Origin: an uncultured Porphyromonadaceae bacterium | GTDB lineage: Bacteria > Bacteroidota > Bacteroidia > Bacteroidales > Muribaculaceae | NCBI GenBank assembly: GCA_947567425.1 | Contig: CANOLV010000010.1 | Coordinates: forward strand, 28,698 to 92,697 | DNA length: 64,000 nt | Reading direction: 5' to 3' | Shown here: positions 1-64,000 of the stretch, one piece after another | Layout: every line of letters starts with the position of its first letter | How positions within the stretch are numbered: the stretch's first letter is position 1 | Made by a program: the position numbers and the translations under genes | The notes under the pieces: generated by a model | The model's database searches: none | Seen by the model: the letters and a program-made list of their open reading frames with translations, nothing else | What the model was told of the DNA's origin: nothing

Positions 1-1
1 C

Positions 2-2572
2 ACACGCCTGTACAATTATTGGATACCGGGCGACAATTCCATGCTTAAGAGAGTCAACGCCATAGCGGAGATGTCTGACGGAACCATAGTAATCGGCAAC
101 GGCAACGGACTTTACGCCATCGACAGCAGTACTGAATCACTCGTGCCGTTTCTGCAGGACAAAATAAACTTCAGTGTAAATGCACTGATCCAAAAGGACG
201 GAATTCTGTATGCCGGCACCCGGCGCGGACTGTTCATCATCGACGACAAAGGTCAGCACATCGAACACGTTATGCCGCATTCCGACATAATGTCCGACAA
301 CAATGCCATATATGATATAGCGGCTGATTCCACCGGAGCCGTATGGATGTCGGCGGCCGATGGTCTGCTCTACTATAAAAACCGCACATTAAAGCACTAT
401 CCGACAAACCTGCCCGGCATGGTCATTTCCAAAGTGCTGCCTTTAGGCGATAAAATATACACCGCCACCAAAGAGCACGGCATACAAGCGTTGGACCCGG
501 CGACAGGACAATTCTCAGGCATATTGGATCTTGACAATATGCCCGTATCGGCTCTCTCGTCTGACGGAAACGACATATTATATATAGGTACCGACGGAAG
601 TGGTGTATATGCCTACTCCACTTCATCAAATAAGACAGTGGAGCATCTCACCCACGACTCGCGACTGCTTCAGACCGGTGCGCTGCGGTCCAACTCCGTC
701 TACTCGATCCTTGTTGACGACGAAGGGCTGATTTGGGTAGGATATTACCAGGCTGGAGTCGACTACACACCTATGCGACGCGACATATTCGACGTTTACG
801 GCTACGGATCGTTTGACTCTGAGGAAAAGACCATAAGAGCCATCGCCATAAATGGAAGCGAAAAGCTTATCGGAACCCGCGAAGGCTTATATTATATTAA
901 TGAGTCGACACGCCAGGCGGCATACTTCTGCGTACCGCGCATAAGGGCCAACATGGTGTTTGCCATAACCGGACATAAAGGCAAATATTATATCGGGACC
1001 TTCAACGGAGGCATGTACGTGTTTGACCCCGCCAGCATGATCCTAAAAGATTTCGACCCAGACAACGAAGCCCTCACAAACGGATCCGTATTCTCCATAG
1101 TCATAGACGACACCGACAACATCTGGATAGGCACCTCCAACGGCCTTTTTCGTTATGCCGACGGACTCCAGAAAGCCCACTATACATACGGTAATTCCAG
1201 ACTGCCGCAGGGCAACGTCTATGAGATCTATTTCGACTCTTCAGGCCGGGGGTGGATATGCACAGACAACGGCCTTTGCATCTGGGACGGAACCTCGCTA
1301 CGCGACAATGGATTCCCGAAAGGATTTCCCAACAAGGAGAAGATCCGCGACATATACGAGACTTCCGACCACTATCTGTACTTTGTGCCCGACAAGGGCA
1401 GGATATTCCGGAGCAACCTCCATCTGACGGAGTTCGGCTATCCCGACATATTCGGGCAAGGCGACAACCCGACCGCATCATTCATCATCGAGGACAGACA
1501 CGGCAAGCTGTGGATCGGATTGAACAGCGGCCTCGTATGCATCGACCATGAAGGCACATCCCACATATTCAGCGATGTCGACGGATTGCCGGGTACGATC
1601 TTCACTCTGTGCCCGCCGGTCATCGACGACAATGACGACATTTGGTTCGGCAACTCTCGGGGACTTGTTCATCTTGACTACGACCGGCTTGCTTCCGGCA
1701 AATATGAATCCGGCAAGACCATCGTGTCCGACATATCCATAAACGGAAAGCGTACACCCATCGACAATCACCGCCTCCTGACATCCGACGAAATCCATAT
1801 CGACATCCATACCGGCGAAATGCCCATAACATTCCGTTTTGCCGACCTTTCATACGTGGAACCGGAACACCAGCTCTATGAGTACATGATGGAAGGAATA
1901 GACCGGAAATGGAACCTTATGACAGGCAATGCCGAAGTGACCTACTACGACCTCCCGCCAGGACGCCACAGGTTGCTCCTGAGATATGCCGGCGACAAGA
2001 ATTCGGAAAGGACCCTTGATCTCACCGTCAGAAAACGCATAAACTGGATGGAGATACTCCTCGCCACTCTGCTCGTAATAGCGGTAGGTACGGCTCTGTA
2101 CTTCTATATACAACATAAGAGACACGGTTCGGGGGCGAAGACACCGAACCTTTCCCCGGCCGGGGAAAGTCCTGAAAAGACTCGGTCCGGACAGGAAAAA
2201 TACCGCACTTCACGCCTTAGCGACAAAGAATGCCGTGCACTGAACCGCAGTCTGGAAGAACTAATGGAAACTAAAAAGCCCTATATAAATCCTGACCTCA
2301 AGATCGCCGACATCGCAGCAGAACTCTCCACATCGTCCCACGCCATGTCCTTCCTGTTCAATCAATACTTGAAAAAGAACTACTACGACTATATCAACGA
2401 GTACCGCGTGGAAGAATTCAAACGTATGGTCAAGGCAGGCGACACATCCCGATTCACACTGACGGCCATGAGCGAGCGATGCGGCTTCTCCTCGCGTGCA
2501 TCATTCTTCCGCCACTTCAAGAAATTCTGCGGCATCACCCCAAGCGAATATATCAAACACGCACAGAAGTAG
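2..2572 (+). CDS. Transmembrane sensor/AraC-type regulator, 5' end outside window
   Basis: The reading frame is open to the left edge, and the residues before the first Met (position 41) still read as propeller sequence, so the gene starts outside the window. Counting from that Met, residues 1 to about 580 are repeated blades with W-I/V-G motifs (Reg_prop two-bladed propellers). A Y_Y_Y-like domain follows to about 665, then one membrane helix at about 670-690, a charged linker, and an AraC-type helix-turn-helix domain at about 735-843 ending in RASFFRHFKKFCGITPSEY. This is the sensor and output of a Bacteroides hybrid two-component regulator, but the histidine kinase and receiver are absent, so the DNA-binding domain follows the membrane segment directly, as in SusR-like one-component regulators. 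It lies just upstream of a PUL in the same direction and probably senses an oligosaccharide in the periplasm and activates that locus. The target is inferred from position. Confidence 0.9.
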   Translation, partial: TRLYNYWIPGDNSMLKRVNAIAEMSDGTIVIGNGNGLYAIDSSTESLVPFLQDKINFSVNALIQKDGILYAGTRRGLFIIDDKGQHIEHVMPHSDIMSDNNAIYDIAADSTGAVWMSAADGLLYYKNRTLKHYPTNLPGMVISKVLPLGDKIYTATKEHGIQALDPATGQFSGILDLDNMPVSALSSDGNDILYIGTDGSGVYAYSTSSNKTVEHLTHDSRLLQTGALRSNSVYSILVDDEGLIWVGYYQAGVDYTPMRRDIFDVYGYGSFDSEEKTIRAIAINGSEKLIGTREGLYYINESTRQAAYFCVPRIRANMVFAITGHKGKYYIGTFNGGMYVFDPASMILKDFDPDNEALTNGSVFSIVIDDTDNIWIGTSNGLFRYADGLQKAHYTYGNSRLPQGNVYEIYFDSSGRGWICTDNGLCIWDGTSLRDNGFPKGFPNKEKIRDIYETSDHYLYFVPDKGRIFRSNLHLTEFGYPDIFGQGDNPTASFIIEDRHGKLWIGLNSGLVCIDHEGTSHIFSDVDGLPGTIFTLCPPVIDDNDDIWFGNSRGLVHLDYDRLASGKYESGKTIVSDISINGKRTPIDNHRLLTSDEIHIDIHTGEMPITFRFADLSYVEPEHQLYEYMMEGIDRKWNLMTGNAEVTYYDLPPGRHRLLLRYAGDKNSERTLDLTVRKRINWMEILLATLLVIAVGTALYFYIQHKRHGSGAKTPNLSPAGESPEKTRSGQEKYRTSRLSDKECRALNRSLEELMETKKPYINPDLKIADIAAELSTSSHAMSFLFNQYLKKNYYDYINEYRVEEFKRMVKAGDTSRFTLTAMSERCGFSSRASFFRHFKKFCGITPSEYIKHAQK

Positions 2573-2779
2573 CGCACACTGCAAAACCTCACATACCGAT
2601 ACCGGCAAGGAGTGCAGTTAACGCATTCCGATGCCCCACCGCAGTCTCAAATTATTGTGACACTCAAAATCTCAATTTCTTAATCTTCTGGAAATATGAG
2701 ACATACAATTAATTCATCTCTTAAAACATAATGAGACATATTTAAACTTAAAAACAATTCATTAATCTTAAATATACGA

Positions 2780-2787
2780 TAATTTTG
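2780..2787 (+). promoter_or_regulatory. Bacteroidetes -7 box before the sigma factor gene
   Basis: TAATTTTG matches TAnnTTTG and lies 23 bases before the GTG start. No good -33 element is visible; the 2573-2810 gap is AT-rich and otherwise holds nothing recognised. Confidence 0.5.
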
Positions 2788-2810
2788 CAACCACGAAAAA
2801 CTTAAATACC

Positions 2811-3368
2811 GTGTACGCAACCAACAATTATTCTGATCCACGACTAACAAAGCATGTGACGGAAGCTCAACAGAATCTTATCGCCGAGGCATACGCCCAG
2901 ACCCGCGGACGCATCGTGGCTTATATCACGAGGCGCATCAACGACGCAGTCGAAGCCGAAGACCTCACGCAGGATGTGTTCGTCCGTCTGCTGGAATATG
3001 GCGCGACTGTCAGCCGTGCCACAATAACTAGCCTTATATATACCGTGGCACGCAATATCACATTCGACTATCTGCGACATAAATACCGCTCTGGCGAAAT
3101 CGAGAACTATCTTATGGAGACATCCTCCTCCATAGAAAACTCTACCGAATCGGCCATCATGGTCCGTGACTTAGAGGAACATGAACGGAGATATGCCATG
3201 AGGCTGCCACACCAAAGGAGCCTTATATACACTCTCAGCCGCTTTTCCGACAAGAAAGTCGCCGACATAGCCGCGGAAAATGCACTGTCTGTGCGGACCG
3301 TGGAGAATCATCTCCGGCTTGCGAGGATCCAGATGAGGGACAGCATGGCCCGTCTGATGCGTATTTGA
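2811..3368 (+). CDS. ECF-type RNA polymerase sigma factor
   Basis: A 185-residue sigma-70-like protein. Region 2 contains EAEDLTQDVFVRLLE followed by an aromatic-rich helix with NITFDYLRHKYR; region 4 is the C-terminal helix-turn-helix with KVADIAAENALSVRTVENHL. The start is GTG, chosen because a -7 box sits just upstream and no ATG fits. ECF factors in Bacteroidetes usually work with a FecR-like anti-sigma and a SusC transducer; no anti-sigma gene is adjacent here. It lies between the sensor/AraC regulator and the SusC/SusD genes and probably helps control the PUL. The family call is firm; the regulon is inference. Confidence 0.88.
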   Translation: MYATNNYSDPRLTKHVTEAQQNLIAEAYAQTRGRIVAYITRRINDAVEAEDLTQDVFVRLLEYGATVSRATITSLIYTVARNITFDYLRHKYRSGEIENYLMETSSSIENSTESAIMVRDLEEHERRYAMRLPHQRSLIYTLSRFSDKKVADIAAENALSVRTVENHLRLARIQMRDSMARLMRI

Positions 3369-3463
3369 CAGCCCATACTGACTTAGACATACCTACACCT
3401 CTACAGACAAACATATCACTAACTAAATACAAATTAACCAATTATTAACCTGTTCAAAAACCA

Positions 3464-4690
3464 ATGGAAATGAATCAACTATTTCGCAAGGCGGCAATCT
3501 GTATCGCCGTTGCACTCCCATTGACTTGGCTCACTGCATGTGGCGACGAAGAGGAAGGACGCATCGAAGTCAACGCTTCAGCTCCGTCCAAAGTTACCAA
3601 TGTCGCTTCAACATCCGGTCCGGGCGAGGTCTACCTGTCGTGGACCATCCCTTCGAGCAGCAGTTTCATGTACTCTAAAGTCACCTACACTAACGCCCGC
3701 GGTGAAGAAGTGTACAAACTTTTCTCCAAGGACCAGGCCGACGAAAACGGCGTGATCCGCGCCACGATCGGCGGTTTCGTATCGACTGATCCCGTGGAAT
3801 TCAGTATTTACGCATGCTCTGTACGAGGCAACAGCGAATCGCCCGTGACTTATTCCGCGGCTCCCGGCGCGCCGGCATTCCTCGCCGTGGCTCAGTCGCT
3901 GACAGCCGAACCCGCATGGGGTGGCGTTAAAGTCGGATATAAGAACGAGACTGCCGCAGTGGTATATGTCGAAGTTAACTACAATGCCAAAGGCGACGCC
4001 TCTCAGGCCGGAACATACAAATTCTCCGTTCCCGGCAACAGCGAAGGCAAGCAGTTCGTACATCTTTGGACTTCCGACACCGACTTCATCAACGGTGGCG
4101 ATGCAGTTCTGTCGATGACCGCACAGGATGCCGACGGCAATGCATCGGATCCCGTTTCGGCTGAGACCCGCACCAAGAAAGTGGCTCCGCTTGACCGCTC
4201 CGCATGGTCGTTCCCCGGCTATCAGGACACTAACGACGCCACTATCGGCTACTCCTCACAGGAAGCTGGAGGCGAAGGCGCATCGCCTAAAGGACGTGTA
4301 ATAGCCATGATCGACGGAAACAACGACACTTTCTGGCACACGGCATGGAAGACCGCGTCAGACTATCCCCACTTCTTCATCATCGACATGGGCAAGGAAG
4401 AGCTCGTGTCCGACGTATCTATCCGACGCCGCACCAACAACAACGGCACCAACATCGGACAGACCATCTACACATGCTCCGCATCGGCCGCTTCAGGCAC
4501 AGATCCCAACACATGGGGATGGGAGAGCCACGGATGGTATGCTTTCGACCGCGAGAGCAACCGCACACAGATATTCGGCATGAACGATGCCACAACGGCC
4601 CGCTATATCAAAGTCTACTTCGCAGAATCTGACAAGGGAGGCAACTTCGTGATGGTGTCGGAATTCAACGCCTATACACCCGCCGAATAA
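3464..4690 (+). CDS. Discoidin-domain surface lipoprotein of the PUL
   Basis: A 408-residue predicted lipoprotein: signal peptide and lipobox LTAC followed by an acidic GDEEEG stretch, consistent with surface export in Bacteroidetes. Residues about 40-240 read as two fibronectin III-like modules (VYLSWTIPSSSS and a repeat with VKVGYKN). The C-terminal part, about 245-408, resembles an F5/8 type C (discoidin) domain: IDGNNDTFWHTAW, DMGKEELVSDVSIRRR and ARYIKVYF. This layout (DUF4959/DUF5000-like) is common in PUL lipoproteins that bind glycans. It precedes susC with a 37-base gap, so it is likely co-transcribed; such proteins more often follow susD. Glycan binding is inferred. Confidence 0.82.
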   Translation: MEMNQLFRKAAICIAVALPLTWLTACGDEEEGRIEVNASAPSKVTNVASTSGPGEVYLSWTIPSSSSFMYSKVTYTNARGEEVYKLFSKDQADENGVIRATIGGFVSTDPVEFSIYACSVRGNSESPVTYSAAPGAPAFLAVAQSLTAEPAWGGVKVGYKNETAAVVYVEVNYNAKGDASQAGTYKFSVPGNSEGKQFVHLWTSDTDFINGGDAVLSMTAQDADGNASDPVSAETRTKKVAPLDRSAWSFPGYQDTNDATIGYSSQEAGGEGASPKGRVIAMIDGNNDTFWHTAWKTASDYPHFFIIDMGKEELVSDVSIRRRTNNNGTNIGQTIYTCSASAASGTDPNTWGWESHGWYAFDRESNRTQIFGMNDATTARYIKVYFAESDKGGNFVMVSEFNAYTPAE

Positions 4691-4727
4691 ATCTAAATCG
4701 TAATTTAACCATTCAAAAACATCTGTA

Positions 4728-7700
4728 ATGAATAAAAAGCATATCGTGATAGCCGCACTGCTTTCTTTAGGAGCTCCCGCAGTAAGCATTCCGGCCTATG
4801 CACAGTCATCCTCACAGACACAAGCCGGCACCGTAAGCGGTACAGTAATCGACGAACTGGGCGACCCGATTGTCGGAGCTACGGTAAGAGTCCGCGGCAA
4901 CAAGACCGAAGGCACAGCCACCGATATCGACGGACGATTCACTCTCCGTGCAAAAAAAGACGCGGTGATCGAAGTGTCATACATCGGCTACAACACCCAA
5001 AGCGTATCGGTCAACGGACGCAACAACCTTGAGATACATCTCGTCCCCTCGGCACAGGCCCTCGACGAAGTCATCGTGACAGGCTACACCACTCAGAAGA
5101 AGGAATCCCTCACAAGCGCCATCGCACAGATAAAGGGCGACGAGGTATACAAAGGACGCGGTACTACAAATACCACCACAGCCCTTCAGGGTGAAATCCC
5201 AGGACTTACCGTGACCAGGTCATCAACCCGTCCAGGTAGCGAAGGTGCCGAGATGCAGATCCGCGGATCATACTCCATCAACGGAGGCGGCCCGCTAATC
5301 CTCATCGACGGACAGGCGGCGTCAATGGACGAGCTCAACCAGATGGACGGTAACGACATCGCCAACATATCAGTTCTGAAAGACGCCTCGGCAGCCATCT
5401 ACGGTGCCCGTTCTGCCGGTGGTGTGATCCTCGTGACCACGAAGCGCGGACAGCTCGGCAAACCGCAGATCACATACTCCGGATCATACAGCCGCACCAT
5501 CGACGGCATAAAGCTCCCGCTTACCAACAACAGCGAATGGCTCGACATGTTCTACGAAGCTCAGTTCCGCGACACTCAGGCTTCGAATCCTGGAATCACC
5601 GACCCCGACGAGATCCACAACCGAATCAACTGGTGGATATTCAATACATTCGGAGGTACATCAGTGGCCCGCGACCCTATTACCGGCGCATATACCCCCG
5701 ACGGACAGGGAGCATTCAAGGGCGAGACGCTGTTCAATGCCCTCAAGAACGGACAGACCCTGACTCTCCAGAACGGCAACTTCATCGAACGATGGGAACC
5801 TAACAACTACCTGCTCGACTTCCTTTTCGGCAATGCCGACACCTGGAAGCACAACCTCAGTATCTCCGGCGGAGATGAGAAGTTCAATTACCGCGCTTCA
5901 TTCAACTATTCCGACGCACAGTCGCAGCTGAAAGTGGCGAAAGACGGCGAAAAGAAGTATGGAGCCAGATTAAATGCCGACTATAAGCCCAACGACGTAT
6001 TGAGCTTCGAGACCGGCATGTCATACGACCGCCGCGACATCACCACCCCGCGCAACTCCCCAGGCGGAAGCCACGGCGGCTACATGGATCCCTGGTTCTG
6101 GGCCATCACTAACGAAAACGGCGACGCATACGACACCTTCGGCTACCGCAACCCATACGCATACTATACCCAGGAAGGTAAGATCGAGACCAAATGGTCG
6201 ACACTGCGCGCCAACGGAAAGGTCAAGCTCGATCTTTCGAAATGGGTGAAAGGCCTGTCGTTCGCGGCTACCGGAGCCTACAAGAATGTCCGCAAAGAGA
6301 TCTCCCGCAACAAACTGACCACCTATACCTACGACTGGGTTGGCACAATCACCCACACCGAGAATCCCAACTCACTGATGGAAGAAGTATCTCAGAAGTG
6401 GGACAGCTACACTCTCGGAGCATTCGGCTACTACAACAACAAGTTTGCCGGAGTGCACCAGGTCGACGTAATGGTGGGTGTAACCGGTGAAAACGAGGAC
6501 TATAAGTCGATCGAAGCCGGACGCTACAAAGGCGAGATTTACCCTGGATCCGGACTGTTTGACCTGAATGTATTCTCCGGAGGTGACAACAACAAGGCTG
6601 ACGGTGGATCCAACTCATGGGCATTCATGTCATACGTGGCCGACGTCCGCTATGCCTACAACGACACTTATCTCCTGTCATTCCTCGGACGCCGCGACGG
6701 TTCTTCAAAACTGACTCCCGAAAACCGCTGGAAAAACTTCTACTCCGTGTCAGGAGGTTGGGTATTCACCAATGAAAAGTTCTTCAACAGCATAGTGCCC
6801 AACAGCATTATGAACTTCGGTAAGATCCGCTACAACTACGGTCACACAGGATCACTCAACGGTATAGGCAACTACGAGTCATACTCCACCATCAAGACCG
6901 GATCCTACTACTTCGGCGGCTCAAACGTGACTTCGATGTGGCTTGACGGTATGCGCAGCGCCGACCGCACATGGGAATCCATCAAGAGCCACAATGCCGG
7001 TATCGACCTTGGATTCTTCAACAACCGCCTGCGTGCATCGTTCGACTACTTTGAGAAGACCAACGACGGCATGTTCATCGACGTAGTGTTCCCGCAGGTA
7101 CTCGGTGCTTCGGCCCCCAAGACCAACAACGGTAAGCTCCGCACACGCGGTTGGGAAGTGGAAGTCAACTGGCGCGACCGCGTAGGCGAAGTGAGCTACA
7201 ACCTCGGATTCCAGATCTCCGACGCATGGACCCGTCTGCTCGAACTCACCAACAACGAGAATGTCCCCACTGCCGGTATCAACACCAACCGACTTATCGA
7301 CAAACCGCTCCGCGCCATCTACGTATTCCAGACCGACGGCATATTCCAGAATCAGGAAGAAGTGGATGCTTATTACGAAATGTTCTATTGGAACGCCGAC
7401 CACTCCGGACCGAAACCTGGCAACATTCTCCCTGCTCCGTCTGAAGCCGGAACCAACCGTCTGCGTCCGGGTGCCCGCAAGCGTGTCGACCTCGACGGCG
7501 ACGGTGTCATCACCGACCGCGACATCTACTACGCCGGCGACGCCGCTCCCCGTCTGTCGTTCGGAATCAAGGGTGGTCTGCAGTGGAAAGGTCTTGACTT
7601 TTCGGTATTCTTCCAGGGCATAGGCAACCAGAAGGTGCTTCGCAGCGGAAACCTCAACGGTGCATTCACCACCAACTACGTTCTGCAGAACAACACCTAT

Positions 7701-8033
7701 CTCGGCAACACCTGGACTCCGGAAAATCCCGGTGCCAAATACACCATCATGTCACGTGACAATGCATTCAACCGCTTCAACTACCACAACGTGGACTCTT
7801 CTGTCGAGAACAGCCGCTACATCCGCCTTAAGAACCTCGTGGTCGGCTACACATTCCCCCGCCAGTGGACATCGAAAGTCGGCGTAGAAAAATTCCGCGT
7901 ATACTTCTCTGGCGACGACCTTTGGGAATGGTCGAAGATCAAGGACGGCTACGACCCCGAATACGGCGAAGGATCCAACAATGTGTTCCCATTCTGCCGA
8001 ATGCTAAACTTTGGTGTAGAACTCACTTTCTAA
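4728..8033 (+). CDS. SusC-like TonB-dependent outer-membrane transporter
   Basis: A 1101-residue SusC/RagA-family receptor. After a signal peptide ending near AYAQ comes a CarboxypepD_reg-like domain (GTVSGTVIDELGDPIVGATV), the TonB-box region EVIVTGY, a plug domain (LQGEIPGLTV, IRGSYSINGGGPLILIDG, ISVLKDASAAIYGARSAGGV) and a long beta-barrel ending in the aromatic strand NFGVELTF. It imports large oligosaccharides through the outer membrane using TonB energy, with the SusD protein encoded 12 bases downstream as its lid. Length and motifs are typical and no interruption is visible. The substrate cannot be read from sequence; the neighbouring lyase and GH88 suggest uronic-acid-containing oligosaccharides. 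Confidence 0.96.
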   Translation: MNKKHIVIAALLSLGAPAVSIPAYAQSSSQTQAGTVSGTVIDELGDPIVGATVRVRGNKTEGTATDIDGRFTLRAKKDAVIEVSYIGYNTQSVSVNGRNNLEIHLVPSAQALDEVIVTGYTTQKKESLTSAIAQIKGDEVYKGRGTTNTTTALQGEIPGLTVTRSSTRPGSEGAEMQIRGSYSINGGGPLILIDGQAASMDELNQMDGNDIANISVLKDASAAIYGARSAGGVILVTTKRGQLGKPQITYSGSYSRTIDGIKLPLTNNSEWLDMFYEAQFRDTQASNPGITDPDEIHNRINWWIFNTFGGTSVARDPITGAYTPDGQGAFKGETLFNALKNGQTLTLQNGNFIERWEPNNYLLDFLFGNADTWKHNLSISGGDEKFNYRASFNYSDAQSQLKVAKDGEKKYGARLNADYKPNDVLSFETGMSYDRRDITTPRNSPGGSHGGYMDPWFWAITNENGDAYDTFGYRNPYAYYTQEGKIETKWSTLRANGKVKLDLSKWVKGLSFAATGAYKNVRKEISRNKLTTYTYDWVGTITHTENPNSLMEEVSQKWDSYTLGAFGYYNNKFAGVHQVDVMVGVTGENEDYKSIEAGRYKGEIYPGSGLFDLNVFSGGDNNKADGGSNSWAFMSYVADVRYAYNDTYLLSFLGRRDGSSKLTPENRWKNFYSVSGGWVFTNEKFFNSIVPNSIMNFGKIRYNYGHTGSLNGIGNYESYSTIKTGSYYFGGSNVTSMWLDGMRSADRTWESIKSHNAGIDLGFFNNRLRASFDYFEKTNDGMFIDVVFPQVLGASAPKTNNGKLRTRGWEVEVNWRDRVGEVSYNLGFQISDAWTRLLELTNNENVPTAGINTNRLIDKPLRAIYVFQTDGIFQNQEEVDAYYEMFYWNADHSGPKPGNILPAPSEAGTNRLRPGARKRVDLDGDGVITDRDIYYAGDAAPRLSFGIKGGLQWKGLDFSVFFQGIGNQKVLRSGNLNGAFTTNYVLQNNTYLGNTWTPENPGAKYTIMSRDNAFNRFNYHNVDSSVENSRYIRLKNLVVGYTFPRQWTSKVGVEKFRVYFSGDDLWEWSKIKDGYDPEYGEGSNNVFPFCRMLNFGVELTF

Positions 8034-8045
8034 AAATATAATACA

Positions 8046-10058
8046 ATGAAGCTAAACAAATTACATATCATACCGGCCTTTGCGCTGGCTATCATGGCCA
8101 CTTCCTGCTCCGACTTCCTCGACAAGGAGCCGACCGATGTGGGAACCGACGCCATCTCATTCAAAAATCCGTCACAGTTCGAACAGGCGGCCAATGCTCT
8201 CTACAGCTCAGCCTTCGCCGACTGGAAAAGCATAGGTGTCGATGCCGGAACCGACATCTCCGGCATAGGAGGCAACGGTGGCGGCACAGCTCCCCAGAAC
8301 ACCGACAGCTGGAAAGTCCCCTACGAAAGACTGCGTCAGATGAACATTCTTCTCGAAAAGGCAAGCTCCTATCCTAACCCCGACGAGATAGCAGTGTCGG
8401 TCGGCACAGCATATTTCTTCCGCGCCTGGCAGCACTTCACCCTGCTGCAGCGCTTCGGAGGCGTACCAGTGGTTGACCACGTGCTCGACACATCCGACCC
8501 CGTAGTCTATGGAGCACGCAACAGCCGCTACGAAGTTGTGGATCTTATAATTAAGGACCTGAAACTCGCTGAGAGCATGCTTCCAAAACGTTCGACCATG
8601 AACAATCTGGAAAATCGCGGCAAACTAACCAAAGAAGCGGCCCAGGCATTCCTTGCCCGCGTAGCCCTCTATGAAGGAACTTGGGAAAAGTATGTGCCCT
8701 CGATAGGCTACAACCTCGACGGCGACGGAACTTCGGAAGGTGCCGGATCGACAAAGCCCACAGGCTATCCCACGGTTGAAGAGCTTCTTAAGCTTGCCAA
8801 AGAAAAGTCAAAGGCGGTAATGGACGAAGCCGACAACGGCACATTCGCTCTCTTTGACGCTTGCGAGGAACTCAGCTACTACAGCCTCTTTAGCCTCGAC
8901 GACGGTGCCGGCAACATATCCAACCACACCGGAGCCGGTAAAGCCGACAACAAGGAGTTCATCCTGACCAATCCCTTCGACTTCGACCTCAAGCGAAGCG
9001 GCACAAATCTCGTGCATCAGGTATCTACATGGCAGAAGGTCAACATCAGCGCTTATCTTGGCGAATCGTTCCTCTGCTCCAACGGTCTGCCCACCCACAT
9101 GAGCACATCGGCCGATCCGTCGGGCATCTATGCCAACGATGACTTCGGTGGATATGACACATACATGGGCGAATTCCAGAACCGCGACTGGCGCTTCATC
9201 GGATCGACATATCTCCCTGACCGTCCTACATTCTGCGCCGGTGGCGAACACTGGGTTCCAAGAACCGCGGCCGGCCCCAAATATCCCGACGCCGTATTCC
9301 CCGAACCGACCGACAAGTACAACGCCAACGATCCTGCCCATTCAAGCAAACTCGTGGTATATAATCCCGAAATCGGACTGAACTCCACCCACAACGGCTA
9401 TGGATGCCGCAAATATCTGCCCGAAGGTTCTGGCCGAAACGACAATACCGACGCGGCCGACATAGGCATAATCCGTCTTGCCGAAGTCTACCTCATCTAT
9501 GCCGAAGCCACCTGCGAACTCGGCGGAGGCAACATTTCCGATGCAGACCTCAACATCTCTATCAACAAACTCCGCGCCCGCGCCCGTATAGCTCCCCTAA
9601 ACGCCGCGCTCATAGCCGGAAAGTGGGATGCCACTTGGTTCAACTTCGCTACCGGAAAGCATGAATGCCACCAGATGAACATGCTCGACGAGATCCGTCG
9701 CGAACGCATGTGCGAACTCTTCGGCGAAGGATTCCGTCTTGACGACCTCAAGCGCTGGGGTATAGCCCACATCAACATGACCGGACAGAAACTCGGCCGC
9801 AAGATTCTCGGAACATACTACGGAAATCCCGCCAACAAGGTCAACTCGCTGCAGTATTTCGGCGAACCGGTCTACAATCCCGAGACTCGTCCTACTCAGT
9901 GGGGACTCGTATCGGAAGATCCCGCCGACATCGACTACGGACGTCCTATAGCAACAATCCCCGGCAACTGCTTCTGGAGCCAGCGCGACTACCTCGATCC
10001 GCTTCCTCTCGAACAGATCCGTTTGAATCCGGCGCTTACACAAAACCCCGGATGGTAA
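8046..10058 (+). CDS. SusD-like starch-binding-type outer-membrane lipoprotein
   Basis: A 670-residue SusD/RagB-family protein, partner of the SusC encoded immediately upstream. The N-terminus carries a lipobox (ATSC) followed by SDFLDKEPTD, the usual SusD start. TPR-like helices include a segment with AYFFRAWQHFTLLQRFGGVPVV; later motifs are LAEVYLIYAEA and IRRERMCELFGEGFRLDDLKRWG, both characteristic. At 670 residues it is longer than many SusD proteins (about 500-600), with extra sequence in the middle (about residues 330-450). It captures glycan at the cell surface and closes over SusC. A strong terminator follows at 10109-10149, so this may end the sigma-lipoprotein-susC-susD transcript. 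Confidence 0.95.
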   Translation: MKLNKLHIIPAFALAIMATSCSDFLDKEPTDVGTDAISFKNPSQFEQAANALYSSAFADWKSIGVDAGTDISGIGGNGGGTAPQNTDSWKVPYERLRQMNILLEKASSYPNPDEIAVSVGTAYFFRAWQHFTLLQRFGGVPVVDHVLDTSDPVVYGARNSRYEVVDLIIKDLKLAESMLPKRSTMNNLENRGKLTKEAAQAFLARVALYEGTWEKYVPSIGYNLDGDGTSEGAGSTKPTGYPTVEELLKLAKEKSKAVMDEADNGTFALFDACEELSYYSLFSLDDGAGNISNHTGAGKADNKEFILTNPFDFDLKRSGTNLVHQVSTWQKVNISAYLGESFLCSNGLPTHMSTSADPSGIYANDDFGGYDTYMGEFQNRDWRFIGSTYLPDRPTFCAGGEHWVPRTAAGPKYPDAVFPEPTDKYNANDPAHSSKLVVYNPEIGLNSTHNGYGCRKYLPEGSGRNDNTDAADIGIIRLAEVYLIYAEATCELGGGNISDADLNISINKLRARARIAPLNAALIAGKWDATWFNFATGKHECHQMNMLDEIRRERMCELFGEGFRLDDLKRWGIAHINMTGQKLGRKILGTYYGNPANKVNSLQYFGEPVYNPETRPTQWGLVSEDPADIDYGRPIATIPGNCFWSQRDYLDPLPLEQIRLNPALTQNPGW

Positions 10059-10108
10059 TCCGAAGGACCGCCGTCATATCATAGGCATCCACATATCTTC
10101 ATTGTTTG

Positions 10109-10149
10109 GGGCGTGGAGTCGGTTTAATTTATTGACTTCACGCCCTTTT
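10109..10149 (+). terminator. Rho-independent terminator after susD
   Basis: A 12-bp stem, GGGCGTGGAGTC against GACTTCACGCCC with one G-T pair, a 13-base loop and four T. It separates the SusC/SusD transcript from the enzyme genes. Confidence 0.85.
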
Positions 10150-10162
10150 CATATATTTTCGC

Positions 10163-10170
10163 TAACTTTG
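10163..10170 (+). promoter_or_regulatory. -7 box for the PUL enzyme operon
   Basis: TAACTTTG, a full match to TAnnTTTG, 25 bases before the ATG at 10195 and directly after the susD terminator. This indicates independent transcription of the enzyme genes and shows that an upstream in-frame Met at 10102 is not the start. Confidence 0.65.
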
Positions 10171-10194
10171 TACTACACAAAACAATCATCAATC

Positions 10195-11649
10195 ATGCCA
10201 CGTTTCTTAACCTCAATTATCATTGCTTCCGCATTTGCAATATCGGCACAGGCCGAACTCACCACTTATCCGGCAGGACCGGGCGTAGAGACTATCGACG
10301 ACTTCAGCGTCCGCGTTCGTCAAAATGGAGGACAATGGGAGCCAGTAGCTGTCTATCCGGTAAAAGTCGATGAAGTAATAGATGCAAAGCACCAGGTCGA
10401 AACTGCTTCAATGGCCTATTTCGACTTCAACGGAACAGTTGAGGTGGAGGTCGTGTCAAACCGGCAGAAAATAGATACATCGCGCATACGCCCTCTTTCC
10501 TACGGCATCACCCCGGACGTAAGCGCCGACACGCTCACTTTTTCACTCTCCGAGCCACGGAATCTGTCGATTGAAGTCAACGGCGACATATTCCACAACC
10601 TGCACCTTTTCGCCAATCCCATCGACGGCAACCGCCCTTCTGCAAAGGTGCTGAAGAATCTAAAAAAGCATAAGGACCTTATCTATTTCGCTCCCGGGCT
10701 GCACCGTCTACCCGACGGAGTGATGAAAGTGCCCTCAGGAACCACAGTATATATCGACGGCGGAGCTCGCGTACTCGGACAGCTTCGTGCCGACAGCGTA
10801 GAGAATGTCCGCTTTTTCGGACGCGGCGAAGTACACCCGGAAGGACGTGGCGAAGGCGTCTACATAAGCAATTCTCACAATATCGAAGCCGAAGGCATAA
10901 TAGTGACTCAGATTCCGGTAGGAGGATCCGACTCTGTGCGCATATCCAACGTCAAAGCCATTAGCTACTACGGCTGGGGTGACGGAATGAACGTATTCGC
11001 AAGCTCCAATGTCAGCTACGACCGAGCATTCTGCCGCAATAGCGACGACTGCTCCACAGTCTACGCCACACGAAAGGGATTCGTCGGCGGATGCTCCAAC
11101 ATACTCATGGAGAACTCCACTCTTTGGGCCGACGTGGCTCACCCGATAATGATAGGACTCCACGGAGCCGCCACCGAAATCGGAATTGACGCGCCATCCG
11201 ACACCATACAAAACATCACTTACCGCAACATCGACATACTCGACCACAAGGAGAAGCAGGTCGACTATCAGGGCTGTTTCGCTATAAATTGCGGAGACAA
11301 CAATATAGTTCGCGACATCACATTCGACAACATCCGGGTAGAGGATTTCCGCCAGGGTCAGCTGATAAATATCCGTATATTCTTCAACGGCAAGTATTGC
11401 GCGGCTCCGGGCCGATCCGTAAGCGGCGTAAAGTTCAAGGACATTACCTATAACGGAAATAATTCAGAACTATCAATAATAGCCGGTTACGACGCTACCC
11501 GTAAAGTCAGCGACATAACATTTGAAAATCTTGTGATCAACGGAGTGAAGATAGCCGACGAGATGCCCGGAAAGCCGAAATGGTACAAGACCGGCGACAT
11601 GGGACGTATTTACATCGGGGAACATGTCGACAACGTAACCTTCAAATAA
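10195..11649 (+). CDS. Secreted right-handed beta-helix glycosidase-like protein (GH28/GH49-like)
   Basis: A 484-residue protein starting at ATG 10195, which gives a clean signal peptide (MPRFLTSIIIASAFAISAQA) behind a -7 box. After an N-terminal beta-sandwich-like part (residues about 20-160), the rest consists of short repeated strands typical of a right-handed parallel beta-helix (VENVRFFGRGEVHPEGRG, ITYRNIDILDHK, ITFDNIRVEDFR). Acidic motifs at the expected active-site level are YGWGDGMN and CRNSDDCSTVYATRKG, resembling the NTDG and DD motifs of GH28 or the aspartates of GH49, but the GH28 G-H-G and R-I-K motifs are not evident. It is likely a polysaccharide hydrolase (pectinase or dextranase fold); family and substrate are uncertain. 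First gene of the enzyme operon. Confidence 0.75.
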   Translation: MPRFLTSIIIASAFAISAQAELTTYPAGPGVETIDDFSVRVRQNGGQWEPVAVYPVKVDEVIDAKHQVETASMAYFDFNGTVEVEVVSNRQKIDTSRIRPLSYGITPDVSADTLTFSLSEPRNLSIEVNGDIFHNLHLFANPIDGNRPSAKVLKNLKKHKDLIYFAPGLHRLPDGVMKVPSGTTVYIDGGARVLGQLRADSVENVRFFGRGEVHPEGRGEGVYISNSHNIEAEGIIVTQIPVGGSDSVRISNVKAISYYGWGDGMNVFASSNVSYDRAFCRNSDDCSTVYATRKGFVGGCSNILMENSTLWADVAHPIMIGLHGAATEIGIDAPSDTIQNITYRNIDILDHKEKQVDYQGCFAINCGDNNIVRDITFDNIRVEDFRQGQLINIRIFFNGKYCAAPGRSVSGVKFKDITYNGNNSELSIIAGYDATRKVSDITFENLVINGVKIADEMPGKPKWYKTGDMGRIYIGEHVDNVTFK

Positions 11650-11661
11650 TAAATTAAGAAC

Positions 11662-13965
11662 ATGCGCAAACTTATCATCGCCATAATTCTGACGATCGGT
11701 GTGTCGATTTGCGTCCACGCCGCATCTAAAATCAGCCATCCGTCTCTTTTGATGACCAAGGAGCGGGTTCTGGCGGCTAAAAAACGAATGGACTCCGACT
11801 CCGTTCAAGCCAATGCCTGGAAACAGATAAAAGCGGAAGCCGACATCCAGCTCCTGAAAGGAGACATCCGCAGACTCGAATACCTCGCGCTTGCCTACAT
11901 GATGACCGACAGCGCAAAATATGCCGACAAGATCAAAGAGGTGCTGCTCAAGACTGCAAAGACCGAATCGTGGGGCGACCGCGAGATGCTCGCCCGAGAT
12001 CCGGCATGGCGCAGCGAGCTTCAGATGGCCCATAAGAGCTTTCAGGTGGCATTAGGATATGATGCTGTTTACGACATGCTGACACCGTCCGAACGAATGG
12101 AGATAGCCCGGGGCATGTACCGGCTGGCCGTCGAACCCATGCTCGGCGACTGGCTCAACGAGCCGACACGCATCCACTCGCTCAACTCCATGGGCCACAA
12201 CTGGTGGACATCGTGCGTCGGTATGGGCGCACTGCTCGGACTCGCTATCGGCAACGAGATTCCCGAAGCGGCCGAAGCGGCCGAAGCGGCTGTCGAAGCC
12301 CTGCCCGAATGTTTTGACTTTGCCGGCGATGTCATTCAGCGTAAGCCCAAGACGTTTGACCGCGACGGCGGCATGTATGAGAGCATCAACTACGCCAGCT
12401 TCGGAACCGGCGAAGCCCTGTTCCTACGTCTTGCATGGCTCAATTCGCACCCCGAGGCAAAACTTGAAGAAATACCTCAGATAGAAAAGCTCGCCCCATT
12501 TTTCAGCCATGTGTCTTATCCCCGTGATGGAGAACTGTATAGTATCAACTTCGGCGATAGCCACAAGAATGTGAACGGACAGAGGCCCGTAATGCTTGCA
12601 CAGGCGTTCTCCTCCCAGAACGATCCGGTGGCCCTCTGGTATCTTACCCAGACAAATAAGGGATTCTTCCATGAAGGAGCCGACATAACCACCCCGATTG
12701 GGTTCCTATATACACCCGATTTGTCGAAAGCACCGCAGTCTCCCGGTCTTTCCACATCCCACCTGTGGAAAGACTTCGGATGGGCCACGATGCGCGATTC
12801 CTGGAACCGAAACGCCTCGATGCTCGCCGTTAAGTCGGGCATGACGTGGAACCACTCCCACGCCGACGCCAACTCGCTCATCCTGTTCCACAAAGGTGTG
12901 GACATAATCAAGGATGCGGGCAACTGCAGCTACGGCAAGCCCGAATACCGCAACTACTTTTTCCAATCGGATGCCCACAACGTGGTCAAGTTCAACGGCC
13001 ATGGACAGTCGCGCCATCAGCAGTACCACGGCACCATGCTCCCCGGATCTGTCAGCAACCTCCTCGACGGAGGCAACATAAAGTATGTGCTTGCCGACGG
13101 CACCGGACCCATGTCGCAGTGGATGATACGCAATTTCCGCCACTTCCTGTGGATAGACAATGTCATTTACGTCATTGACGACCTTTTGAGCCACGAGCCC
13201 GGACAGTTCCAATGGCTGTGGCACCCCGGAGGCCACGCCACAAAGCGGGGTTTCGACCTCGAAATCGTCAACGGTGAGTCGGCGGCGCTGATCCGCCCGC
13301 TCTATCCCAGGCAACTTGCCTACAGTAATTTCGTCCATGACTATCCGGAAGACCTGTACTGGGAAGTCCACGAAGGCCCGACCGAGAATCTGCAAGGCAC
13401 CGAGGAGTATTGGTCGTTCCACCTCCCGGCGGTCACCGACCGTGTGAAAGGCGTGACAGCCATCATTCTGAAAGACAGCGTCTCACAGAAGGAGCTTCCT
13501 CAGATCGTACGCCGTGAGGGCAAGAACTGGATCGGACTAAAAGTGACCTGCAAAGGCAAAGTGACAGACATTTACATCAATCAGCTCGCCGACGGCCGAT
13601 TGATGCACCTGAACTCATGGATAGATGCCGACGGATGGTCGACCGATGCCTACATGATGGCCGTGAGCTACCCCGAAGGCTCCGATCCGGCCAAGTCAAA
13701 GGAGATGTTCATCGGACACGGCAGCGCACTGCGCCGCGACGGAGAGACATACTTCTCATCGCTTGCCAAACTCAATGTCATAACCCGCCTTGACGGCTCA
13801 CGGCTCGACATACAGGCCGCCGGACAGCCTCGCATGAACTTCAACCTCAAGGCCGCCCCTTCCACAATGACCGTCAACGGAGAAAAGGCACCCATTAAAA
13901 AGAAAGGCCGTCTGATCAACATCCGCACCACCGATGAACAAAAGACTTTTCGGCAAACATACTGA
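11662..13965 (+). CDS. Heparinase II/III-type polysaccharide lyase
   Basis: A 767-residue secreted protein with signal peptide MRKLIIAIILTIGVSICVHA. Residues about 25-330 form an alpha-helical toroid with the Asn/His-containing motif HSLNSMGHNWWTS. The C-terminal half, about 370-700, is a heparinase II/III-like beta-sandwich with WNHSHADANSLILFHKG (His398, His400) and DAHNVVKFNG. These lyases cleave uronic acid polysaccharides by beta-elimination and leave unsaturated uronyl ends, the substrate of the GH88 enzyme encoded downstream. The known families with this architecture (PL12, PL15, PL17, PL21) act on heparan sulfate, alginate and related glycans, so the substrate cannot be chosen from sequence alone. 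The gene begins 12 bases after the beta-helix gene. Confidence 0.85.
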   Translation: MRKLIIAIILTIGVSICVHAASKISHPSLLMTKERVLAAKKRMDSDSVQANAWKQIKAEADIQLLKGDIRRLEYLALAYMMTDSAKYADKIKEVLLKTAKTESWGDREMLARDPAWRSELQMAHKSFQVALGYDAVYDMLTPSERMEIARGMYRLAVEPMLGDWLNEPTRIHSLNSMGHNWWTSCVGMGALLGLAIGNEIPEAAEAAEAAVEALPECFDFAGDVIQRKPKTFDRDGGMYESINYASFGTGEALFLRLAWLNSHPEAKLEEIPQIEKLAPFFSHVSYPRDGELYSINFGDSHKNVNGQRPVMLAQAFSSQNDPVALWYLTQTNKGFFHEGADITTPIGFLYTPDLSKAPQSPGLSTSHLWKDFGWATMRDSWNRNASMLAVKSGMTWNHSHADANSLILFHKGVDIIKDAGNCSYGKPEYRNYFFQSDAHNVVKFNGHGQSRHQQYHGTMLPGSVSNLLDGGNIKYVLADGTGPMSQWMIRNFRHFLWIDNVIYVIDDLLSHEPGQFQWLWHPGGHATKRGFDLEIVNGESAALIRPLYPRQLAYSNFVHDYPEDLYWEVHEGPTENLQGTEEYWSFHLPAVTDRVKGVTAIILKDSVSQKELPQIVRREGKNWIGLKVTCKGKVTDIYINQLADGRLMHLNSWIDADGWSTDAYMMAVSYPEGSDPAKSKEMFIGHGSALRRDGETYFSSLAKLNVITRLDGSRLDIQAAGQPRMNFNLKAAPSTMTVNGEKAPIKKKGRLINIRTTDEQKTFRQTY

Positions 13966-14012
13966 TAATTGAATTATCCAAAACCTCATCAAGGAATTCA
14001 CAGATTATAAAT

Positions 14013-15941
14013 ATGCCACCCTTACATTACATCTCAGTTTTAACGGCATCGGCAATCTGCCTTGCCGCAAATGCGTCATCGGGATCACAGGACATGTCGG
14101 TCAAGTCGCCCGACGGACGCAATGAGGCCATCTTCTCAAAAAGCGGCAAAGAGCTGACCTACACGGTCCGAGTCGACGGCAACGAGGTCATCAAGCCCTC
14201 ACGTGCCGGTCTCGAAGTCGACAATTGGGCTTGGGAAATGGCTTTGGGAAAACGCGATCTGGAGCAACCCGAATGCTGGATGGATCTTCTGACAGTTGAT
14301 TCAATCACCCGCCATCTACCGGTCGACACCGTATGGCATCCGATCTACGGCGAACGGTCGACCGTAAAAGACCGCTACAATTCGGCCACACTCCACATGT
14401 CGCGCGGAGACAAGAGCGACTACCGGCTTGACATCGAGGTACGCGCCTACGACGAAGGAATAGCCTTCCGCTACTTCTTCCCAGAACATCCCGCCGCCAT
14501 ATTCCACAAGGTCGTGGCCGACCTTACCGACTACGCATTCCCGGAAGGCACAATGGCCTGGAGCGAAAAGTGGGCACAGTCGACATTCGACCACACCCAC
14601 GTCGACAGCATTCTCCGACCCGTCGAACGGGCTTTGACTCTCGAACTCCCCTCCGGACAATGGGTGGCCCTGCTTGATGCCGATGTCGACGACTGGTGCC
14701 TGACCAAATATGTAGCTCGGAGCGACCGACAGTCCACCCTCTCGTCGGTGATGTATTCTCCTGTCGACATAGTGACATATTATGCCACCCCTTGGAAAGT
14801 AATAATGACGGCTGATTCTCCCGGACAGCTGATTGAGAACAATGACATAGTGCTCAATCTTAATCCGCACATGGAGGGTGACTTCGCCTGGGTAAAACCG
14901 GGAAAGATAATGCGTGCGCCGATCTCGACCGAGATGGGTCTCGCCACCATCGACTTCTGCGCCGAACACGACATACAGTACATGCTCTACGACTGGCAGT
15001 GGTACATGCCATGCACGAGCCACGACGGTGATGCCACTAAAGTCGTCGACAAAGTCGACATGAAGCGGGTAATAGATCATGGTAAAGAAAAGGGCGTCGG
15101 AGTATGGCTCTACGTCAACCAACACGCTCTGATGAAACAGATGGACGAGCTGTTCCCGCTGCTCAGCCAGTGGGGAGTGGCAGGCGTCAAGTCTGGCTTC
15201 GTGCAGTACGCATCACACCGATGGGCCGTGTGGCTGCACGACATGGTGCGTAAAGCCTCCGACAATAGGCTGATGATGAACATCCACGACGAGTTCCGGC
15301 CATCTGGATTCAGCCGCACCTACCCCAACCTGCTCACTCAGGAGGGTATATGCGGCAACGAAGAGTTTCCGGATGCCACTTACAACGTCACACTGCCGTT
15401 CACCCGTATGGTCAACGGAGCCGCCGACTACACCATCTGCTACTACGACAAACGTCTTAAGAACACCCATGCCCACCAGCTGGCAGCCTCGCTGGTGTTC
15501 TACAGTCCGCTGATGACCATATTCTGGTATGACAACCCCTCCATGTACGGTGGCGAGCCCGAAATCAAGTGGTTCGAAGACCTTCAGGTGTCGTTCGACG
15601 ACTCAAAGGTGCTGTCCGGTTATCCCGGTAAAGGCATTGTCATGGCCCGACGCCGCGGACAGGACTGGTTTGTAGGCGCGATGACCAACAATGAAGGAGG
15701 CCGTCAACCGATCGACCTCTCATTTCTTGAACCGGACACCGAATATATAGCCGAAGTATACACCGACGGAGGCCCAGAAGTCAACACCCGCACCGGAGTC
15801 AGATGCGCCAAGTGGATCGTTGACAGCTCAGACTCGATGACATTCGATCTACTGCCTCGCGGAGGTGCGGCATTGCGCATGACTCCGGTCGAAGGCAAAA
15901 CTCCGAAGAATGTAAAAAAATATAACGGTAAGATTCTGTAA
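14013..15941 (+). CDS. GH97 alpha-glycosidase, inverting type by active-site sequence
   Basis: A 642-residue GH97 family protein with an N-terminal signal sequence. An N-terminal beta-sandwich (to about 270, with SPDGRNEAIF), a catalytic (beta/alpha)8 barrel (about 290-540, with HDIQYMLYDWQWY, GVWLYVNQHALM and SRTYPNLLTQEGICGNEE) and a C-terminal beta domain are visible. At the position where retaining members have the nucleophile Asp (pattern GVKG-IKVDF), this protein reads VAGVKSGFVQ, with Gly as in SusB-type inverting enzymes; Glu residues in NIHDEF and LTQEG are kept as candidate bases. GH97 enzymes release alpha-linked glucose or galactose. It is part of the PUL enzyme operon, 47 bases after the lyase gene. 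The mechanism assignment rests on remembered family knowledge. Confidence 0.9.
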   Translation: MPPLHYISVLTASAICLAANASSGSQDMSVKSPDGRNEAIFSKSGKELTYTVRVDGNEVIKPSRAGLEVDNWAWEMALGKRDLEQPECWMDLLTVDSITRHLPVDTVWHPIYGERSTVKDRYNSATLHMSRGDKSDYRLDIEVRAYDEGIAFRYFFPEHPAAIFHKVVADLTDYAFPEGTMAWSEKWAQSTFDHTHVDSILRPVERALTLELPSGQWVALLDADVDDWCLTKYVARSDRQSTLSSVMYSPVDIVTYYATPWKVIMTADSPGQLIENNDIVLNLNPHMEGDFAWVKPGKIMRAPISTEMGLATIDFCAEHDIQYMLYDWQWYMPCTSHDGDATKVVDKVDMKRVIDHGKEKGVGVWLYVNQHALMKQMDELFPLLSQWGVAGVKSGFVQYASHRWAVWLHDMVRKASDNRLMMNIHDEFRPSGFSRTYPNLLTQEGICGNEEFPDATYNVTLPFTRMVNGAADYTICYYDKRLKNTHAHQLAASLVFYSPLMTIFWYDNPSMYGGEPEIKWFEDLQVSFDDSKVLSGYPGKGIVMARRRGQDWFVGAMTNNEGGRQPIDLSFLEPDTEYIAEVYTDGGPEVNTRTGVRCAKWIVDSSDSMTFDLLPRGGAALRMTPVEGKTPKNVKKYNGKIL

Positions 15942-15955
15942 TTTTTTTCTTCGGC

Positions 15956-16012
15956 AATTGAGTGTACCGCGACACTTATCCGTATATCTGCATGTTCAAA
16001 CACTCAATTTTT
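15956..16012 (+). terminator. Possible terminator between the GH97 and GH43 genes
   Basis: A 9-bp stem, AATTGAGTG at 15956-15964 and CACTCAATT at 16001-16009, with a 36-base loop and a short T run. The long loop makes it weak; it may only attenuate transcription into the GH43 gene. Confidence 0.45.
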
Positions 16013-16079
16013 AGGTTTAGTCCAACGGTCAATTTTTCAAGGTAATAAAGATTGTTTTTTTAGTTATAAAATCGTAAAA

Positions 16080-17735
16080 ATGGAAAAATTCCAGTACATA
16101 GCCGCTGCATTATGCATCACTACGGCAATGCAGGCCCACAGTACCGGGCCGTGGATTCCCGACCAGGGCGACGGCACATACGTCAACCCGGTGATCTATG
16201 CCGACTACTCCGATCCGGACGCAGTGGCCGTCGGCGACGACTTCTATATGACCGCATCGAGTTTTCAATGCGCTCCCGGACTGCCCATACTACACTCAAA
16301 AGATCTGGTCAACTGGGAAATCGTAAACTATGCCATAAAGGAAGTTCCGCCGACCCAATACTTCGACGAAGCACCCCGTCATGGTAAAGGCGTGTGGGCA
16401 CCGAGCATACGCTACCACGACAATGAATACTATATCTATTGGGGCGACCCAGACTTCGGCATCTTCATGGTGAAGACCTCCGACCCAAAGGGTGAATGGA
16501 GCAGCCCCGTACTTGTCAAGGGTGGCAAAGGCATGATCGATCCAGTTCCGCTGTGGGACGACGACGGACGCGTATATCTCGCCCACGCCTGGGCGGCCAG
16601 CCGTGTAGGGTTCAACAGCCTGATAACCGTATTCGAAATGAACAGCGAAGGCACCGCACCGATATCCGATCCGGTAATGGTGTTCGACGGCAACGACGGC
16701 ATAAACCACACGATCGAAGGCCCCAAGCTTTATAAGCGCGACGGCTACTATTATATTTTCGCTCCGGCAGGAGGCGTAGTCGACGGGTGGCAGCTCGTGA
16801 TGAGGTCAAAGAACATATATGGCCCATACGAACCCAGAATAGTCATGGCCCAAGGCTCCACAGACATCAACGGACCACACCAAGGCGCTTGGATCGACAC
16901 CGAAAACGGCGAGTCGTGGTTCCTGCACTTCCAGGACAAAGGTGCATACGGAAGAGTCATACACCTTAATCCTATGACTTGGAACGACGGTTGGCCGGTA
17001 ATAGGCACCGACAGTGACGGCGACGGATGCGGCGAACCTGTCAGAAGGTACAAAAAGCCGGCTGTAAAGACACCCGTAAAGACACCTGTAACTCCTGCGG
17101 TCTCCGATGAATTCAACTCACGCCATATAGACCTTCAATGGGAATGGCATTCCAATTATAAGGATACGTTTGGATTCCCGTCGGATTTAGGATTCTTCCG
17201 ACTGTACGGCCACAAGCTCTCTCCCGGATTTGTCAACTATTGGGAAGTCCCGAACATGCTGCTTCAAAAATTACCCGCCGAGACATTCACCGCCACCGCG
17301 AAACTCCGCATATCAGCGAAATCCACCAGCGAGGGAGCTGTGGCAGGATTGATCGTCATGGGTTGGGACTACAGCTTCATCGGGCTCGAAAAGAACGGCG
17401 ACGGTTTTGACCTCGTCAGGGGCACATGCATTGATGCCGAACAGGGCACACCACAGGAAGTCGTCAGACTCCAACCCGTCACACCTACACGGGTTTATTC
17501 CGCCGGACTGAACCCAAACTACGAATGCGACATATATCTGCGGATAAAAGTCGGGAAAGGCGGCGTCTGTACGTTCTTCTACAGTCTTGACGGCAAAAAA
17601 TTCAAAGCCGCCGGAGAGCCGTTCACCGCACGGCAGGGCAAATGGATAGGAGCCAAAGTCGGCATGTTTGCCACCGTTCCCGACAACACCGACCGCGGAT
17701 GGATGGACATCGACTGGTTCCGCCTGACGGAATGA
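16080..17735 (+). CDS. GH43 family glycosidase with C-terminal beta-sandwich
   Basis: A 551-residue secreted enzyme: signal peptide to about residue 20, then a five-bladed GH43 propeller at about 30-315 and a C-terminal concanavalin-like module at about 335-550 (DEFNSRHIDLQWEW, GFFRLYGHKLSP, WMDIDWFRL). The expected acidic triad is present: Asp45 in YSDPDAV (base), Asp154 in GMIDPVPL, and Glu213 in TIEGPKL (acid). Such two-module proteins remove beta-xylose or alpha-L-arabinofuranose side chains. A short KTPVKTPVTP linker joins the modules. It lies in the PUL behind a possible weak terminator and probably trims side chains of the imported oligosaccharide. Confidence 0.9.
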   Translation: MEKFQYIAAALCITTAMQAHSTGPWIPDQGDGTYVNPVIYADYSDPDAVAVGDDFYMTASSFQCAPGLPILHSKDLVNWEIVNYAIKEVPPTQYFDEAPRHGKGVWAPSIRYHDNEYYIYWGDPDFGIFMVKTSDPKGEWSSPVLVKGGKGMIDPVPLWDDDGRVYLAHAWAASRVGFNSLITVFEMNSEGTAPISDPVMVFDGNDGINHTIEGPKLYKRDGYYYIFAPAGGVVDGWQLVMRSKNIYGPYEPRIVMAQGSTDINGPHQGAWIDTENGESWFLHFQDKGAYGRVIHLNPMTWNDGWPVIGTDSDGDGCGEPVRRYKKPAVKTPVKTPVTPAVSDEFNSRHIDLQWEWHSNYKDTFGFPSDLGFFRLYGHKLSPGFVNYWEVPNMLLQKLPAETFTATAKLRISAKSTSEGAVAGLIVMGWDYSFIGLEKNGDGFDLVRGTCIDAEQGTPQEVVRLQPVTPTRVYSAGLNPNYECDIYLRIKVGKGGVCTFFYSLDGKKFKAAGEPFTARQGKWIGAKVGMFATVPDNTDRGWMDIDWFRLTE

Positions 17736-17787
17736 TATAAATACCTTACGCATAATTGATCCTCGACATCAACCAAATTACATAAAC

Positions 17788-19032
17788 ATGCTAAAAACTA
17801 CCACCGACATGAAATATGCCTTATTCGGACTCGGCATGATGTTCCTGACATCATGCGTGTCCACCACCTCCGAGACCCTCGATTTAGAAAAGGCGCTCTC
17901 TTACTGCGACACCCACGTATGCCGCACGTTAAACGAACTCAAGGAGGACAACGACTCCATTGACTACTCGATGATGCCGCGCAACATCATGGCCTCCGAC
18001 TCCCGTTGGCACTGCCGCAAGGCCGACAAGGCCGAATGGTGCGGCGGATTTTGGCCCGGAGTGCTTTGGTATGACTACGAAGCCACCAAAAATGAGGACA
18101 TCCGCCGGCAAGCCGAGAAGTTCACCGAATCGCTTGAATTCCTGTCAAAGACTCCGGCCTTCGACCACGACCTCGGATTCCTGATGTTCTGCAGCTACGG
18201 AAACGGCTATCGGCTGACCAATAATCCGAAGTACAAACAGATCATTCTCGACACCGCCGACTCGCTCGCCACACTCTACAATCCAGCCGTCGGGACCATA
18301 CTGTCATGGCCGCGCAACGTCGAGATTTATGGCGGACACAACACCATCATGGACAACATGATCAACCTCGAGATGCTATTCTGGGCAGCCAAGAACGGAG
18401 GCGACAGGCGCCTCTATGACATAGCCGTCGACCATGCCGCCACAACCATGAAGCATCATTTCCGCGACGACTACACCTCATACCACGTAGCGGTCTACGA
18501 CTCCGTCTCCGGCGACTTCATAAAAGGCATGACGCACCAGGGCTACGCCGACAATTCCATGTGGGCACGCGGACAGGCATGGGCCATCTACGGCTACACC
18601 ATGGTATACCGCGAGACCCGCGACCCTCGGTTCCTTGACTTTGCCCAGAAAGTGACCGACGTGTATCTGCAACGGTTGCCCGACGACTATGTGCCGTACT
18701 GGGACTTCGACGATCCCGCCATTCCTGACGCACCCAAAGATGCATCCGCGGCATGCGTGGTGGCCTCGGCACTGCTCGAACTGCAGAACTACGTCCAGCC
18801 GGAAAAGTCAGCCTCATATAAAGACACCGCCCGGCGCATACTGACATCGCTGTCAAGCGACAGATACCTCTGCGGAGACTCCAAACCGGCCTTTCTGCTC
18901 CATTCTGTCGGACACATGCCTGCCGGATCCGAAATCGACGCATCGATAATATACGCCGACTACTACTATATCGAAGCGCTCCTGCGCATGAAAAAGATTG
19001 ACCAGGGCAAGGACGTCCTCGCATCCCTGTAG
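17788..19032 (+). CDS. GH88 unsaturated uronyl hydrolase, lipoprotein
   Basis: A 414-residue GH88 family enzyme. These use vinyl-ether hydration to remove the unsaturated uronic acid left at chain ends by polysaccharide lyases, fitting the heparinase II/III-type lyase in the same locus. The (alpha/alpha)6 barrel motifs are visible: GGFWPGVLWYDYEAT, the Asp of DHDLGFLMFCSYG (Asp128), the Asp of IMDNMINLEML (Asp189), and THQGYADNSMWARGQAW. The N-terminus has a lipobox (LTSC). A second start at 17809 (MKYALFGLG) gives a more usual lipoprotein signal. Last gene of the PUL, followed by a 17-bp-stem terminator. Confidence 0.92.
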   Translation: MLKTTTDMKYALFGLGMMFLTSCVSTTSETLDLEKALSYCDTHVCRTLNELKEDNDSIDYSMMPRNIMASDSRWHCRKADKAEWCGGFWPGVLWYDYEATKNEDIRRQAEKFTESLEFLSKTPAFDHDLGFLMFCSYGNGYRLTNNPKYKQIILDTADSLATLYNPAVGTILSWPRNVEIYGGHNTIMDNMINLEMLFWAAKNGGDRRLYDIAVDHAATTMKHHFRDDYTSYHVAVYDSVSGDFIKGMTHQGYADNSMWARGQAWAIYGYTMVYRETRDPRFLDFAQKVTDVYLQRLPDDYVPYWDFDDPAIPDAPKDASAACVVASALLELQNYVQPEKSASYKDTARRILTSLSSDRYLCGDSKPAFLLHSVGHMPAGSEIDASIIYADYYYIEALLRMKKIDQGKDVLASL

Positions 19033-19064
19033 CGACACGCCGAATCGGCCCTTAAATTCGCACG

Positions 19065-19108
19065 AAGCGGGTTATATGTAGCGCATCTACATATAACCCG
19101 CTTATTTT
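19065..19108 (+). terminator. Strong terminator closing the PUL
   Basis: A perfect 17-bp stem, 19065-19081 with 19087-19103, a 5-base loop (CGCAT), then ATTTTT. Confidence 0.92.
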
Positions 19109-19252
19109 TAAAGGCATGCATTTCAAGCCAAGATAGCGTCTAAATCATCTTGCACGACATTGGAATAAATATTTTCGACATTTTTAGAACTTTTGCAGAT
19201 GTGCTTTGTTTTAGAGATAAACAACATTTTTAACTCAACTATTTCAATGTTT

Positions 19253-20311
19253 ATGAAAAAAGCTTTATTAATGATTGCTCTCATGCTTAGTAGCGTGGTT
19301 GCTTTCGCTCAGAAACCAGACAAAAACGAGGTAAAACAACTTCAGAACTTCCTGTCACAACCTGCTGAAAAAGGTGGTACGAATGCCCAGGCATTGAAAA
19401 TCACCAATCTCTCCGCTCCCTCTACATGGGAAGGTGTAACTGTAGAAAACGGCAAAGTAACTGCCATCCAATGGAAGGACAAACATCTTGCCGGCTCTCT
19501 CAACCTTTCCGGATTCTCCGCTCTTACTAAAGTAGACGTTTCTCGCAACGCACTTACAGAACTCAACGTTTCAAACAATCCGGCACTTATCGAAGTTAAC
19601 GCTTCCAGAAATAAGCTCGCTCAGATGCAGATCGACAATGACGGCGCACTCGCTAAGCTATCCGTTTACCGCAACCGCCTTACCGACCTCAACATCACCG
19701 GAACACCGTTCCTGACCGATCTTAACTGTTCAAACAACCTCTTCGTAGAGCTTAACCTGGCCAACGCCGCCAATCTTAAGTCTCTCAACTGCCAGGGTTG
19801 CCACATCGAACAGCTCAACATCCAGGGTTGCGCGGCTTTGAAGAATCTTTATTGCGGTTACAACAAGCTTACTTCCATCAACCTTTACGGCGTGGAGAAC
19901 TTGACCAACTTCAATATCGACGACAACGAGATCTCTGAACTTATCATCTCCGGTCTGCCCTCTTTGAGCACTTTCATCTGCTCCGACAACCGGATGAAGT
20001 CTTTGGCTCTCCGCAACTGTAACGCTCTTATCGACGTAGTTTGCTCTTACAACGACCTTACCAGCTTTACTCTTGACAACTGCCCCAACCTTCAGTACAT
20101 CGACTGTTCTTACAACGACTTGACCAGCCTGACCGCAAGCAACCTTACTTTCCTCCAGCGCCTCATCTGTAACAACAACCAGCTGACCATGCTTGACGTA
20201 TCTTTCGACCAGGCTCTTACCTACATCAACTGCCGCTACAACTACATCACCGACTTCCGCACCATCGGTTGCACCAACCTGAACATGGTGGCCTGTCAGT
20301 GGAACTACTAA
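19253..20311 (+). CDS. Secreted leucine-rich-repeat protein
   Basis: A 352-residue protein with signal peptide MKKALLMIALMLSSVVAFAQ. The start is placed at 19253 (19247 also possible) because an upstream in-frame Met at 19193 lies inside a -7-like box (AACTTTTG at 19188-19195). From about residue 70 to the end it is a series of about 12 LRR units of about 21 residues (L-x-x-L-x-V/C-S-x-N-x-L pattern, for example LTELNVSNNPALIEVNASRN and LTSLTASNLTFLQRLICNNN), many with a Cys in the strand. No sorting domain or lipobox is visible. Secreted LRR proteins in gut Bacteroidales are thought to bind proteins or host surfaces; no specific role is known here. Its last 13 codons and 3' UTR are duplicated at 23011-23131. 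Confidence 0.85.
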   Translation: MKKALLMIALMLSSVVAFAQKPDKNEVKQLQNFLSQPAEKGGTNAQALKITNLSAPSTWEGVTVENGKVTAIQWKDKHLAGSLNLSGFSALTKVDVSRNALTELNVSNNPALIEVNASRNKLAQMQIDNDGALAKLSVYRNRLTDLNITGTPFLTDLNCSNNLFVELNLANAANLKSLNCQGCHIEQLNIQGCAALKNLYCGYNKLTSINLYGVENLTNFNIDDNEISELIISGLPSLSTFICSDNRMKSLALRNCNALIDVVCSYNDLTSFTLDNCPNLQYIDCSYNDLTSLTASNLTFLQRLICNNNQLTMLDVSFDQALTYINCRYNYITDFRTIGCTNLNMVACQWNY

Positions 20312-20391
20312 TCGAACGACAGCTTTTTTAAGTCTGTAATCCCAGATAATTAACCATCATGCTTATCTGACAGACACTTAAACATTAACCC
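20271..20391 (+). repeat. Direct repeat copy A: LRR 3' end plus 3' UTR
   Basis: 121 bases matching 23011-23131 with four mismatches, all within the first 33 bases (coding part); the stop codon and following 80-odd bases are identical. The UTR part can fold: GTCTG (20332-20336) with CAGAC (20371-20375), enclosing CAGATAA (20343-20349) with TTATCTG (20363-20369). Confidence 0.95.
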
Positions 20392-20392
20392 G

Positions 20393-20425
20393 TATTGGCG
20401 GATGCCCCCAAGGCACCCGCCAATA
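20393..20425 (+). terminator. Hairpin after the LRR gene
   Basis: A 14-bp stem with one mismatch, TATTGGCGGATGCC with GGCACCCGCCAATA, and a short loop. The T tract is poor (TCCATTTT), so termination is probable rather than certain. Confidence 0.6.
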
Positions 20426-20870
20426 TCCATTTTAACTGAAATTACCCCAAAAGGCAGTAAAGTAAAATAAAACTATCTTAATAATAACTATGAATCTTGT
20501 AAGTCAACAAGGCATACTCATATTTATAAATTCTCATCAATTTGGCTATATAAAATAAGAATACGACACAACATAATTACATATTTAATTCAAATTTCAA
20601 AAAAACAAGAAAATCATTTTGAACAATCGACAATATACCTTAAATTTGTAGCATTCAAAATATTGCTGACATACATACACAATATTTCCGAATCCATATC
20701 CAATAATTCATTTTAACCACAATTCAATATCATAACCAAACACAGACAAAAGACTTATCAAGGGAAAAGGCCACGGCATACACCTTAAGGTGAGTATCAA
20801 GGACACTCCACCCTGCAAAGAAAATTAATCATTGTGCCACAAATAAATATATTTTTGATAACAAGGAAAA
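20426..20870. other. AT-rich 445-base intergenic region
   Basis: No convincing gene. It holds a good promoter at 20618-20648 and a leader of roughly 215 bases before the lipoprotein gene at 20871. The leader includes the small palindrome CACCTTAAGGTG, but no known riboswitch could be recognised. Confidence 0.6.
20618..20648 (+). promoter_or_regulatory. Promoter with -33 and -7 elements
   Basis: TTTG at 20618-20621, a 19-base spacer, and TAAATTTG at 20641-20648: a full Bacteroidetes promoter. It would drive the frameshifted lipoprotein gene and the two secreted paralogues. Confidence 0.8.
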
Positions 20871-21567
20871 ATGAAATTGTTTAAAATCTCTTATATAATT
20901 TTTGCGACTATTATTTTATTAATCAGTTATAGCTGTCAACAAGATTCCGTTATTGACCAACCATCCGACCTTCCATATCTTTCGTTGCCTGATAATACTC
21001 TGTCTCAAAAACTAAATGAGATGTCTCATCAGGATGCTAGTATAATAATGGAATCATTTGGCAGAATGAAAATCCGTGAAAATGAATATGGACAATATAA
21101 AGTATTGACATTGTCTGGTCAGGAAATAAATGTATCCGAAAACATATATAGATATATAACTAATCTTATTCACACACAAAACCAAAACATCATATCTGAA
21201 ATCAGTATTTCGCGTAGTTCTCTATTAGATTCAAAAGAAGACTCAAATACAAATTTAAACGATTGCGTAGCCTGGAGCATATGTTACGCTAGACACATGT
21301 CGTACGAATCAGTAAATGGATGGATAACTCAAAATTATGGAACGAATGGAGTCCCTTGCAGGTAAAGAGGGTGGAAAAGTTATGAGTCCAGGAGACCTGT
21401 GTGGTCAGCATAATTTTGAGGGAAAATGTATTGTAGTTGAAGGACTCCATCACGCGATGATTGCATTTTCAGCTAATGGATATATGATAACATGCATGGA
21501 TGCTCAGGGAGGAAGCATTAAAACCATTCCAATCAACAATATCACATTAGCATATAAATATAACTAA
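20871..21567 (+). pseudogene. Frameshifted cysteine-peptidase-like lipoprotein
   Basis: Two overlapping frames appear to be one gene. The first (20871-21365, 164 residues) has a lipoprotein signal (lipobox near SYSC) and ends at WITQNYGTNGVPCR. The second continues in the +1 frame to 21567, with AGKEGGKVMSPGDLCG, GLHHAMIAFS and CMDAQGGSIKTIP. Cys132 in NDCVAWSICYA, a His in GLHHAMI and an Asp in MDAQGG could form a papain/C39-like Cys-His-Asp triad, which is inference from pattern. Skipping one base in the CCC run near 21353 restores a single protein of about 230 residues. Either the gene is inactive, the shift is programmed, or the base run is a sequencing error. Base composition is much more AT-rich than the flanking genes. 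Confidence 0.65.
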
Positions 21568-21578
21568 TCCATAATAAT

Positions 21579-22229
21579 ATGAAATTCAAATTGACCATAA
21601 TGTTTCTTTTGGCGTGGGTACCACTAACTTATGCTCAAATAGAAAATTTTGATAAGTGTTACGGCAGTCCAAAATCAACTGTCGATGTGGAATTAAAAGT
21701 TCCATGTGGATTCAATGCCATAGATTCCGCACCAAGTACATTCTTTATTAATCCGGAATCTAGTCCATATTTAAGCAGTTGGCATGGCAATGTTTTCCAA
21801 TCAGTCGATAGTAATTGTGTATTGTTATTCCCTAAATTATATTCCAGTATCTTGTCTTACAAAGGACAGGTGCGGAGTGAACTCGAAGCCGTAGGAAATG
21901 ACCGTGAAAATATATCTGATATTATAACTACTGTTGTTAACGAAGATATGTCGACTTACTGTAATGCCGATACCGCTTATATATACCGTCTAAAATTACC
22001 CCAGCCGTTCATGGATAAATACTCTCACTGCGTGGGCATATATCTACGAAAATATGCCCATCCAGCGATATTGATGAAAGTGATGATGACCGATGAGGGG
22101 CTAATTAAGGCTGACAACTATGTTAAACTGCTACTTTCTTGCGTCAAATACGGCAACACGACCACGGCAGAAAGCATAAAAGTTGAGGAATGGCTTGAAG
22201 ATAGCCGTCGACACAATCCAAACCTCTAA
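21579..22229 (+). CDS. Secreted protein of unknown function (paralogue 1)
   Basis: A 216-residue protein with signal peptide MKFKLTIMFLLAWVPLTYAQ. I do not recognise the family. It is clearly a paralogue of the next gene: shared segments include VDVELKVPCGF, EDMSTYCNADTAYIYR, PFMDKYSHCVGIYLRKYAHP and NYVKLLLSCVKYG in this copy. No catalytic motif is obvious. It lies 11 bases after the frameshifted peptidase-like gene, so the three probably share a transcript from the promoter at 20618. Low GC compared with neighbours suggests recent acquisition. Confidence 0.75.
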   Translation: MKFKLTIMFLLAWVPLTYAQIENFDKCYGSPKSTVDVELKVPCGFNAIDSAPSTFFINPESSPYLSSWHGNVFQSVDSNCVLLFPKLYSSILSYKGQVRSELEAVGNDRENISDIITTVVNEDMSTYCNADTAYIYRLKLPQPFMDKYSHCVGIYLRKYAHPAILMKVMMTDEGLIKADNYVKLLLSCVKYGNTTTAESIKVEEWLEDSRRHNPNL

Positions 22230-22241
22230 AACTTAATTTTT

Positions 22242-22961
22242 ATGCTACAACAGATTTACGTTGCGATGGTGTTTTTAGTAACAGTTGCCATCGCACATGC
22301 GCAGACTCACGGCTTCAAAGAGTATCAAGACAGCTACAGAAAGATGGATGTCACTGTCAAGGCTCCGGAAGGAATGCGCTATAATGATAATTCAGCATAT
22401 AGTGCAGAAAACGATTATCAAACTTATACGATAGATGTAAACCCAGATTTCTGTACTCTAAGCTGTGGGCATAAGATGCCCAATATTGGGTGGATATACG
22501 GCGCGGCGTTTGAAGGCGATGGGGCTGTGATGCTATTTCCGACACAGTTCAGCTACATGCCTCAGTTGGATTCGTGGGTCGAGCTGGAGATTCAAGCCTC
22601 GCATTCAGACCAAAACCTGGATGTCAGGCCGTATCTGTCAGTTATTGCACAAAAAGACATGTCGAAATACGCCAACGCAGACACCGTATTAGTCTATCAA
22701 TTTGATATTTTGGGAAAACCTTTTATGGACAAATATTCCCATGTCATAGGCGTATATCTGCGTAAGTATGCCCATCCGAGTATCGGCCTGAAGATTGTAA
22801 CCGACGACAAGGGACTTACCAAGAAGGATGAATACGTGAAGTTGATGCTTGACTGCATCAAATATGGCGATGAAGTCCACGATGAAGGCGTCAAGTGGGA
22901 AAAAGAATATCCCGGCAAAATCACCATTTTGGATAAAAGCCCATCCATACATACGAATTAA
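22242..22961 (+). CDS. Secreted protein of unknown function (paralogue 2)
   Basis: A 239-residue protein with a signal peptide ending near IAHAQ. It is homologous along its length to the preceding gene: MDVTVKAPEGM, KDMSKYANADTVLVYQF, PFMDKYSHVIGVYLRKYAHP and EYVKLMLDCIKYGDE. It differs by an insertion of about 20-25 residues in the N-terminal half. The tandem pair arose by duplication and then diverged strongly. Position 12 bases after paralogue 1 indicates one operon. Function unknown; secretion and pairing with a peptidase-like lipoprotein suggest activity in the periplasm or at the cell surface, which is inference only. Confidence 0.75.
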   Translation: MLQQIYVAMVFLVTVAIAHAQTHGFKEYQDSYRKMDVTVKAPEGMRYNDNSAYSAENDYQTYTIDVNPDFCTLSCGHKMPNIGWIYGAAFEGDGAVMLFPTQFSYMPQLDSWVELEIQASHSDQNLDVRPYLSVIAQKDMSKYANADTVLVYQFDILGKPFMDKYSHVIGVYLRKYAHPSIGLKIVTDDKGLTKKDEYVKLMLDCIKYGDEVHDEGVKWEKEYPGKITILDKSPSIHTN

Positions 22962-23010
22962 TATGAGTAGGTTACTTAAAGTTAATACTATCGCAAAAAA
23001 TGATATCATT

Positions 23011-23051
23011 GCTCCAACCTGAACATGATAGCCTGTCAGTGTAACTACTAA
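23011..23051 (+). pseudogene. Relic of a second LRR gene (last 13 codons)
   Basis: In frame it reads CSNLNMIACQCNY then stop, against CTNLNMVACQWNY at the end of the intact LRR gene. The upstream LRR body is missing. The substitutions between copies suggest two paralogous genes rather than a very recent copy. Confidence 0.7.
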
Positions 23052-23131
23052 TCGAACGACAGCTTTTTTAAGTCTGTAATCCCAGATAATTAACCATCAT
23101 GCTTATCTGACAGACACTTAAACATTAACCC
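23011..23131 (+). repeat. Direct repeat copy B: LRR 3' end plus 3' UTR
   Basis: Second copy of the 121-base repeat found at 20271-20391, exactly 2740 bases downstream. The two copies bracket the AT-rich island. Confidence 0.95.
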
Positions 23132-23134
23132 ATG

Positions 23135-23168
23135 CTACGGCCGCCATTCTGGCGGCCGTAGTTTTTTT
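23135..23168 (+). terminator. Strong terminator after repeat copy B
   Basis: A perfect 11-bp stem CTACGGCCGCC / GGCGGCCGTAG, a 5-base loop and seven T. Its sequence is unrelated to the hairpin in the same position after copy A. Confidence 0.93.
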
Positions 23169-23204
23169 AGTACCCGTTTAACACGAAATTTGCCATTTTT
23201 TCCG

Positions 23205-23212
23205 TATTTTTG
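23205..23212 (+). promoter_or_regulatory. lepA -7 box, near-leaderless transcript
   Basis: TATTTTTG ends 8 bases before the lepA ATG, so the mRNA would have a leader of only about 4-5 bases. The -33 region is not clear. Confidence 0.6.
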
Positions 23213-23220
23213 CACCCGAT

Positions 23221-25008
23221 ATGAAACGAATACGTAATTTTTGCATCATAGCCCACATCGACCACGGCAAGAGTACTCTCGCCGACCGTCTGCTCGAATA
23301 TACCAACACCATCGCCTCGAAGGACCTCCAGGCACAGGTGCTCGACGACATGGACCTTGAACGGGAACGTGGAATAACCATCAAAAGCCACGCCATTCAG
23401 ATGGAATATGGTCTTGACGGCGAACGGTATACGCTTAATCTTATCGACACTCCGGGACACGTCGATTTCTCATACGAAGTATCGCGCTCGATCGCCGCAT
23501 GCGAAGGCGCACTGCTAATAGTCGATGCTTCGCAAGGCATCCAGGCTCAGACCATATCCAACCTCTACATGGCCATCGACAATGATCTTGAGATCATTCC
23601 CGTGATCAACAAGGTCGATCTCGACAGCGCCAAGCCCGACGAGGTCGAGGATCAGATCATAGACCTGCTCGGATGCAAGCGGGAGGAGATCATCCGTGCT
23701 TCCGGAAAGACCGGTGTCGGAATTCCGGAAATACTTCAAGCCATCATCGAGCGCATTCCGGCTCCCAAGGGCGACCCACAGGCCCCGCTCCAGGCACTCA
23801 TCTTCGACTCCGTCTTCAATCCATTCAGAGGCATCATAGCCTACTATAAGATTGTTAACGGCACCATCCGCAAAAACGACTTTGTGAAATTCGTTTCGAC
23901 AGGCAAGGAGTACCACGCCGACGAAATCGGAGTGCTGAAGCTCGACATGTCGCCCCGCGAAGAACTATCGGCTGGAAATGTCGGCTACATAATCTCCGGA
24001 ATCAAGACCTCCAAAGAGGTCCGCGTGGGCGACACCATCACCCATGTACAGAATCCGTGCGACAAAGCCATCGACGGATTTGAGGAAGTAAAGCCGATGG
24101 TGTTCGCCGGTGTATATCCCATCGAGACCGAAGACTTCGAAAATCTGCGCTCCTCGCTTGAGAAGCTGCAGCTCAACGACGCCTCACTGACATTCTCCCC
24201 GGAATCGTCGATGGCGCTCGGATTCGGATTCCGGTGCGGTTTCCTCGGGCTTCTGCACATGGAAATCATACAGGAACGCCTCGGCCGCGAGTTTGACATG
24301 GACGTCATCACCACTGTGCCTAACGTGTCATACCGCGTCTACGATAAAAAAGGCGAGATGACAGAGGTCCACAACCCCTCAGGACTCCCCGACCCTACAC
24401 TCATCGACCATATAGAAGAGCCCTATATAAGAGCGTCGGTCATAACAGCCGCCGACTATATAGGACCCATTATGACATTATGCCTCGGCAAAAGAGGCGA
24501 GCTCGTAAAGCAGGAATACATCTCAGGCAACAGAATCGAAATCACTTTCGACCTCCCGTTGGGCGAAATAGTCATCGACTTTTACGACAAGCTTAAGTCC
24601 ATATCGAAAGGCTATGCATCCTTCGACTATCACCTGCACGACTTCCGCGAGTCGAAACTCGTCAAACTCGACATACTCCTTAATGGAGAAAGCGTCGACG
24701 CACTGAGCACACTGACCCATGTCGACAATGCTGTCAACTTCGGAAGGCGCATGTGCGAGAAGCTGAAGGAACTGATTCCCCGACAGCAGTTCGACATAGC
24801 CATACAAGCCGCCATCGGTGCCAAAATCATTGCCCGCGAGACGATAAAGGCAGTCAGAAAGGACGTCACCGCAAAGTGCTACGGAGGTGACATATCCCGA
24901 AAGCGTAAATTGCTTGAAAAGCAGAAGAAAGGCAAAAAGAGGATGAAACAGATCGGCTCGGTAGAAGTGCCGCAGAAAGCATTCCTCGCAGTGCTAAAGC
25001 TCGACTAA
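23221..25008 (+). CDS. lepA: Elongation factor 4 (LepA), ribosome back-translocase
   Basis: A 595-residue translational GTPase of normal LepA length. G motifs are complete: [14 protein letters not shown] (G1), DTPGHVDF (G3) and NKVD (G4). Elongation-factor domains II, III and V follow, with the LepA-specific C-terminal domain ending in [20 protein letters not shown] and [15 protein letters not shown]4 binds ribosomes and promotes back-translocation or remobilisation of stalled ribosomes. It has its own promoter directly upstream and a terminator downstream, so it is a single-gene unit. Confidence 0.98.
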
Positions 25009-25032
25009 CAAATTAAGATTTATTATTGTTAT

Positions 25033-25076
25033 AGTGATATACCTGATTACACCATCCATCGGTATATCACTTTTTT
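25033..25076 (+). terminator. Terminator after lepA
   Basis: An 11-bp stem AGTGATATACC / GGTATATCACT, 17-base loop, six T. Confidence 0.9.
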
Positions 25077-25098
25077 AATCACTAAAGACGTAACCAAA

Positions 25099-26493
25099 AT
25101 GTCAGAGAATCAAGACTCCAGACCAGGTCTTCCTAAAAAAGTCTACTATTCGGCCAAACGCGCCATACGCAGCCATGCCAGCGGCGGTAACGTGCTTATC
25201 GCCGCTACAGTCCTGGCTTTGATCGTAGCCAACATTCCGGGTGTCAACACCATGTATTCCGACTTCTGGAACCAGGAGGTCAGGCTGCAGGTGGGAGGTT
25301 TCAATATTTTCAGCCACTCCGGCCACGCCATGAACATGCTACAGTTCATCAACGACGCCCTTATGGCCATATTCTTCTTCACCATCGGACTTGAAATCAA
25401 GCGCGAGGTGCTCGTGGGCGAACTCAGTTCGTTCAAGCAGGCTCTCCTCCCCATCATCGCCGCCGTCGGCGGCATGATCGTACCGGTCGGCATCTACATG
25501 GCCCTAAGTTCCGGTACGGACTACAGCGGCGGCGCGGCCATACCGATGGCTACCGACATCGCATTCTCGCTCGGCATCCTCGCCATGCTCGGATCAAGAG
25601 TCCCGGTATCGCTAAAGATATTCCTTACCACACTGGCCGTGGTCGACGACATCGGCGGCATCATAGTAATCGCCGCATTCTACTCTTCGGACATCCAGTT
25701 CGGACTTATTCTGATAGCGCTCGGACTGCTTGCCGTGCTCTTCCTCGGATCGTTGCTCAGGATACAGAGCAAGATTTTCTACCTGCTCATCGGCACCATC
25801 GTATGGTACCTGTTCCTCAACTCAGGCATACACCCGACCATCGCAGGAGTGCTCGTGGCATTCTGCATCCCCGCCACGCCGGTATTCGCCCCGAAGAAGT
25901 ATGTGCAGACCATCAGACGCTCGATAGCCAACTTCAATGCCGAGGACGACGAACTGCTCTCGCGGCGCTCGATCCTCAACAAAGACCAGATGGACTGGCT
26001 TAAACAGATAGAATCGGCGTCAGACAAAGTCATATCACCGCTTCAGGAGCTTGAAGACTCGCTCCATCCTGTGGTCAACTACCTGATCATCCCGATATTC
26101 GCATTTGCCAACGCAGGAATAAGCTTCGCCGGAATGCAGCCCGAATCAATAATAAGCGGCATAAGCCTCGCCATAATATGCGGACTCGTCATCGGCAAAT
26201 TCCTCGGCATATTCCTGTTCTCATGGGCTACGGTCAAACTCCATCTCGCACCCATGCCCCAGCACTCCAACTGGAAGATGCTTGCATCCGTGGCCGTACT
26301 CGGAGGCATCGGATTCACCGTGTCGCTGTTCATCGCCAACCTGTCGTTTGACGAGATGGGACAGCATGGACTCGAACTGCTCAACAATGCCAAACTCGGC
26401 ATCGTAGCCGGATCGCTCCTCGCCGGTATCGGAGGATTCCTGCTTCTCCACCGCTTCCTGCCGAAGACCGCGTGCGACGAGCCGGAAGAATAA
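25099..26493 (+). CDS. nhaA: Na+/H+ antiporter NhaA
   Basis: A 464-residue inner-membrane antiporter with about 12 hydrophobic segments. Diagnostic motifs are AIFFFTIGLEIKREVLVGELS, the ion-binding double aspartate in AVVDDIGGIIVIAAFY, and GGIGFTVSLFIANLSF near the C-terminus. It exports Na+ in exchange for H+ and helps pH and sodium homeostasis. The protein is longer than E. coli NhaA (388) because of a hydrophilic insert (about residues 265-310, with AEDDELLSRRSILNKDQMDW) and an N-terminal extension. It has a 36-base gap to pncB and is likely co-transcribed with it. Confidence 0.97.
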   Translation: MSENQDSRPGLPKKVYYSAKRAIRSHASGGNVLIAATVLALIVANIPGVNTMYSDFWNQEVRLQVGGFNIFSHSGHAMNMLQFINDALMAIFFFTIGLEIKREVLVGELSSFKQALLPIIAAVGGMIVPVGIYMALSSGTDYSGGAAIPMATDIAFSLGILAMLGSRVPVSLKIFLTTLAVVDDIGGIIVIAAFYSSDIQFGLILIALGLLAVLFLGSLLRIQSKIFYLLIGTIVWYLFLNSGIHPTIAGVLVAFCIPATPVFAPKKYVQTIRRSIANFNAEDDELLSRRSILNKDQMDWLKQIESASDKVISPLQELEDSLHPVVNYLIIPIFAFANAGISFAGMQPESIISGISLAIICGLVIGKFLGIFLFSWATVKLHLAPMPQHSNWKMLASVAVLGGIGFTVSLFIANLSFDEMGQHGLELLNNAKLGIVAGSLLAGIGGFLLLHRFLPKTACDEPEE

Positions 26494-26529
26494 TCCTCAA
26501 CATCCCGAAATCTGTAAAACCTACCGACA

Positions 26530-27735
26530 ATGCGACAAATCATAACCCGCTTCACCGACGACGACCTGTATAAGTTCACAATGTGCTGCGCCGTCATCGA
26601 CAATTATCCGAGAACAAGGGTAAGATACAAGTTCATCGACCGCAATGACACCATATATCCGCAAGGATTCGCCGATGAACTCCGCCACCAGATCGAACTG
26701 CTCGAAAATGTGGTGATCACTGAAGAGGAGATTGCGTTCATGCGGCGGAGGTGTTCCTACATTCCCGCTTGGTTCTACAGCTTCCTGAAAGGGTTCAGAT
26801 ACGACCGCCGATGGGTCAACATCCGGCAGGATGCCGAAGGGCATCTTGAAGTGGAGTTTGAAGGCTGTTGGAGCGACACTATCCTGCTTGAGGTAAAAGT
26901 GCTCGCCATAATCTCCGAACTGTACTACATTATGACCAGAGAAGACCATTCCCTCGACTACGACGACTATTACATACGTTCGAAAGAGAAGGCACGTCGT
27001 TTGATCGCCGAAGGGTGCGTGTCCAGCGACTTCGGCACCAGGCGCAGAGCGTCATTTCTCGCCCAGGACACCGCGGTGAAAGCCATGAAAGAATGCGGTG
27101 AAGAGATCTCCGGACCCGGCAGATTCGTCGGCACGAGCAATGTCTACTTCGCCATGAAGTACGACCTTACTCCCGTGGGGACGATGGCCCACGAACTCGT
27201 CTGCGCCATAGCCGGCATGTACGGACCGCAGATGGCCAACTATCTGGCCATGAAGACGTGGTCGCAGACATACCGCGGAGCACTCGGCACATTCCTTTAC
27301 GACACATACGGTTGGCGCATATTCAGCCTCAATTTCTCAGAGGACTATGCCAATATGTTCAAAGGTTTGCGCGTAGACAGTGGCGACAACTATCGCGAAC
27401 TGGATTTGATCGTAGAGAAATACCGCTCTCTCAACATAGATCCTGCCACCAAGCAGATTGTGTTCAGCAACGGTCTCAACGTAGACGAAGCCATAAGGAT
27501 CAATCGGTATGCCTCAGGCAAATGCCTTCCGTCATTCGGCATCGGCACACACTTTACCAACGATTTTCCGGAGATAAAGCCCATGAACATAGTCATAAAG
27601 CTCCTGGCAGTAAAAATCACCGAGTCATGGCCGTTCTACTGCGACACATGCAAACTCAGCGAAGACAAAGGTAAATACACTGGCGACAATGCCACCGTCC
27701 GACGCTTCATGGAAGCCCTGCACCTCATCCCCTGA
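26530..27735 (+). CDS. pncB: Nicotinate phosphoribosyltransferase
   Basis: A 401-residue enzyme of the Preiss-Handler NAD salvage pathway, making nicotinate mononucleotide from nicotinate and PRPP. Length matches E. coli PncB. Visible motifs are FTDDDLYKFTMC at the N-terminus, FVGTSNVYFAMKY followed by TPVGTMAHE (the region of the phosphorylated His), GLRVDSGDNYRELD and SFGIGTHFTND. The gene ends 43 bases before the first 36-bp tandem repeat; no normal terminator was found, and the REP-like hairpin at 27887 may end or stabilise the transcript. Confidence 0.97.
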   Translation: MRQIITRFTDDDLYKFTMCCAVIDNYPRTRVRYKFIDRNDTIYPQGFADELRHQIELLENVVITEEEIAFMRRRCSYIPAWFYSFLKGFRYDRRWVNIRQDAEGHLEVEFEGCWSDTILLEVKVLAIISELYYIMTREDHSLDYDDYYIRSKEKARRLIAEGCVSSDFGTRRRASFLAQDTAVKAMKECGEEISGPGRFVGTSNVYFAMKYDLTPVGTMAHELVCAIAGMYGPQMANYLAMKTWSQTYRGALGTFLYDTYGWRIFSLNFSEDYANMFKGLRVDSGDNYRELDLIVEKYRSLNIDPATKQIVFSNGLNVDEAIRINRYASGKCLPSFGIGTHFTNDFPEIKPMNIVIKLLAVKITESWPFYCDTCKLSEDKGKYTGDNATVRRFMEALHLIP

Positions 27736-27778
27736 AGCACCGCCCGACCCGCACCGAAGTACTGTGCCGCATTCACCG

Positions 27779-27886
27779 AGCCACCAGACCATATCCAAGG
27801 CCACAGCATCAGTAAGCCACCAGACCATATCCATGACCTCAGCCTCAGTAAGCCACCAGACCATATCCAAGACCTCAGCCTCAGTA
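27779..27886 (+). repeat. Three tandem 36-bp repeats
   Basis: Units at 27779-27814, 27815-27850 and 27851-27886, all beginning AGCCACCAGACCATATCCA and ending TCAGTA, with a few differences. They run directly into a REP-like element. Two diverged units occupy the same place before the third REP copy (about 28666-28738). Confidence 0.95.
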
Positions 27887-27980
27887 AGCCGCAGGCTATT
27901 AACCGGGTACATGGAGCCGTGAGGCGACATGTGCCCGGCAAGACAGACCCCGCTGCAGGATGTCCGCAGGACATCGGTTA
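27887..27980 (+). repeat. REP-like element copy A
   Basis: 94 bases: GCCGCAGGC, an imperfect hairpin CCGGGTACATG / CATGTGCCCGG, and a 15-base palindrome ATGTCC-GCA-GGACAT. Its end overlaps the stop codon of the Y1 transposase gene by three bases. Confidence 0.9.
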
Positions 27981-28412
27981 CAGCCCATCTACAGGCAATC
28001 CTGCCTCTAAAAACAGTTGATTCAGCTCCTCTAAAAATGGCTTAACCTTATGATGTTCTTTTTGATTGCGTATATAATTTGCTTTGTGCTCACGACACTC
28101 GGGGCAAACGCTGATTATTGCCACACCTTCAGCCCACCCATTCCAAATCGGGAAATGAGGATTTCTGCGCATTACCTTACTCGACTCGCACTTCAATACT
28201 TTTACAAAATCGGATATAGCCATAGTAGTAGGAACATCTACAAGTAGATGCACGTGATCAGGCATCCCTCCAATTCGGCGTACAAACACATCTCTTTTAC
28301 AACAAAATTGATAAATGAAATTATATAATTCTCTTTCGTATTCTTCGCAAATAGTACGTTGCCGACGATAAGTACCCCACACTATATGGAAAGTGACTGC
28401 TACATAGCTCAT
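27978..28412 (-). CDS. Y1 (HUH) transposase, IS200/IS605 or RAYT-like
   Basis: A 144-residue single-strand transposase of the Y1_Tnp family. The metal-binding HUH motif is seen in GGMPDHVHLLVD and the catalytic tyrosine in ANYIRNQKEHH, which is strongly conserved in IS200-type TnpA. There is no accompanying tnpB. The gene is bracketed by REP-like hairpin elements in opposite orientation (27887-27980 and 28500-28570), with further copies at 28739 and 63700 that carry no transposase. This matches REP-associated tyrosine transposases (RAYTs), which mobilise short palindromes in trans. It could also be a simple IS200-like element whose subterminal hairpins have spread. The gene looks intact. Confidence 0.88.
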   Translation of the reverse strand: MSYVAVTFHIVWGTYRRQRTICEEYERELYNFIYQFCCKRDVFVRRIGGMPDHVHLLVDVPTTMAISDFVKVLKCESSKVMRRNPHFPIWNGWAEGVAIISVCPECREHKANYIRNQKEHHKVKPFLEELNQLFLEAGLPVDGL

Positions 28413-28499
28413 AATATCGCAAAACTATATTAAATTTGATTATCTTGCAACATTTTTATGATTTATTTTTATGCTGTTTGCACTTTATTGCCACATTCT

Positions 28500-28570
28500 A
28501 TGTCCTGCGGACATAGTTCCTCCAAAGACCTTTACCCGGCACATGTCGCCTGTCGGCTCCATGTACCGGG
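28500..28570 (-). repeat. REP-like element copy B, inverted
   Basis: Palindrome ATGTCC-TGC-GGACAT at 28500-28514 and hairpin arms CCCGGCACATG / CATGTACCGGG at 28535-28570: the reverse of copy A with a shorter spacer. The rest of 28413-28880 holds repeat fragments and no gene. Confidence 0.85.
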
Positions 28571-28665
28571 ATACGAATAAATATCACCGTGCCACAGGCA
28601 CTACAGACATATAGACAACGCAACCGTACTGAGTCGCAGGCTACTAACCGAGATTACATCCACCC

Positions 28666-28738
28666 AACCAACAGACCCATATCCAAGACCTCAGCATCAG
28701 TAAGCCACCAGACTAGATCCAAGGCCACAGCCTAAGTA
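28666..28738 (+). repeat. Two diverged 36-bp repeat units
   Basis: The second unit (28703-28738) starts AGCCACCAGAC and ends AAGTA; the first is more diverged. They precede REP copy C as the three-unit array precedes copy A. Confidence 0.8.
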
Positions 28739-28832
28739 AGCCGCAGGCTATTAACCGGGTACATGGAGTCGTGAGGCGACATGTGCCCGGCAAGACAGAC
28801 CCCGCTGCAGGATGTCCGCAGGACATCGGTTA
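28739..28832 (+). repeat. REP-like element copy C
   Basis: 94 bases that differ from copy A at a single base (GAGTCG against GAGCCG). It lies just downstream of the fcl stop codon. Confidence 0.95.
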
Positions 28833-28880
28833 TAACCCCGCTAATGACTCTCTGCCAAGCCGACACAGCCGCAAGCAGTG

Positions 28881-29834
28881 TCAGCGTTCGGCACGCATGG
28901 GATTAGTCAGGAAGTCTTCATACGCCATACGGATTCCGTCCTCAAGTTCAGTACGGTAGGTCCACCCTAAAGCGGTGGCTTTACTGACGTTCAGCAGTTT
29001 TCGCGGAGTGCCGTTAGGCTTCGATGTGTCCCACTTAATGACACCTTCATATCCAACCACTTTAGCCACAAGCTCCGTCAATGATTTAATGGTCAATTCT
29101 TTGCCCGTACCGGCATTGACCGTCTCATTGCCGGAATAATTGTTCATCAGGAAAACGCACAGATTGGCAAGATCGTCGACATAGAGAAATTCGCGAAGAG
29201 GCGATCCGTCGCCCCAGCATGTCACCTCGCCGAGCCCTTGCTCCTTCGCTTCATGGAACCGCCTGATCAAAGCCGGGAGCACATGCGAGTGAGTAGGATG
29301 GTAATTGTCGTTAGGGCCATACAGATTAGTCGGCATGACCGATATATAGTCGGTGCCGTACTGTCGGTTAAGAAATTCGCAATATTTTAGTCCTGATATC
29401 TTTGCAAGCGCATACGCCTCGTTGGTTTTCTCAAGCTCCGACGTCAGCAGACAGCTCTCTGGCATAGGCTGCGGAGCCATGCGCGGATATATGCACGACG
29501 AACCGAGAAACTGGAGCTTGCGACATCCGTTGCGCCATGCGGCGTGGATCACGTTCATCTCCAGCATCATATTGTCATACATAAAATCGGCCAGCGCCGA
29601 CTGATTGGCCACGATGCCGCCCACCTTTGCGGCCGCGAGAAAGACATATTCCGGTCTCTCCTGCTCAAAAAATTCATTTACGGCCCGTTGGTCGATCAAA
29701 TCAAGCTCCTTATGAGTGCGCACTATTATATTGCCGTAACCCTGGCGCTTAAGCTCACGCACTATGGCCGATCCCACCATTCCTCGGTGGCCGGCCACAT
29801 ATATCTTGCTGTTTTTCTCCATACTTCCCGACAT
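28881..29834 (-). CDS. fcl: GDP-L-fucose synthase
   Basis: A 317-residue short-chain dehydrogenase-type epimerase/reductase that converts GDP-4-keto-6-deoxymannose to GDP-L-fucose. Visible: nucleotide-binding [14 protein letters not shown] at the N-terminus, [19 protein letters not shown], the Tyr-Lys pair in [12 protein letters not shown], and [13 protein letters not shown]. Its start codon overlaps the gmd stop by one base (TAATG), so it is translationally linked. A second ATG at 29822 is possible. With gmd it supplies GDP-fucose for surface fucosylation of capsule or glycoproteins. Confidence 0.97.
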
Positions 29835-30922
29835 TATTTTACTATACCCTTCTCCAGATATTCCGCCAGATTGAGCTTGACCTGCTCCTCGGCTCTCTCT
29901 GCCGCCACCTTGGCCATGTCAGCGTCGACCATGATCTTAATCAGCTCCTCAAAAGAGGTCTTCTGCGGATTCCAGCCGAGTTCACGCTTAGCCTTTGAAG
30001 GATCGCCCCATAGATTGACCACGTCGGTCGGGCGGTAAAAGTCGGGCGACACCTCCACGAGCACACGCCCCGTGGCCCGGTCGATGCCCTTTTCATTTAT
30101 ACCCTCACCCTCGAATTTAAGTTCGATGCCGACATTTCGGAAAGCGAGTTCACAAAATTCGCGCACCGAATGCTGTTCGCCGGTAGCTATGACGAAATCC
30201 TCCGGCTTGTCATTCTGAAGTATGAGCCACATACACTCCACATAGTCCTTGGCATAGCCCCAATCGCGGAGCGACGACATATTTCCCAAGTATAGCTTAT
30301 CCTGCTTACCCTGCGCTATTCGGGCGGCCGCAAGAGTAATCTTTCTGGTGACGAATGTCTCGCCGCGACGCTCGCTCTCATGGTTAAACAGAATTCCCGA
30401 ACAGCAGTACATGCCGTATGCCTCACGATACTCCTTCACGATCCAGTAGCCGTAGAGCTTTGCCACGGCATACGGGCTATAGGGATGGAATGGAGTCTGC
30501 TCATTCTGCGGCACCTCCTCGACCTTGCCGTAAAGTTCCGATGTCGAAGCCTGGTAGATGCGGCAGGTGTCGGCCAGACCGCACATCCTTACAGCCTCAA
30601 GTATGCGGAGCACACCTGTAGCGTCGATATTGGCGGTATATTCCGGAGTGTCAAACGACACCTGGACATGGCTCTGCGCGGCAAGATTGTATATCTCGTC
30701 AGGCCGCACCTTACCGACCACCTGCACCAGCCCCATCGAATCGCCGAGATCTCCATAGTGGAGATGGAAGTTTGCATGCCCTTCAAGATGCGCTATGCGT
30801 TCGCGGTAGTCAACCGACGAGCGCCGGATGATTCCGTGCACATCGTAGCCCTTCTCCAATAAAAACTCCGCCAGAAACGATCCGTCCTGACCGGTAACGC
30901 CGGTAATTAATGCCTTCTTCAT
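29834..30922 (-). CDS. gmd: GDP-mannose 4,6-dehydratase
   Basis: A 362-residue SDR-family dehydratase, first step of GDP-fucose synthesis from GDP-mannose. Motifs: [19 protein letters not shown] (NADP binding), [29 protein letters not shown], the catalytic Tyr-Lys of [13 protein letters not shown], and [12 protein letters not shown]. Length is normal. First gene of a two-gene operon with fcl. Confidence 0.97.
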
Positions 30923-30958
30923 ATCTATATAAGAGAGTATTTGTCAGTATTTTTTTTA

Positions 30959-30966
30959 CAAAAATA
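30959..30966 (-). promoter_or_regulatory. -7 box for gmd-fcl
   Basis: TATTTTTG on the minus strand, about 37 bases before the gmd ATG. No clear -33 element. Confidence 0.5.
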
Positions 30967-31009
30967 CACATTTATCCCCAACCGTGGCTTAATATGCCTG
31001 CAATATTTC

Positions 31010-32137
31010 TCAAAGATTGTTCGGAATTCTTCCCCATTCCGGAGGAACTGACACTCCGTTATTAAGGGATGCCTGCAGTCTAAGACGCGCCTCTTCGCTT
31101 AGTCTGTTATTGTTATCATCATATACGACAGATTCAAGTTCCATATAATTATCAATTCTGGCCACAAACGGGAGGAAGAATTTATTTGCATATCTCATGT
31201 CATTTTTACTTAGATTAGTCCTTTGTGCTTCAAATATGGAACCATCCAACTTAGTCATAGATGGAATTCCAAAAGTTCTTTCAAAACCAGTGAATGACGG
31301 ATACATCATTATCGAGCCAAAATCCAAATCTTCCACGTAATAGTAATCAGATGTAATTTTTTGGAAATTCTTACGCGCCGATTCTATAATGTTTTCCATG
31401 TTAATTATTATAAAATCATCCCTATCATTACGCATGTGCTCGTGATACATACCCAAAGCATGTCCGATTTCATGGGCTATAGCCTGATATGAACAATTAT
31501 TTTCAGAGATGTACAACTCCTGTTTACCTCCTATCTGACCAACATAGGATGACGTAACATCACCTTTACAGAAGTAGACGTAAGGGTACTTTATCCCGGA
31601 AGCGGCATCTTCCGTCGGTTCTCCTGTCGCATTATAAAAACGGACATTCGTTCGATCCTGCCAAAACCGCATAGCCATTCTTGCGGCTGACTTCATATTC
31701 TCAGGAAGGTCGGATGCATATACAATCCTGACCATAGACCAAAGATTGTGTATATAAGGATTTTGAGCATGAGATCTGGACATAACAGAATCAGGATACC
31801 ACCACAATCCAGTTCTCGGAGCAATAGACCTTAGACCATTCGCGCTATCGTCATAATTCAGATGTATTCCAGGCATTCCCAACTCATTCAATGCAGAAAT
31901 TTGAACATCCGTTAAAATCATATCATCACCAAGATAGTACGCCCCATCACGTATACTTATCTCAATTCCTGAAGAAAGAATTTTTGATTTCTCAGGCTTT
32001 GGAGGAAATTCATCAGGTTCTTCAACTAAACCGAGATCAACATCTTCCCAACCATCCTCGTTTTTAAGACAAGACATCAGCGTAGAGATTGAGCAACAGA
32101 CTAAAAACAATCCAATCTTAAAAAAATTAGCTTTCAT
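31010..32137 (-). CDS. Astacin-like zinc metallopeptidase lipoprotein
   Basis: A 375-residue predicted lipoprotein (lipobox LMSC, Cys23, followed by LKNEDGWED). The catalytic domain carries the extended zinc site HEIGHALGMYHE (His222, Glu223, His226, His232), the astacin/M12A signature HExxHxxGxxHE, followed by an SIMMYPSF Met-turn. It probably cleaves proteins at the cell surface or in the periplasm; astacin-like lipoproteins in gut Bacteroidales may act on host or dietary protein, which is inference. It is more AT-rich than its neighbours. Transcribed alone from the promoter at 32180-32211. Confidence 0.9.
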   Translation of the reverse strand: MKANFFKIGLFLVCCSISTLMSCLKNEDGWEDVDLGLVEEPDEFPPKPEKSKILSSGIEISIRDGAYYLGDDMILTDVQISALNELGMPGIHLNYDDSANGLRSIAPRTGLWWYPDSVMSRSHAQNPYIHNLWSMVRIVYASDLPENMKSAARMAMRFWQDRTNVRFYNATGEPTEDAASGIKYPYVYFCKGDVTSSYVGQIGGKQELYISENNCSYQAIAHEIGHALGMYHEHMRNDRDDFIIINMENIIESARKNFQKITSDYYYVEDLDFGSIMMYPSFTGFERTFGIPSMTKLDGSIFEAQRTNLSKNDMRYANKFFLPFVARIDNYMELESVVYDDNNNRLSEEARLRLQASLNNGVSVPPEWGRIPNNL

Positions 32138-32179
32138 ATATTATAATTTAAGAAATTAGCACGCATCTAAGTATTTTTG

Positions 32180-32211
32180 CAAATATAAACATATAAAAAC
32201 ATGAACCACAA
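32180..32211 (-). promoter_or_regulatory. Promoter of the astacin-like gene
   Basis: Minus strand: TTG at 32209-32211, a 21-base spacer, TATATTTG at 32180-32187. Leader of about 40 bases. Confidence 0.7.
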
Positions 32212-32279
32212 GTTAATAGTTAAATTTAATCAATAAATTCAACTATATATTTAAGCAATCCAACTATCGAAAATGTAGC

Positions 32280-32738
32280 TCACATATCATGCTTCAGCTC
32301 GATTATGCGCTGGTTGGAAGAGCCGCGAAACAGCAGCGACGTGTCGCGCAGCGACTCTACAAACGGGCCGTCGACAAGAGCGTCGAGATACGGCAATATG
32401 GCACTCAACCGCGCATCGTCCCTGACCCTCTCGTAAAGATACCCTGTATAGCACCAGATGGTGTAGCCTTCGGCCTTGACGGCTTTGGCAAGTGGCACCA
32501 AAGCCTCGACCTGAAGCAGAGGATCGCCTCCGGAAAAGGTCACATTGAAATCATTCTCCCGAACGACATCCATTATCTCCTCCACCGACATCTCACGCCC
32601 GCCGGCCGCATCCCACGACTGCGGGTTGTGGCATCCGGGACAGTGATGAGTACATCCGGCGAAGTATATGGAAGTGCGGAGCCCCGGACCGTCGACCGAG
32701 GTTCCGCCCACTATATCCAATACGCGGAGTTTAAGCAT
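32280..32738 (-). CDS. nrdG: Anaerobic ribonucleotide reductase activating protein
   Basis: A 152-residue radical SAM activase. The cluster motif is GCTHHCPGCHNPQSWD (CxxxCxxC), preceded by DGPGLRTSIYFA and followed by FSGGDPLLQ. It uses S-adenosylmethionine and a 4Fe-4S cluster to place the glycyl radical on NrdD. It lies 15 bases downstream of nrdD, the usual operon arrangement. Confidence 0.97.
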   Translation of the reverse strand: MLKLRVLDIVGGTSVDGPGLRTSIYFAGCTHHCPGCHNPQSWDAAGGREMSVEEIMDVVRENDFNVTFSGGDPLLQVEALVPLAKAVKAEGYTIWCYTGYLYERVRDDARLSAILPYLDALVDGPFVESLRDTSLLFRGSSNQRIIELKHDM

Positions 32739-32753
32739 GGAGCCTATAATGAA

Positions 32754-34961
32754 TTATTTATGCACCACGCGGTCGTTCAGTTCAGCGAGCTTGGCACTGT
32801 TCCACCTGTCGGTAGTGCCGACGAGATAACCCGTGATGCGCTGAAGCTTGTCTATGGCATGGCTTCCGCATTCAGGACACACGTCGAGTCCATCCTGGGC
32901 ATCTTCATATCCGCATGCCATGCAGCGGTTGCGGTTGTGGTTGACCGAGCCGTAGCCTATGTTATACTTGTCCATCAGATCCACTATATCGCTTATAGCC
33001 TGAGGATTGTGGGTGGCATCGCCGTCAATCTCGACGTAGAATATATGGCCACCGCCGGTCAATTCATGATATGGAGCCTCGATCTTGGCTTTATGGCGCG
33101 GCGAACACTTATAGTAGACCGGTACATGGTTGGAATTGGTGTAGTAAGTACGGTCGGTCACTCCGGGAATTACGCCGAACGCCTTACGGTCGACCTTCGT
33201 GAATTTGCCCGACAGTCCCTCAGCCGGAGTAGCGAGAACGGAGAAATTGTGCTGATACTTCTCCGAATATTCATTAATGCGACTGCGCATGTGCGACACG
33301 ATTCTCAATCCGAGCGCCTGAGCCTCTTCCGACTCGCCGTGGTGCTTTCCGATAAGAGCCACCAGACACTCGGCCAGACCGATAAATCCGATTCCGAGCG
33401 TACCCTGGTTGATTACAGATTCGATGGTATCCTCCGGCTTCAGGTTCTCGCTGCCGTTCCAAAGTCGCGACATCAGAAGCGGGAACTGCTTCACGAGAGC
33501 GCTCTTCTGGAAGTCGAAGCGGTCGCAAAGCTGGCGTGCGGTGATGTCGAGCACCTCGTCGAGCTTTGAGAAAAAGCGGCGTATGCGTTCCTCCTTGTCA
33601 AGATACCCCATGCATTCGATGGCTATGCGCACGATATTCACAGTGGAGAAGCTTAAGTTGCCGCGGCCTATCGAGGTCTTGGGGCCGAAGCGGTTTTCAA
33701 ACACTCGCGTGCGGCATCCCATCGTAGCCACTTCATATTCATAACGCTTAGGATCGTTGATGTCCCACTTTTCGTGAAAGTTAAACGTGGCGTCAAGATT
33801 GACGAAATTGGGGAAGAACCGGCGTGCGGTCACCTTGCAGGCAAGTTGATACAGGTCATAGTTCCGGTCGCCGGGCAGATAGCTGACACCGCGCTTCTTC
33901 TTCCATATCTGTATGGGGAAGATGGCCGTGGCTCCGTTGCCCACACCCTCGTAGGTCGAATTCAGGATCTCGCGGATGATGCTGCGGCCCTCGGCCGAGG
34001 TGTCCGTACCGTAATTGATCGAGCTGAACACCACCTGATTTCCGCCACGTGAGTGTATGGTGTTCATGTTGTGGATGAATGCCTCCATAGCCTGATGCAC
34101 GCGTCCCACAGTCTTGTTGATGGCATGCTGCTTGACACGCTCTATTCCCGTCAGCCCGTCGAGCGTACGCTTGACATAGTCGTCGATAGGAGCCTCGTAA
34201 AGTTCCGAATAGTCCTCGCCGCTGAAAGCCTCGATGGTCTTAAGCTCCTCCACGAACGACGAACGGACATAAGGCGCCAGATAGAAGTCAAACGCAGGTA
34301 TGGCCTGTCCGCCATGCATCTCGTTCTGCGCGGTCTCAAGCGAGATACATCCGATTATGCTCGCGGTCTCGATGCGCTTGGCCGGCCGCGACTCGCCATG
34401 TCCGGCAGTGAATCCATACTTAAGTATTCTGTCGAGCGGGTGCTGCACGCATGTAAGACTCTTGGTCGGATAGTAGTCCTTGTCATGTATATGCAGATAG
34501 CCGTTGCGCACCGCCTCGCGCGCTTCACGCGACAGCAGATAGTCGTCGACGAAAGGCTTGGTGGTCTCGCTGGCAAACTTCATCATCATGCCTGCCGGCG
34601 AATCGGTGTTCATGTTGGCGTTCTCGCGCGTTATGTCATTGTTTTTGGCCTCGATGATCTCCAGGAACATGTCGCGGGTCTTTGCCCGGCGGGCTATGCT
34701 GCGCTGGTCACGGTAAGCTATATAACGCTTTGCCACCTCCTTTCGGGGGCTTTTCATCAGTTCCATCTCCACACGGTCCTGTATCTGCTCGACTGTCATA
34801 CGTTCAGAGCCGGACATGCTGATCCGGTCGGTAATCTTATGTATCAGAGCTTCATCTTCACCCATCTCAGTCTGAAGCATGGCCTTGCGTATGGCCGCCT
34901 TTATCTTTTCGTCGTTATAGCCCACGACGCGCCCGTCGCGCTTGACTACTGTCTGTATCAT
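32754..34961 (-). CDS. nrdD: Anaerobic ribonucleoside-triphosphate reductase
   Basis: A 735-residue class III ribonucleotide reductase that makes dNTPs under anoxia. An N-terminal ATP-cone (VVKRDGRVVGYNDEKIKAAIRK) precedes the glycyl-radical barrel. The C-terminus has a zinc site with two Cys pairs (CMACGYE and CPECGSH) and the radical loop RITGYLVG with Gly711. All expected elements are present. Long antisense frames inside this gene are not supported as genes. Fits a strict or facultative anaerobe. Confidence 0.98.
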   Translation of the reverse strand: MIQTVVKRDGRVVGYNDEKIKAAIRKAMLQTEMGEDEALIHKITDRISMSGSERMTVEQIQDRVEMELMKSPRKEVAKRYIAYRDQRSIARRAKTRDMFLEIIEAKNNDITRENANMNTDSPAGMMMKFASETTKPFVDDYLLSREAREAVRNGYLHIHDKDYYPTKSLTCVQHPLDRILKYGFTAGHGESRPAKRIETASIIGCISLETAQNEMHGGQAIPAFDFYLAPYVRSSFVEELKTIEAFSGEDYSELYEAPIDDYVKRTLDGLTGIERVKQHAINKTVGRVHQAMEAFIHNMNTIHSRGGNQVVFSSINYGTDTSAEGRSIIREILNSTYEGVGNGATAIFPIQIWKKKRGVSYLPGDRNYDLYQLACKVTARRFFPNFVNLDATFNFHEKWDINDPKRYEYEVATMGCRTRVFENRFGPKTSIGRGNLSFSTVNIVRIAIECMGYLDKEERIRRFFSKLDEVLDITARQLCDRFDFQKSALVKQFPLLMSRLWNGSENLKPEDTIESVINQGTLGIGFIGLAECLVALIGKHHGESEEAQALGLRIVSHMRSRINEYSEKYQHNFSVLATPAEGLSGKFTKVDRKAFGVIPGVTDRTYYTNSNHVPVYYKCSPRHKAKIEAPYHELTGGGHIFYVEIDGDATHNPQAISDIVDLMDKYNIGYGSVNHNRNRCMACGYEDAQDGLDVCPECGSHAIDKLQRITGYLVGTTDRWNSAKLAELNDRVVHK

Positions 34962-35007
34962 CGGATGTCGTATTTGATTTTAATATGGAGGTATCGTAAA
35001 TGTTCGA

Positions 35008-35039
35008 CAAAGCTACACATACTTTGCCACATTAGCAAA
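35008..35039 (-). promoter_or_regulatory. nrdDG promoter
   Basis: Minus strand: TTTG at 35036-35039, a 20-base spacer, TAGCTTTG at 35008-35015. Leader about 43 bases. In the rest of 34962-35370 there is no gene; a loose inverted repeat (TTAAGTT near 35258, AACTTAA near 35293) precedes frc and could be a regulator site, but this is weak. Confidence 0.78.
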
Positions 35040-35370
35040 TTATCCCGCAATAAATTATCTACAAATTTCACTTTTTGGAAAACTTTTCCACCGCCAAAAA
35101 TAAAACAACTCCTGAATATCAATATCTTATAAAAAGTTTTGGAAAACTTCACCTTAAAGTCAATAGCCAATAATTAAAATATCAACCATCCAAAAGCCCA
35201 TCAGACACTCCGCACAGAATCCAAACCAATCACTTCATCCTGCCGCCGGTATTTGATTAAGTTAAATTCTTATCTTTTTTATCCGTCCATAAAACTTAAG
35301 ATTAAATCCGGTGTTATAAATATTGATTTATTTAGAACCATTTATTCACCTAACATAAATAATTAAAGAT

Positions 35371-36687
35371 ATGACTATGAACATGGCACCCTTACATGGT
35401 ATAAAAGTTGTGGATTTTACAGAAGTTCAGTCCGGACCATCATGCACGCAGATGCTGGCTTGGCTTGGCGCAGAAGTCGTAAAAATCGAACGCCCCGGAG
35501 TCGGCGACGCCACAAGAAAGGAACTTCAGTTTGACCCCGATGAACCGAGCTACTATTTCCTTCAGCTGAACAGCGATAAAAAGTCGCTCGCGCTCGATGC
35601 CAAAACCCCTGACGGTAAAGAGATTCTCACCAAGCTTATAAAAGAAGCCGATATATTCGTCGAAAACCTTCATCCGGGAGCCATGGACAAGCTCGGATTC
35701 AGCTGGGAGGCCGTCCACGCCCTTAACCCCAAGTGCATATACGGCACAATCAAGGGATTCCCCGTATCGTCAAAGTACAAGGACCTTAAAGCATACGAAC
35801 CAATAGCACAGGTGACAGCCGCGGCCGCTTCCACAACCGGTTGGTATGAAGGCGACTATAATATACCGACACAAAGCGGTGCCGCACTCGGAGATTCCAA
35901 CACCGGAATGCACCTGCTCATCGGACTGCTCGCGGCCCTGCAGCAACGCCAACGCACAGGTGAAGGATGCTTCGTTTATCAGTCTATGCACAATGCATGT
36001 CTGAACTTATGCCGAATAAAGACCCGTGACCAGCTTACCCTCGACCGAATAGGTTATCTCACCCAATTTCCACAATACCCCGATGGAAAATTCGGCGACT
36101 GCGTGCCACGCTCCGGAAATACCGAGGGCAGTGGCGTACTCGGATGGACCTACAAGTGCAAGCCAAGCGGAGGTCTTGATTCGGAGATCGATGCAAACAA
36201 CTACGTTTACATAATTCTGCAACGCGGCGAAAAGGACTTCAAGCTTGCCTGCCAGGGACTTGGATTTGAAGATTGGCTGACTAATCCGGACTTCGCCACA
36301 GCAGATGCACGCGATAAGCATAAAGCCGAGATTATCAAGCGAATCAGCGCCTGGACTGCCGACAAGACCAAATATGAAGTAGTGGAACTGCTTTCCAAAT
36401 ACGGCGTTCCCGTAGGCCCTGTACTTTCCACAAAAGAGATGATGTCCGACCAGTCGCTCTACGACGGAAACACGCTCGTAAAAATCAACCAAGGCGGCAA
36501 AATCGGCGAATTTGTCACAGTAGGATGCCCGTTCACCCTAAGCAACTATCAACCGGTCTACGGCCCGTGCCCCACTTTAGGAGGCGACACTGCAGACGTA
36601 TTGAAAGGTCTCGGATATACCGACGACCAGATTGCCACGTTTGCCAAAAACGGAACCACGGCACCATTGCAGTCACCGGCCAAATAA
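35371..36687 (+). CDS. frc: Formyl-CoA:oxalate CoA-transferase
   Basis: A 438-residue class III CoA-transferase. It aligns through its length with Oxalobacter formigenes Frc as I remember it: KIERPGVGDATR, FVENLHPGAMDKLGF, SGAALGDSNTGMHLLIG (Asp175 is the expected catalytic Asp forming the acyl anhydride), LNLCRIKTRDQ and YGVPVGPVLSTKEM. The enzyme moves CoA from formyl-CoA to oxalate. The glycine loop (GGGGQ in Oxalobacter, in GNAGGGGQPGW) reads GNTEGSGVLGW here, so the flexible loop that guards the active site is altered. It starts an operon with oxc and a carrier gene. Oxalate specificity is supported by the neighbouring oxc. Confidence 0.92.
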   Translation: MTMNMAPLHGIKVVDFTEVQSGPSCTQMLAWLGAEVVKIERPGVGDATRKELQFDPDEPSYYFLQLNSDKKSLALDAKTPDGKEILTKLIKEADIFVENLHPGAMDKLGFSWEAVHALNPKCIYGTIKGFPVSSKYKDLKAYEPIAQVTAAAASTTGWYEGDYNIPTQSGAALGDSNTGMHLLIGLLAALQQRQRTGEGCFVYQSMHNACLNLCRIKTRDQLTLDRIGYLTQFPQYPDGKFGDCVPRSGNTEGSGVLGWTYKCKPSGGLDSEIDANNYVYIILQRGEKDFKLACQGLGFEDWLTNPDFATADARDKHKAEIIKRISAWTADKTKYEVVELLSKYGVPVGPVLSTKEMMSDQSLYDGNTLVKINQGGKIGEFVTVGCPFTLSNYQPVYGPCPTLGGDTADVLKGLGYTDDQIATFAKNGTTAPLQSPAK

Positions 36688-36706
36688 CATCTAAACACAC
36701 ACATTT

Positions 36707-38443
36707 ATGACCAATTCAAACAATAAGATACCACAGGCGCCCCACTTCCCGGAACAAGTGACCGGGATGTATATTCTGGCACGCGCATTGAAGAATATCG
36801 GGATCGAGAATGTCTACGGTCTCGTAGGCATTCCTATCACGGAGGCCGGATATATGGTGCAGGGACAAGGCATACGGTTCGTGGGATTCCGCCACGAACA
36901 GCAGGCAGGCATGGCCGCCGCCACCGAAGGTTTCCTTACTAAAAAGCCGGGGGTGCTTATGACCGTCTCTTCGCTCGGATTTATGAACGGCTTGACAGCC
37001 ACGGCCAACGCCACTGTCAACTGCTATCCGATGATACAGATCTCCGGAGCAAGCGACCCCACCATGGTAGATATGAACATGGGCACATACGAACAGCTCG
37101 ACCAGTTCAACACAGCCAAACCTCTTGTCAAAGCCGCGTTCAGATGCAGCAAGGCTGAAGATATCCCGTCGGCCGTGGGTCGCGCATACCGCGCAGCCGT
37201 CAGCGGACGTCCGGGAGGAGTATACATCGACATGACCACTCCCGCATTAGGACAAATTTTGAACCGTGAAGATGCTGAAAAACTGCTTTACACTCCGGTA
37301 GACGTCTACTCTCCTGTCGCTCCTAACCAGCAGTCGGTGGAACGCGCCGTAGAAATCATAGCATCTGCCAAACGTCCGGCCATTCTGCTCGGAAAAGGTG
37401 CCGCATACGCTCAAGTCGACGGTAAAATCAAGGAGCTTATCGAAAAATACAATATCCCCTACCTGCCGATGTCTATGGCCAAGGGTCTGATGCCCGACGA
37501 CGGTCCGCTCAGCGCACTTGCATGCCGGTCGACCATCATGGAGAAGTCCGACGTGGTAATCGTCATTGGCGCACGGCTGAACTGGATGCTTTCGTTCGGT
37601 AAAGGCAAATGGAATCCGGACATGAAATTCGTCCAACTGGATGTCGAGCCTCAGGAGATCGACGTCAACGTACCGATAGCGGCTCCTGTAGTTGGCGACA
37701 TGGGGCTGGCTCTCGACGCTATTTTGGACAAACTCTCCACCGTCAAGATGAGTGCGGATCCATCGTGGGTGACATCGCTTCAGGCCGAGGCAAAAGAGAA
37801 AAACGCCAAGTTCGCCGCACGTATCGACGGAGCAAAGACAGCATCGCCGATGAACCACTGGACAGCACTCAGTGCGATCAAGCCCATCCTGGAGGCCAAT
37901 AAGGACATTATCCTCGTCAACGAAGGAGCAAACACCCTCGACGACACCCGCGACGCAGTCAACATGAGCCTTCCACGCCATCGTATCGACTGTGCCACAT
38001 GGGCCATCATGGGCATGGGCATAGGTTCGGCGATCGGTGCGGCCGTGGCCACGGGCAAGAGTGTCGTGGCCGTAGAAGGCGACAGCGCATTCGGATTTTC
38101 CGGCATGGACTTCAGCACAGTGTGCCGCTTCAGGCTTCCAGTCACCGTAGTCATATTCAACAACGGAGGTATTTACAACGGTGTCGGAGTCCCCATGGAT
38201 AAGACCAACGATCCGGCCCCTACCACACTCGATATAAATGCACGCTACGATAAACTCGGCGACGCATTTGGCGCGCAGACTTACTACGTCACCACTCCCG
38301 AAGAGCTGTCAAAGGCTCTGACCGAATCCATTGCTTCTAAGAAACCGTGCCTGATTGATGTTCAGTTAGGAGCTGATTCAGGGAAAGAAAGCGGACATAT
38401 AGGCTATCTTAACCCGGCTCCTCTGCAGGATATAACAGTATAA
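36707..38443 (+). CDS. oxc: Oxalyl-CoA decarboxylase
   Basis: A 578-residue thiamine-diphosphate enzyme that decarboxylates oxalyl-CoA to formyl-CoA. The activating Glu is in GFRHEQQAGMAAATEG; the TPP/Mg motif is EGDSAFGFSGMDFSTVC through VVIFNNGGIYNG; the oxc-like C-terminus has DVQLGADSGKESGHIGYLNP. Length is close to the Oxalobacter enzyme (568). It lies 19 bases after frc. The two enzymes form the oxalate cycle: oxalate in, formate and CO2 out, consuming a proton. Confidence 0.95.
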   Translation: MTNSNNKIPQAPHFPEQVTGMYILARALKNIGIENVYGLVGIPITEAGYMVQGQGIRFVGFRHEQQAGMAAATEGFLTKKPGVLMTVSSLGFMNGLTATANATVNCYPMIQISGASDPTMVDMNMGTYEQLDQFNTAKPLVKAAFRCSKAEDIPSAVGRAYRAAVSGRPGGVYIDMTTPALGQILNREDAEKLLYTPVDVYSPVAPNQQSVERAVEIIASAKRPAILLGKGAAYAQVDGKIKELIEKYNIPYLPMSMAKGLMPDDGPLSALACRSTIMEKSDVVIVIGARLNWMLSFGKGKWNPDMKFVQLDVEPQEIDVNVPIAAPVVGDMGLALDAILDKLSTVKMSADPSWVTSLQAEAKEKNAKFAARIDGAKTASPMNHWTALSAIKPILEANKDIILVNEGANTLDDTRDAVNMSLPRHRIDCATWAIMGMGIGSAIGAAVATGKSVVAVEGDSAFGFSGMDFSTVCRFRLPVTVVIFNNGGIYNGVGVPMDKTNDPAPTTLDINARYDKLGDAFGAQTYYVTTPEELSKALTESIASKKPCLIDVQLGADSGKESGHIGYLNPAPLQDITV

Positions 38444-38462
38444 ATCTAAAATTTAATAAATC

Positions 38463-39437
38463 ATGGCACACATATTCCTATATGCCATAGTCCCGATCAT
38501 AGTAGTGATGCTTGCCGGATACATATCCGGTAAAAAGGGGATATTTTCAGGAGCCGACGCCAAGGCCTTCAACAAGGTGGTGCTCGACTTCGCATTGCCG
38601 GCGGCTCTGTTCGTGTCAATAGTCGATGCTAACCGCGAGATGCTTGTACACGATCTGAAACTCACATTGATTTCGCTCGTCGTGATCATGGGTTGCTTCA
38701 TGCTCGTATACTTCATCTATAAATGCTGCTTTAAACAGAACACCGGAGCCGACGCCGCCGTCATGGCACTGATCAGCGGTTCGCCGACAATTGGATTCCT
38801 CGGGTTTGCCGTCTTAGAGCCTATATTCGGCACGACCCCGTACGTGGCTCTGGTAGTGGCTATTGTAGGAATTGTGGTCAATGCCGTCGGCATTCCTGTC
38901 GGACTGTCGCTTCTCAATGCAAGCAATGAGAAACTGCACCCCGTAACCGCAGGGCAAAAACGTCCGAGCGCCTGGAAACCCGTAATACACGCACTTGAAC
39001 AGCCCGTAGCCTGGGCCCCGATTCTGGCTGTGATATGGGTAGTCGCCGGCATACCTTGGCCAAAATGGGCGAGTCCGTCGTTTGACCTCATAAAAGGGGC
39101 CAACGCATCTATGGCAGTATTTGCCGCAGGCGTAACCCTTTCCGCAGTCAAGATTACCATCAATTGGCAAGGCATTCTCGGATGCATACTCAAGCTCATC
39201 GTGATGCCGGCCGCACTTTTGGTAGCCGGAATGATATTCCACATGGATCCGTTGAACTTGAAGATGCTCGTAGTGGCAGGTGCACTTCCTCCTGCATTCT
39301 CAGGAGTCATAATTGCCAGTCAATATGACACGTATGTCGCCACAGGAACATCGTCGCTCGCTCTGAGTGTCATCCTGTTCATCGTGTTCTGTCCTTTATG
39401 GATATGGATCACCGACCTCGCCCTCAAAATGGCATAG
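38463..39437 (+). CDS. AEC-family carrier, candidate oxalate/formate transporter
   Basis: A 324-residue membrane protein with about ten hydrophobic segments in two halves joined by a hydrophilic loop (HPVTAGQKRPSAWKP), the auxin efflux carrier family pattern. Members transport malate, malonate and other small dicarboxylates. Oxalobacter uses an unrelated MFS antiporter (OxlT); here the AEC gene sits 19 bases after oxc and before the operon terminator, so it is the natural candidate for oxalate uptake or oxalate/formate exchange. That role is inferred from context. Confidence 0.85.
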   Translation: MAHIFLYAIVPIIVVMLAGYISGKKGIFSGADAKAFNKVVLDFALPAALFVSIVDANREMLVHDLKLTLISLVVIMGCFMLVYFIYKCCFKQNTGADAAVMALISGSPTIGFLGFAVLEPIFGTTPYVALVVAIVGIVVNAVGIPVGLSLLNASNEKLHPVTAGQKRPSAWKPVIHALEQPVAWAPILAVIWVVAGIPWPKWASPSFDLIKGANASMAVFAAGVTLSAVKITINWQGILGCILKLIVMPAALLVAGMIFHMDPLNLKMLVVAGALPPAFSGVIIASQYDTYVATGTSSLALSVILFIVFCPLWIWITDLALKMA

Positions 39438-39459
39438 CGTTCCTTTTTTCATAAACATG

Positions 39460-39502
39460 GCGAAGGCCGACCGGAATCATACCGGCCAGCCTTCGCTTTT
39501 TT
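39460..39502 (+). terminator. Terminator of the oxalate operon
   Basis: Outer stem GCGAAGGC / GCCTTCGC with inner CCGG / CCGG and six T. It may also serve the convergent gene on the other strand. Confidence 0.9.
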
Positions 39503-39520
39503 ATAGGGTAAGTCAATCGA

Positions 39521-42500
39521 CTATTTTACCACGGTCTTTTCTACAGACACTGTGCCGTCGGCATAAACAGTCCGTACCACATAGATTCCGCCATCGGCAG
39601 GATTAACCACCTGACGGCCCTGGAGGTCATAATATGTGACAGAGATGACATCCTTCGCGTCGGCGATGCTGTCGTCGATAGACGAAGTCTTTGTCTTAAC
39701 CACGAGATTGATGGTCTTCTCCCATTTATTGTCGGGCGACACCACCTTGACCCAGGCATCACCGGTCTCGACAGGAACGGCCAGACCCGGTTCGCCGTCG
39801 ACAAACTGAATATTGTCGGAAGATGTCCATACAAGATCGTCGATAGGCATGCCCACATAGAACTTGTCGTTGACATTGTCCACGCTGTCGCCCTCCTTGG
39901 TAAATTCGACGTATGCCGCGGCCACTGCTGCGGGATAGTTGTCGGCAAAAGCCTGAAGCATGGGAAGTGTGGCACGCTGATAGATGAACTTGTCGCCCAG
40001 CTCCGCACTCATCAGCTCCGTCGTGGAAAGTCCGCGGTTGGCAGGATCGTACCTATAAGTATTAGGATTGCGGACATTATCGTAATATAGATTCTCGAAG
40101 TCCACGGTAGCCGATCCGTTGCGCACGTAAAGGTTCGACGACACCGCGTCATCAAGATCCGGATTGACCATCACGCTTCCGCCGTTGTACACATTTGTCA
40201 GCGTGTTTGCACCGTTGGCTCTGGCTATGATACCTGATATATTCAATGGAGCCGAAATAGTACCCATATTATAGAAATTGCTCACATCGGCCTTGGTGAC
40301 AGTATAGCCCACGCATCCGCCGGCCACGCCGCTCTGTTTGGTAGCAGGCTTCTCCGCTGTCGAAGTGACATCGCCGAGATTGAAGCACTGGTCCACGGTT
40401 CCGCTCTGGATCAGACCGGTAAATCCGCCTGTTCCGTGGCCGATCGAAGATACGCCGCCAAGGTTGTAGCAACGCTCCACGGTTCCGCGCACCACTCCGG
40501 CAAATCCGCCGATACCAAGCAATGAAGTTCCTGAGGTCTCCATCACCGACACCTCTCCGGTATTGTAGCAGTCATACACATGGTTCATAGTAGCCACTTC
40601 GCCCATAAATCCGGCAGAATAGTTGCCCGAACCGACAATCTTTCCGGCATTGTAGCTGTCATGCACCACTATCGGAAATTCCTCGCTGCTTGTATTGGAC
40701 TTGGCCACTACTCCAGCGGCATTGGTGCCGTTGGCGGCCTTGATCTGTCCTTCATTGAAACATCCCGATATCTCAAGACCCGTATTGGCCGTGGCGATAA
40801 TACCGGACACATTGTTCTTGCCTGTGATATTACCGATGTTCGAGCAGTCCTTAATCAAAGCATCACCCTTCGCTGTGGATTGAACCACTATACCGGCGAT
40901 ATTGGAATGCTTGGTAGGATCGGCCGGCGAGATATTGCCCTCGTTGTGGCAGTTTTCGATCGTGGCCTTAGTGCCCATTGCGTATGCGATACCGCCCGTT
41001 GAACCTGTAACCACAAAGTCGCTGCTCTTGTTTACACAGTTGACCACCGTGCCCTTGCAGTCAGGAACTATACCGGCATGGCTTATCGTACCGGCGATAG
41101 AACCCTTGTTGACACATCCGTCGATCGTTCCGCCTACATTGAGCTGGGCCACGATACCTCCGGCATAAGTGCTCTTAGAGACAGCCTCGCCTTCAAACTC
41201 GCAGTTCTTGACAAGTCCGCCCTCAAACACGCGGCTTGCCACACCGCCTACATATCCGGCGCTCGTAGTGGTCAGAGCCACCTTGCTAAGACAGTTATCA
41301 ACCGTTCCGTAGAGGTCGCCGACGATACCGCCCACATGCGAGTAAGTGGTCATCTTGCCCTCGACAGTCAGATTGGCCACCCGTCCGAGCGCACCGATCT
41401 TGCCGAACAGACCGAGATAGCGGCCGGCATAGCCCATCGGATGCGGCTTGGCTGCAGTGTTGGTGATCACGGTGTTCTCGTAAATATATCCCTTGATAGT
41501 CTTTCCGTTTCCGTCAAATACACCCTGGAACTGGACGGAACCACCCTTGGCGATAGGATTCAGCTCACCGCCGGCATAGTCGATGTCGTTCATCACCTTG
41601 AAGTAGCTTCCTGCATAATCAAAGCCTGAGCTGAACATGAAGTCGGCCAGCTTGTTCATATCGGCCACTGAAGCTATCTGATAAGGATTCTGCTCTGTGC
41701 CTTCACCCTCGAAGAGTACAGGGACAGCCTGCAGGTCAAACACCTTGGCAAACTTATCGCCTATCTTGGCAGTAAGCACATCCCTGGCCACCATAGAACC
41801 TTCCGGAGCCACCACATGCAGCATGCCGTCGGCCAGTGAGAAATAGACTTTTACATCCTCGCCTTCAGAGGGCTCCTCCTTGTCGGCAAGTGTCCACACG
41901 ATGTCGGCGTTAGGCGACAGCGGAGTGTCCTTAAGTATATTAGCCAGGCTCTCCTTATCGCCGAATGCGATATAGATGCTGCGCATGGCCTTGCCCGAAG
42001 CCTGCTCGGCCACCGAAGCCAGCGAAGGATACATGTTCTTGGTGAAAGCCCAGTCATTAGCATCCAGTCCGTCAAGCAGAGCGCCTGACACGAGAGCCGA
42101 AGTGCTTACACCTGTGATGCCCGGCAGACTTGCCGAATTGGCCGCATCGTAGAGAATGACCGAAGAGTCGTAATAGTTATTGCTTATCGTTCCCGATGAA
42201 AGCAGCTTGCCGATGAACGCTCCGCGGGCAGGATTGTCATTGATTGACTTGACCATACCGGTGCTTACGGTGTTGGTGATGGAGGTTCCGCTGGCATAGC
42301 CCACGATACCGCCCACCTGGTAGTAAGCCTCGACATTACCGTTATTGATGCAACGGTCGATAAGGCCGCTCGATGCACCTACGATACCGCCCACCGTGTT
42401 CTGATTATTGTTGTCGATAAAGGCGTTGACAAACTTCGCACTGACATTTCCGTCGTTCTGCGAAAGTTCGATAAGTCCGGTGGCGGCGCCTGCGATACCG

Positions 42501-45500
42501 CCGGCATAAGAACCTCCGGCCACAATGTCGCCGTCGTTGTAGCAACCGGTCACTACACCCTCATTGCTGTAGCCCACGATACCGGCCATATACTGCGAAA
42601 CGCCCTTGACCGATGCATGGTTGACGCAATTCTCGATACGTCCGGCCGAATATCCGGCTATCGGGGCAGAGTAGCTCCAGAACATGAAGTCGCAGTCATC
42701 AGCCACGACGATGTTCTTTACCACGGCTGTAGAGTTCAGCGAATTGAACAGACCTGCATATTGGTAAGAACCGGTGGCCACGGCCTTTCCGTCGGCATCG
42801 TATGCCACGGCCGCGATCTTAAGCTTCTTGATTGAATGTCCGGCACCGTCGAATACACCGCCGAATCCGTAAGAGGGGGATACGCCCGCACCTACTCCGG
42901 AGAAGTCGGCAGTCAGGTCAAAGTCGATGTCATTGGTCATCTTGAAGTAGTCGCCGGTGTGCGGCTGACCGTATGTACCGACGGCCGTATTGAGAGTCTT
43001 GAAATCGTCAACAGTCGAGATAAGGTATGGCGACTGCTCCGTTCCGTCACCGTCAAACAGCTTCGGAACCACGGCCACACGGTAAAGTTTGAAATTGACA
43101 TCGCCCTGCCTTGCGGCGAGTATGCCGGTGTCGTACTTATCCTTGATATTGACCATATTGCCGTCGATCTTAAGAGAAGCTGTCTCGTCGACAAAAGCCT
43201 GAGCCTCGCCGTCATAAAGCTTCCAGACTACTCCTTCCGCACCCTTGATGCTAATGGATTTCTTTACCTTCGACACATCCTCTCCGTCGGTAAGAGCCAT
43301 GACGGCGCTTGACAGACGGGCCGCATCGCTGCCGTTAACACCTTTCAGCGTAGGATAATACCCGTTGGCGGCTTCCCATACGGAAGCATCGAAGCCCTGG
43401 GGCAAATTGCCCGAGGTGAGATCGGATGTCGATATGCCGAAACGCTCGGCGGGAAGTCCGTTGACCTGCGTGTCGGTATAGCATTCACTGAAGCAAGCTT
43501 CGATCGGGTCGAAGTCAAGATAGTAATAAGAGTCGCCGACCACACCCTTGTCGCCGTCAGTGGATGTCGACACGATCTGTCCGGAGTTATAGCACTTAGA
43601 CACCATGGTCATGTAGCGCATCTCGGTCGGTTTGCCCGAAGATGTCACATAGCCTACATTCTGATAGCCCACGATACCGCCGACATATTCGCTCGTGCCG
43701 CTCTTGACTATAGTACCGGCATTATAACAGTTGGTTATGGCACCTTCACGGGTCCATCCCGCGATACCGCCGGTGGCATTGTCGCCCTCGGAAGTGGCCA
43801 GACGCTGCGCACTTATGGCGGCTACGTTGAAACAGCGCACCAGTTCAGCGCCGTTGGCTATCATGCCGGAGATACCTCCGACGATACCCATACCTCTTGA
43901 ATCAGATATATGGCCAGCCACGTAGCAGTCCGAAATCACAGGCTTAATTCCTACGGCGGCCGCCTGCATGGTAGTTCCGGTGATACCTCCGATGGCGTGG
44001 TAGCTTGCGTCAAGATAGCCCTTTATGTCGAGAACGGCGTCAGTGGCGCATTTGGATATGCATCCGAAATTATAGCCCACGATACCGCCGACATTTCCAT
44101 AGCTGGATATCGATGCGGTGACTTTACTGTCGGACACGTTGCCGAGCGACTGCGCGGCTATACCTCCGGCTATCTCACCCTTGGAAACGATGCTTCCGCT
44201 GACTGTCACATTGTCGATATCGCCGGCATTATATGCCACAAGACCCGCAGTATAAAGTCCGCCGCTGGTGATATTGACATCGACAAGATTCATATTTCCG
44301 ATCCTGGAACCCATATCGACATTTCCGAACAGCGCGGTCAGAGGAAATCCGCGGCCGCTCAGGGTCAGATTCTTTATGGAATGTCCTTTACCGTCAAATT
44401 GACCAGCGAACGCATTCATGTCGTCGCCGATAGGTCCGAAAGGATGTGTCAGCGATGCCATGTCTATGTCAGCGCCGAGTTCATAAAACGCCTGGCTGTA
44501 GACTTCATCGCCTCTGCCGACCGCCTGCGACAGCGCGGCAAGGTCGTCGGCAGTCTTTATAATATAAGGTTTTGCTTCTGTTCCCTCACCGTCAAAATCG
44601 GCATTGATCACAGCCGGCCATTCAGGCACGAAGTCCGTGGCTATGGCTGTCGACGAGAACACAAAAGCTATATACTGCGTAGGTGCCGCACGGCATGTCA
44701 CGGTCCATGGACCTATAGTCATGCCCGTTCCTTCGGAAGCCGTAGACACTCCGATGGGCGCACCGGTGTTTATACGCACTTTACCCTCCTGTGTGATTTC
44801 CGCAGGATAGCAGAAGAAGTCACCGAGCATGGCATTGGTGAAAACTTTCTGGGGAGATATTTTTGCAGTCTTATTGCTGTAGATGGTGGCATACAGGACA
44901 TCGCCCGCATTATTGCCGCCCATGTTATAGAAAGCTATTTCCGCCGGTCCGACCTGTTCAATGAGCCCGTATGACACCACGTCGGCGCCGTTCTGATAGT
45001 TGACCGACGTGTAAGTGGCGTTTGACTTCTTCCACTGGCTGGTGGTAAATACGTTGAACAGAGTGCCTTTGCGTTCACCCTCCGGAACGAGCAGACCCCA
45101 CGTGCCCAGTTCGATATTGCCGTTGTCGTCAATGGTTCCGGTTATAGGCTGGGTGTTATACTGGAATTTACCGTCGGACGTGATTATGATGGGACACATC
45201 CAGATTTCGCCATAGCTCTTATGGTCAACGACCTTCTGCGAAGGAATCGACACAGTGCCGGACGCATAGTCGATGGTCATGGTCGGAGCCGAATATCCTT
45301 CCATTGAACCCCAGCCATAGACATTACTGATAGTCACCACACCTTCCGTGTCTACGATCTGCATCGGGCAGCAGTAAAGATTTCCGTTGTAACTGTTGTC
45401 CTTCGCTATGGCATTATATCCACCCTCCGGCATCTGGAATGCACTTGCTTTGGGAGTGCGGGACGCCATCAACGGCGAGGAAGGCAACAAGGCAACAAAC

Positions 45501-45793
45501 GTGGCACTCTCCGCCATCGGAACAAATTCCGGGGCGGCGCTCAGTGTGTCGGGAGCGTATTCGAAGTCGGTAATCAACTTGGTCGACAGCTTTGAAGCCA
45601 CCTTGTCCATTGCCTCCACTTCTTTCAGCTCCTGTGCGATTAAGGACTCTAAAGTACTTCCGCTCTGCGGCTTGTCAACTCCTAAAATAGGGGGGGTGAA
45701 ATCCAGCATCCCGGACATGACCGAACCTGCCGTCACTCCCACCACCGGAATCAACAATGCAAGGGCAATCGCCTTAAACTTTCTTGATAACAT
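39521..45793 (-). CDS. Giant GLUG-repeat surface protein with C-terminal sorting-like domain
   Basis: A 2090-residue secreted protein with a signal peptide (MLSRKFKAIALALLIPVVG). After an N-terminal beta-rich region (about 100-395) it has three similar large modules beginning near residues 400, 910 and 1360. Each opens with GEGTE-x-x-PY-x-I, then a D-I-D strand and F-D-G-x-G-x-(S/T)-I-K, and continues with many GLUG-type units (GGIVGY, VENC/VSNC-N-x-G patterns) that should stack as a right-handed beta-helix. Linkers between modules share DGxMLHV-like beta domains. The last 45 residues (VISVTYYDLQGRQVVNP, GGIYVVR, then a Lys-ending strand) resemble type IX secretion or related Bacteroidetes C-terminal sorting domains. 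Likely an adhesin-like surface protein; ligand unknown. Antisense frames inside it are not genes. Confidence 0.88.
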   Translation of the reverse strand: MLSRKFKAIALALLIPVVGVTAGSVMSGMLDFTPPILGVDKPQSGSTLESLIAQELKEVEAMDKVASKLSTKLITDFEYAPDTLSAAPEFVPMAESATFVALLPSSPLMASRTPKASAFQMPEGGYNAIAKDNSYNGNLYCCPMQIVDTEGVVTISNVYGWGSMEGYSAPTMTIDYASGTVSIPSQKVVDHKSYGEIWMCPIIITSDGKFQYNTQPITGTIDDNGNIELGTWGLLVPEGERKGTLFNVFTTSQWKKSNATYTSVNYQNGADVVSYGLIEQVGPAEIAFYNMGGNNAGDVLYATIYSNKTAKISPQKVFTNAMLGDFFCYPAEITQEGKVRINTGAPIGVSTASEGTGMTIGPWTVTCRAAPTQYIAFVFSSTAIATDFVPEWPAVINADFDGEGTEAKPYIIKTADDLAALSQAVGRGDEVYSQAFYELGADIDMASLTHPFGPIGDDMNAFAGQFDGKGHSIKNLTLSGRGFPLTALFGNVDMGSRIGNMNLVDVNITSGGLYTAGLVAYNAGDIDNVTVSGSIVSKGEIAGGIAAQSLGNVSDSKVTASISSYGNVGGIVGYNFGCISKCATDAVLDIKGYLDASYHAIGGITGTTMQAAAVGIKPVISDCYVAGHISDSRGMGIVGGISGMIANGAELVRCFNVAAISAQRLATSEGDNATGGIAGWTREGAITNCYNAGTIVKSGTSEYVGGIVGYQNVGYVTSSGKPTEMRYMTMVSKCYNSGQIVSTSTDGDKGVVGDSYYYLDFDPIEACFSECYTDTQVNGLPAERFGISTSDLTSGNLPQGFDASVWEAANGYYPTLKGVNGSDAARLSSAVMALTDGEDVSKVKKSISIKGAEGVVWKLYDGEAQAFVDETASLKIDGNMVNIKDKYDTGILAARQGDVNFKLYRVAVVPKLFDGDGTEQSPYLISTVDDFKTLNTAVGTYGQPHTGDYFKMTNDIDFDLTADFSGVGAGVSPSYGFGGVFDGAGHSIKKLKIAAVAYDADGKAVATGSYQYAGLFNSLNSTAVVKNIVVADDCDFMFWSYSAPIAGYSAGRIENCVNHASVKGVSQYMAGIVGYSNEGVVTGCYNDGDIVAGGSYAGGIAGAATGLIELSQNDGNVSAKFVNAFIDNNNQNTVGGIVGASSGLIDRCINNGNVEAYYQVGGIVGYASGTSITNTVSTGMVKSINDNPARGAFIGKLLSSGTISNNYYDSSVILYDAANSASLPGITGVSTSALVSGALLDGLDANDWAFTKNMYPSLASVAEQASGKAMRSIYIAFGDKESLANILKDTPLSPNADIVWTLADKEEPSEGEDVKVYFSLADGMLHVVAPEGSMVARDVLTAKIGDKFAKVFDLQAVPVLFEGEGTEQNPYQIASVADMNKLADFMFSSGFDYAGSYFKVMNDIDYAGGELNPIAKGGSVQFQGVFDGNGKTIKGYIYENTVITNTAAKPHPMGYAGRYLGLFGKIGALGRVANLTVEGKMTTYSHVGGIVGDLYGTVDNCLSKVALTTTSAGYVGGVASRVFEGGLVKNCEFEGEAVSKSTYAGGIVAQLNVGGTIDGCVNKGSIAGTISHAGIVPDCKGTVVNCVNKSSDFVVTGSTGGIAYAMGTKATIENCHNEGNISPADPTKHSNIAGIVVQSTAKGDALIKDCSNIGNITGKNNVSGIIATANTGLEISGCFNEGQIKAANGTNAAGVVAKSNTSSEEFPIVVHDSYNAGKIVGSGNYSAGFMGEVATMNHVYDCYNTGEVSVMETSGTSLLGIGGFAGVVRGTVERCYNLGGVSSIGHGTGGFTGLIQSGTVDQCFNLGDVTSTAEKPATKQSGVAGGCVGYTVTKADVSNFYNMGTISAPLNISGIIARANGANTLTNVYNGGSVMVNPDLDDAVSSNLYVRNGSATVDFENLYYDNVRNPNTYRYDPANRGLSTTELMSAELGDKFIYQRATLPMLQAFADNYPAAVAAAYVEFTKEGDSVDNVNDKFYVGMPIDDLVWTSSDNIQFVDGEPGLAVPVETGDAWVKVVSPDNKWEKTINLVVKTKTSSIDDSIADAKDVISVTYYDLQGRQVVNPADGGIYVVRTVYADGTVSVEKTVVK

Positions 45794-45943
45794 AGTGAGT
45801 AAAGTGTTATGAAATATGAAATGATTTTGGCGGACAGCCGGCGCCGATCAAGTTGGTGACAAATTAATCAGACCAAACTGCCCAATTCTCTAAAAAATCA
45901 AGTTTGGAAGTCTCTTACTTCTCCTTTTAAACCTGAATAATGC

Positions 45944-45973
45944 AAATATATGCATAAATATTCAGCATTCAAA
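45944..45973 (-). promoter_or_regulatory. Promoter of the giant surface protein gene
   Basis: Minus strand: TTTG at 45970-45973, 18-base spacer, TATATTTG at 45944-45951, giving a leader of about 145 bases. Confidence 0.75.
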
Positions 45974-46078
45974 ATTTTTTAACACTTTAATCGATTAAAA
46001 ATTTTAACACATAGACACTCCCCTCAAAATTTATTTTAATCAAGGGAACGGCAAAATCAACATACGTTAACAGCCCGG

Positions 46079-46993
46079 TCAGCGGTAAAAATTGCGCAGA
46101 AATGACTTCACGGCATCTGACGGGGCATCTTTAATAAGCACCTTGCCATCGCCGTCGAGCATATAAAGCACCGGCATAACGGGAAAACTATATAGGTCGA
46201 CCTCCGACAAATCGGCAAAAGCATCCGTCCAGTTGTCAGGAATAACCACCATCGACCTGTCGGCCCACACATCCTCCTCGCCGTAAGGATATACGGCAAG
46301 CACATTTATCTTTCCTTCCCCTATGAGACCGCGAAGCACGGAATCGGACGACAGCTCGGCCACCGTCTCCGCACAATGGTCGCAGTCCGGATCATAGAAC
46401 ATCAACAATGCAGGCTTGCCGGCCACAAATTCGTGCATACCCGTCTCAGAGCCGTCGCGCAACCGCATACTGAAGTCGGCCGACATCGTGCCGACACGGT
46501 TACGCATGGCCTCCTCAAGCATATATGCCGGACGGATGCGCTCCGACTCCGACAGCACCGACGATTCGAGAGCCGAATTCAGAAACGGGATGAACATTTC
46601 CTCATCGCGCATAGGCGAGCCGGGTTCATAAAGATAGTGTTCGGCGAGTTCAAGAATCAGATTATAGGATGTCCTGTCGACCGACGCACCGTCAAGCAGA
46701 GCTTTTACACCGGCATGACGACCTTCATCCGACGCATGTGGCATGACCGAAAAAAAATTGACCAGATTCTGCTCCATGAACGCACGGTCGTGCGAGCGCA
46801 CCGTATCCGAGAAGTCCATCGAATCCCAGAAGTGTTCCAATATATAGTCGGCGCGTTCTACCGGATCCGACATGCCGCCGGGCATCGCCGGCAATGCAAG
46901 TTCCTCCACTGAATCGGACACGGCGTGGGCCTCCGCACCGCAAAAGGCCATCGCGGCCAAAGTCAAAGCTATTCCTAAAAGTCTATATCCCAT
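46079..46993 (-). CDS. Secreted thioredoxin-like protein (DUF5106-type)
   Basis: A 304-residue protein with a signal peptide ending near AEAHA. Residues about 30-170 are helical and resemble DUF5106 found in Bacteroidales redox proteins. Residues about 170-300 form a thioredoxin/TlpA-like domain with CDHC (Cys204, Cys207) in FYDPDCDHCAETV and a cis-Pro region in SFPVMPVLYMLDGDG. It probably reduces or exchanges disulfides in the periplasm. It lies 17 bases after the methyltransferase gene and is likely co-transcribed. Confidence 0.85.
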   Translation of the reverse strand: MGYRLLGIALTLAAMAFCGAEAHAVSDSVEELALPAMPGGMSDPVERADYILEHFWDSMDFSDTVRSHDRAFMEQNLVNFFSVMPHASDEGRHAGVKALLDGASVDRTSYNLILELAEHYLYEPGSPMRDEEMFIPFLNSALESSVLSESERIRPAYMLEEAMRNRVGTMSADFSMRLRDGSETGMHEFVAGKPALLMFYDPDCDHCAETVAELSSDSVLRGLIGEGKINVLAVYPYGEEDVWADRSMVVIPDNWTDAFADLSEVDLYSFPVMPVLYMLDGDGKVLIKDAPSDAVKSFLRNFYR

Positions 46994-47010
46994 ATAGTCA
47001 TATTAACCGG

Positions 47011-48207
47011 TTATTTCAAATCTTTCGACAGCACCATCATCACTTTCTCGCCGTCGCGGAGCGTAGTGGCCATCACTCTGAGATCGCCTCCATCTTTGAC
47101 TCCAAGTTTGGCACGAAGTTTATCGGCGGTCCAGCCAAAATTACGAACGGCCACGTTGATGCGCGGATATCTTCGGGCAAAACGCTTGATTTCCGACGAA
47201 GCAAAAGGCACCACGCTCTCAATATGCCAACAGTCGCCGGGAAAACCATCTACCTTGTCCGCGGAACAATAAAGATGTGAATTCGGGTGTATCATCCCGA
47301 TTCCGAACCGCTCCGACAGTGTGCGCCATGGCGCGGCCTTCATGGTCACCTCCGACGGTTCGTAAAGGTAGCCTCCGGCCTTGGGCGCACTGAATTCGGC
47401 CACCGCACGGCGTTCCTCGTCGAGCGTGAAACTGAACATGCAGGAAGGTGTCCATATCGTTATGGGAACTTCCGCCGCCGGATCCATACCGCGTCTGACC
47501 ACTACCACAAGTTCCTTACATTCAGTGGCAGAACCTACCACATAAAGAGCTTCGGCCGAGGGGAGGTCGCGCAGGGTCTGGGTGATGTCAAGCATAGGCG
47601 ACGCCTTCACCACCAGCATAGGCGCAATCCTTAAAATAGCGGGAAGAAGCTTCACCACATCCGGCCGGCAATCGGCAAGGTTGAACACCCTCTCGCCTTT
47701 GTCGCCTCGCCGGGCAGGATCAATAAAGACGGCGTCGTAGCCATCGTCGCCGACTCCAGCGATATATTCGGCCGAATCGGCACACACCGCATCGACACGT
47801 CCGTCTACCCCAAGCACCACGGCATTATGGCGAAGAGCCTCGACCACACCGGGAGCGATGTCGACAGCCGTGACAGATTGCCCGCGAGACGCAATATGGA
47901 ATGCATCCACACCAAGACCTGCCGTCATGTCAAGCACTTTAAGCCCGGGCGCAAGAAGCGACGAATGGAATGCGGCAAGTTCATCGGACGTGGACTGCTC
48001 GGCCGACAGAAGCGTCGGGAATAGGAATTCCCGATGGCGCAACTCTTCAGGAAGTTTTTTCGCCGTCCGACGACGGCACTCCACCTGCATTATAGCCTCG
48101 TCGATCCAAGGCCTCTTGCCCGACCACCGGAGCCGCAGCGCGTATGGGTCGTCGCCGAGATGTTCATGTATCCATGTCCAGAACTCATCATTATTTTCCA
48201 TAATCAT
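47011..48207 (-). CDS. SAM-dependent methyltransferase with THUMP-like domain
   Basis: A 398-residue class I methyltransferase. SAM-binding motif VLDMTAGLGVDAFHIA is followed by VTAVDIAPG, the acidic DAVCADS, and the catalytic-type motif FIDPARRG. The C-terminal part (about 280-398, with PNSHLYCS, RRYPRINVAVRNF and KLGVKDGGDLRVMATTL) resembles the THUMP-like domain of Bacteroidetes homologues, suggesting RNA as substrate. The start is set at 48207 (48201 also possible) because the upstream Met at 48267 lies inside a hairpin that looks like the pgk terminator. The exact target nucleotide is unknown. Confidence 0.83.
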   Translation of the reverse strand: MIMENNDEFWTWIHEHLGDDPYALRLRWSGKRPWIDEAIMQVECRRRTAKKLPEELRHREFLFPTLLSAEQSTSDELAAFHSSLLAPGLKVLDMTAGLGVDAFHIASRGQSVTAVDIAPGVVEALRHNAVVLGVDGRVDAVCADSAEYIAGVGDDGYDAVFIDPARRGDKGERVFNLADCRPDVVKLLPAILRIAPMLVVKASPMLDITQTLRDLPSAEALYVVGSATECKELVVVVRRGMDPAAEVPITIWTPSCMFSFTLDEERRAVAEFSAPKAGGYLYEPSEVTMKAAPWRTLSERFGIGMIHPNSHLYCSADKVDGFPGDCWHIESVVPFASSEIKRFARRYPRINVAVRNFGWTADKLRAKLGVKDGGDLRVMATTLRDGEKVMMVLSKDLK

Positions 48208-48234
48208 CGCAATTTGTTTATACTGTACAAACAA

Positions 48235-48266
48235 TGGACACCGGCGACATGTTGCGCCGATGTCCA
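48235..48266 (-). terminator. Hairpin downstream of pgk
   Basis: A 12-bp stem with one mismatch, TGGACATCGGCG / CGCCGGTGTCCA on the minus strand, followed by TTGTTTGT. A weak T tract, so partial readthrough into the methyltransferase gene is possible. Confidence 0.55.
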
Positions 48267-48314
48267 CGACTGAAAACTTTAATTCTTATGAAAAGTATTT
48301 CTTATTCTTACGGC

Positions 48315-49562
48315 TTAGCCCTTGACTGCGGCCACACCGGGGAGCACCTTGCCCTCGATAGCCTCAAGAAGAGCGCCACCACCGGTCGACACGTAAGAAA
48401 CCTGGTCGGCAAGACCGAACTTGTTTACACAAGCCACTGAGTCGCCACCGCCAACGAGCGAGAATGCACCGTTGTTAGTAGCTTCTACGATAGCTTCTGC
48501 TATTGCACGGCTTCCGGCAGTAAAGTTGTCGAATTCAAACACACCGGCAGGACCGTTCCAAAGGATAGTCTTTGAGGGAACGATAGCGGCCGCGAAAGAC
48601 TTGCGGGTCTCAGGACCGGCATCAAGGCCTTCCCATCCGTCAGGTATGTCGTTGCAGGGGCATACGATAGTCTTGGCATCATTGCTGAAGTCGTCGGCTG
48701 CCACGCAGTCGGTGCCGAGAATCAGGTTGACACCCTTTTCCTTAGCTTTCTTGATGATGTCGAGAGCGAGGTCAAGCTTGTCGTCCTCCACGATAGACTT
48801 ACCGATCTTACCACCCTGAGCCTTGGCGAAAGTATAAGTCATACCGCCGCAGAGAATCAGGTTGTCAACCTTGTCCATAAGGTTTTCGATGATACCGATC
48901 TTGGTAGACACCTTGGAACCGCCCATGATAGCGGTGAACGGACGCTTGATGTCCTTGAGGATATTGTCGACGGCCTGAACTTCCTTCTCCATGAGGTAGC
49001 CGAGCATCTTGTTGTCGGCATCAAAGTAGTCGGCGATAACGGCAGTGGAAGCATGCTTACGGTGAGCTGTTCCGAATGCGTCGTTAACATATACGTCGGC
49101 GTAGCTTGCAAGCTTCTTGGCGAAATCCTTCTGGCGGGCCTTCATCTCCTTCTTAGCTTCGTCATAGGCAGGATCAGCCTTGTCGATGCCCACGGGCTTG
49201 CCCTCTTCCTCGGGATAGAAACGGAGGTTCTCAAGCAGGAGCACTTCGCCCGGTTTCAGATCGGCGGCGGCTTCAGAAGCATTGGCGCAGTCGGGAGCGA
49301 ACTTAACGTCGCGGCCGAGAGCCTTGGCTACATCGTCCTTGATCTGAGCCAAAGAGAATTTAGGATTGACTTTGCCTTTAGGCTTGCCCATGTGCGACAT
49401 GATGATAAGGCTGCCGCCTGCTTCGAGGATCTTCTTCAAAGTAGGGAGAGCGCCACGGATACGGGTATCGTCGGTGATCTTGCCATTTTCATCCAGGGGC
49501 ACATTGAAGTCCACGCGGACTATTGCCTTCTTGCCTGCAAAGTTGTAATTGTCGATTTTCAT
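48315..49562 (-). CDS. pgk: Phosphoglycerate kinase
   Basis: A 415-residue glycolytic enzyme transferring phosphate between 1,3-bisphosphoglycerate and ADP. N-terminal [43 protein letters not shown], the nucleotide-binding [16 protein letters not shown] and the terminal [19 protein letters not shown] are all present. Length is normal for Bacteroidetes. Single gene with its own promoter and a leader of about 95 bases. Confidence 0.98.
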
Positions 49563-49661
49563 TGTTGAATATGTTTATTAGAATGTTATATACTTTTATT
49601 TTGGAGTTGGATTTAAGAGTGTAAAGTCAAGATGGCCTTACACTCCAAATTCTTGATATTG

Positions 49662-49693
49662 CAAAATTAATGAGTTATTTCTTTAATCGCAAA
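49662..49693 (-). promoter_or_regulatory. pgk promoter
   Basis: Minus strand: TTTG at 49690-49693, 20-base spacer, TAATTTTG at 49662-49669. The leader contains an 8-bp stem (49617-49624 with 49638-49645) that competes with a 7-bp stem (49600-49606 with 49643-49649). Confidence 0.8.
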
Positions 49694-49746
49694 TTAAAAA
49701 TTCTTGTTTTTTGTTGCCGACCTCCAAAAATCACGGAATACCCCCG

Positions 49747-50562
49747 TCAACCGAGCAACGCGGCCATCTGATCACGCAATTTCGATGCCTCGCGGGCCGC
49801 CGCTTCAGCAAAGTCTTCACCGGATGAAGCATAGATGATGCCTCGCGACGAATTGACAAGCAGTCCGCAGTCGTCGATCATACCATACTTGGCCACCTCT
49901 TCAAGGCTTCCACCCTGCGCCCCGACTCCGGGAACGAGCAGGAAGCTGTCGGGGGCCACCGCACGTATGTCCTTGAACATCTCGCCCTGAGTGGCTCCGA
50001 CCACATACATCATCTCTTCCGGACCGGCCCATGTCTGCGACTTGGTGATCACATTCTCAAACAGACGCATTCCGTCGGCCTCCTTCATAAACTGGAAGTC
50101 GTGGCTGCCCTTGTTGGATGTCAGAGCCAGCAGAATCACCCACTTGCCGTCATAGCCGAGGAACGGAGTCACGCTGTCCTCTCCCATATACGGAGCCACA
50201 GTGACGGCGTCGACGTCAAGATGCTCAAAAAAGCTGCGGGCATAGAGCTTCGAGGTATTGCCGATATCGCCACGCTTTGCGTCGGCTATTATGAATTGAT
50301 CGGGATAGTTCTCCTTAAGATATTTCACAGTCTTTTCAAGTGCCGTCCATCCTTCTACGCCAAGACTTTCGTAGAAAGCCAGATTAGGCTTATACGCCAC
50401 ACAGTAAGGCGCTGTGGCATCGATAATGGCCTTGTTAAAAGCAAAAATAGGATCCTCATCATTAAGAAGATGTTGCGGAATCTTCTTGACATCCGTATCC
50501 AAACCCACACAAAGGAACGACCCCTTGCGACGGATGTTGTCAACTAATTCTTTACGTTTCAT
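49747..50562 (-). CDS. pyrF: Orotidine 5'-phosphate decarboxylase, type 2
   Basis: A 271-residue enzyme for the last step of UMP synthesis. The long form (PyrF subfamily 2) is indicated by length and by [16 protein letters not shown] near the N-terminus. The catalytic Lys-Asp network is in [13 protein letters not shown], and the phosphate-binding part in [11 protein letters not shown]. It follows prfA by 175 bases; in that gap I see no gene and no convincing promoter or terminator. Confidence 0.96.
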
Positions 50563-50737
50563 ACCTTATAATATTTTTTAATTCTGTCAATCTTGTATCG
50601 CATCAACGTATTTTTCCGAAGTACACCAACTCTGACTTGTAGTATTTATTCGTCGTCCCGCAGTCATAACATCATACCTGAGGTCATTAATTATTCCGCA
50701 GGGTATCTATTGAGAGATATGCCATGGCGGGAGGGGG

Positions 50738-51847
50738 TTATAGTTCGGAGGCTTTTAGCTTTTCGGCATTTTCGGCCACAATCAGGTGGTCGATGCAGTC
50801 CTGAATGTCGCCGTCCATAAACGCCGACAGATTATAAATGGTGTAGTTTATGCGGTGGTCGGTGATACGCCCCTGAGGATAATTGTAAGTGCGGATCTTG
50901 GCCGAACGGTCGCCGGTCGACACCATCGTCTTGCGCCTCGACGCTATATCGTCGAGATATTTCTGATGCTCCTTATCATAGATAAATGTACGCAAACGAC
51001 TCAATGCACGCTCCTTATTTTTAGGTTGGTCGCGTGTCTCGGTACACTCTATCAGAATCTCTTCGGTGACTCCGGTGTTTGGATTACGCCACATATAGCG
51101 CAGACGCACACCTGACTCGACTTTATTGACGTTCTGTCCGCCGGCACCGCCGCTTCGGAAAGTGTCCCACTTGATTTCCCCTTCGTTGATTTCCACGTCA
51201 AACTCCTCCGCTTCGGGCAGCACAGCCACCGTCGCCGCCGACGTATGCACACGTCCCTGTGTCTCCGTAGCCGGGACACGCTGCACTCGGTGCACGCCGC
51301 TCTCATACTTCAATATGCCGTAGACACCTTCGCCGCTAACCGAAAACACTACCTCCTTGAATCCTCCGGCGGTGCCTTCGTTGAAGCTCGTCACAGCCAC
51401 GCTCCAGCCTTTCGACTCGCAGTATTTTGTGTACATCTTGAACAGGTCACCGGCAAATATGGCCGCTTCGTCGCCTCCCGTGCCGCCACGGATCTCCACA
51501 ATGGCGTTTTTGCCATCCTCCGGATCGGCCGGGACGAGCATCAGCTTGATCTGCTCCTCCATCTCAGGCATTTTAGCCACAGCCTCGTCGAGTTCGTCCT
51601 TAGCCATGGCTCTCAGCTCGTCGTCGCTCTCGTTCTCAAGCACTTCGCGGGCTTCGGCCATGTTGTCTATCAAAGTCTTATATGCTCTCGTGGCCTTGGT
51701 CAGCTTCTCAAGGTCCTTATACTCTTTAGTCAAGCGCACATAGCGCTTCATGTCGGCAATCACAGCCGGGTCGGTTATCAAGGTGCTTACCTCCTCAAAA
51801 CGGGATTCTATGCCGTCAAGACGCGATAAAAGTGAATTTTCTGCCAT
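50738..51847 (-). CDS. prfA: Peptide chain release factor 1
   Basis: A 369-residue class I release factor reading UAA and UAG. The GGQ peptidyl-hydrolysis motif is in SGGAGGQNVNKVESGVRLRY, and the codon-reading PxT tripeptide in RVPATETQGRVHTS marks RF1 rather than RF2. The start is ATG 51847 (MAENSLLSRLDGIE), which gives the family length and agrees with a -7-like box (GAATTTTG, 51885-51892). Divergent from tgt. Confidence 0.97.
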   Translation of the reverse strand: MAENSLLSRLDGIESRFEEVSTLITDPAVIADMKRYVRLTKEYKDLEKLTKATRAYKTLIDNMAEAREVLENESDDELRAMAKDELDEAVAKMPEMEEQIKLMLVPADPEDGKNAIVEIRGGTGGDEAAIFAGDLFKMYTKYCESKGWSVAVTSFNEGTAGGFKEVVFSVSGEGVYGILKYESGVHRVQRVPATETQGRVHTSAATVAVLPEAEEFDVEINEGEIKWDTFRSGGAGGQNVNKVESGVRLRYMWRNPNTGVTEEILIECTETRDQPKNKERALSRLRTFIYDKEHQKYLDDIASRRKTMVSTGDRSAKIRTYNYPQGRITDHRINYTIYNLSAFMDGDIQDCIDHLIVAENAEKLKASEL

Positions 51848-51916
51848 ATAATGATGTGGAAAGTCGTTATTTACCGCGAAGTTACAAAATTCCTGCCACA
51901 ATTCGAGGGAAATGTG

Positions 51917-51924
51917 TAAATTTG
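51917..51924 (+). promoter_or_regulatory. tgt -7 box, near-leaderless transcript
   Basis: TAAATTTG ends 9 bases before the tgt ATG at 51934, implying a leader of about 5-6 bases. It rules out a longer N-terminus that an upstream in-frame ATG at 51832 would give. Confidence 0.65.
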
Positions 51925-51933
51925 CAGTCGATT

Positions 51934-53064
51934 ATGGAATTTGAACTACAAGCCACCGACCCATCAAGCAATGCACGCGCCGGTCTGATCACCACTGACC
52001 ACGGCACCATCGCCACGCCGATATTCATGCCCGTAGGCACTGTCGGCAGCGTTAAAGCCGTGCACATGCGCGAACTCAAGGAGGACATAAAGGCCCAGAT
52101 CATATTGGGCAATACATATCACCTGTATCTGCGCCCCGGAACGGATATCCTGAAACAAGCCGGCGGACTGCATAAATTCAACGGCTGGGACCGTCCTATA
52201 CTCACCGACAGCGGCGGGTTTCAGGTGTTCTCACTTTCGGCCAACCGCAAACTGAAGGAGGAAGGCGCATACTTCCGGAGCCATATCGACGGATCGAAGC
52301 ACCTGTTCACCCCGGAAGGTGTGGTCGACATACAGCGAGCCATCGGTGCCGACATAATGATGGCCCTCGACGAATGTCCGTCCGGAAAAGCCGACTACGA
52401 CTATGCCAAGCAGTCGCTCGGACTGACTACAAGATGGCTCAAACGCGGATGGAAACGCTTCAACGAGACCGAGGGTCTGTACGGCTACCGCCAGACATTC
52501 TTCCCGATCGTACAGGGATGCACATATCCGGACCTGCGCAGGCAGGCCGCCATGGAAGTGGCAGAACTCGGAGCCGACGGCAATGCCATCGGAGGGCTGG
52601 CCGTGGGCGAACCCGCCGAAGTGATGTACGACATGATCGAAGTGGTCAACGAAATACTGCCTAAGGACCGTCCACGCTATCTGATGGGGGTCGGCACTCC
52701 CGCCAACATACTCGAAGCCATCGAACGCGGAGTCGACATGATGGACTGCGTCATGCCCACTCGCAACGGACGCAACGGCATGCTCTTCACCGCCCACGGC
52801 ATAATGAACATGCGTAATAAGAAGTGGGCCGACGACTTCTCGCCTCTGCAGGAGGACGGGCCGAGCTATGTCGACCACGTCTATTCAAAGGCCTACGTGA
52901 GACATCTGTTTGTAGCGCAGGAGATTCTGGCCATGCAGATAGCGTCAATCCATAATCTGGCCTTCTACCTATGGCTGGTCGGAGAAGCGCGGCGCCACAT
53001 CCTGGCGGGCGACTTCAAACCGTGGAAAGACGGAATGATGGAACGCGTCACCCGCAGGCTTTAA
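51934..53064 (+). CDS. tgt: tRNA-guanine transglycosylase (queuine/preQ1)
   Basis: A 376-residue enzyme exchanging guanine-34 of GUN-anticodon tRNAs for a queuine precursor. Motifs: LGNTYHLYLRPG, ILTDSGGFQVFSL (nucleophile/acid Asp region), GGLAVGE, and DCVMPTRNGRNGMLF. The zinc-binding Cys cluster usually found as CxCxxC near the C-terminus is not seen: the region reads LQEDGPSYVDHVYSKAYVRHLF, where Cys residues are replaced by Pro-Ser-Tyr and Asp. This may mark the Bacteroidetes variant or an altered zinc site. The lptG-type gene follows after 40 bases. Confidence 0.94.
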   Translation: MEFELQATDPSSNARAGLITTDHGTIATPIFMPVGTVGSVKAVHMRELKEDIKAQIILGNTYHLYLRPGTDILKQAGGLHKFNGWDRPILTDSGGFQVFSLSANRKLKEEGAYFRSHIDGSKHLFTPEGVVDIQRAIGADIMMALDECPSGKADYDYAKQSLGLTTRWLKRGWKRFNETEGLYGYRQTFFPIVQGCTYPDLRRQAAMEVAELGADGNAIGGLAVGEPAEVMYDMIEVVNEILPKDRPRYLMGVGTPANILEAIERGVDMMDCVMPTRNGRNGMLFTAHGIMNMRNKKWADDFSPLQEDGPSYVDHVYSKAYVRHLFVAQEILAMQIASIHNLAFYLWLVGEARRHILAGDFKPWKDGMMERVTRRL

Positions 53065-53104
53065 TCCTCCCCCCTTCCGAAACCCCACACAGAATCTGCG
53101 GACT

Positions 53105-54181
53105 ATGTTTAAGCGAATAGACCTATACATCATAAAGAAGTTCCTCGGGACATACTTTTTCGCCATATTGCTGATATTGGCCATCACGGTGATGTTCGAT
53201 GTCAACGAGAAGCTCGACTCGTTCCTTAAAGCACCGCTTAAGGCCACGATATTCGACTATTTCATGAACTTCCTCCCCTACTTCGCCAATCAGTTCAGCC
53301 CGCTGTTCACATTCATAGCCTGCATATTTTTCACTTCGAAACTCGCCGACAATTCGGAGATCATCGCCATGCTGTCGTCCGGCATAAGTTTCAAGAGGCT
53401 GATGCGTCCGTATATGGTGTCGGCGGCGGTCATAGCCGCCCTGACCTGGGTGCTCAGCGCATACATAATACCTCCGGCCAACGTCGAGCGAATAGAATAT
53501 ACCAACACATACGTCAAGAACAAACGTGTGGACTACGGCAATAACATCCAGCTCATGGTGTCGCCCGGCGTGATTGCCTACATGAGCCGCTATGACAACA
53601 CCACCAAGACCGGCTACCGGTTCTCGCTCGATAAGTTCGAGGGGAAGAAACTTGTGTCGCGCATGACAGCCAACACCGTGAAGTGGGATTCGCTATACCA
53701 ATGGACCGTACGCGACTATATGATACGCGACATCGAAGGAATGGAGGAACACATCACCAAAGGTTCGCGCCTTGACACGATAATCCCTGTCGAACCGCGC
53801 GATTTCCTAATATCGTCGTCAGACCAGGAGACCATGACCTCACCAGAGCTCAACGAATACATCTCCCGCCAGAAGTCGCGCGGAGTGGCCAACATCGAAG
53901 CCTTTGAGATTGAAAAAGAGAAGCGCATAGCCATGTGCGCGGCCGCCTTCATATTGACTGTGATAGGCATGTCGCTCTCTTCGAAGAAAGTCAAGGGAGG
54001 CATGGGCATCAACATCGGCATAGGATTGGTGTTGAGTTTCAGCTACATCCTGTTTATGACCGTGACTTCGACATTCGCAGTGTCGGGCTACACATCGCCG
54101 CTGGTGGCCATGTGGATTCCGAATTTAATATACACTATCATAGCCGTGGTGCTTTACTACCGCCGTTCGCACGCAGGATAA
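53105..54181 (+). CDS. LptF/LptG-type permease (YjgP/YjgQ family)
   Basis: A 358-residue inner-membrane protein: three N-terminal membrane helices (with KKFLGTYFFAILLILAITVMF and FLPYFANQFSPLFTFIACIFF), a periplasmic beta-rich region (about 130-260) and three C-terminal helices. This is the layout of LptF/LptG, the membrane partners of LptB that extract lipopolysaccharide for transport. Bacteroidetes often have one such gene next to tgt, as here. Whether it is LptF- or LptG-like cannot be decided by eye. Confidence 0.9.
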   Translation: MFKRIDLYIIKKFLGTYFFAILLILAITVMFDVNEKLDSFLKAPLKATIFDYFMNFLPYFANQFSPLFTFIACIFFTSKLADNSEIIAMLSSGISFKRLMRPYMVSAAVIAALTWVLSAYIIPPANVERIEYTNTYVKNKRVDYGNNIQLMVSPGVIAYMSRYDNTTKTGYRFSLDKFEGKKLVSRMTANTVKWDSLYQWTVRDYMIRDIEGMEEHITKGSRLDTIIPVEPRDFLISSSDQETMTSPELNEYISRQKSRGVANIEAFEIEKEKRIAMCAAAFILTVIGMSLSSKKVKGGMGINIGIGLVLSFSYILFMTVTSTFAVSGYTSPLVAMWIPNLIYTIIAVVLYYRRSHAG

Positions 54182-54272
54182 CACCCTATTCATCAACCAC
54201 ATAACCCTCACCCGGACGATATACTGTAAAATATTTTCCCAATTTTGCAGTACAATCCGCTCCGCGGCATAC

Positions 54273-54280
54273 TATCTTTG
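54273..54280 (+). promoter_or_regulatory. -7 box for the small basic protein gene
   Basis: TATCTTTG, 29 bases before the ATG at 54310; no -33 element at the usual distance. Confidence 0.5.
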
Positions 54281-54309
54281 CGGTAAATAAACCTTTTAAC
54301 CGCAAGAAT

Positions 54310-54723
54310 ATGAAACACACCTGCACACGCGCACCACGCTTTGACCGAGAATGGAAAGAGATGATATCACTGTTGCCTCAGGGACGCAGAGACGTATTTG
54401 AGAATTCAATAAGAGAATACCAGCTTAACGGGACGTTGCCGGAATGCCTCGATGGAGCTGAAATGATGGCATTCCTTTTGATTAAAAAGATCGTGGACCG
54501 CCGGGCACGTATGCGTCAGGCACGACTGCGCAAAAAGAATCCGGAAGCGCCCACACCCGTTCAAGCCTCATGTCGTCCGGCCAAGGAAAGCAGTCCGGCC
54601 ACACCTACTAATATGCCACCGGCCGTATGCCAAAATCCGGCACGGCACCGCGATTCCCGCAAAGATGTCCGCAAGCGCTTCAACAGCCTGAACGCCCGCA
54701 GTCAGCATCGACGCCGACCATAA
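54310..54723 (+). CDS. Small basic protein, DUF6291-like N-terminus
   Basis: A 137-residue protein of pI clearly basic. Residues 1-70 form a helical domain (FDREWKEMISLLPQGRRDVFENSIREYQ, given here only as a region around residues 12-40; GTLPECLDG; AFLLIKKIVDRRARMRQ) that resembles DUF6291-like proteins. The remainder (about 75-137) is low-complexity, rich in Pro, Arg and Lys and probably disordered. It could bind nucleic acid, but no motif proves this. It stands alone between the lptG-type gene and a convergent phosphorylase gene. Confidence 0.65.
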   Translation: MKHTCTRAPRFDREWKEMISLLPQGRRDVFENSIREYQLNGTLPECLDGAEMMAFLLIKKIVDRRARMRQARLRKKNPEAPTPVQASCRPAKESSPATPTNMPPAVCQNPARHRDSRKDVRKRFNSLNARSQHRRRP

Positions 54724-54749
54724 AACCATGCAGAACCAACCATAAACTT

Positions 54750-54790
54750 ACATATATAGAAAATGAGGGCACTTCATTTTCTATATATGT
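54750..54790. terminator. Perfect 17-bp inverted repeat between convergent genes
   Basis: Arms 54750-54766 and 54774-54790, 7-base loop. Both convergent genes end nearby (54723 and 54831). T tracts are poor on both strands, so a bidirectional terminator is likely but not certain. Confidence 0.6.
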
Positions 54791-54830
54791 ACCCCCATTT
54801 ATTTTAATACCGCCGGCGGTATGCCTAATG

Positions 54831-55706
54831 TCAGATTCGGTCAAGCACCGTAGCCACAAGATCGCGTATAGCAGTCTTATAGTTCGGAGTCGCATTGGTC
54901 GACACGCGGTTGGCGATTATCGAGCATACGGTCATGGCCTTATGTCCGAGCAGAAGCGACAATCCCTGAAGCGGCGCACTCTCCATCTCGTAGTTGGTCA
55001 CCGGCTCTCCTCCGTATCTTAACGACTCTATGCGGCTGTTCAGGTCAGGATTGGCCAAAGGCAACCTAAGCTCGCGCCCCTGGGGGCCATAGAACCCGAC
55101 TGCCGAAATGGTGTGTCCGCGCACCATATCGTCGCGTCCGATTCGCTCGACAAGCTCCTTGTCGGCCGGCACTACGTATGGAGCCGCCCAAAGAGGATTC
55201 CATCCGACATACTCGCAGAATGCACGTTCGTAGTCAAGGTCGCAGACGCTGTTGCGCCCGGCGTAGAAATTCAGCACGCCGTCAAATCCGATGGCATGTC
55301 CGGCAATGACCGGAGTGCCGACTATCAGTTCAGGCTGCAGGGCGCCCGACGTGCCGATGCGCACCATGGTGAGCGTGCGGTGATGCTCCTTAACCTGACG
55401 GGTCTTGAAGTCAATATTGGCAAGTGCGTCAAGTTCATTGATGACAATGTCGATATTGTCAGGTCCGATACCGTGGCTCAGACACATGATAGGCTTCCCC
55501 TTGTACACACCTCCGATGGTGTGGAATTCGCGGGAAGACACCTCGAAAGTCTTCGTGTCAAAAAACTCGGCCACCATGTCGACCCTTCCGGGATCACCGA
55601 CCAGAATGATTCTGTCAGTCAGCTGTTCGGGAAGCAGATGGAGGTGGAATATCGTGCCGTCGGGATTGATGATCATCTCCGAAGCCTGTATTGTACGTGC
55701 TGTCAT
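54831..55706 (-). CDS. Nucleoside phosphorylase, uridine phosphorylase-like
   Basis: A 291-residue NP-I family phosphorylase. Phosphate-binding IILVGDPGRV near the N-terminus, MVRIGTSGALQ in the middle, and the nucleoside-binding TNYEMESAPLQGLS fit uridine phosphorylase more than purine phosphorylase. It splits uridine (or a related nucleoside) to base and ribose 1-phosphate for salvage. Probably monocistronic; 81 bases separate it from dprA. Confidence 0.88.
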   Translation of the reverse strand: MTARTIQASEMIINPDGTIFHLHLLPEQLTDRIILVGDPGRVDMVAEFFDTKTFEVSSREFHTIGGVYKGKPIMCLSHGIGPDNIDIVINELDALANIDFKTRQVKEHHRTLTMVRIGTSGALQPELIVGTPVIAGHAIGFDGVLNFYAGRNSVCDLDYERAFCEYVGWNPLWAAPYVVPADKELVERIGRDDMVRGHTISAVGFYGPQGRELRLPLANPDLNSRIESLRYGGEPVTNYEMESAPLQGLSLLLGHKAMTVCSIIANRVSTNATPNYKTAIRDLVATVLDRI

Positions 55707-55787
55707 AACGGTATGTAAGTCCTTAATTTTGGTTATTGTAATTATTTTACTTATAAACGCATAGCTTAATTCAAATGTTGGAAAGCA

Positions 55788-56885
55788 TCAGGCAAGTCTG
55801 TACTTTCCGCCTGGATAAGTAATTATCAGCCCCTTGAATTCCATGTCTACCAACAGAGGCATAAGCCTGTTGATGGGGATGGCGAGTTTGACACAGAGTC
55901 CATTGAGCGATCCCTCGCCGGCATCGCGCAGACATTCCACCACCTTGGCCTCGTCGGCTGAAAGCTCAAGCCCGAGACTCCGCTGGACACCTTCGGCCTC
56001 GACCGGCGTCCAGCGCATGGCCTTTATGATGTCGTCGGCGCTCTCTACGAGCTGGGCCACATTACGGGCTATCAGCTTATTGCATCCACGGCTATACTTG
56101 TCGGACGTGCGCCCCGGAAGCGCGAACACGTCGCGGTTATACTCCGCGGCGATATTCGCCGTCACCAGCGCACCACCCTTCTCCGCCGATTCCGCCACCA
56201 CCAGACAGTCGGCAAGTCCAGCCACTATCCGGTTACGCGCCAGAAAGTTGCCTTTGTGCATCGGGGTCTGCGACATATAATCCGTTAGGAGAATTCCGCC
56301 TCCACGCACCATATCGGCGGCCACCTGCCGGTGCACGGCAGGATATATCGTGTTGAGACCATGGGCAAGCACCGCCGCGGTAGGCACTCCGTATGTCAAC
56401 GATGCCTTATGGGCGGCCACATCAATTCCGTAGGCCAATCCGCTTACCACCACCAATTCCGGTATTTTAGCCGACAGCTCCTTGACAAGATTATCCACAA
56501 AGGAGAGTCCGTAGGGTGTCGAATGGCGGGTACCGACTATGCTGACAATATGGGACGAGTTGAGATCGGCCTTTCCAAGCCCGTATAGAATCAGCGGCGC
56601 GTCATCGCACTCCGCCAGACGGACAGGATAGCCGTCGTCGGCAAAGTAGCGGGCATCGACACCGTTTGACTCCATGAAGTCAAGTTCACGGCGTGCTTTT
56701 TCCAACAACTCCTGGCGGTACGCCGAACCGAAAAGACTGTTGCGGCATGACATCCTGTGCATCAATTCCTGTTCGGATGCCTCGAAAAAGTTCTGTTCGG
56801 AACCTGTTCGGCTTAATATTTCCTGGGCGAGCCGCCGGGTGATACCGCGGAGAGAGGCAAACGCCAACCGGTAAACGTCGACCAT
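55788..56885 (-). CDS. dprA: DNA-processing protein DprA
   Basis: A 365-residue DprA/Smf protein. The extended Rossmann fold is seen in VSIVGTRHSTPYGL, VVVSGLAYGIDVAAHKASL, VLAHGLNTIYPAVHR, FLARNRIVAGLADCLVV and AEKGGALVTANIAAEY. N-terminal helical (SAM-like) and C-terminal winged-helix (about 300-365) parts are present. DprA loads RecA on incoming single-stranded DNA during transformation, and is conserved in many species not known to be competent. Its start lies 18 bases after the thioesterase stop, so the two are co-transcribed. Confidence 0.95.
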   Translation of the reverse strand: MVDVYRLAFASLRGITRRLAQEILSRTGSEQNFFEASEQELMHRMSCRNSLFGSAYRQELLEKARRELDFMESNGVDARYFADDGYPVRLAECDDAPLILYGLGKADLNSSHIVSIVGTRHSTPYGLSFVDNLVKELSAKIPELVVVSGLAYGIDVAAHKASLTYGVPTAAVLAHGLNTIYPAVHRQVAADMVRGGGILLTDYMSQTPMHKGNFLARNRIVAGLADCLVVAESAEKGGALVTANIAAEYNRDVFALPGRTSDKYSRGCNKLIARNVAQLVESADDIIKAMRWTPVEAEGVQRSLGLELSADEAKVVECLRDAGEGSLNGLCVKLAIPINRLMPLLVDMEFKGLIITYPGGKYRLA

Positions 56886-56903
56886 ATAATCGTCTTTATC
56901 TGC

Positions 56904-57308
56904 TTACTTTAAAAATTTCTCGAAATACACGGCCAGTTCGTCGCCCCTCGTAGGCTTGCCGCCTACCATCGCCACACAACTGACTTCGGCCGTAGCAGAC
57001 AGTGTGCCGTCAAGCTTATAAATGTCCTGATAAAACAGAAACCGAGGACCTTTTCGCTTTATGTCGAGGCAACTCATGAACTTTTCGCCCAATCCAAGAG
57101 GCATCTTATATTCTATCGTAACCTTGTTGAGCACCGGATATATTCCACGGGCGCACATCTCCCGGAAAGAGATGCCGGCCCACTCGCAGAATTCATGGCG
57201 GGTATGCTCCATGTAGTGCAGATAGCGCGCATTGTTGACTATGCCCTCGGCGTCCACCTCATAGTCGCGCACTTTCATCTCAAGCTCAAATACGTATTTC
57301 TTTTTCAT
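56904..57308 (-). CDS. 4HBT (hotdog-fold) acyl-CoA thioesterase
   Basis: A 134-residue hotdog thioesterase with the YbgC-type sequence VRDYEVDAEGIVNNARYLHYMEHTR, where the Asp/Asn of the active-site helix is seen. It hydrolyses acyl-CoA, often short or aromatic acyl groups. The start is ATG 57308, which gives the normal length; a -7 box at 57315-57322 leaves a leader of only about 3 bases. An upstream in-frame Met at 57395 is not credible. Confidence 0.9.
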   Translation of the reverse strand: MKKKYVFELEMKVRDYEVDAEGIVNNARYLHYMEHTRHEFCEWAGISFREMCARGIYPVLNKVTIEYKMPLGLGEKFMSCLDIKRKGPRFLFYQDIYKLDGTLSATAEVSCVAMVGGKPTRGDELAVYFEKFLK

Positions 57309-57314
57309 ATAGCA

Positions 57315-57322
57315 CAAATATA
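57315..57322 (-). promoter_or_regulatory. -7 box of the thioesterase-dprA operon
   Basis: TATATTTG on the minus strand ending 7 bases before the ATG: nearly leaderless mRNA. Confidence 0.6.
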
Positions 57323-57388
57323 CGAATTCATCCCCGATTAACAGCCAACGCCGAGCAATAATATTTTCGGGGCGAGACATATTTTCCG

Positions 57389-57418
57389 TTGACATTATTT
57401 GTCCATTTTTTACCTTTG
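57389..57418 (+). promoter_or_regulatory. Promoter of a candidate small RNA
   Basis: TTG at 57389-57391, 19-base spacer, TACCTTTG at 57411-57418. No gene of normal size follows before a terminator-like hairpin at 57510. Confidence 0.65.
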
Positions 57419-57421
57419 CCT

Positions 57422-57549
57422 CCCAAACCCTATCCCACCCCGAGACGTTTTAATATCAAATAAGATGATTCTCTAATATTATGAACGAGACACACGTTCT
57501 ATAGCACTCAAAGGTGTCGGCATTACTGCAATGAATGCCGACACCTTTT
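57422..57549 (+). ncRNA. Candidate small RNA of about 130 bases
   Basis: The interval is bounded by a good promoter and a perfect 15-bp hairpin. The only ATG-started frames are 3 and 7 codons long, so it is most likely non-coding. I recognise no known RNA family (not tRNA, 6S or tmRNA by eye). From 57550 to 57647 nothing is seen. Confidence 0.45.
57510..57549 (+). terminator. Terminator of the candidate small RNA
   Basis: A perfect 15-bp stem (57510-57524 with 57534-57548), 9-base loop, TTTT. Confidence 0.75.
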
Positions 57550-57647
57550 GTCGTAGGATTTAGATACCTGAGAACCATGCCGGAGGCCACAGCGGCATAG
57601 TCACGGAACAACGGCAGCTACATGCAAGCGCGGAGGGAAAGGAGAAC

Positions 57648-57702
57648 TTATATTGCAAAGTTATTGTTTATGTAATACATTTACACTAACTTTGCAATAT
57701 AA
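57648..57702 (+). promoter_or_regulatory. Mirrored operator/promoter of the toxin-antitoxin operon
   Basis: A perfect 16-bp inverted repeat: 57648-57663 and 57687-57702, 23 bases apart. Each arm contains TAACTTTG reading outward from the centre, so a -7 box is present on both strands. On the plus strand TTG at 57664 with a 20-base spacer and TAACTTTG at 57687-57694 gives a full promoter for the antitoxin gene. Such operators are normally bound by the ribbon-helix-helix antitoxin (known for the family; inferred here). Confidence 0.8.
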
Positions 57703-57718
57703 AATAACACCAATTAAT

Positions 57719-57973
57719 ATGGAAATAGCACTAAAGAAAAATCAGAGTTTCCGACTTTCCGTGGAGCTGATAGATAGATTAAAGCAACTCGCAAAGCGTC
57801 AAAACCGCAGTCTTAACAACTATGTTGAGACAGTTCTTATTGATGCCGCATATAATGAACCCAATGCTGTAACTCTCGCAGCCATGAAAGAAGCTGAGAG
57901 TGGAGCATTGGATAATGAGGCCCCCATCGACATGTCTTCAATAGAGGCCATGGAAAAATCCATGGGAATATGA
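57719..57973 (+). CDS. RelB/DinJ-type ribbon-helix-helix antitoxin
   Basis: An 84-residue protein. The first 50 residues (KKNQSFRLSVELIDRLKQLAK, shown partly; then RSLNNYVETVLIDAAY) form a ribbon-helix-helix DNA-binding domain; the acidic C-terminus (DNEAPIDMSSIEAMEKSMGI) would wrap the toxin. The start at 57719 follows the mirrored operator; an in-frame Met at 57653 lies within it. Its TGA stop overlaps the toxin ATG (ATGA), the usual coupling in toxin-antitoxin operons. The antitoxin is intact while the toxin is broken. Confidence 0.88.
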   Translation: MEIALKKNQSFRLSVELIDRLKQLAKRQNRSLNNYVETVLIDAAYNEPNAVTLAAMKEAESGALDNEAPIDMSSIEAMEKSMGI

Positions 57974-58107
57974 AAAAGCTCAAACCGACATCGCAATACA
58001 AAAAAGACTACAAGCGATTTCGCAACAATCCGGCTAAAATCAAAAAACTTTTTGATATTCTGGATCGCGTCTATATACTTTCTTGCACCAACGGTTCTGT
58101 AGTATGA
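57970..58107 (+). pseudogene. YafQ/RelE-type toxin, cut by transposon insertion
   Basis: Only the first 32 codons are toxin-like (KKLKPTSQYKKDYKRFR, KIKKLFDILD), matching the N-terminus of YafQ-type RelE-fold mRNA endonucleases. At 58067 the frame enters the transposon end and stops at 58105-58107. The rest of the toxin is not seen beyond the right transposon end (63622 onward), so sequence was also lost or rearranged there. The remaining 45-residue product lacks the catalytic half. Confidence 0.75.
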
Positions 58108-58114
58108 CCAGTTT
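58067..58114 (+). repeat. Left terminal inverted repeat
   Basis: 48 bases beginning GCGTCTATATACTTTC and ending TATGACCAGTTT; exact reverse complement of 63574-63621. Confidence 0.95.
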
Positions 58115-58233
58115 GTTCAAGTTTATTCTTTGGGTATAAATGCTTGTATTTGGTACTCTGTTGAGTATAATTTACTCGTAAAAAACAACTAACCAAAAGA
58201 GAATTGGGGGTTTATTTGAACATTTCGATTGTA

Positions 58234-58440
58234 TTAAGGCATTGTGACCTTACCGAATTCTTCTATAATGCGCTCGTACATGCTCATGATTGCCAAAGCG
58301 ATGTCGCTCATAAGCACTAACGGGCACATATACACGGAAACGAATTTGTCCGCCGTCAATATATGCAAGTTGGTATGGTTCCATATTTTATGAATTTTGA
58401 AACATATTTTAAGTATGTTGATTAACACGAGAACTACCAA
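58234..58440 (-). CDS. Doubtful small hydrophobic ORF
   Basis: A possible 68-residue hydrophobic protein ending MYERIIEEFGKVTMP. No promoter or homology is recognised, and it lies beyond the terminator of the cargo operon. The region 58115-58497 is otherwise without visible genes. Confidence 0.2.
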   Translation of the reverse strand: MVVLVLINILKICFKIHKIWNHTNLHILTADKFVSVYMCPLVLMSDIALAIMSMYERIIEEFGKVTMP

Positions 58441-58497
58441 CTTCTTTATATTAGGATAACCACCAATCTCTCTTGATTAGTTTGCCTTATAATCAGC

Positions 58498-58530
58498 AAA
58501 AAGCGTGCCAGAGTAATCCGACACGCTTTT
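58498..58530 (-). terminator. Terminator of the cargo operon
   Basis: Stem AAAAGCGTG / CACGCTTTT with flanking T run on the minus strand; works for leftward transcription from the cargo genes. Confidence 0.8.
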
Positions 58531-58576
58531 GTTATGTTCCAGCGTTTATCCGCTACTTACTTTCGTGGACAATCTG

Positions 58577-58738
58577 TCATTTCTTCTTGCCGAATAGCGC
58601 ACCGAGAACCATTCGACCGACTTTTCTTTCAAGCCCTTGTTTTGTGGTGGGTATTCCAGTCTTTCGGGCTACTTTCTGTTTGACGGCAGTTATACCGACT
58701 GCTCTTTTGAGTGAGAAGCTAAGTCCGGGGATTTTCAT
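58577..58738 (-). CDS. 53-residue basic peptide, last cargo gene
   Basis: Reads MKIPGLSFSLKRAVGITAV at the start and ends in FGKKK, with KVARKTGIPTTKQGLERKVG between: strongly basic with Gly-turns, no membrane segment. Its ATG overlaps the stop of the preceding membrane-peptide gene (ATGA), indicating translational coupling and supporting that both small genes are real. Function unknown; nucleic-acid binding is possible by charge only. A terminator follows 47 bases downstream. Confidence 0.6.
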   Translation of the reverse strand: MKIPGLSFSLKRAVGITAVKQKVARKTGIPTTKQGLERKVGRMVLGALFGKKK

Positions 58739-58851
58739 AAGTCTTTGATTAGTTCATTAAGTCCGTAGAACATGAGGAACACAAGACCCCAAAACAACAT
58801 CTTGAAGAAGTTGCGCCACATGTAGAGCAGAATGAGTACAATCAGTCTCAT
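58735..58851 (-). CDS. 38-residue single-pass membrane peptide
   Basis: Begins MRLIVLILLYMWRNFFKML and continues FWGLVFLMFYGLNELIKDL; most of it can form one or two membrane helices. It starts 10 bases after the stop of the 291-residue protein gene and overlaps the next gene by ATGA, so it belongs to the cargo operon. No family recognised. Small hydrophobic peptides in such operons can be membrane-acting effectors, but nothing here proves it. Confidence 0.55.
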   Translation of the reverse strand: MRLIVLILLYMWRNFFKMLFWGLVFLMFYGLNELIKDL

Positions 58852-58861
58852 GTTTCAGACT

Positions 58862-59737
58862 TTACAGACCTTTATCATTGAATGATTTTACCATCTTCTT
58901 GATTAGGGCGTCTATCTCATTGGCTATGCCACCCATGAATGCTGCTCTTGCAGACGGATTTTTCAGTTTGCCAAATCCCTCTGACTTCATGGTTTTGAAG
59001 TTGAGTTCGTTGCGAGGTGAAGCTATCGCACATGCGCCCCAATTAGGGTCATCACTTTGGCATACATCTATTGATGGATCAACCCCCGTCAGTGCGGCTG
59101 CCAGAGCGGGTCCCGTTGCGGGGTCGTTGTTGTATCGGATACCGAAGAAGTATCTCTCCTTCATGATGATGGAGAATGTCACGTACTTCTTGCGGTTCTT
59201 TGTGCGGTAGATGTTGAATGTCACACCGTAACGCTTGTATCGGGTGCTCTTGCCATAGTCTGCAACTTCGGCGGAGAAGTCTTTCTTCTCGATTTCGTAC
59301 CCTTTGGCGATAAGTTGGTCTTGCAGTGCGTCCCAAAAGTAGCACTGCAACTGCTCATCATTCAGGTTGTCGGTTTCCACGACCTCACGGCCTGCGGCCG
59401 CAATTGTCATGTTACCCCTTACGAGCTTTGTGTTGTCGGGATTGGCCACTTTTACGGTAATGCCAAAAATGTCTTTCATTTTGGCCTCGAAGTTGGCAAC
59501 TTGCAGATTACCTCTGCATGTCAGTTCTCCACCCTTTACATTCTCTCCGCTACGGATAGATGCAAGGGTGGCATTTTCGGGTGCGAACTTCGGACCCTTG
59601 TAAACTCGGAGTGTTGCCCCGAATGCGTCCTTGAACTGCTTTCTCAGACTGCTGACCGTCATGCGGCCATTGATGTTAAATTCAGCCATTGTGAAGTTGT
59701 CTTTTAAGGTGTTTATAAGATTGTTTATTATTCCCAT
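58862..59737 (-). CDS. Cargo protein of unknown function with internal duplication
   Basis: A 291-residue protein. Residues about 26-60 (VSSLRKQFKDAFGATLRVYKG) and about 80-115 (VANFEAKMKDIFGITVKVANP) are similar alpha-beta-beta units, so the N-terminal third is a tandem repeat. The middle (about 130-215) is a mixed region with QCYFWDALQDQLIAKGYEIE and YKRYGVTFNIYRTKNRKKYV. The C-terminus has NWGACAIASPRNELNFKTM and ends in a helix with MGGIANEIDALIKKMVKSF. I cannot name the family. A start at residue 17 (59689) is possible. It is the third gene of the leftward operon, 17 bases after the 80-residue gene. Confidence 0.8.
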   Translation of the reverse strand: MGIINNLINTLKDNFTMAEFNINGRMTVSSLRKQFKDAFGATLRVYKGPKFAPENATLASIRSGENVKGGELTCRGNLQVANFEAKMKDIFGITVKVANPDNTKLVRGNMTIAAAGREVVETDNLNDEQLQCYFWDALQDQLIAKGYEIEKKDFSAEVADYGKSTRYKRYGVTFNIYRTKNRKKYVTFSIIMKERYFFGIRYNNDPATGPALAAALTGVDPSIDVCQSDDPNWGACAIASPRNELNFKTMKSEGFGKLKNPSARAAFMGGIANEIDALIKKMVKSFNDKGL

Positions 59738-59754
59738 ATACAGAAGTGTTTAGT

Positions 59755-59997
59755 TTATTTCATTCTTTTAAGAGATGCCTTTGCTTTCTCAATATCTCGT
59801 TTTAGACTTTCTATGCGCCTGTCATGTGATGCCGCTCGGTCAATCTTGGTTTTGCGGTAACCAACCTTGTGAGTGGGTATTGCTGTTCTCTTTATCAATG
59901 CTGCATAATATGCGTTGTCTTTTTTCTTTGCTTCCCTCTCCTTGGCAATAGCGGCTCGGAGGTCAATAATCCGTTTCTTATAATATTCCTTGCTCAT
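59755..59997 (-). CDS. 80-residue coiled-coil cargo protein
   Basis: A small, very basic protein with two helical heptad-like segments (KEYYKKRIIDLRAAIAKERE and RRIESLKRDIEKAKASLKR) around a central linker. It begins two bases after the stop of the nuclease-like gene, so the two are translated together. Probably a partner or regulator of one of its neighbours; unknown family. Confidence 0.7.
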   Translation of the reverse strand: MSKEYYKKRIIDLRAAIAKEREAKKKDNAYYAALIKRTAIPTHKVGYRKTKIDRAASHDRRIESLKRDIEKAKASLKRMK

Positions 59998-59999
59998 AG

Positions 60000-60866
60000 T
60001 CAGATGTCAAGTTTATAGGTGTCAGCTATCCGTTCCCAAATACACTTGTTTTCTTGTAAGGATTTCTCTTTGTTGAGTTGGAAGACACCGACAAAGCGGT
60101 AGGTGTTCATGCCAAGCCAATCGGTGTATTTCAGGAATGTTATTCGCTTCACACCTTTAGTGAGGTGATATTTCATGTGTCCCTCCCGCTCCGACTCGGC
60201 TTTGGGATATTCCGTAATGGAGAGTTTGTCGGGAGACAACTTATTGCACCACTTGGAGTGGTGTTCATTAGGCCACCATACGAGTTCTTGGTTTTCTTTG
60301 TTCGGAACCCATACGGCCGACACGCGCAGAAATCCACGATGTTTTGGTTTCGTGCCGAATATCGCGGCTATGTCGTCTATTGTTTGTAGTGATACGTTGT
60401 CGTCAACTCTTAGAACACCTCTTTGGCGTATCTCTTCGGGAGTGTCTGCCCCTTTCCATGGCTTGATTTCGGCATTCTTAATCCGATGATGTAATTTGGC
60501 TATTACAGCATCAGTGCGCTGGTTTAGTTCAGCAAGGGAGCAAGCAATGGCTTTGCCGTCAACCACATTATAGCAATCTATTACCTCGACATCTACATGT
60601 TTTGAGATTTCGGCGTTACGGATATTGTCTGCTTCTTTGTTCTTGTAGTGGGCAGGTTCATTTATCTCAATGACAACACCGAGTTGCGGCAGATAGAGGT
60701 CAGCAAGAGCATACTTCCCTGCTTTTCGCACCACATATTGCTGAAATACGAAGTGAATGTCAGGATTGTCAAGGACATTCCAGATGCGGTGTATCACATA
60801 GCTTTCCAATCTCTTGTGTGAGATTTTGGTTAGCATACGTGTGAGGTAGTCTAATTTGTAGTCCAT
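60000..60866 (-). CDS. Candidate PD-(D/E)XK nuclease, first cargo gene
   Basis: A 288-residue protein from ATG 60866 (GTG 60884 adds six residues). Residues about 25-105 look like a PD-(D/E)XK nuclease core: helix, FQQYVVRK, KYALADLYLPQLGVVIEINE with Asp56 and Glu67-x-Asn69, then HYKNKEADNIRNAEISKH and a strand VEVIDCY. This order resembles the N-terminal domain of AbaSI/PvuRts1I-type modification-dependent endonucleases. The C-terminal part (about 135-288: GFLRVSAVWVPN, LVWWPNEHHSKW, KRITFLKYTDWLGMNTYRFVGVFQL, CIWERIADTY) reads like a modified-base or target-recognition domain. The nuclease call is by motif only; Asn replaces the usual Lys. First gene of the cargo operon. Confidence 0.6.
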   Translation of the reverse strand: MDYKLDYLTRMLTKISHKRLESYVIHRIWNVLDNPDIHFVFQQYVVRKAGKYALADLYLPQLGVVIEINEPAHYKNKEADNIRNAEISKHVDVEVIDCYNVVDGKAIACSLAELNQRTDAVIAKLHHRIKNAEIKPWKGADTPEEIRQRGVLRVDDNVSLQTIDDIAAIFGTKPKHRGFLRVSAVWVPNKENQELVWWPNEHHSKWCNKLSPDKLSITEYPKAESEREGHMKYHLTKGVKRITFLKYTDWLGMNTYRFVGVFQLNKEKSLQENKCIWERIADTYKLDI

Positions 60867-60924
60867 ATTTCGGTTCTCGTACACCTACACATGAAAAAAG
60901 AGCGACAGCCAAAACTTTTTCTCA

Positions 60925-61064
60925 TTTGGTTAATTAGGCTCTGGAATTGCCCTGACGCTCAAATAAGTAAAAAGCAGTCTGCGCCCTTGGGAGGGTACAA
61001 ACCAACATTTTGACTTATTATTTGTGGGCGTCAATGTAAATTTTCCAGATTTAATTAACCCAAA
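60925..61064. other. 140-base multi-helix inverted repeat (structured element)
   Basis: Nested pairs: GGTTAATTA with TAATTAACC (outer), CTGGAA 60941-60946 with TTCCAG 61043-61048, TGACGC 60953-60958 with GCGTCA 61028-61033, AATAAGT 60962-60968 with ACTTATT 61013-61019, and inner AAAA/TTTT. It lies in the 390-base gap before the nuclease-like gene. It could be an RNA leader, a small RNA or a DNA site (origin or transposition enhancer). Confidence 0.7.
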
Positions 61065-61222
61065 TAACTTGTCTAAAAGTCATGTTTGAAATATGTCTTT
61101 GCTAAGTCTTTCTGTTTCTTGCTTCAGTGGATTTTTAGTTTTACAATCCACAAATTAAGCAATAATTTCCGACTTTTGCAAGTCCATATCGCAGAACTGC
61201 TTGAAAAGATGTTTTATAGCAT

Positions 61223-61248
61223 AAAAACCACGCGGCATTCCGCGTGGT
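61223..61248 (-). terminator. Terminator of the transposase gene
   Basis: Nine-bp stem ACCACGCGG / CCGCGTGGT, 4-base loop, T run on the minus strand. Confidence 0.85.
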
Positions 61249-61274
61249 ACTAATACTGATTTGCTTAATAAGTG

Positions 61275-62270
61275 TTACACATATCTCAACCCCATACGCT
61301 CACACTCTCGCCTATACTGCATATCTTCCTGCCGAGCCAAAAGTTGTTCTATGTAGTAAGATTTCATGCAGATTTCTCCATAACATAATCTTCGGCTCGG
61401 AGTACGTAGGCAGTCTATGAACCTCTCGCCATCTGTAAGTTTCCTTGTGTTATAGCGGTAAACGAACTCCTTACAATACTTGGGCAGATGCTTTGAGGTC
61501 ACAAGGTGGTATATGCCTATTATGCCACGTTTGAGTATGCTCCAAAATCCCTCAATCGTGTTGGTGTGGAAACCTCGCTCATTGACATACTCACCGAGAC
61601 TGTGGGCAACTTTTTCGTGGATAAACTTCTTGTGTACACCATTATATCCACGCCAACAATCGGATATGATGCGTATGCCTACATTGGCAAGTTCATCAAT
61701 AATTGACTGAAGTGTATCCTTCGTTGCATCGGGTATGACACGTGCATAAACCTTTCCGTCAGATACCATGCCGAAAACCGGAGTCTTTTGAATGTGAGAC
61801 CGACCTTGTCGCCCTCTGCTTCTTTTACATTTACCACCCACATAGGTTTCATCCACCTGTGTGTCGTCATCAAACTTTGCGTCATCGTCACGGAGATTTT
61901 CACGGATACGGCCAAGCATAAACCATGCGGTCTTTTGGGTAACCCGAATATCACGTGCAAGTTGAGCAGAGCTTATGCCTTTCTTGTGGGAGATAAAGAG
62001 GTAGATGGCATAAAACCACTTTTTCAGTGGAATGTGCGTTCCCTCAAACATAGTGCCTATACGGACATTGAACTTACATCTACAATGGCGGCACTTATAC
62101 TGACCTCTGTGGCGACCTAATGAGGTCAGCCGATAGTGGTTCTTGTCTACCGTTCCGCAATGAGGACACACGGGTGCATCTCCCCAAAGCAGAGTTTCAA
62201 GATACTCTCTGCACTCATCTTCGGTGTGGAGAGTATCCATCATTTCTATGATTGAGCGGAACGGTAACAT
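61275..62270 (-). CDS. IS1595-family (ISXO2-like) transposase
   Basis: A 331-residue DDE-type transposase. An N-terminal zinc ribbon (Cys35, Cys38 in PVCPHCG; Cys60, Cys63 in KCRHC) precedes the ISXO2-like catalytic domain with Asp140 in VDETYVGG, Asp204 in IISDCWRGY, and the Asn/Glu motif HTNTIEGFWSILK (Glu240). All catalytic residues are kept, so it may be active. It is the only transposase inside the 48-bp inverted repeats and is terminated by its own hairpin before the cargo operon. Confidence 0.95.
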   Translation of the reverse strand: MLPFRSIIEMMDTLHTEDECREYLETLLWGDAPVCPHCGTVDKNHYRLTSLGRHRGQYKCRHCRCKFNVRIGTMFEGTHIPLKKWFYAIYLFISHKKGISSAQLARDIRVTQKTAWFMLGRIRENLRDDDAKFDDDTQVDETYVGGKCKRSRGRQGRSHIQKTPVFGMVSDGKVYARVIPDATKDTLQSIIDELANVGIRIISDCWRGYNGVHKKFIHEKVAHSLGEYVNERGFHTNTIEGFWSILKRGIIGIYHLVTSKHLPKYCKEFVYRYNTRKLTDGERFIDCLRTPSRRLCYGEICMKSYYIEQLLARQEDMQYRRECERMGLRYV

Positions 62271-62438
62271 CGGTCGGTGATTTTGAATTATAGAGTAATT
62301 CTACCGCCCGAAAGAGGATTTGTTAAATTTTGGAGAAAGAATTTTTGTGCGAAAGCGAAAGTTTTTTGTTGAATATAGTGCAACATGCTGATTGGCTTTC
62401 TGTTGAATTTACTATAAACTAAAATTAAACAAAGAAAC

Positions 62439-62939
62439 ATGAGTACAGCCACAGATAAGGCAATACCAACTATTTCAGAAGTTAAATCGTTGGTTGAACA
62501 ACGCTCTTTATATATGAAATTAGAGCTAAATAATGACACACTTTTACAAAACGTTAATATACAATCTAATAACATCAGCTCATCATATCCATTACATGTT
62601 GACCTCTCAGTCATAATGAAAGCTGATGATGCATACTTTAGTCTACCGATTATATCATTTGGTTATGATCATATTGGTAGTTCATATGGTAATGAAGAAA
62701 CATCTAAATCATTGATACTTGTTGGCGGTTATAACAATGAATACCCCATAATAATAACTGATGAATATTTAGGTGAGTTATTAGTGAATAAATACACTGC
62801 TTATTTTTCATCAACAAATCGGTTCAATATTAAGTTATCATGCAAGTTTGCATCAAAAACTGGTTTGCAAGATGCATATATTCATGCAATGATTACACAA
62901 CTAAAATGTGAATCAATGTATATGAATAAACCTGTGTAA
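62439..62939 (+). CDS. Unknown 166-residue cargo protein
   Basis: A cytosolic-looking protein, AT-rich in sequence, beta-rich in the middle (PLHVDLSVIMKADDAYFSL, GGYNNEYPIIITDEYLGEL). No domain recognised. It is transcribed away from the transposase; the first of three rightward genes in the element. No standard -7 box was found upstream. Confidence 0.65.
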   Translation: MSTATDKAIPTISEVKSLVEQRSLYMKLELNNDTLLQNVNIQSNNISSSYPLHVDLSVIMKADDAYFSLPIISFGYDHIGSSYGNEETSKSLILVGGYNNEYPIIITDEYLGELLVNKYTAYFSSTNRFNIKLSCKFASKTGLQDAYIHAMITQLKCESMYMNKPV

Positions 62940-63040
62940 TTTGTGTATAGCTGAGCTTACTCAGCACAACCAAAGCCCAATCCGTTGCGAAACAGATTGG
63001 GCTTTATACATATTTCATAAATCAATCTCACAAGTATAAT

Positions 63041-63181
63041 ATGGAATTTCTTACACTTGCTGAGTTCCTTGATGCGAACTCATTAGAGCACAAGTTGCAG
63101 GTTCAGATTAAGGCCGCACTTGATGCAGCGGACAATTCGGAAGATGCGGTGAAAACCGAGAACGATACAGAACCAACATAG
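63041..63181 (+). CDS. 46-residue acidic peptide
   Basis: Starts MEFLTLAEFLDANSLEHKLQ and ends NDTEPT; helical, acidic, no membrane segment. A clear terminator follows 25 bases downstream, which supports a real transcript. Function unknown. Confidence 0.5.
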   Translation: MEFLTLAEFLDANSLEHKLQVQIKAALDAADNSEDAVKTENDTEPT

Positions 63182-63205
63182 TACACAACAAGTGTGAACA
63201 AAAGT

Positions 63206-63238
63206 AAAAGAGGGTAGCTCAAAAAGCCACCCTCTTTT
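63206..63238 (+). terminator. Terminator after the 46-residue gene
   Basis: Ten-bp stem AAAAGAGGGT / ACCCTCTTTT, extended inward by GCT / AGC. Confidence 0.8.
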
Positions 63239-63275
63239 GGGTTGTAATTGTCCCATTTTGGCTTTCGGTGCAAAA

Positions 63276-63464
63276 ATGGCAGATACATATCAGGATGCCG
63301 ATGTTGGCAGCAATCCATTAAACCTATTCAAAATTATGGATACCAACGCAATATCCGATGTGTTTACCCTTATGGGTGTAGTTGTGACAGTCACTGATTT
63401 TATCTGTCTTTGCATAAAATTTGCCAAGTGGTGCAAGAAAAAGCGAGGCCAAAGAGCCAAATGA
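63276..63464 (+). CDS. 62-residue small membrane protein
   Basis: From ATG 63276: MADTYQDADVGSNPLNL, then a hydrophobic segment (VFTLMGVVVTVTDFICLCIKF) and a basic tail WCKKKRGQRAK. One predicted membrane helix. An upstream in-frame Met (63237) would start inside the preceding terminator and is not preferred. Last gene before the right end of the transposon. Confidence 0.5.
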   Translation: MADTYQDADVGSNPLNLFKIMDTNAISDVFTLMGVVVTVTDFICLCIKFAKWCKKKRGQRAK

Positions 63465-63499
63465 TGTTAATAAGGCATTAGATTGATTAGCCCTACTGT

Positions 63500-63539
63500 C
63501 AACCGTTCGCACGGAGTAGCCGCTCCATGTGGACGGTTG
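63500..63539 (+). terminator. Hairpin near the right transposon end
   Basis: CAACCGT (63500-63506) with ACGGTTG (63533-63539) and further inner pairing CACGGAG / CTCC-TGTG, followed by TTTA. Possible terminator of the small membrane protein gene. Confidence 0.5.
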
Positions 63540-63573
63540 TTTACAACCCTTAAATAATTATACACGTACGAAT

Positions 63574-63621
63574 AAACTGGTCATACTACAGAACCGTTGG
63601 TGCAAGAAAGTATATAGACGC
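63574..63621 (-). repeat. Right terminal inverted repeat
   Basis: 48 bases, exact reverse complement of the left repeat at 58067-58114. Confidence 0.95.
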
Positions 63622-63699
63622 ATTTCCGATATATAGCCAGAAATGATCCACTTCCAACCAATTCTGATTACACACACAGGATTCGTCGGACGTTGCCAC

Positions 63700-63793
63700 A
63701 ACCGATGTCCTGCGGACATCAATTGCGGGTATCACCCATGACCGGGCACATGCCGCCTGTCGGCTTCATGTACCCGGTTAATAGCCTGCGGCA
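63700..63793 (-). repeat. REP-like element copy D
   Basis: Inverted relative to copies A and C: palindrome ATGTCC-TGC-GGACAT, hairpin arms CCGGGCACATG / CATGTACCCGG, and GCCTGCGGC at the end. The spacer between palindrome and hairpin differs completely from copy A. From 63794 to the window end no gene is supported; a 9-bp stem GGCATTCCC / GGGGATGCC closes the window. Confidence 0.88.
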
Positions 63794-64000
63794 GCTACAA
63801 TCCATCCCCAAAACGGCTCTACCGGCGCGCCTACGGCAAGCCCCGCCCAATCACATCCTCTGGCCCCCCTTTAAAGGGCTTAGTTTTGGGGGATTTGGCG
63901 TGGAGGGCTTTCTTTTTCGGGTGAAGAATCCAAATAGAAACGCAAAGTTTTAGGCGTATCAAGCTGAAAGGCATTCCCACTCTCCTCGCGAGGGGATGCC

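Follow-up and report, generated by a model that had tools for sequence, protein, structure and literature searches.

A putative modification-dependent restriction operon and a structured RNA on an IS1595-family passenger transposon of Bacteroidales bacteria

IS1595-family transposable elements with passenger genes exist, and the element described here is a further one, with cargo that we regard as a putative defense system. The nuclease family central to that cargo is represented by PvuRts1I, which has been described as an independent system carried on a plasmid (PMC12707154). The published catalytic residues of PvuRts1I are Glu20, Asp57, Glu68 and Glu71, and those of its base pocket Asn217 and Glu228; the literature drawn on here comprises PMC4259335, PMC12707154, PMC4027163 and PMC2864571. 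No description of our element or of its RNA was found in literature searched by title and the start of the abstract.

We analyzed a window of 64,000 nt, in which all coordinates below are positions; its base 64000 is also the last of the contig. We consider it probable that the window contains an IS1595-family passenger transposon on which a structured RNA precedes a modification-dependent (type IV-like) restriction operon. This reading brings together a small transposon, a restriction enzyme for modified bases with its conserved partner proteins, and an RNA common to many otherwise unrelated operons.

The transposon and its insertion site

The two terminal arms, at 58067-58118 and 63570-63621, are 52 nt long and 98% complementary, with the first 48 bases perfect, and 5451 nt lie between them. 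Related elements place the outer end of the repeat one base further out, at a C at 58066 and a variant base at 63622, giving terminal inverted repeats of 58066..58118 (plus strand) and 63570..63622 (minus strand, deviating at its outer base). In the element's own draft genome the repeat was matched at two places, both at this element. The repeats enclose an IS1595-family transposase of 331 aa with a zinc ribbon and an ISXO2-like domain (61275..62270, minus strand), whose reading frame is uninterrupted and which matches PF12762 (1.8e-33) and PF12760 (2.3e-13) in Pfam and NF033547 (2.5e-58). A search for the same repeats and gene order elsewhere, as the original prediction had suggested, found the same order between the same repeats in other genera. 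Repeats, transposase domains and gene order support the element as an IS1595-family passenger transposon with a multi-gene cargo, and both the enclosing repeats and the intact transposase that had been predicted are present.

The insertion point lies about 33 codons into a YafQ-type toxin gene, whose 5' part is at 57970..58066 (plus strand) and is preceded by its antitoxin gene (57653-57973). The draft genome yielded residues 1-33 of the toxin only, and the right flank of the element does not continue the toxin gene, a point against our reading. No perfect target duplication stands at the window element, where 5 of 8 bases agree, and this too counts against it. Among 15 nuclease loci (a set drawn from 15 genomes, with the partial, 29.5-bit G241 dropped and L052 added), the same repeat stands at both ends in seven. 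Three of these have perfect 8-bp target duplications (G244, G043 and G276, as does the diverged element G001), and none was found at G022, G209 or L052. Also counted against our reading are the four of seven two-ended elements without a perfect duplication and the 7 of 15 nuclease loci at which the repeat was not found, some of them with a contig end nearby.

On the far side of the cargo, two non-coding stretches without assigned strand (58159..58212 and 58460..58533) are 85% and 79% identical, respectively, to the element at G244, which carries other cargo between conserved flanking stretches. We propose that the transposon spreads the cassette and that cargo may be exchanged between conserved flanks.

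The nuclease and its partner genes

The first gene of the cargo operon (60000..60884, minus strand, starting at GTG 60884 or at an ATG 18 nt later) encodes a 294-aa protein that combines a PD-(D/E)XK nuclease with an SRA domain. It matches the PvuRts1I-like N domain (1e-29) and the C-terminal SRA domain (1.5e-35) in Pfam, as well as mREase_II (3.9e-75), and in the PDB it matches AbaSI (6.5e-26) and PvuRts1I (2.6e-23). The equivalents of the published catalytic and pocket residues (E27, D62, E73, E76, N214 and E225) are kept in all 15 nuclease sequences; the position of PvuRts1I Asp70 is Asn in 13 of the 15, among them the window copy, which counts against our reading. We recognize the protein as one of the PvuRts1I/AbaSI type and predict that it restricts DNA in a modification-dependent manner; as an enzyme of that type it would be expected to cleave 5hmC/5ghmC DNA and to leave 5mC or plain DNA uncut. 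A known kind of defense gene thus stands at the core of the cargo, which is not as unrecognizable as the original prediction had held.

Four further genes on the minus strand complete the operon. They encode an 80-aa coil-like charged protein (59755..59997); a 291-aa protein (58862..59737) with an N-domain (residues 17-118) and a PDC-S26-like C-terminal part (residues 127-284); a 38-aa hydrophobic, membrane-type peptide (58735..58851), whose gene overlaps the next by 4 nt; and a 53-aa basic peptide (58577..58738). The leftward five-gene operon of the original prediction is therefore present, provided that the 38-aa ORF is counted, and the idea of a system had been made to depend on the cargo genes occurring together elsewhere. 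All five do so in 11 of the 15 nuclease loci, where the operon is complete and collinear with the nuclease gene first. Median dN/dS values of 0.034-0.141 for the five genes indicate purifying selection. The three predicted rightward ORFs are likewise all there, on the plus strand, and only that of 46 aa (63041..63181) has relatives in the elements compared, located near the repeat, with a median dN/dS of 0.088 over codons 6-28; those of 166 aa (62439..62939, G+C 0.303) and 75 aa (63237..63464) have none. That the cargo might be ordinary phage or plasmid genes was rejected: neither collection contained a match to the 291-aa or the 53-aa protein, and the nuclease has relatives in 49 plasmid and 10 phage records, all of them distant, at under 60% identity. 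The 291-aa patterns matched nothing in viral contigs, and none of the 31 stretches there that matched the N-domain patterns was confirmed.

Proteins of the N-domain, coil and basic-peptide families are also encoded together next to TerB, OmpA and ion-channel genes (19 N-domain loci, L031-L049, of which about 3 kb each was used in the count). They thus form a shared module, which ties the restriction operon to these clusters. The N-domain might conceivably be ubiquitin-like. Pfam gave no PDDEXK match in the 291-aa protein, a PDB sequence search returned nothing credible for it, and structure prediction gave a mean pLDDT below 50 from both the single sequence and a nine-row alignment.

From these features we infer three things, in falling order of support. 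The SRA domain would read a modified cytosine, such as (glucosyl-)hydroxymethylcytosine, and the nuclease would then cut incoming phage DNA near it. The RNA would be transcribed as a leader that a terminator closes; expression of the operon would then need read-through and stay low until a signal changes the fold. Finally, the 291-aa protein, the coil, the membrane peptide and the basic peptide may be an accessory module that TerB/OmpA/ion-channel clusters also contain; its task would be to position or regulate the nuclease, perhaps at the inner membrane.

A structured RNA between transposase and nuclease

Overlooked in the original prediction, a structured RNA lies between the transposase and nuclease genes (about 60893-61207, minus strand). 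On that strand a conserved 5' part (61080..61207) is followed by a long imperfect hairpin (60919..61079, the match to our model R1) and a terminator-like hairpin with a U-run (60893..60923). Within the 5' part, the bases at about 61151-61181 come close to a Bacteroidetes-type promoter; the strict motif is absent from the window copy, which is counted against our reading. The RNA hairpin, of ~157 nt, has strong covariation. Also counted against our reading are two of five shuffle measures that were not beyond chance in the 13-sequence alignment (pair types, 428/500; pairs changed on both sides, 20/500).

No family in Rfam release 15 reached its gathering score over the RNA, where all hairpin matches were sub-threshold. 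A CsrC match at 58499-58530 (E 0.0051, 20.6 bits vs. a gathering score of 61) and a microRNA match on the RNA of locus L094 (23.5 bits vs. 97) were judged to be chance hairpins. As for a retron, there is no reverse transcriptase among the element's proteins.

The RNA was found in 81 of 297 genomes of the family. From about 100 places, we took 39 that scored among the better ones and lay outside cassette loci and, together with the diverged element G001, obtained 40 further loci. At 20 of these, UDG-type, WYL, GmrSD-type or PADLOC-candidate genes lie downstream, a raw count, not a measure of enrichment, that rests on representatives of the downstream gene families compared with Pfam and PADLOC. 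Two more of these families, F6 and F7, looked UDG-like by eye and were set aside, as neither Pfam nor profile comparison supported the assignment; in the PDB, one protein each of F6 and F0 had no credible match. Elsewhere in the order, in genomes of other families, where eight of nine RNA places were taken, the genes after the RNA are mostly secreted-looking, which counts against our reading and weakens a role of the RNA in defense only.

Tentatively, the hairpin could belong to a regulatory RNA of a new class in Bacteroidales: a leader of ~250-300 nt, transcribed from a promoter and closed by a terminator, through which exchangeable accessory genes would be gated. Within the family these would often be anti-phage effectors (PvuRts1I, UDG-type, GmrSD-type and PADLOC candidates), and the RNA might then be a common infection-responsive switch copied with its effector onto transposons. 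If the RNA controls defense genes, its sequence could serve as a tag in the search for new anti-phage genes of gut bacteria, and how restriction is switched on without harm to the host would become a testable question.

Alternative readings and comparison with known systems

Some chance, though a minor one, attaches to the five genes being one obligate multi-subunit defense system, in which the 291-aa protein and its partners would detect infection at the membrane and thereupon enable the nuclease, possibly with an abortive outcome. The strict order of all five genes, their close spacing or overlap and their low dN/dS would fit this, as would the joint recurrence of three of the partner families beside membrane-type genes. 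However, the nucleases of this Pfam family at G147, G229 and G244 lack the four partner genes, which also counts against our own reading, and PvuRts1I is itself described as an independent system. A cargo that is decayed or selfish, with no part in defense and kept only as a rider of the transposon, would suit the damaged site of the host copy; purifying selection on all five genes and the conserved catalytic and pocket residues make it very improbable.

For the RNA, a minor chance attaches to its being not a leader of the operon but an independent small RNA (6S-like, for example, or another regulator) or a transposon part with hitch-hiking neighbor genes. Its long hairpin with internal loops is reminiscent of 6S RNA; a terminator-like hairpin directly follows it at 50 of 53 loci; and in G001, a diverged IS1595 element, it stands between the transposase and other cargo. 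Against this, Rfam gave no 6S match, and a same-strand ORF begins 20-160 nt after the RNA at 41 of 46 loci. In addition, the RNA had no match at 21 of the 29 IS1595 loci searched, and, among the matches listed at our search settings, 39 of the 40 further RNA loci had no transposase match nearby. An action of the hairpin as DNA, for instance as a cruciform or a recombination site in cargo exchange, is unlikely: its arms are inverted repeats, and the stretches on either side of the cargo are conserved in G244 despite the other cargo there, but G-U pairs are numerous on the sense strand, promoter-like and terminator-like motifs flank the hairpin, and in 12 of 13 cassette copies the sense strand is lower in energy than the antisense, although the difference amounts to no more than 0.2 kcal/mol in two of them.

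We keep to a passenger transposon with an RNA-led, modification-dependent restriction operon as the probable reading, and set it beside the systems it most resembles. PADLOC candidate PDC-S26, a term not found in the literature searched, is matched by the C terminus of the 291-aa protein over model positions 247-408 of 413, but its N-terminal PDDEXK_4 nuclease part is replaced there by the N-domain. Tn7-like transposons are reported to have defense genes as cargo as well (PMC8649781); our element is unrelated to them, far smaller and mobilized by another transposase. The DNA glycosylase defense Brig1 (PMC11078745) is comparable in that the same RNA precedes UDG-superfamily genes in other genomes and that both systems could act on modified phage bases; the window element has no UDG gene, and the likeness is drawn at the level of the superfamily. 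With the IS1595 family the element shares its transposase domains, its terminal repeats and, in some of its relatives, 8-bp duplications, and it differs in its long (~48-bp) repeats, its multi-gene restriction cargo and its structured RNA. The closest likeness in the cargo is to the PvuRts1I/AbaSI endonucleases, whose domain order and catalytic and pocket residues recur in the window enzyme, although Asn replaces Asp70 of PvuRts1I, and the gene, preceded by a structured RNA and accompanied by four conserved partners, is carried by a small transposon.

Boundaries, insertion site and relatives of the transposon

The inverted repeats that the original prediction placed around the element are real: the two arms (58067-58118 and 63570-63621) are 52 nt long and 98% complementary, with the first 48 bases perfect, and related elements place the outer end of the repeat 1 base further out. 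Between them we also found, as predicted, an intact transposase (an uninterrupted 331-aa IS1595-family protein), a leftward operon and three rightward open reading frames. The repeat sequence has two matches in its own draft genome, both at the ends of this element. To the left lie an antitoxin gene and a YafQ-type toxin gene (57653-58066), the latter interrupted by the element after about codon 33; uncut relatives of this toxin are 90 aa long, and only residues 1-33, not the remainder, were found in the draft genome. Comparison of the flanking bases as an 8-bp target duplication gave agreement at five of eight positions. The right flank carries a short repeat (63685-63800) present at many other places in the same genome, and the contig terminates at base 64000 of the window. 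A second right-flank repeat, at about 63921-63976, sits at contig ends elsewhere.

We found one transposase match in the genome itself, matches in 2 of the 14 genomes of the genus (this one included) and in 53 of the 297 searched in the family. Among the 15 loci that carry the nuclease (the one in the window and its relatives), the long repeat is present at both ends in seven and at one end only in an eighth, G104; it was not found at the other seven, where some contigs end nearby. An element in G127 has the repeat at one end and no visible nuclease, and its contig ends there. Perfect 8-bp duplications surround the elements in G244, G043 and G276, while none was found at the window, G022, G209 or L052. 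Identities to the window's transposase and nuclease run in parallel (97 and 94% in G104, 83 and 78% in both G022 and G043, 66 and 64% in G276): the two genes mostly travel together, with one exchange of cargo. That exchange is the G244 element (L093:6845-13264), which has the same repeats, a transposase 82% and a nuclease 45% identical to those of the window, and other partner genes, while the stretches flanking the cargo on either side still resemble the window; it is a naturally occurring swap of cargo. G001, a genome from the same genus, holds a diverged IS1595 element (L249:6206-9268) with a transposase about 54% identical, similar repeats and the 8-bp duplication TTATTTTT at each end. It carries the same kind of structured RNA as the window, between the transposase and a single different cargo gene.

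A conserved hairpin RNA upstream of variable genes

In the window, this RNA lies on the minus strand between transposase and nuclease, at about 60893-61207. Identity over 60885-61207 reaches 83-91% with ten related loci and 76-78% with two more (G276 and G117), and in seven loci (L052, G269, G022, G028, G209, G044 and G043) it exceeds that of the whole surrounding conserved stretch (78-80%); G104 is an exception, with 91% compared to 94% for the whole surrounding stretch. At G147 and G244, identity is 84% for the RNA region compared to only 45% for the nuclease. Tested against shuffled sequence, three copies gave the better fold (z of -4.6, -5.1 and -3.9), and all 13 full copies adjoining a nuclease form a single long imperfect hairpin (-49.3 to -53.7 kcal/mol), with arms of three sequence types. 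(The remaining two nuclease loci lack a full copy: G097 begins inside the RNA and G229 retains only 43 nt beside the nuclease.) In 12 of these 13 copies the sense strand has a more stable fold than the antisense, by a margin of only 0.2 kcal/mol in two.

In the 13-sequence alignment, seven pairs changed on both sides, compared to zero to two with slid partners; the covariation score was reached in 0 of 500 shuffles, the count of both-side-changed pairs in 20 and the number of pair types in 428. A covariance model search gave hits to the RNA in 81 of the 297 family genomes at E ≤ 0.001 and in 44 at E ≤ 1e-9, these E-values being rough. Among 53 distinct matches, in an alignment fitted to the model and hence biased towards it, both partners had changed at 42 of 53 pairs, amounting to 322 cells compared to 32-62 when slid, and none of 500 shuffles scored as high by any measure. 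Of 40 further copies, 38 had a fold z below -2. The RNA is present in 8 of the 29 IS1595 loci searched, and an Rfam scan over it returned no family at its threshold.

The sequence TTG-N18-23-TAnnTTTG, which we take to be the Bacteroidetes promoter motif, occurs in strict form upstream of the RNA in 28 of 52 loci, compared to 13 of 935 positions taken at random and 16 of 2600 shuffles; in the window there is only a near match. By a score devised for this analysis, a terminator-like hairpin follows the RNA in 50 of 53 cases, compared to 69 of 530 shuffles, and in 41 of 46 loci a same-strand open reading frame of at least 55 aa starts 20-160 nt past the hairpin. Scans of representatives identified a UDG-superfamily, WYL, PDC-M15 (a PADLOC candidate), GmrSD_N or F2 gene within about 2.6 kb downstream in 20 of the 40 further loci, as a raw tally. 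The kinds, at overlapping loci, were UDG-superfamily F0 (eight), WYL family F1 (seven), F2 (six), a PDC-M15 pair (two) and GmrSD_N (one); F2 is tied to F0 by a 38-column profile match only, and excluding it leaves 14 of 40. Within the family, counter-examples come from G021 and G119, where the genes look secreted or lipoprotein-like by eye, from G026, with a glycosyl hydrolase, and from G001 (lipoprotein-like) and G096. In other families of the order, 4 of 20 genomes match the RNA model, and at six of eight such places examined the first gene that follows appears, by eye, to encode a secreted protein or a lipoprotein, which disfavors a purely defensive role for the RNA. In two RNA-led gene clusters, short proteins (at L216:4043-4690 and L213:1836-2690) are similar to portions of DNA gyrase subunit A and of the DNA polymerase III alpha finger domain, and are perhaps decoys or mimics.

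A five-gene operon sharing a module with other clusters

The operon encodes, in order, the nuclease, an 80-aa coil-like protein, a 291-aa protein, a 38-aa hydrophobic peptide and a 53-aa basic peptide. All five genes are complete and collinear in 11 of the 15 loci, and four of the five are so at G117; at G147, G229 and G244 the nuclease is 43-45% identical and the other four are missing. Median pairwise dN/dS values, in gene order, were 0.084, 0.034, 0.057, 0.141 and 0.060, and are rough because mean synonymous distances were 0.96-1.37.

The 291-aa protein is found whole in 11 of 297 family genomes, while matches to any part, mostly its N-terminal domain (residues 17-118), occur in 48. Its C-terminal part matches positions 247-408 of 413 in the PADLOC candidate PDC-S26; a full-length protein of this kind, unlike the 291-aa protein, bears a PDDEXK_4 nuclease. 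Elsewhere, the N-terminal domain is found by itself, in proteins of about 104 aa, or in fusions to WG-repeat and other regions. In 19 loci of about 3 kb each that carry this domain (L031-L049), its neighbors include coil proteins (13), an OmpA-domain protein (13), relatives of the 53-aa peptide (12), an ion channel (11) and TerB (10). TerB, OmpA-domain, N-terminal-domain and coil proteins, a 53-aa-type basic peptide and an ion channel form a recurrent cluster in the family (L033, L036, L038-L047 and L164-L167), whose OmpA protein weakly resembles ZorB. A search of 246 further genomes of the class, from outside the family, recovered the 53-aa peptide in 5, with N-terminal domains at two of these loci and KAP NTPase genes near it at L175 and L177; L175 also has a UDG-superfamily gene (the L176 match being below cut-off). 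Small membrane-type proteins also lie near the peptide's relatives at L175, L176 and L177. Given these neighborhoods of the N-terminal domain, coil protein and 53-aa peptide, the operon couples a restriction enzyme to a module found elsewhere beside membrane-type genes.

The nuclease and its proposed working

The 294-aa nuclease combines a PvuRts1I-like N-terminal domain (1e-29), of a family present in 15 of 297 family genomes, with an SRA domain (1.5e-35). It matches the PADLOC model mREase_II (3.9e-75) and the solved enzymes AbaSI (6.5e-26) and PvuRts1I (2.6e-23). Published accounts give the PvuRts1I active site as Glu20, Asp57, Glu68 and an atypical Asp70, with Glu71 also required (PMC4027163), the pocket residues as Asn217 and Glu228 (PMC4259335), and the base preference of PvuRts1I and AbaSI as 5ghmC > 5hmC > 5mC (PMC12707154). 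The counterparts E27, D62, E73, E76, N214 and E225 are kept in all 15 aligned nucleases, whereas at the position of Asp70 13 of them have Asn and two have Asp. Our best guess is that the nuclease would cut hydroxymethylated phage DNA.

We propose that the RNA would be transcribed, with transcription mostly stopping at its terminator, and that some condition would allow read-through and hence expression of the operon; the nuclease would then cleave DNA bearing modified cytosine, with the partner proteins positioning or controlling it. In this scheme the anatomy alone is established, while RNA read-through, cutting of modified DNA and the partner roles are the most likely reading. The original prediction was sound as an observation and partly right in its reading. 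At the core of the cargo is a nuclease newly added to a known restriction family. It is set apart by its surroundings: the operon, the module, the small transposon and the RNA, the last being the part most worth following.
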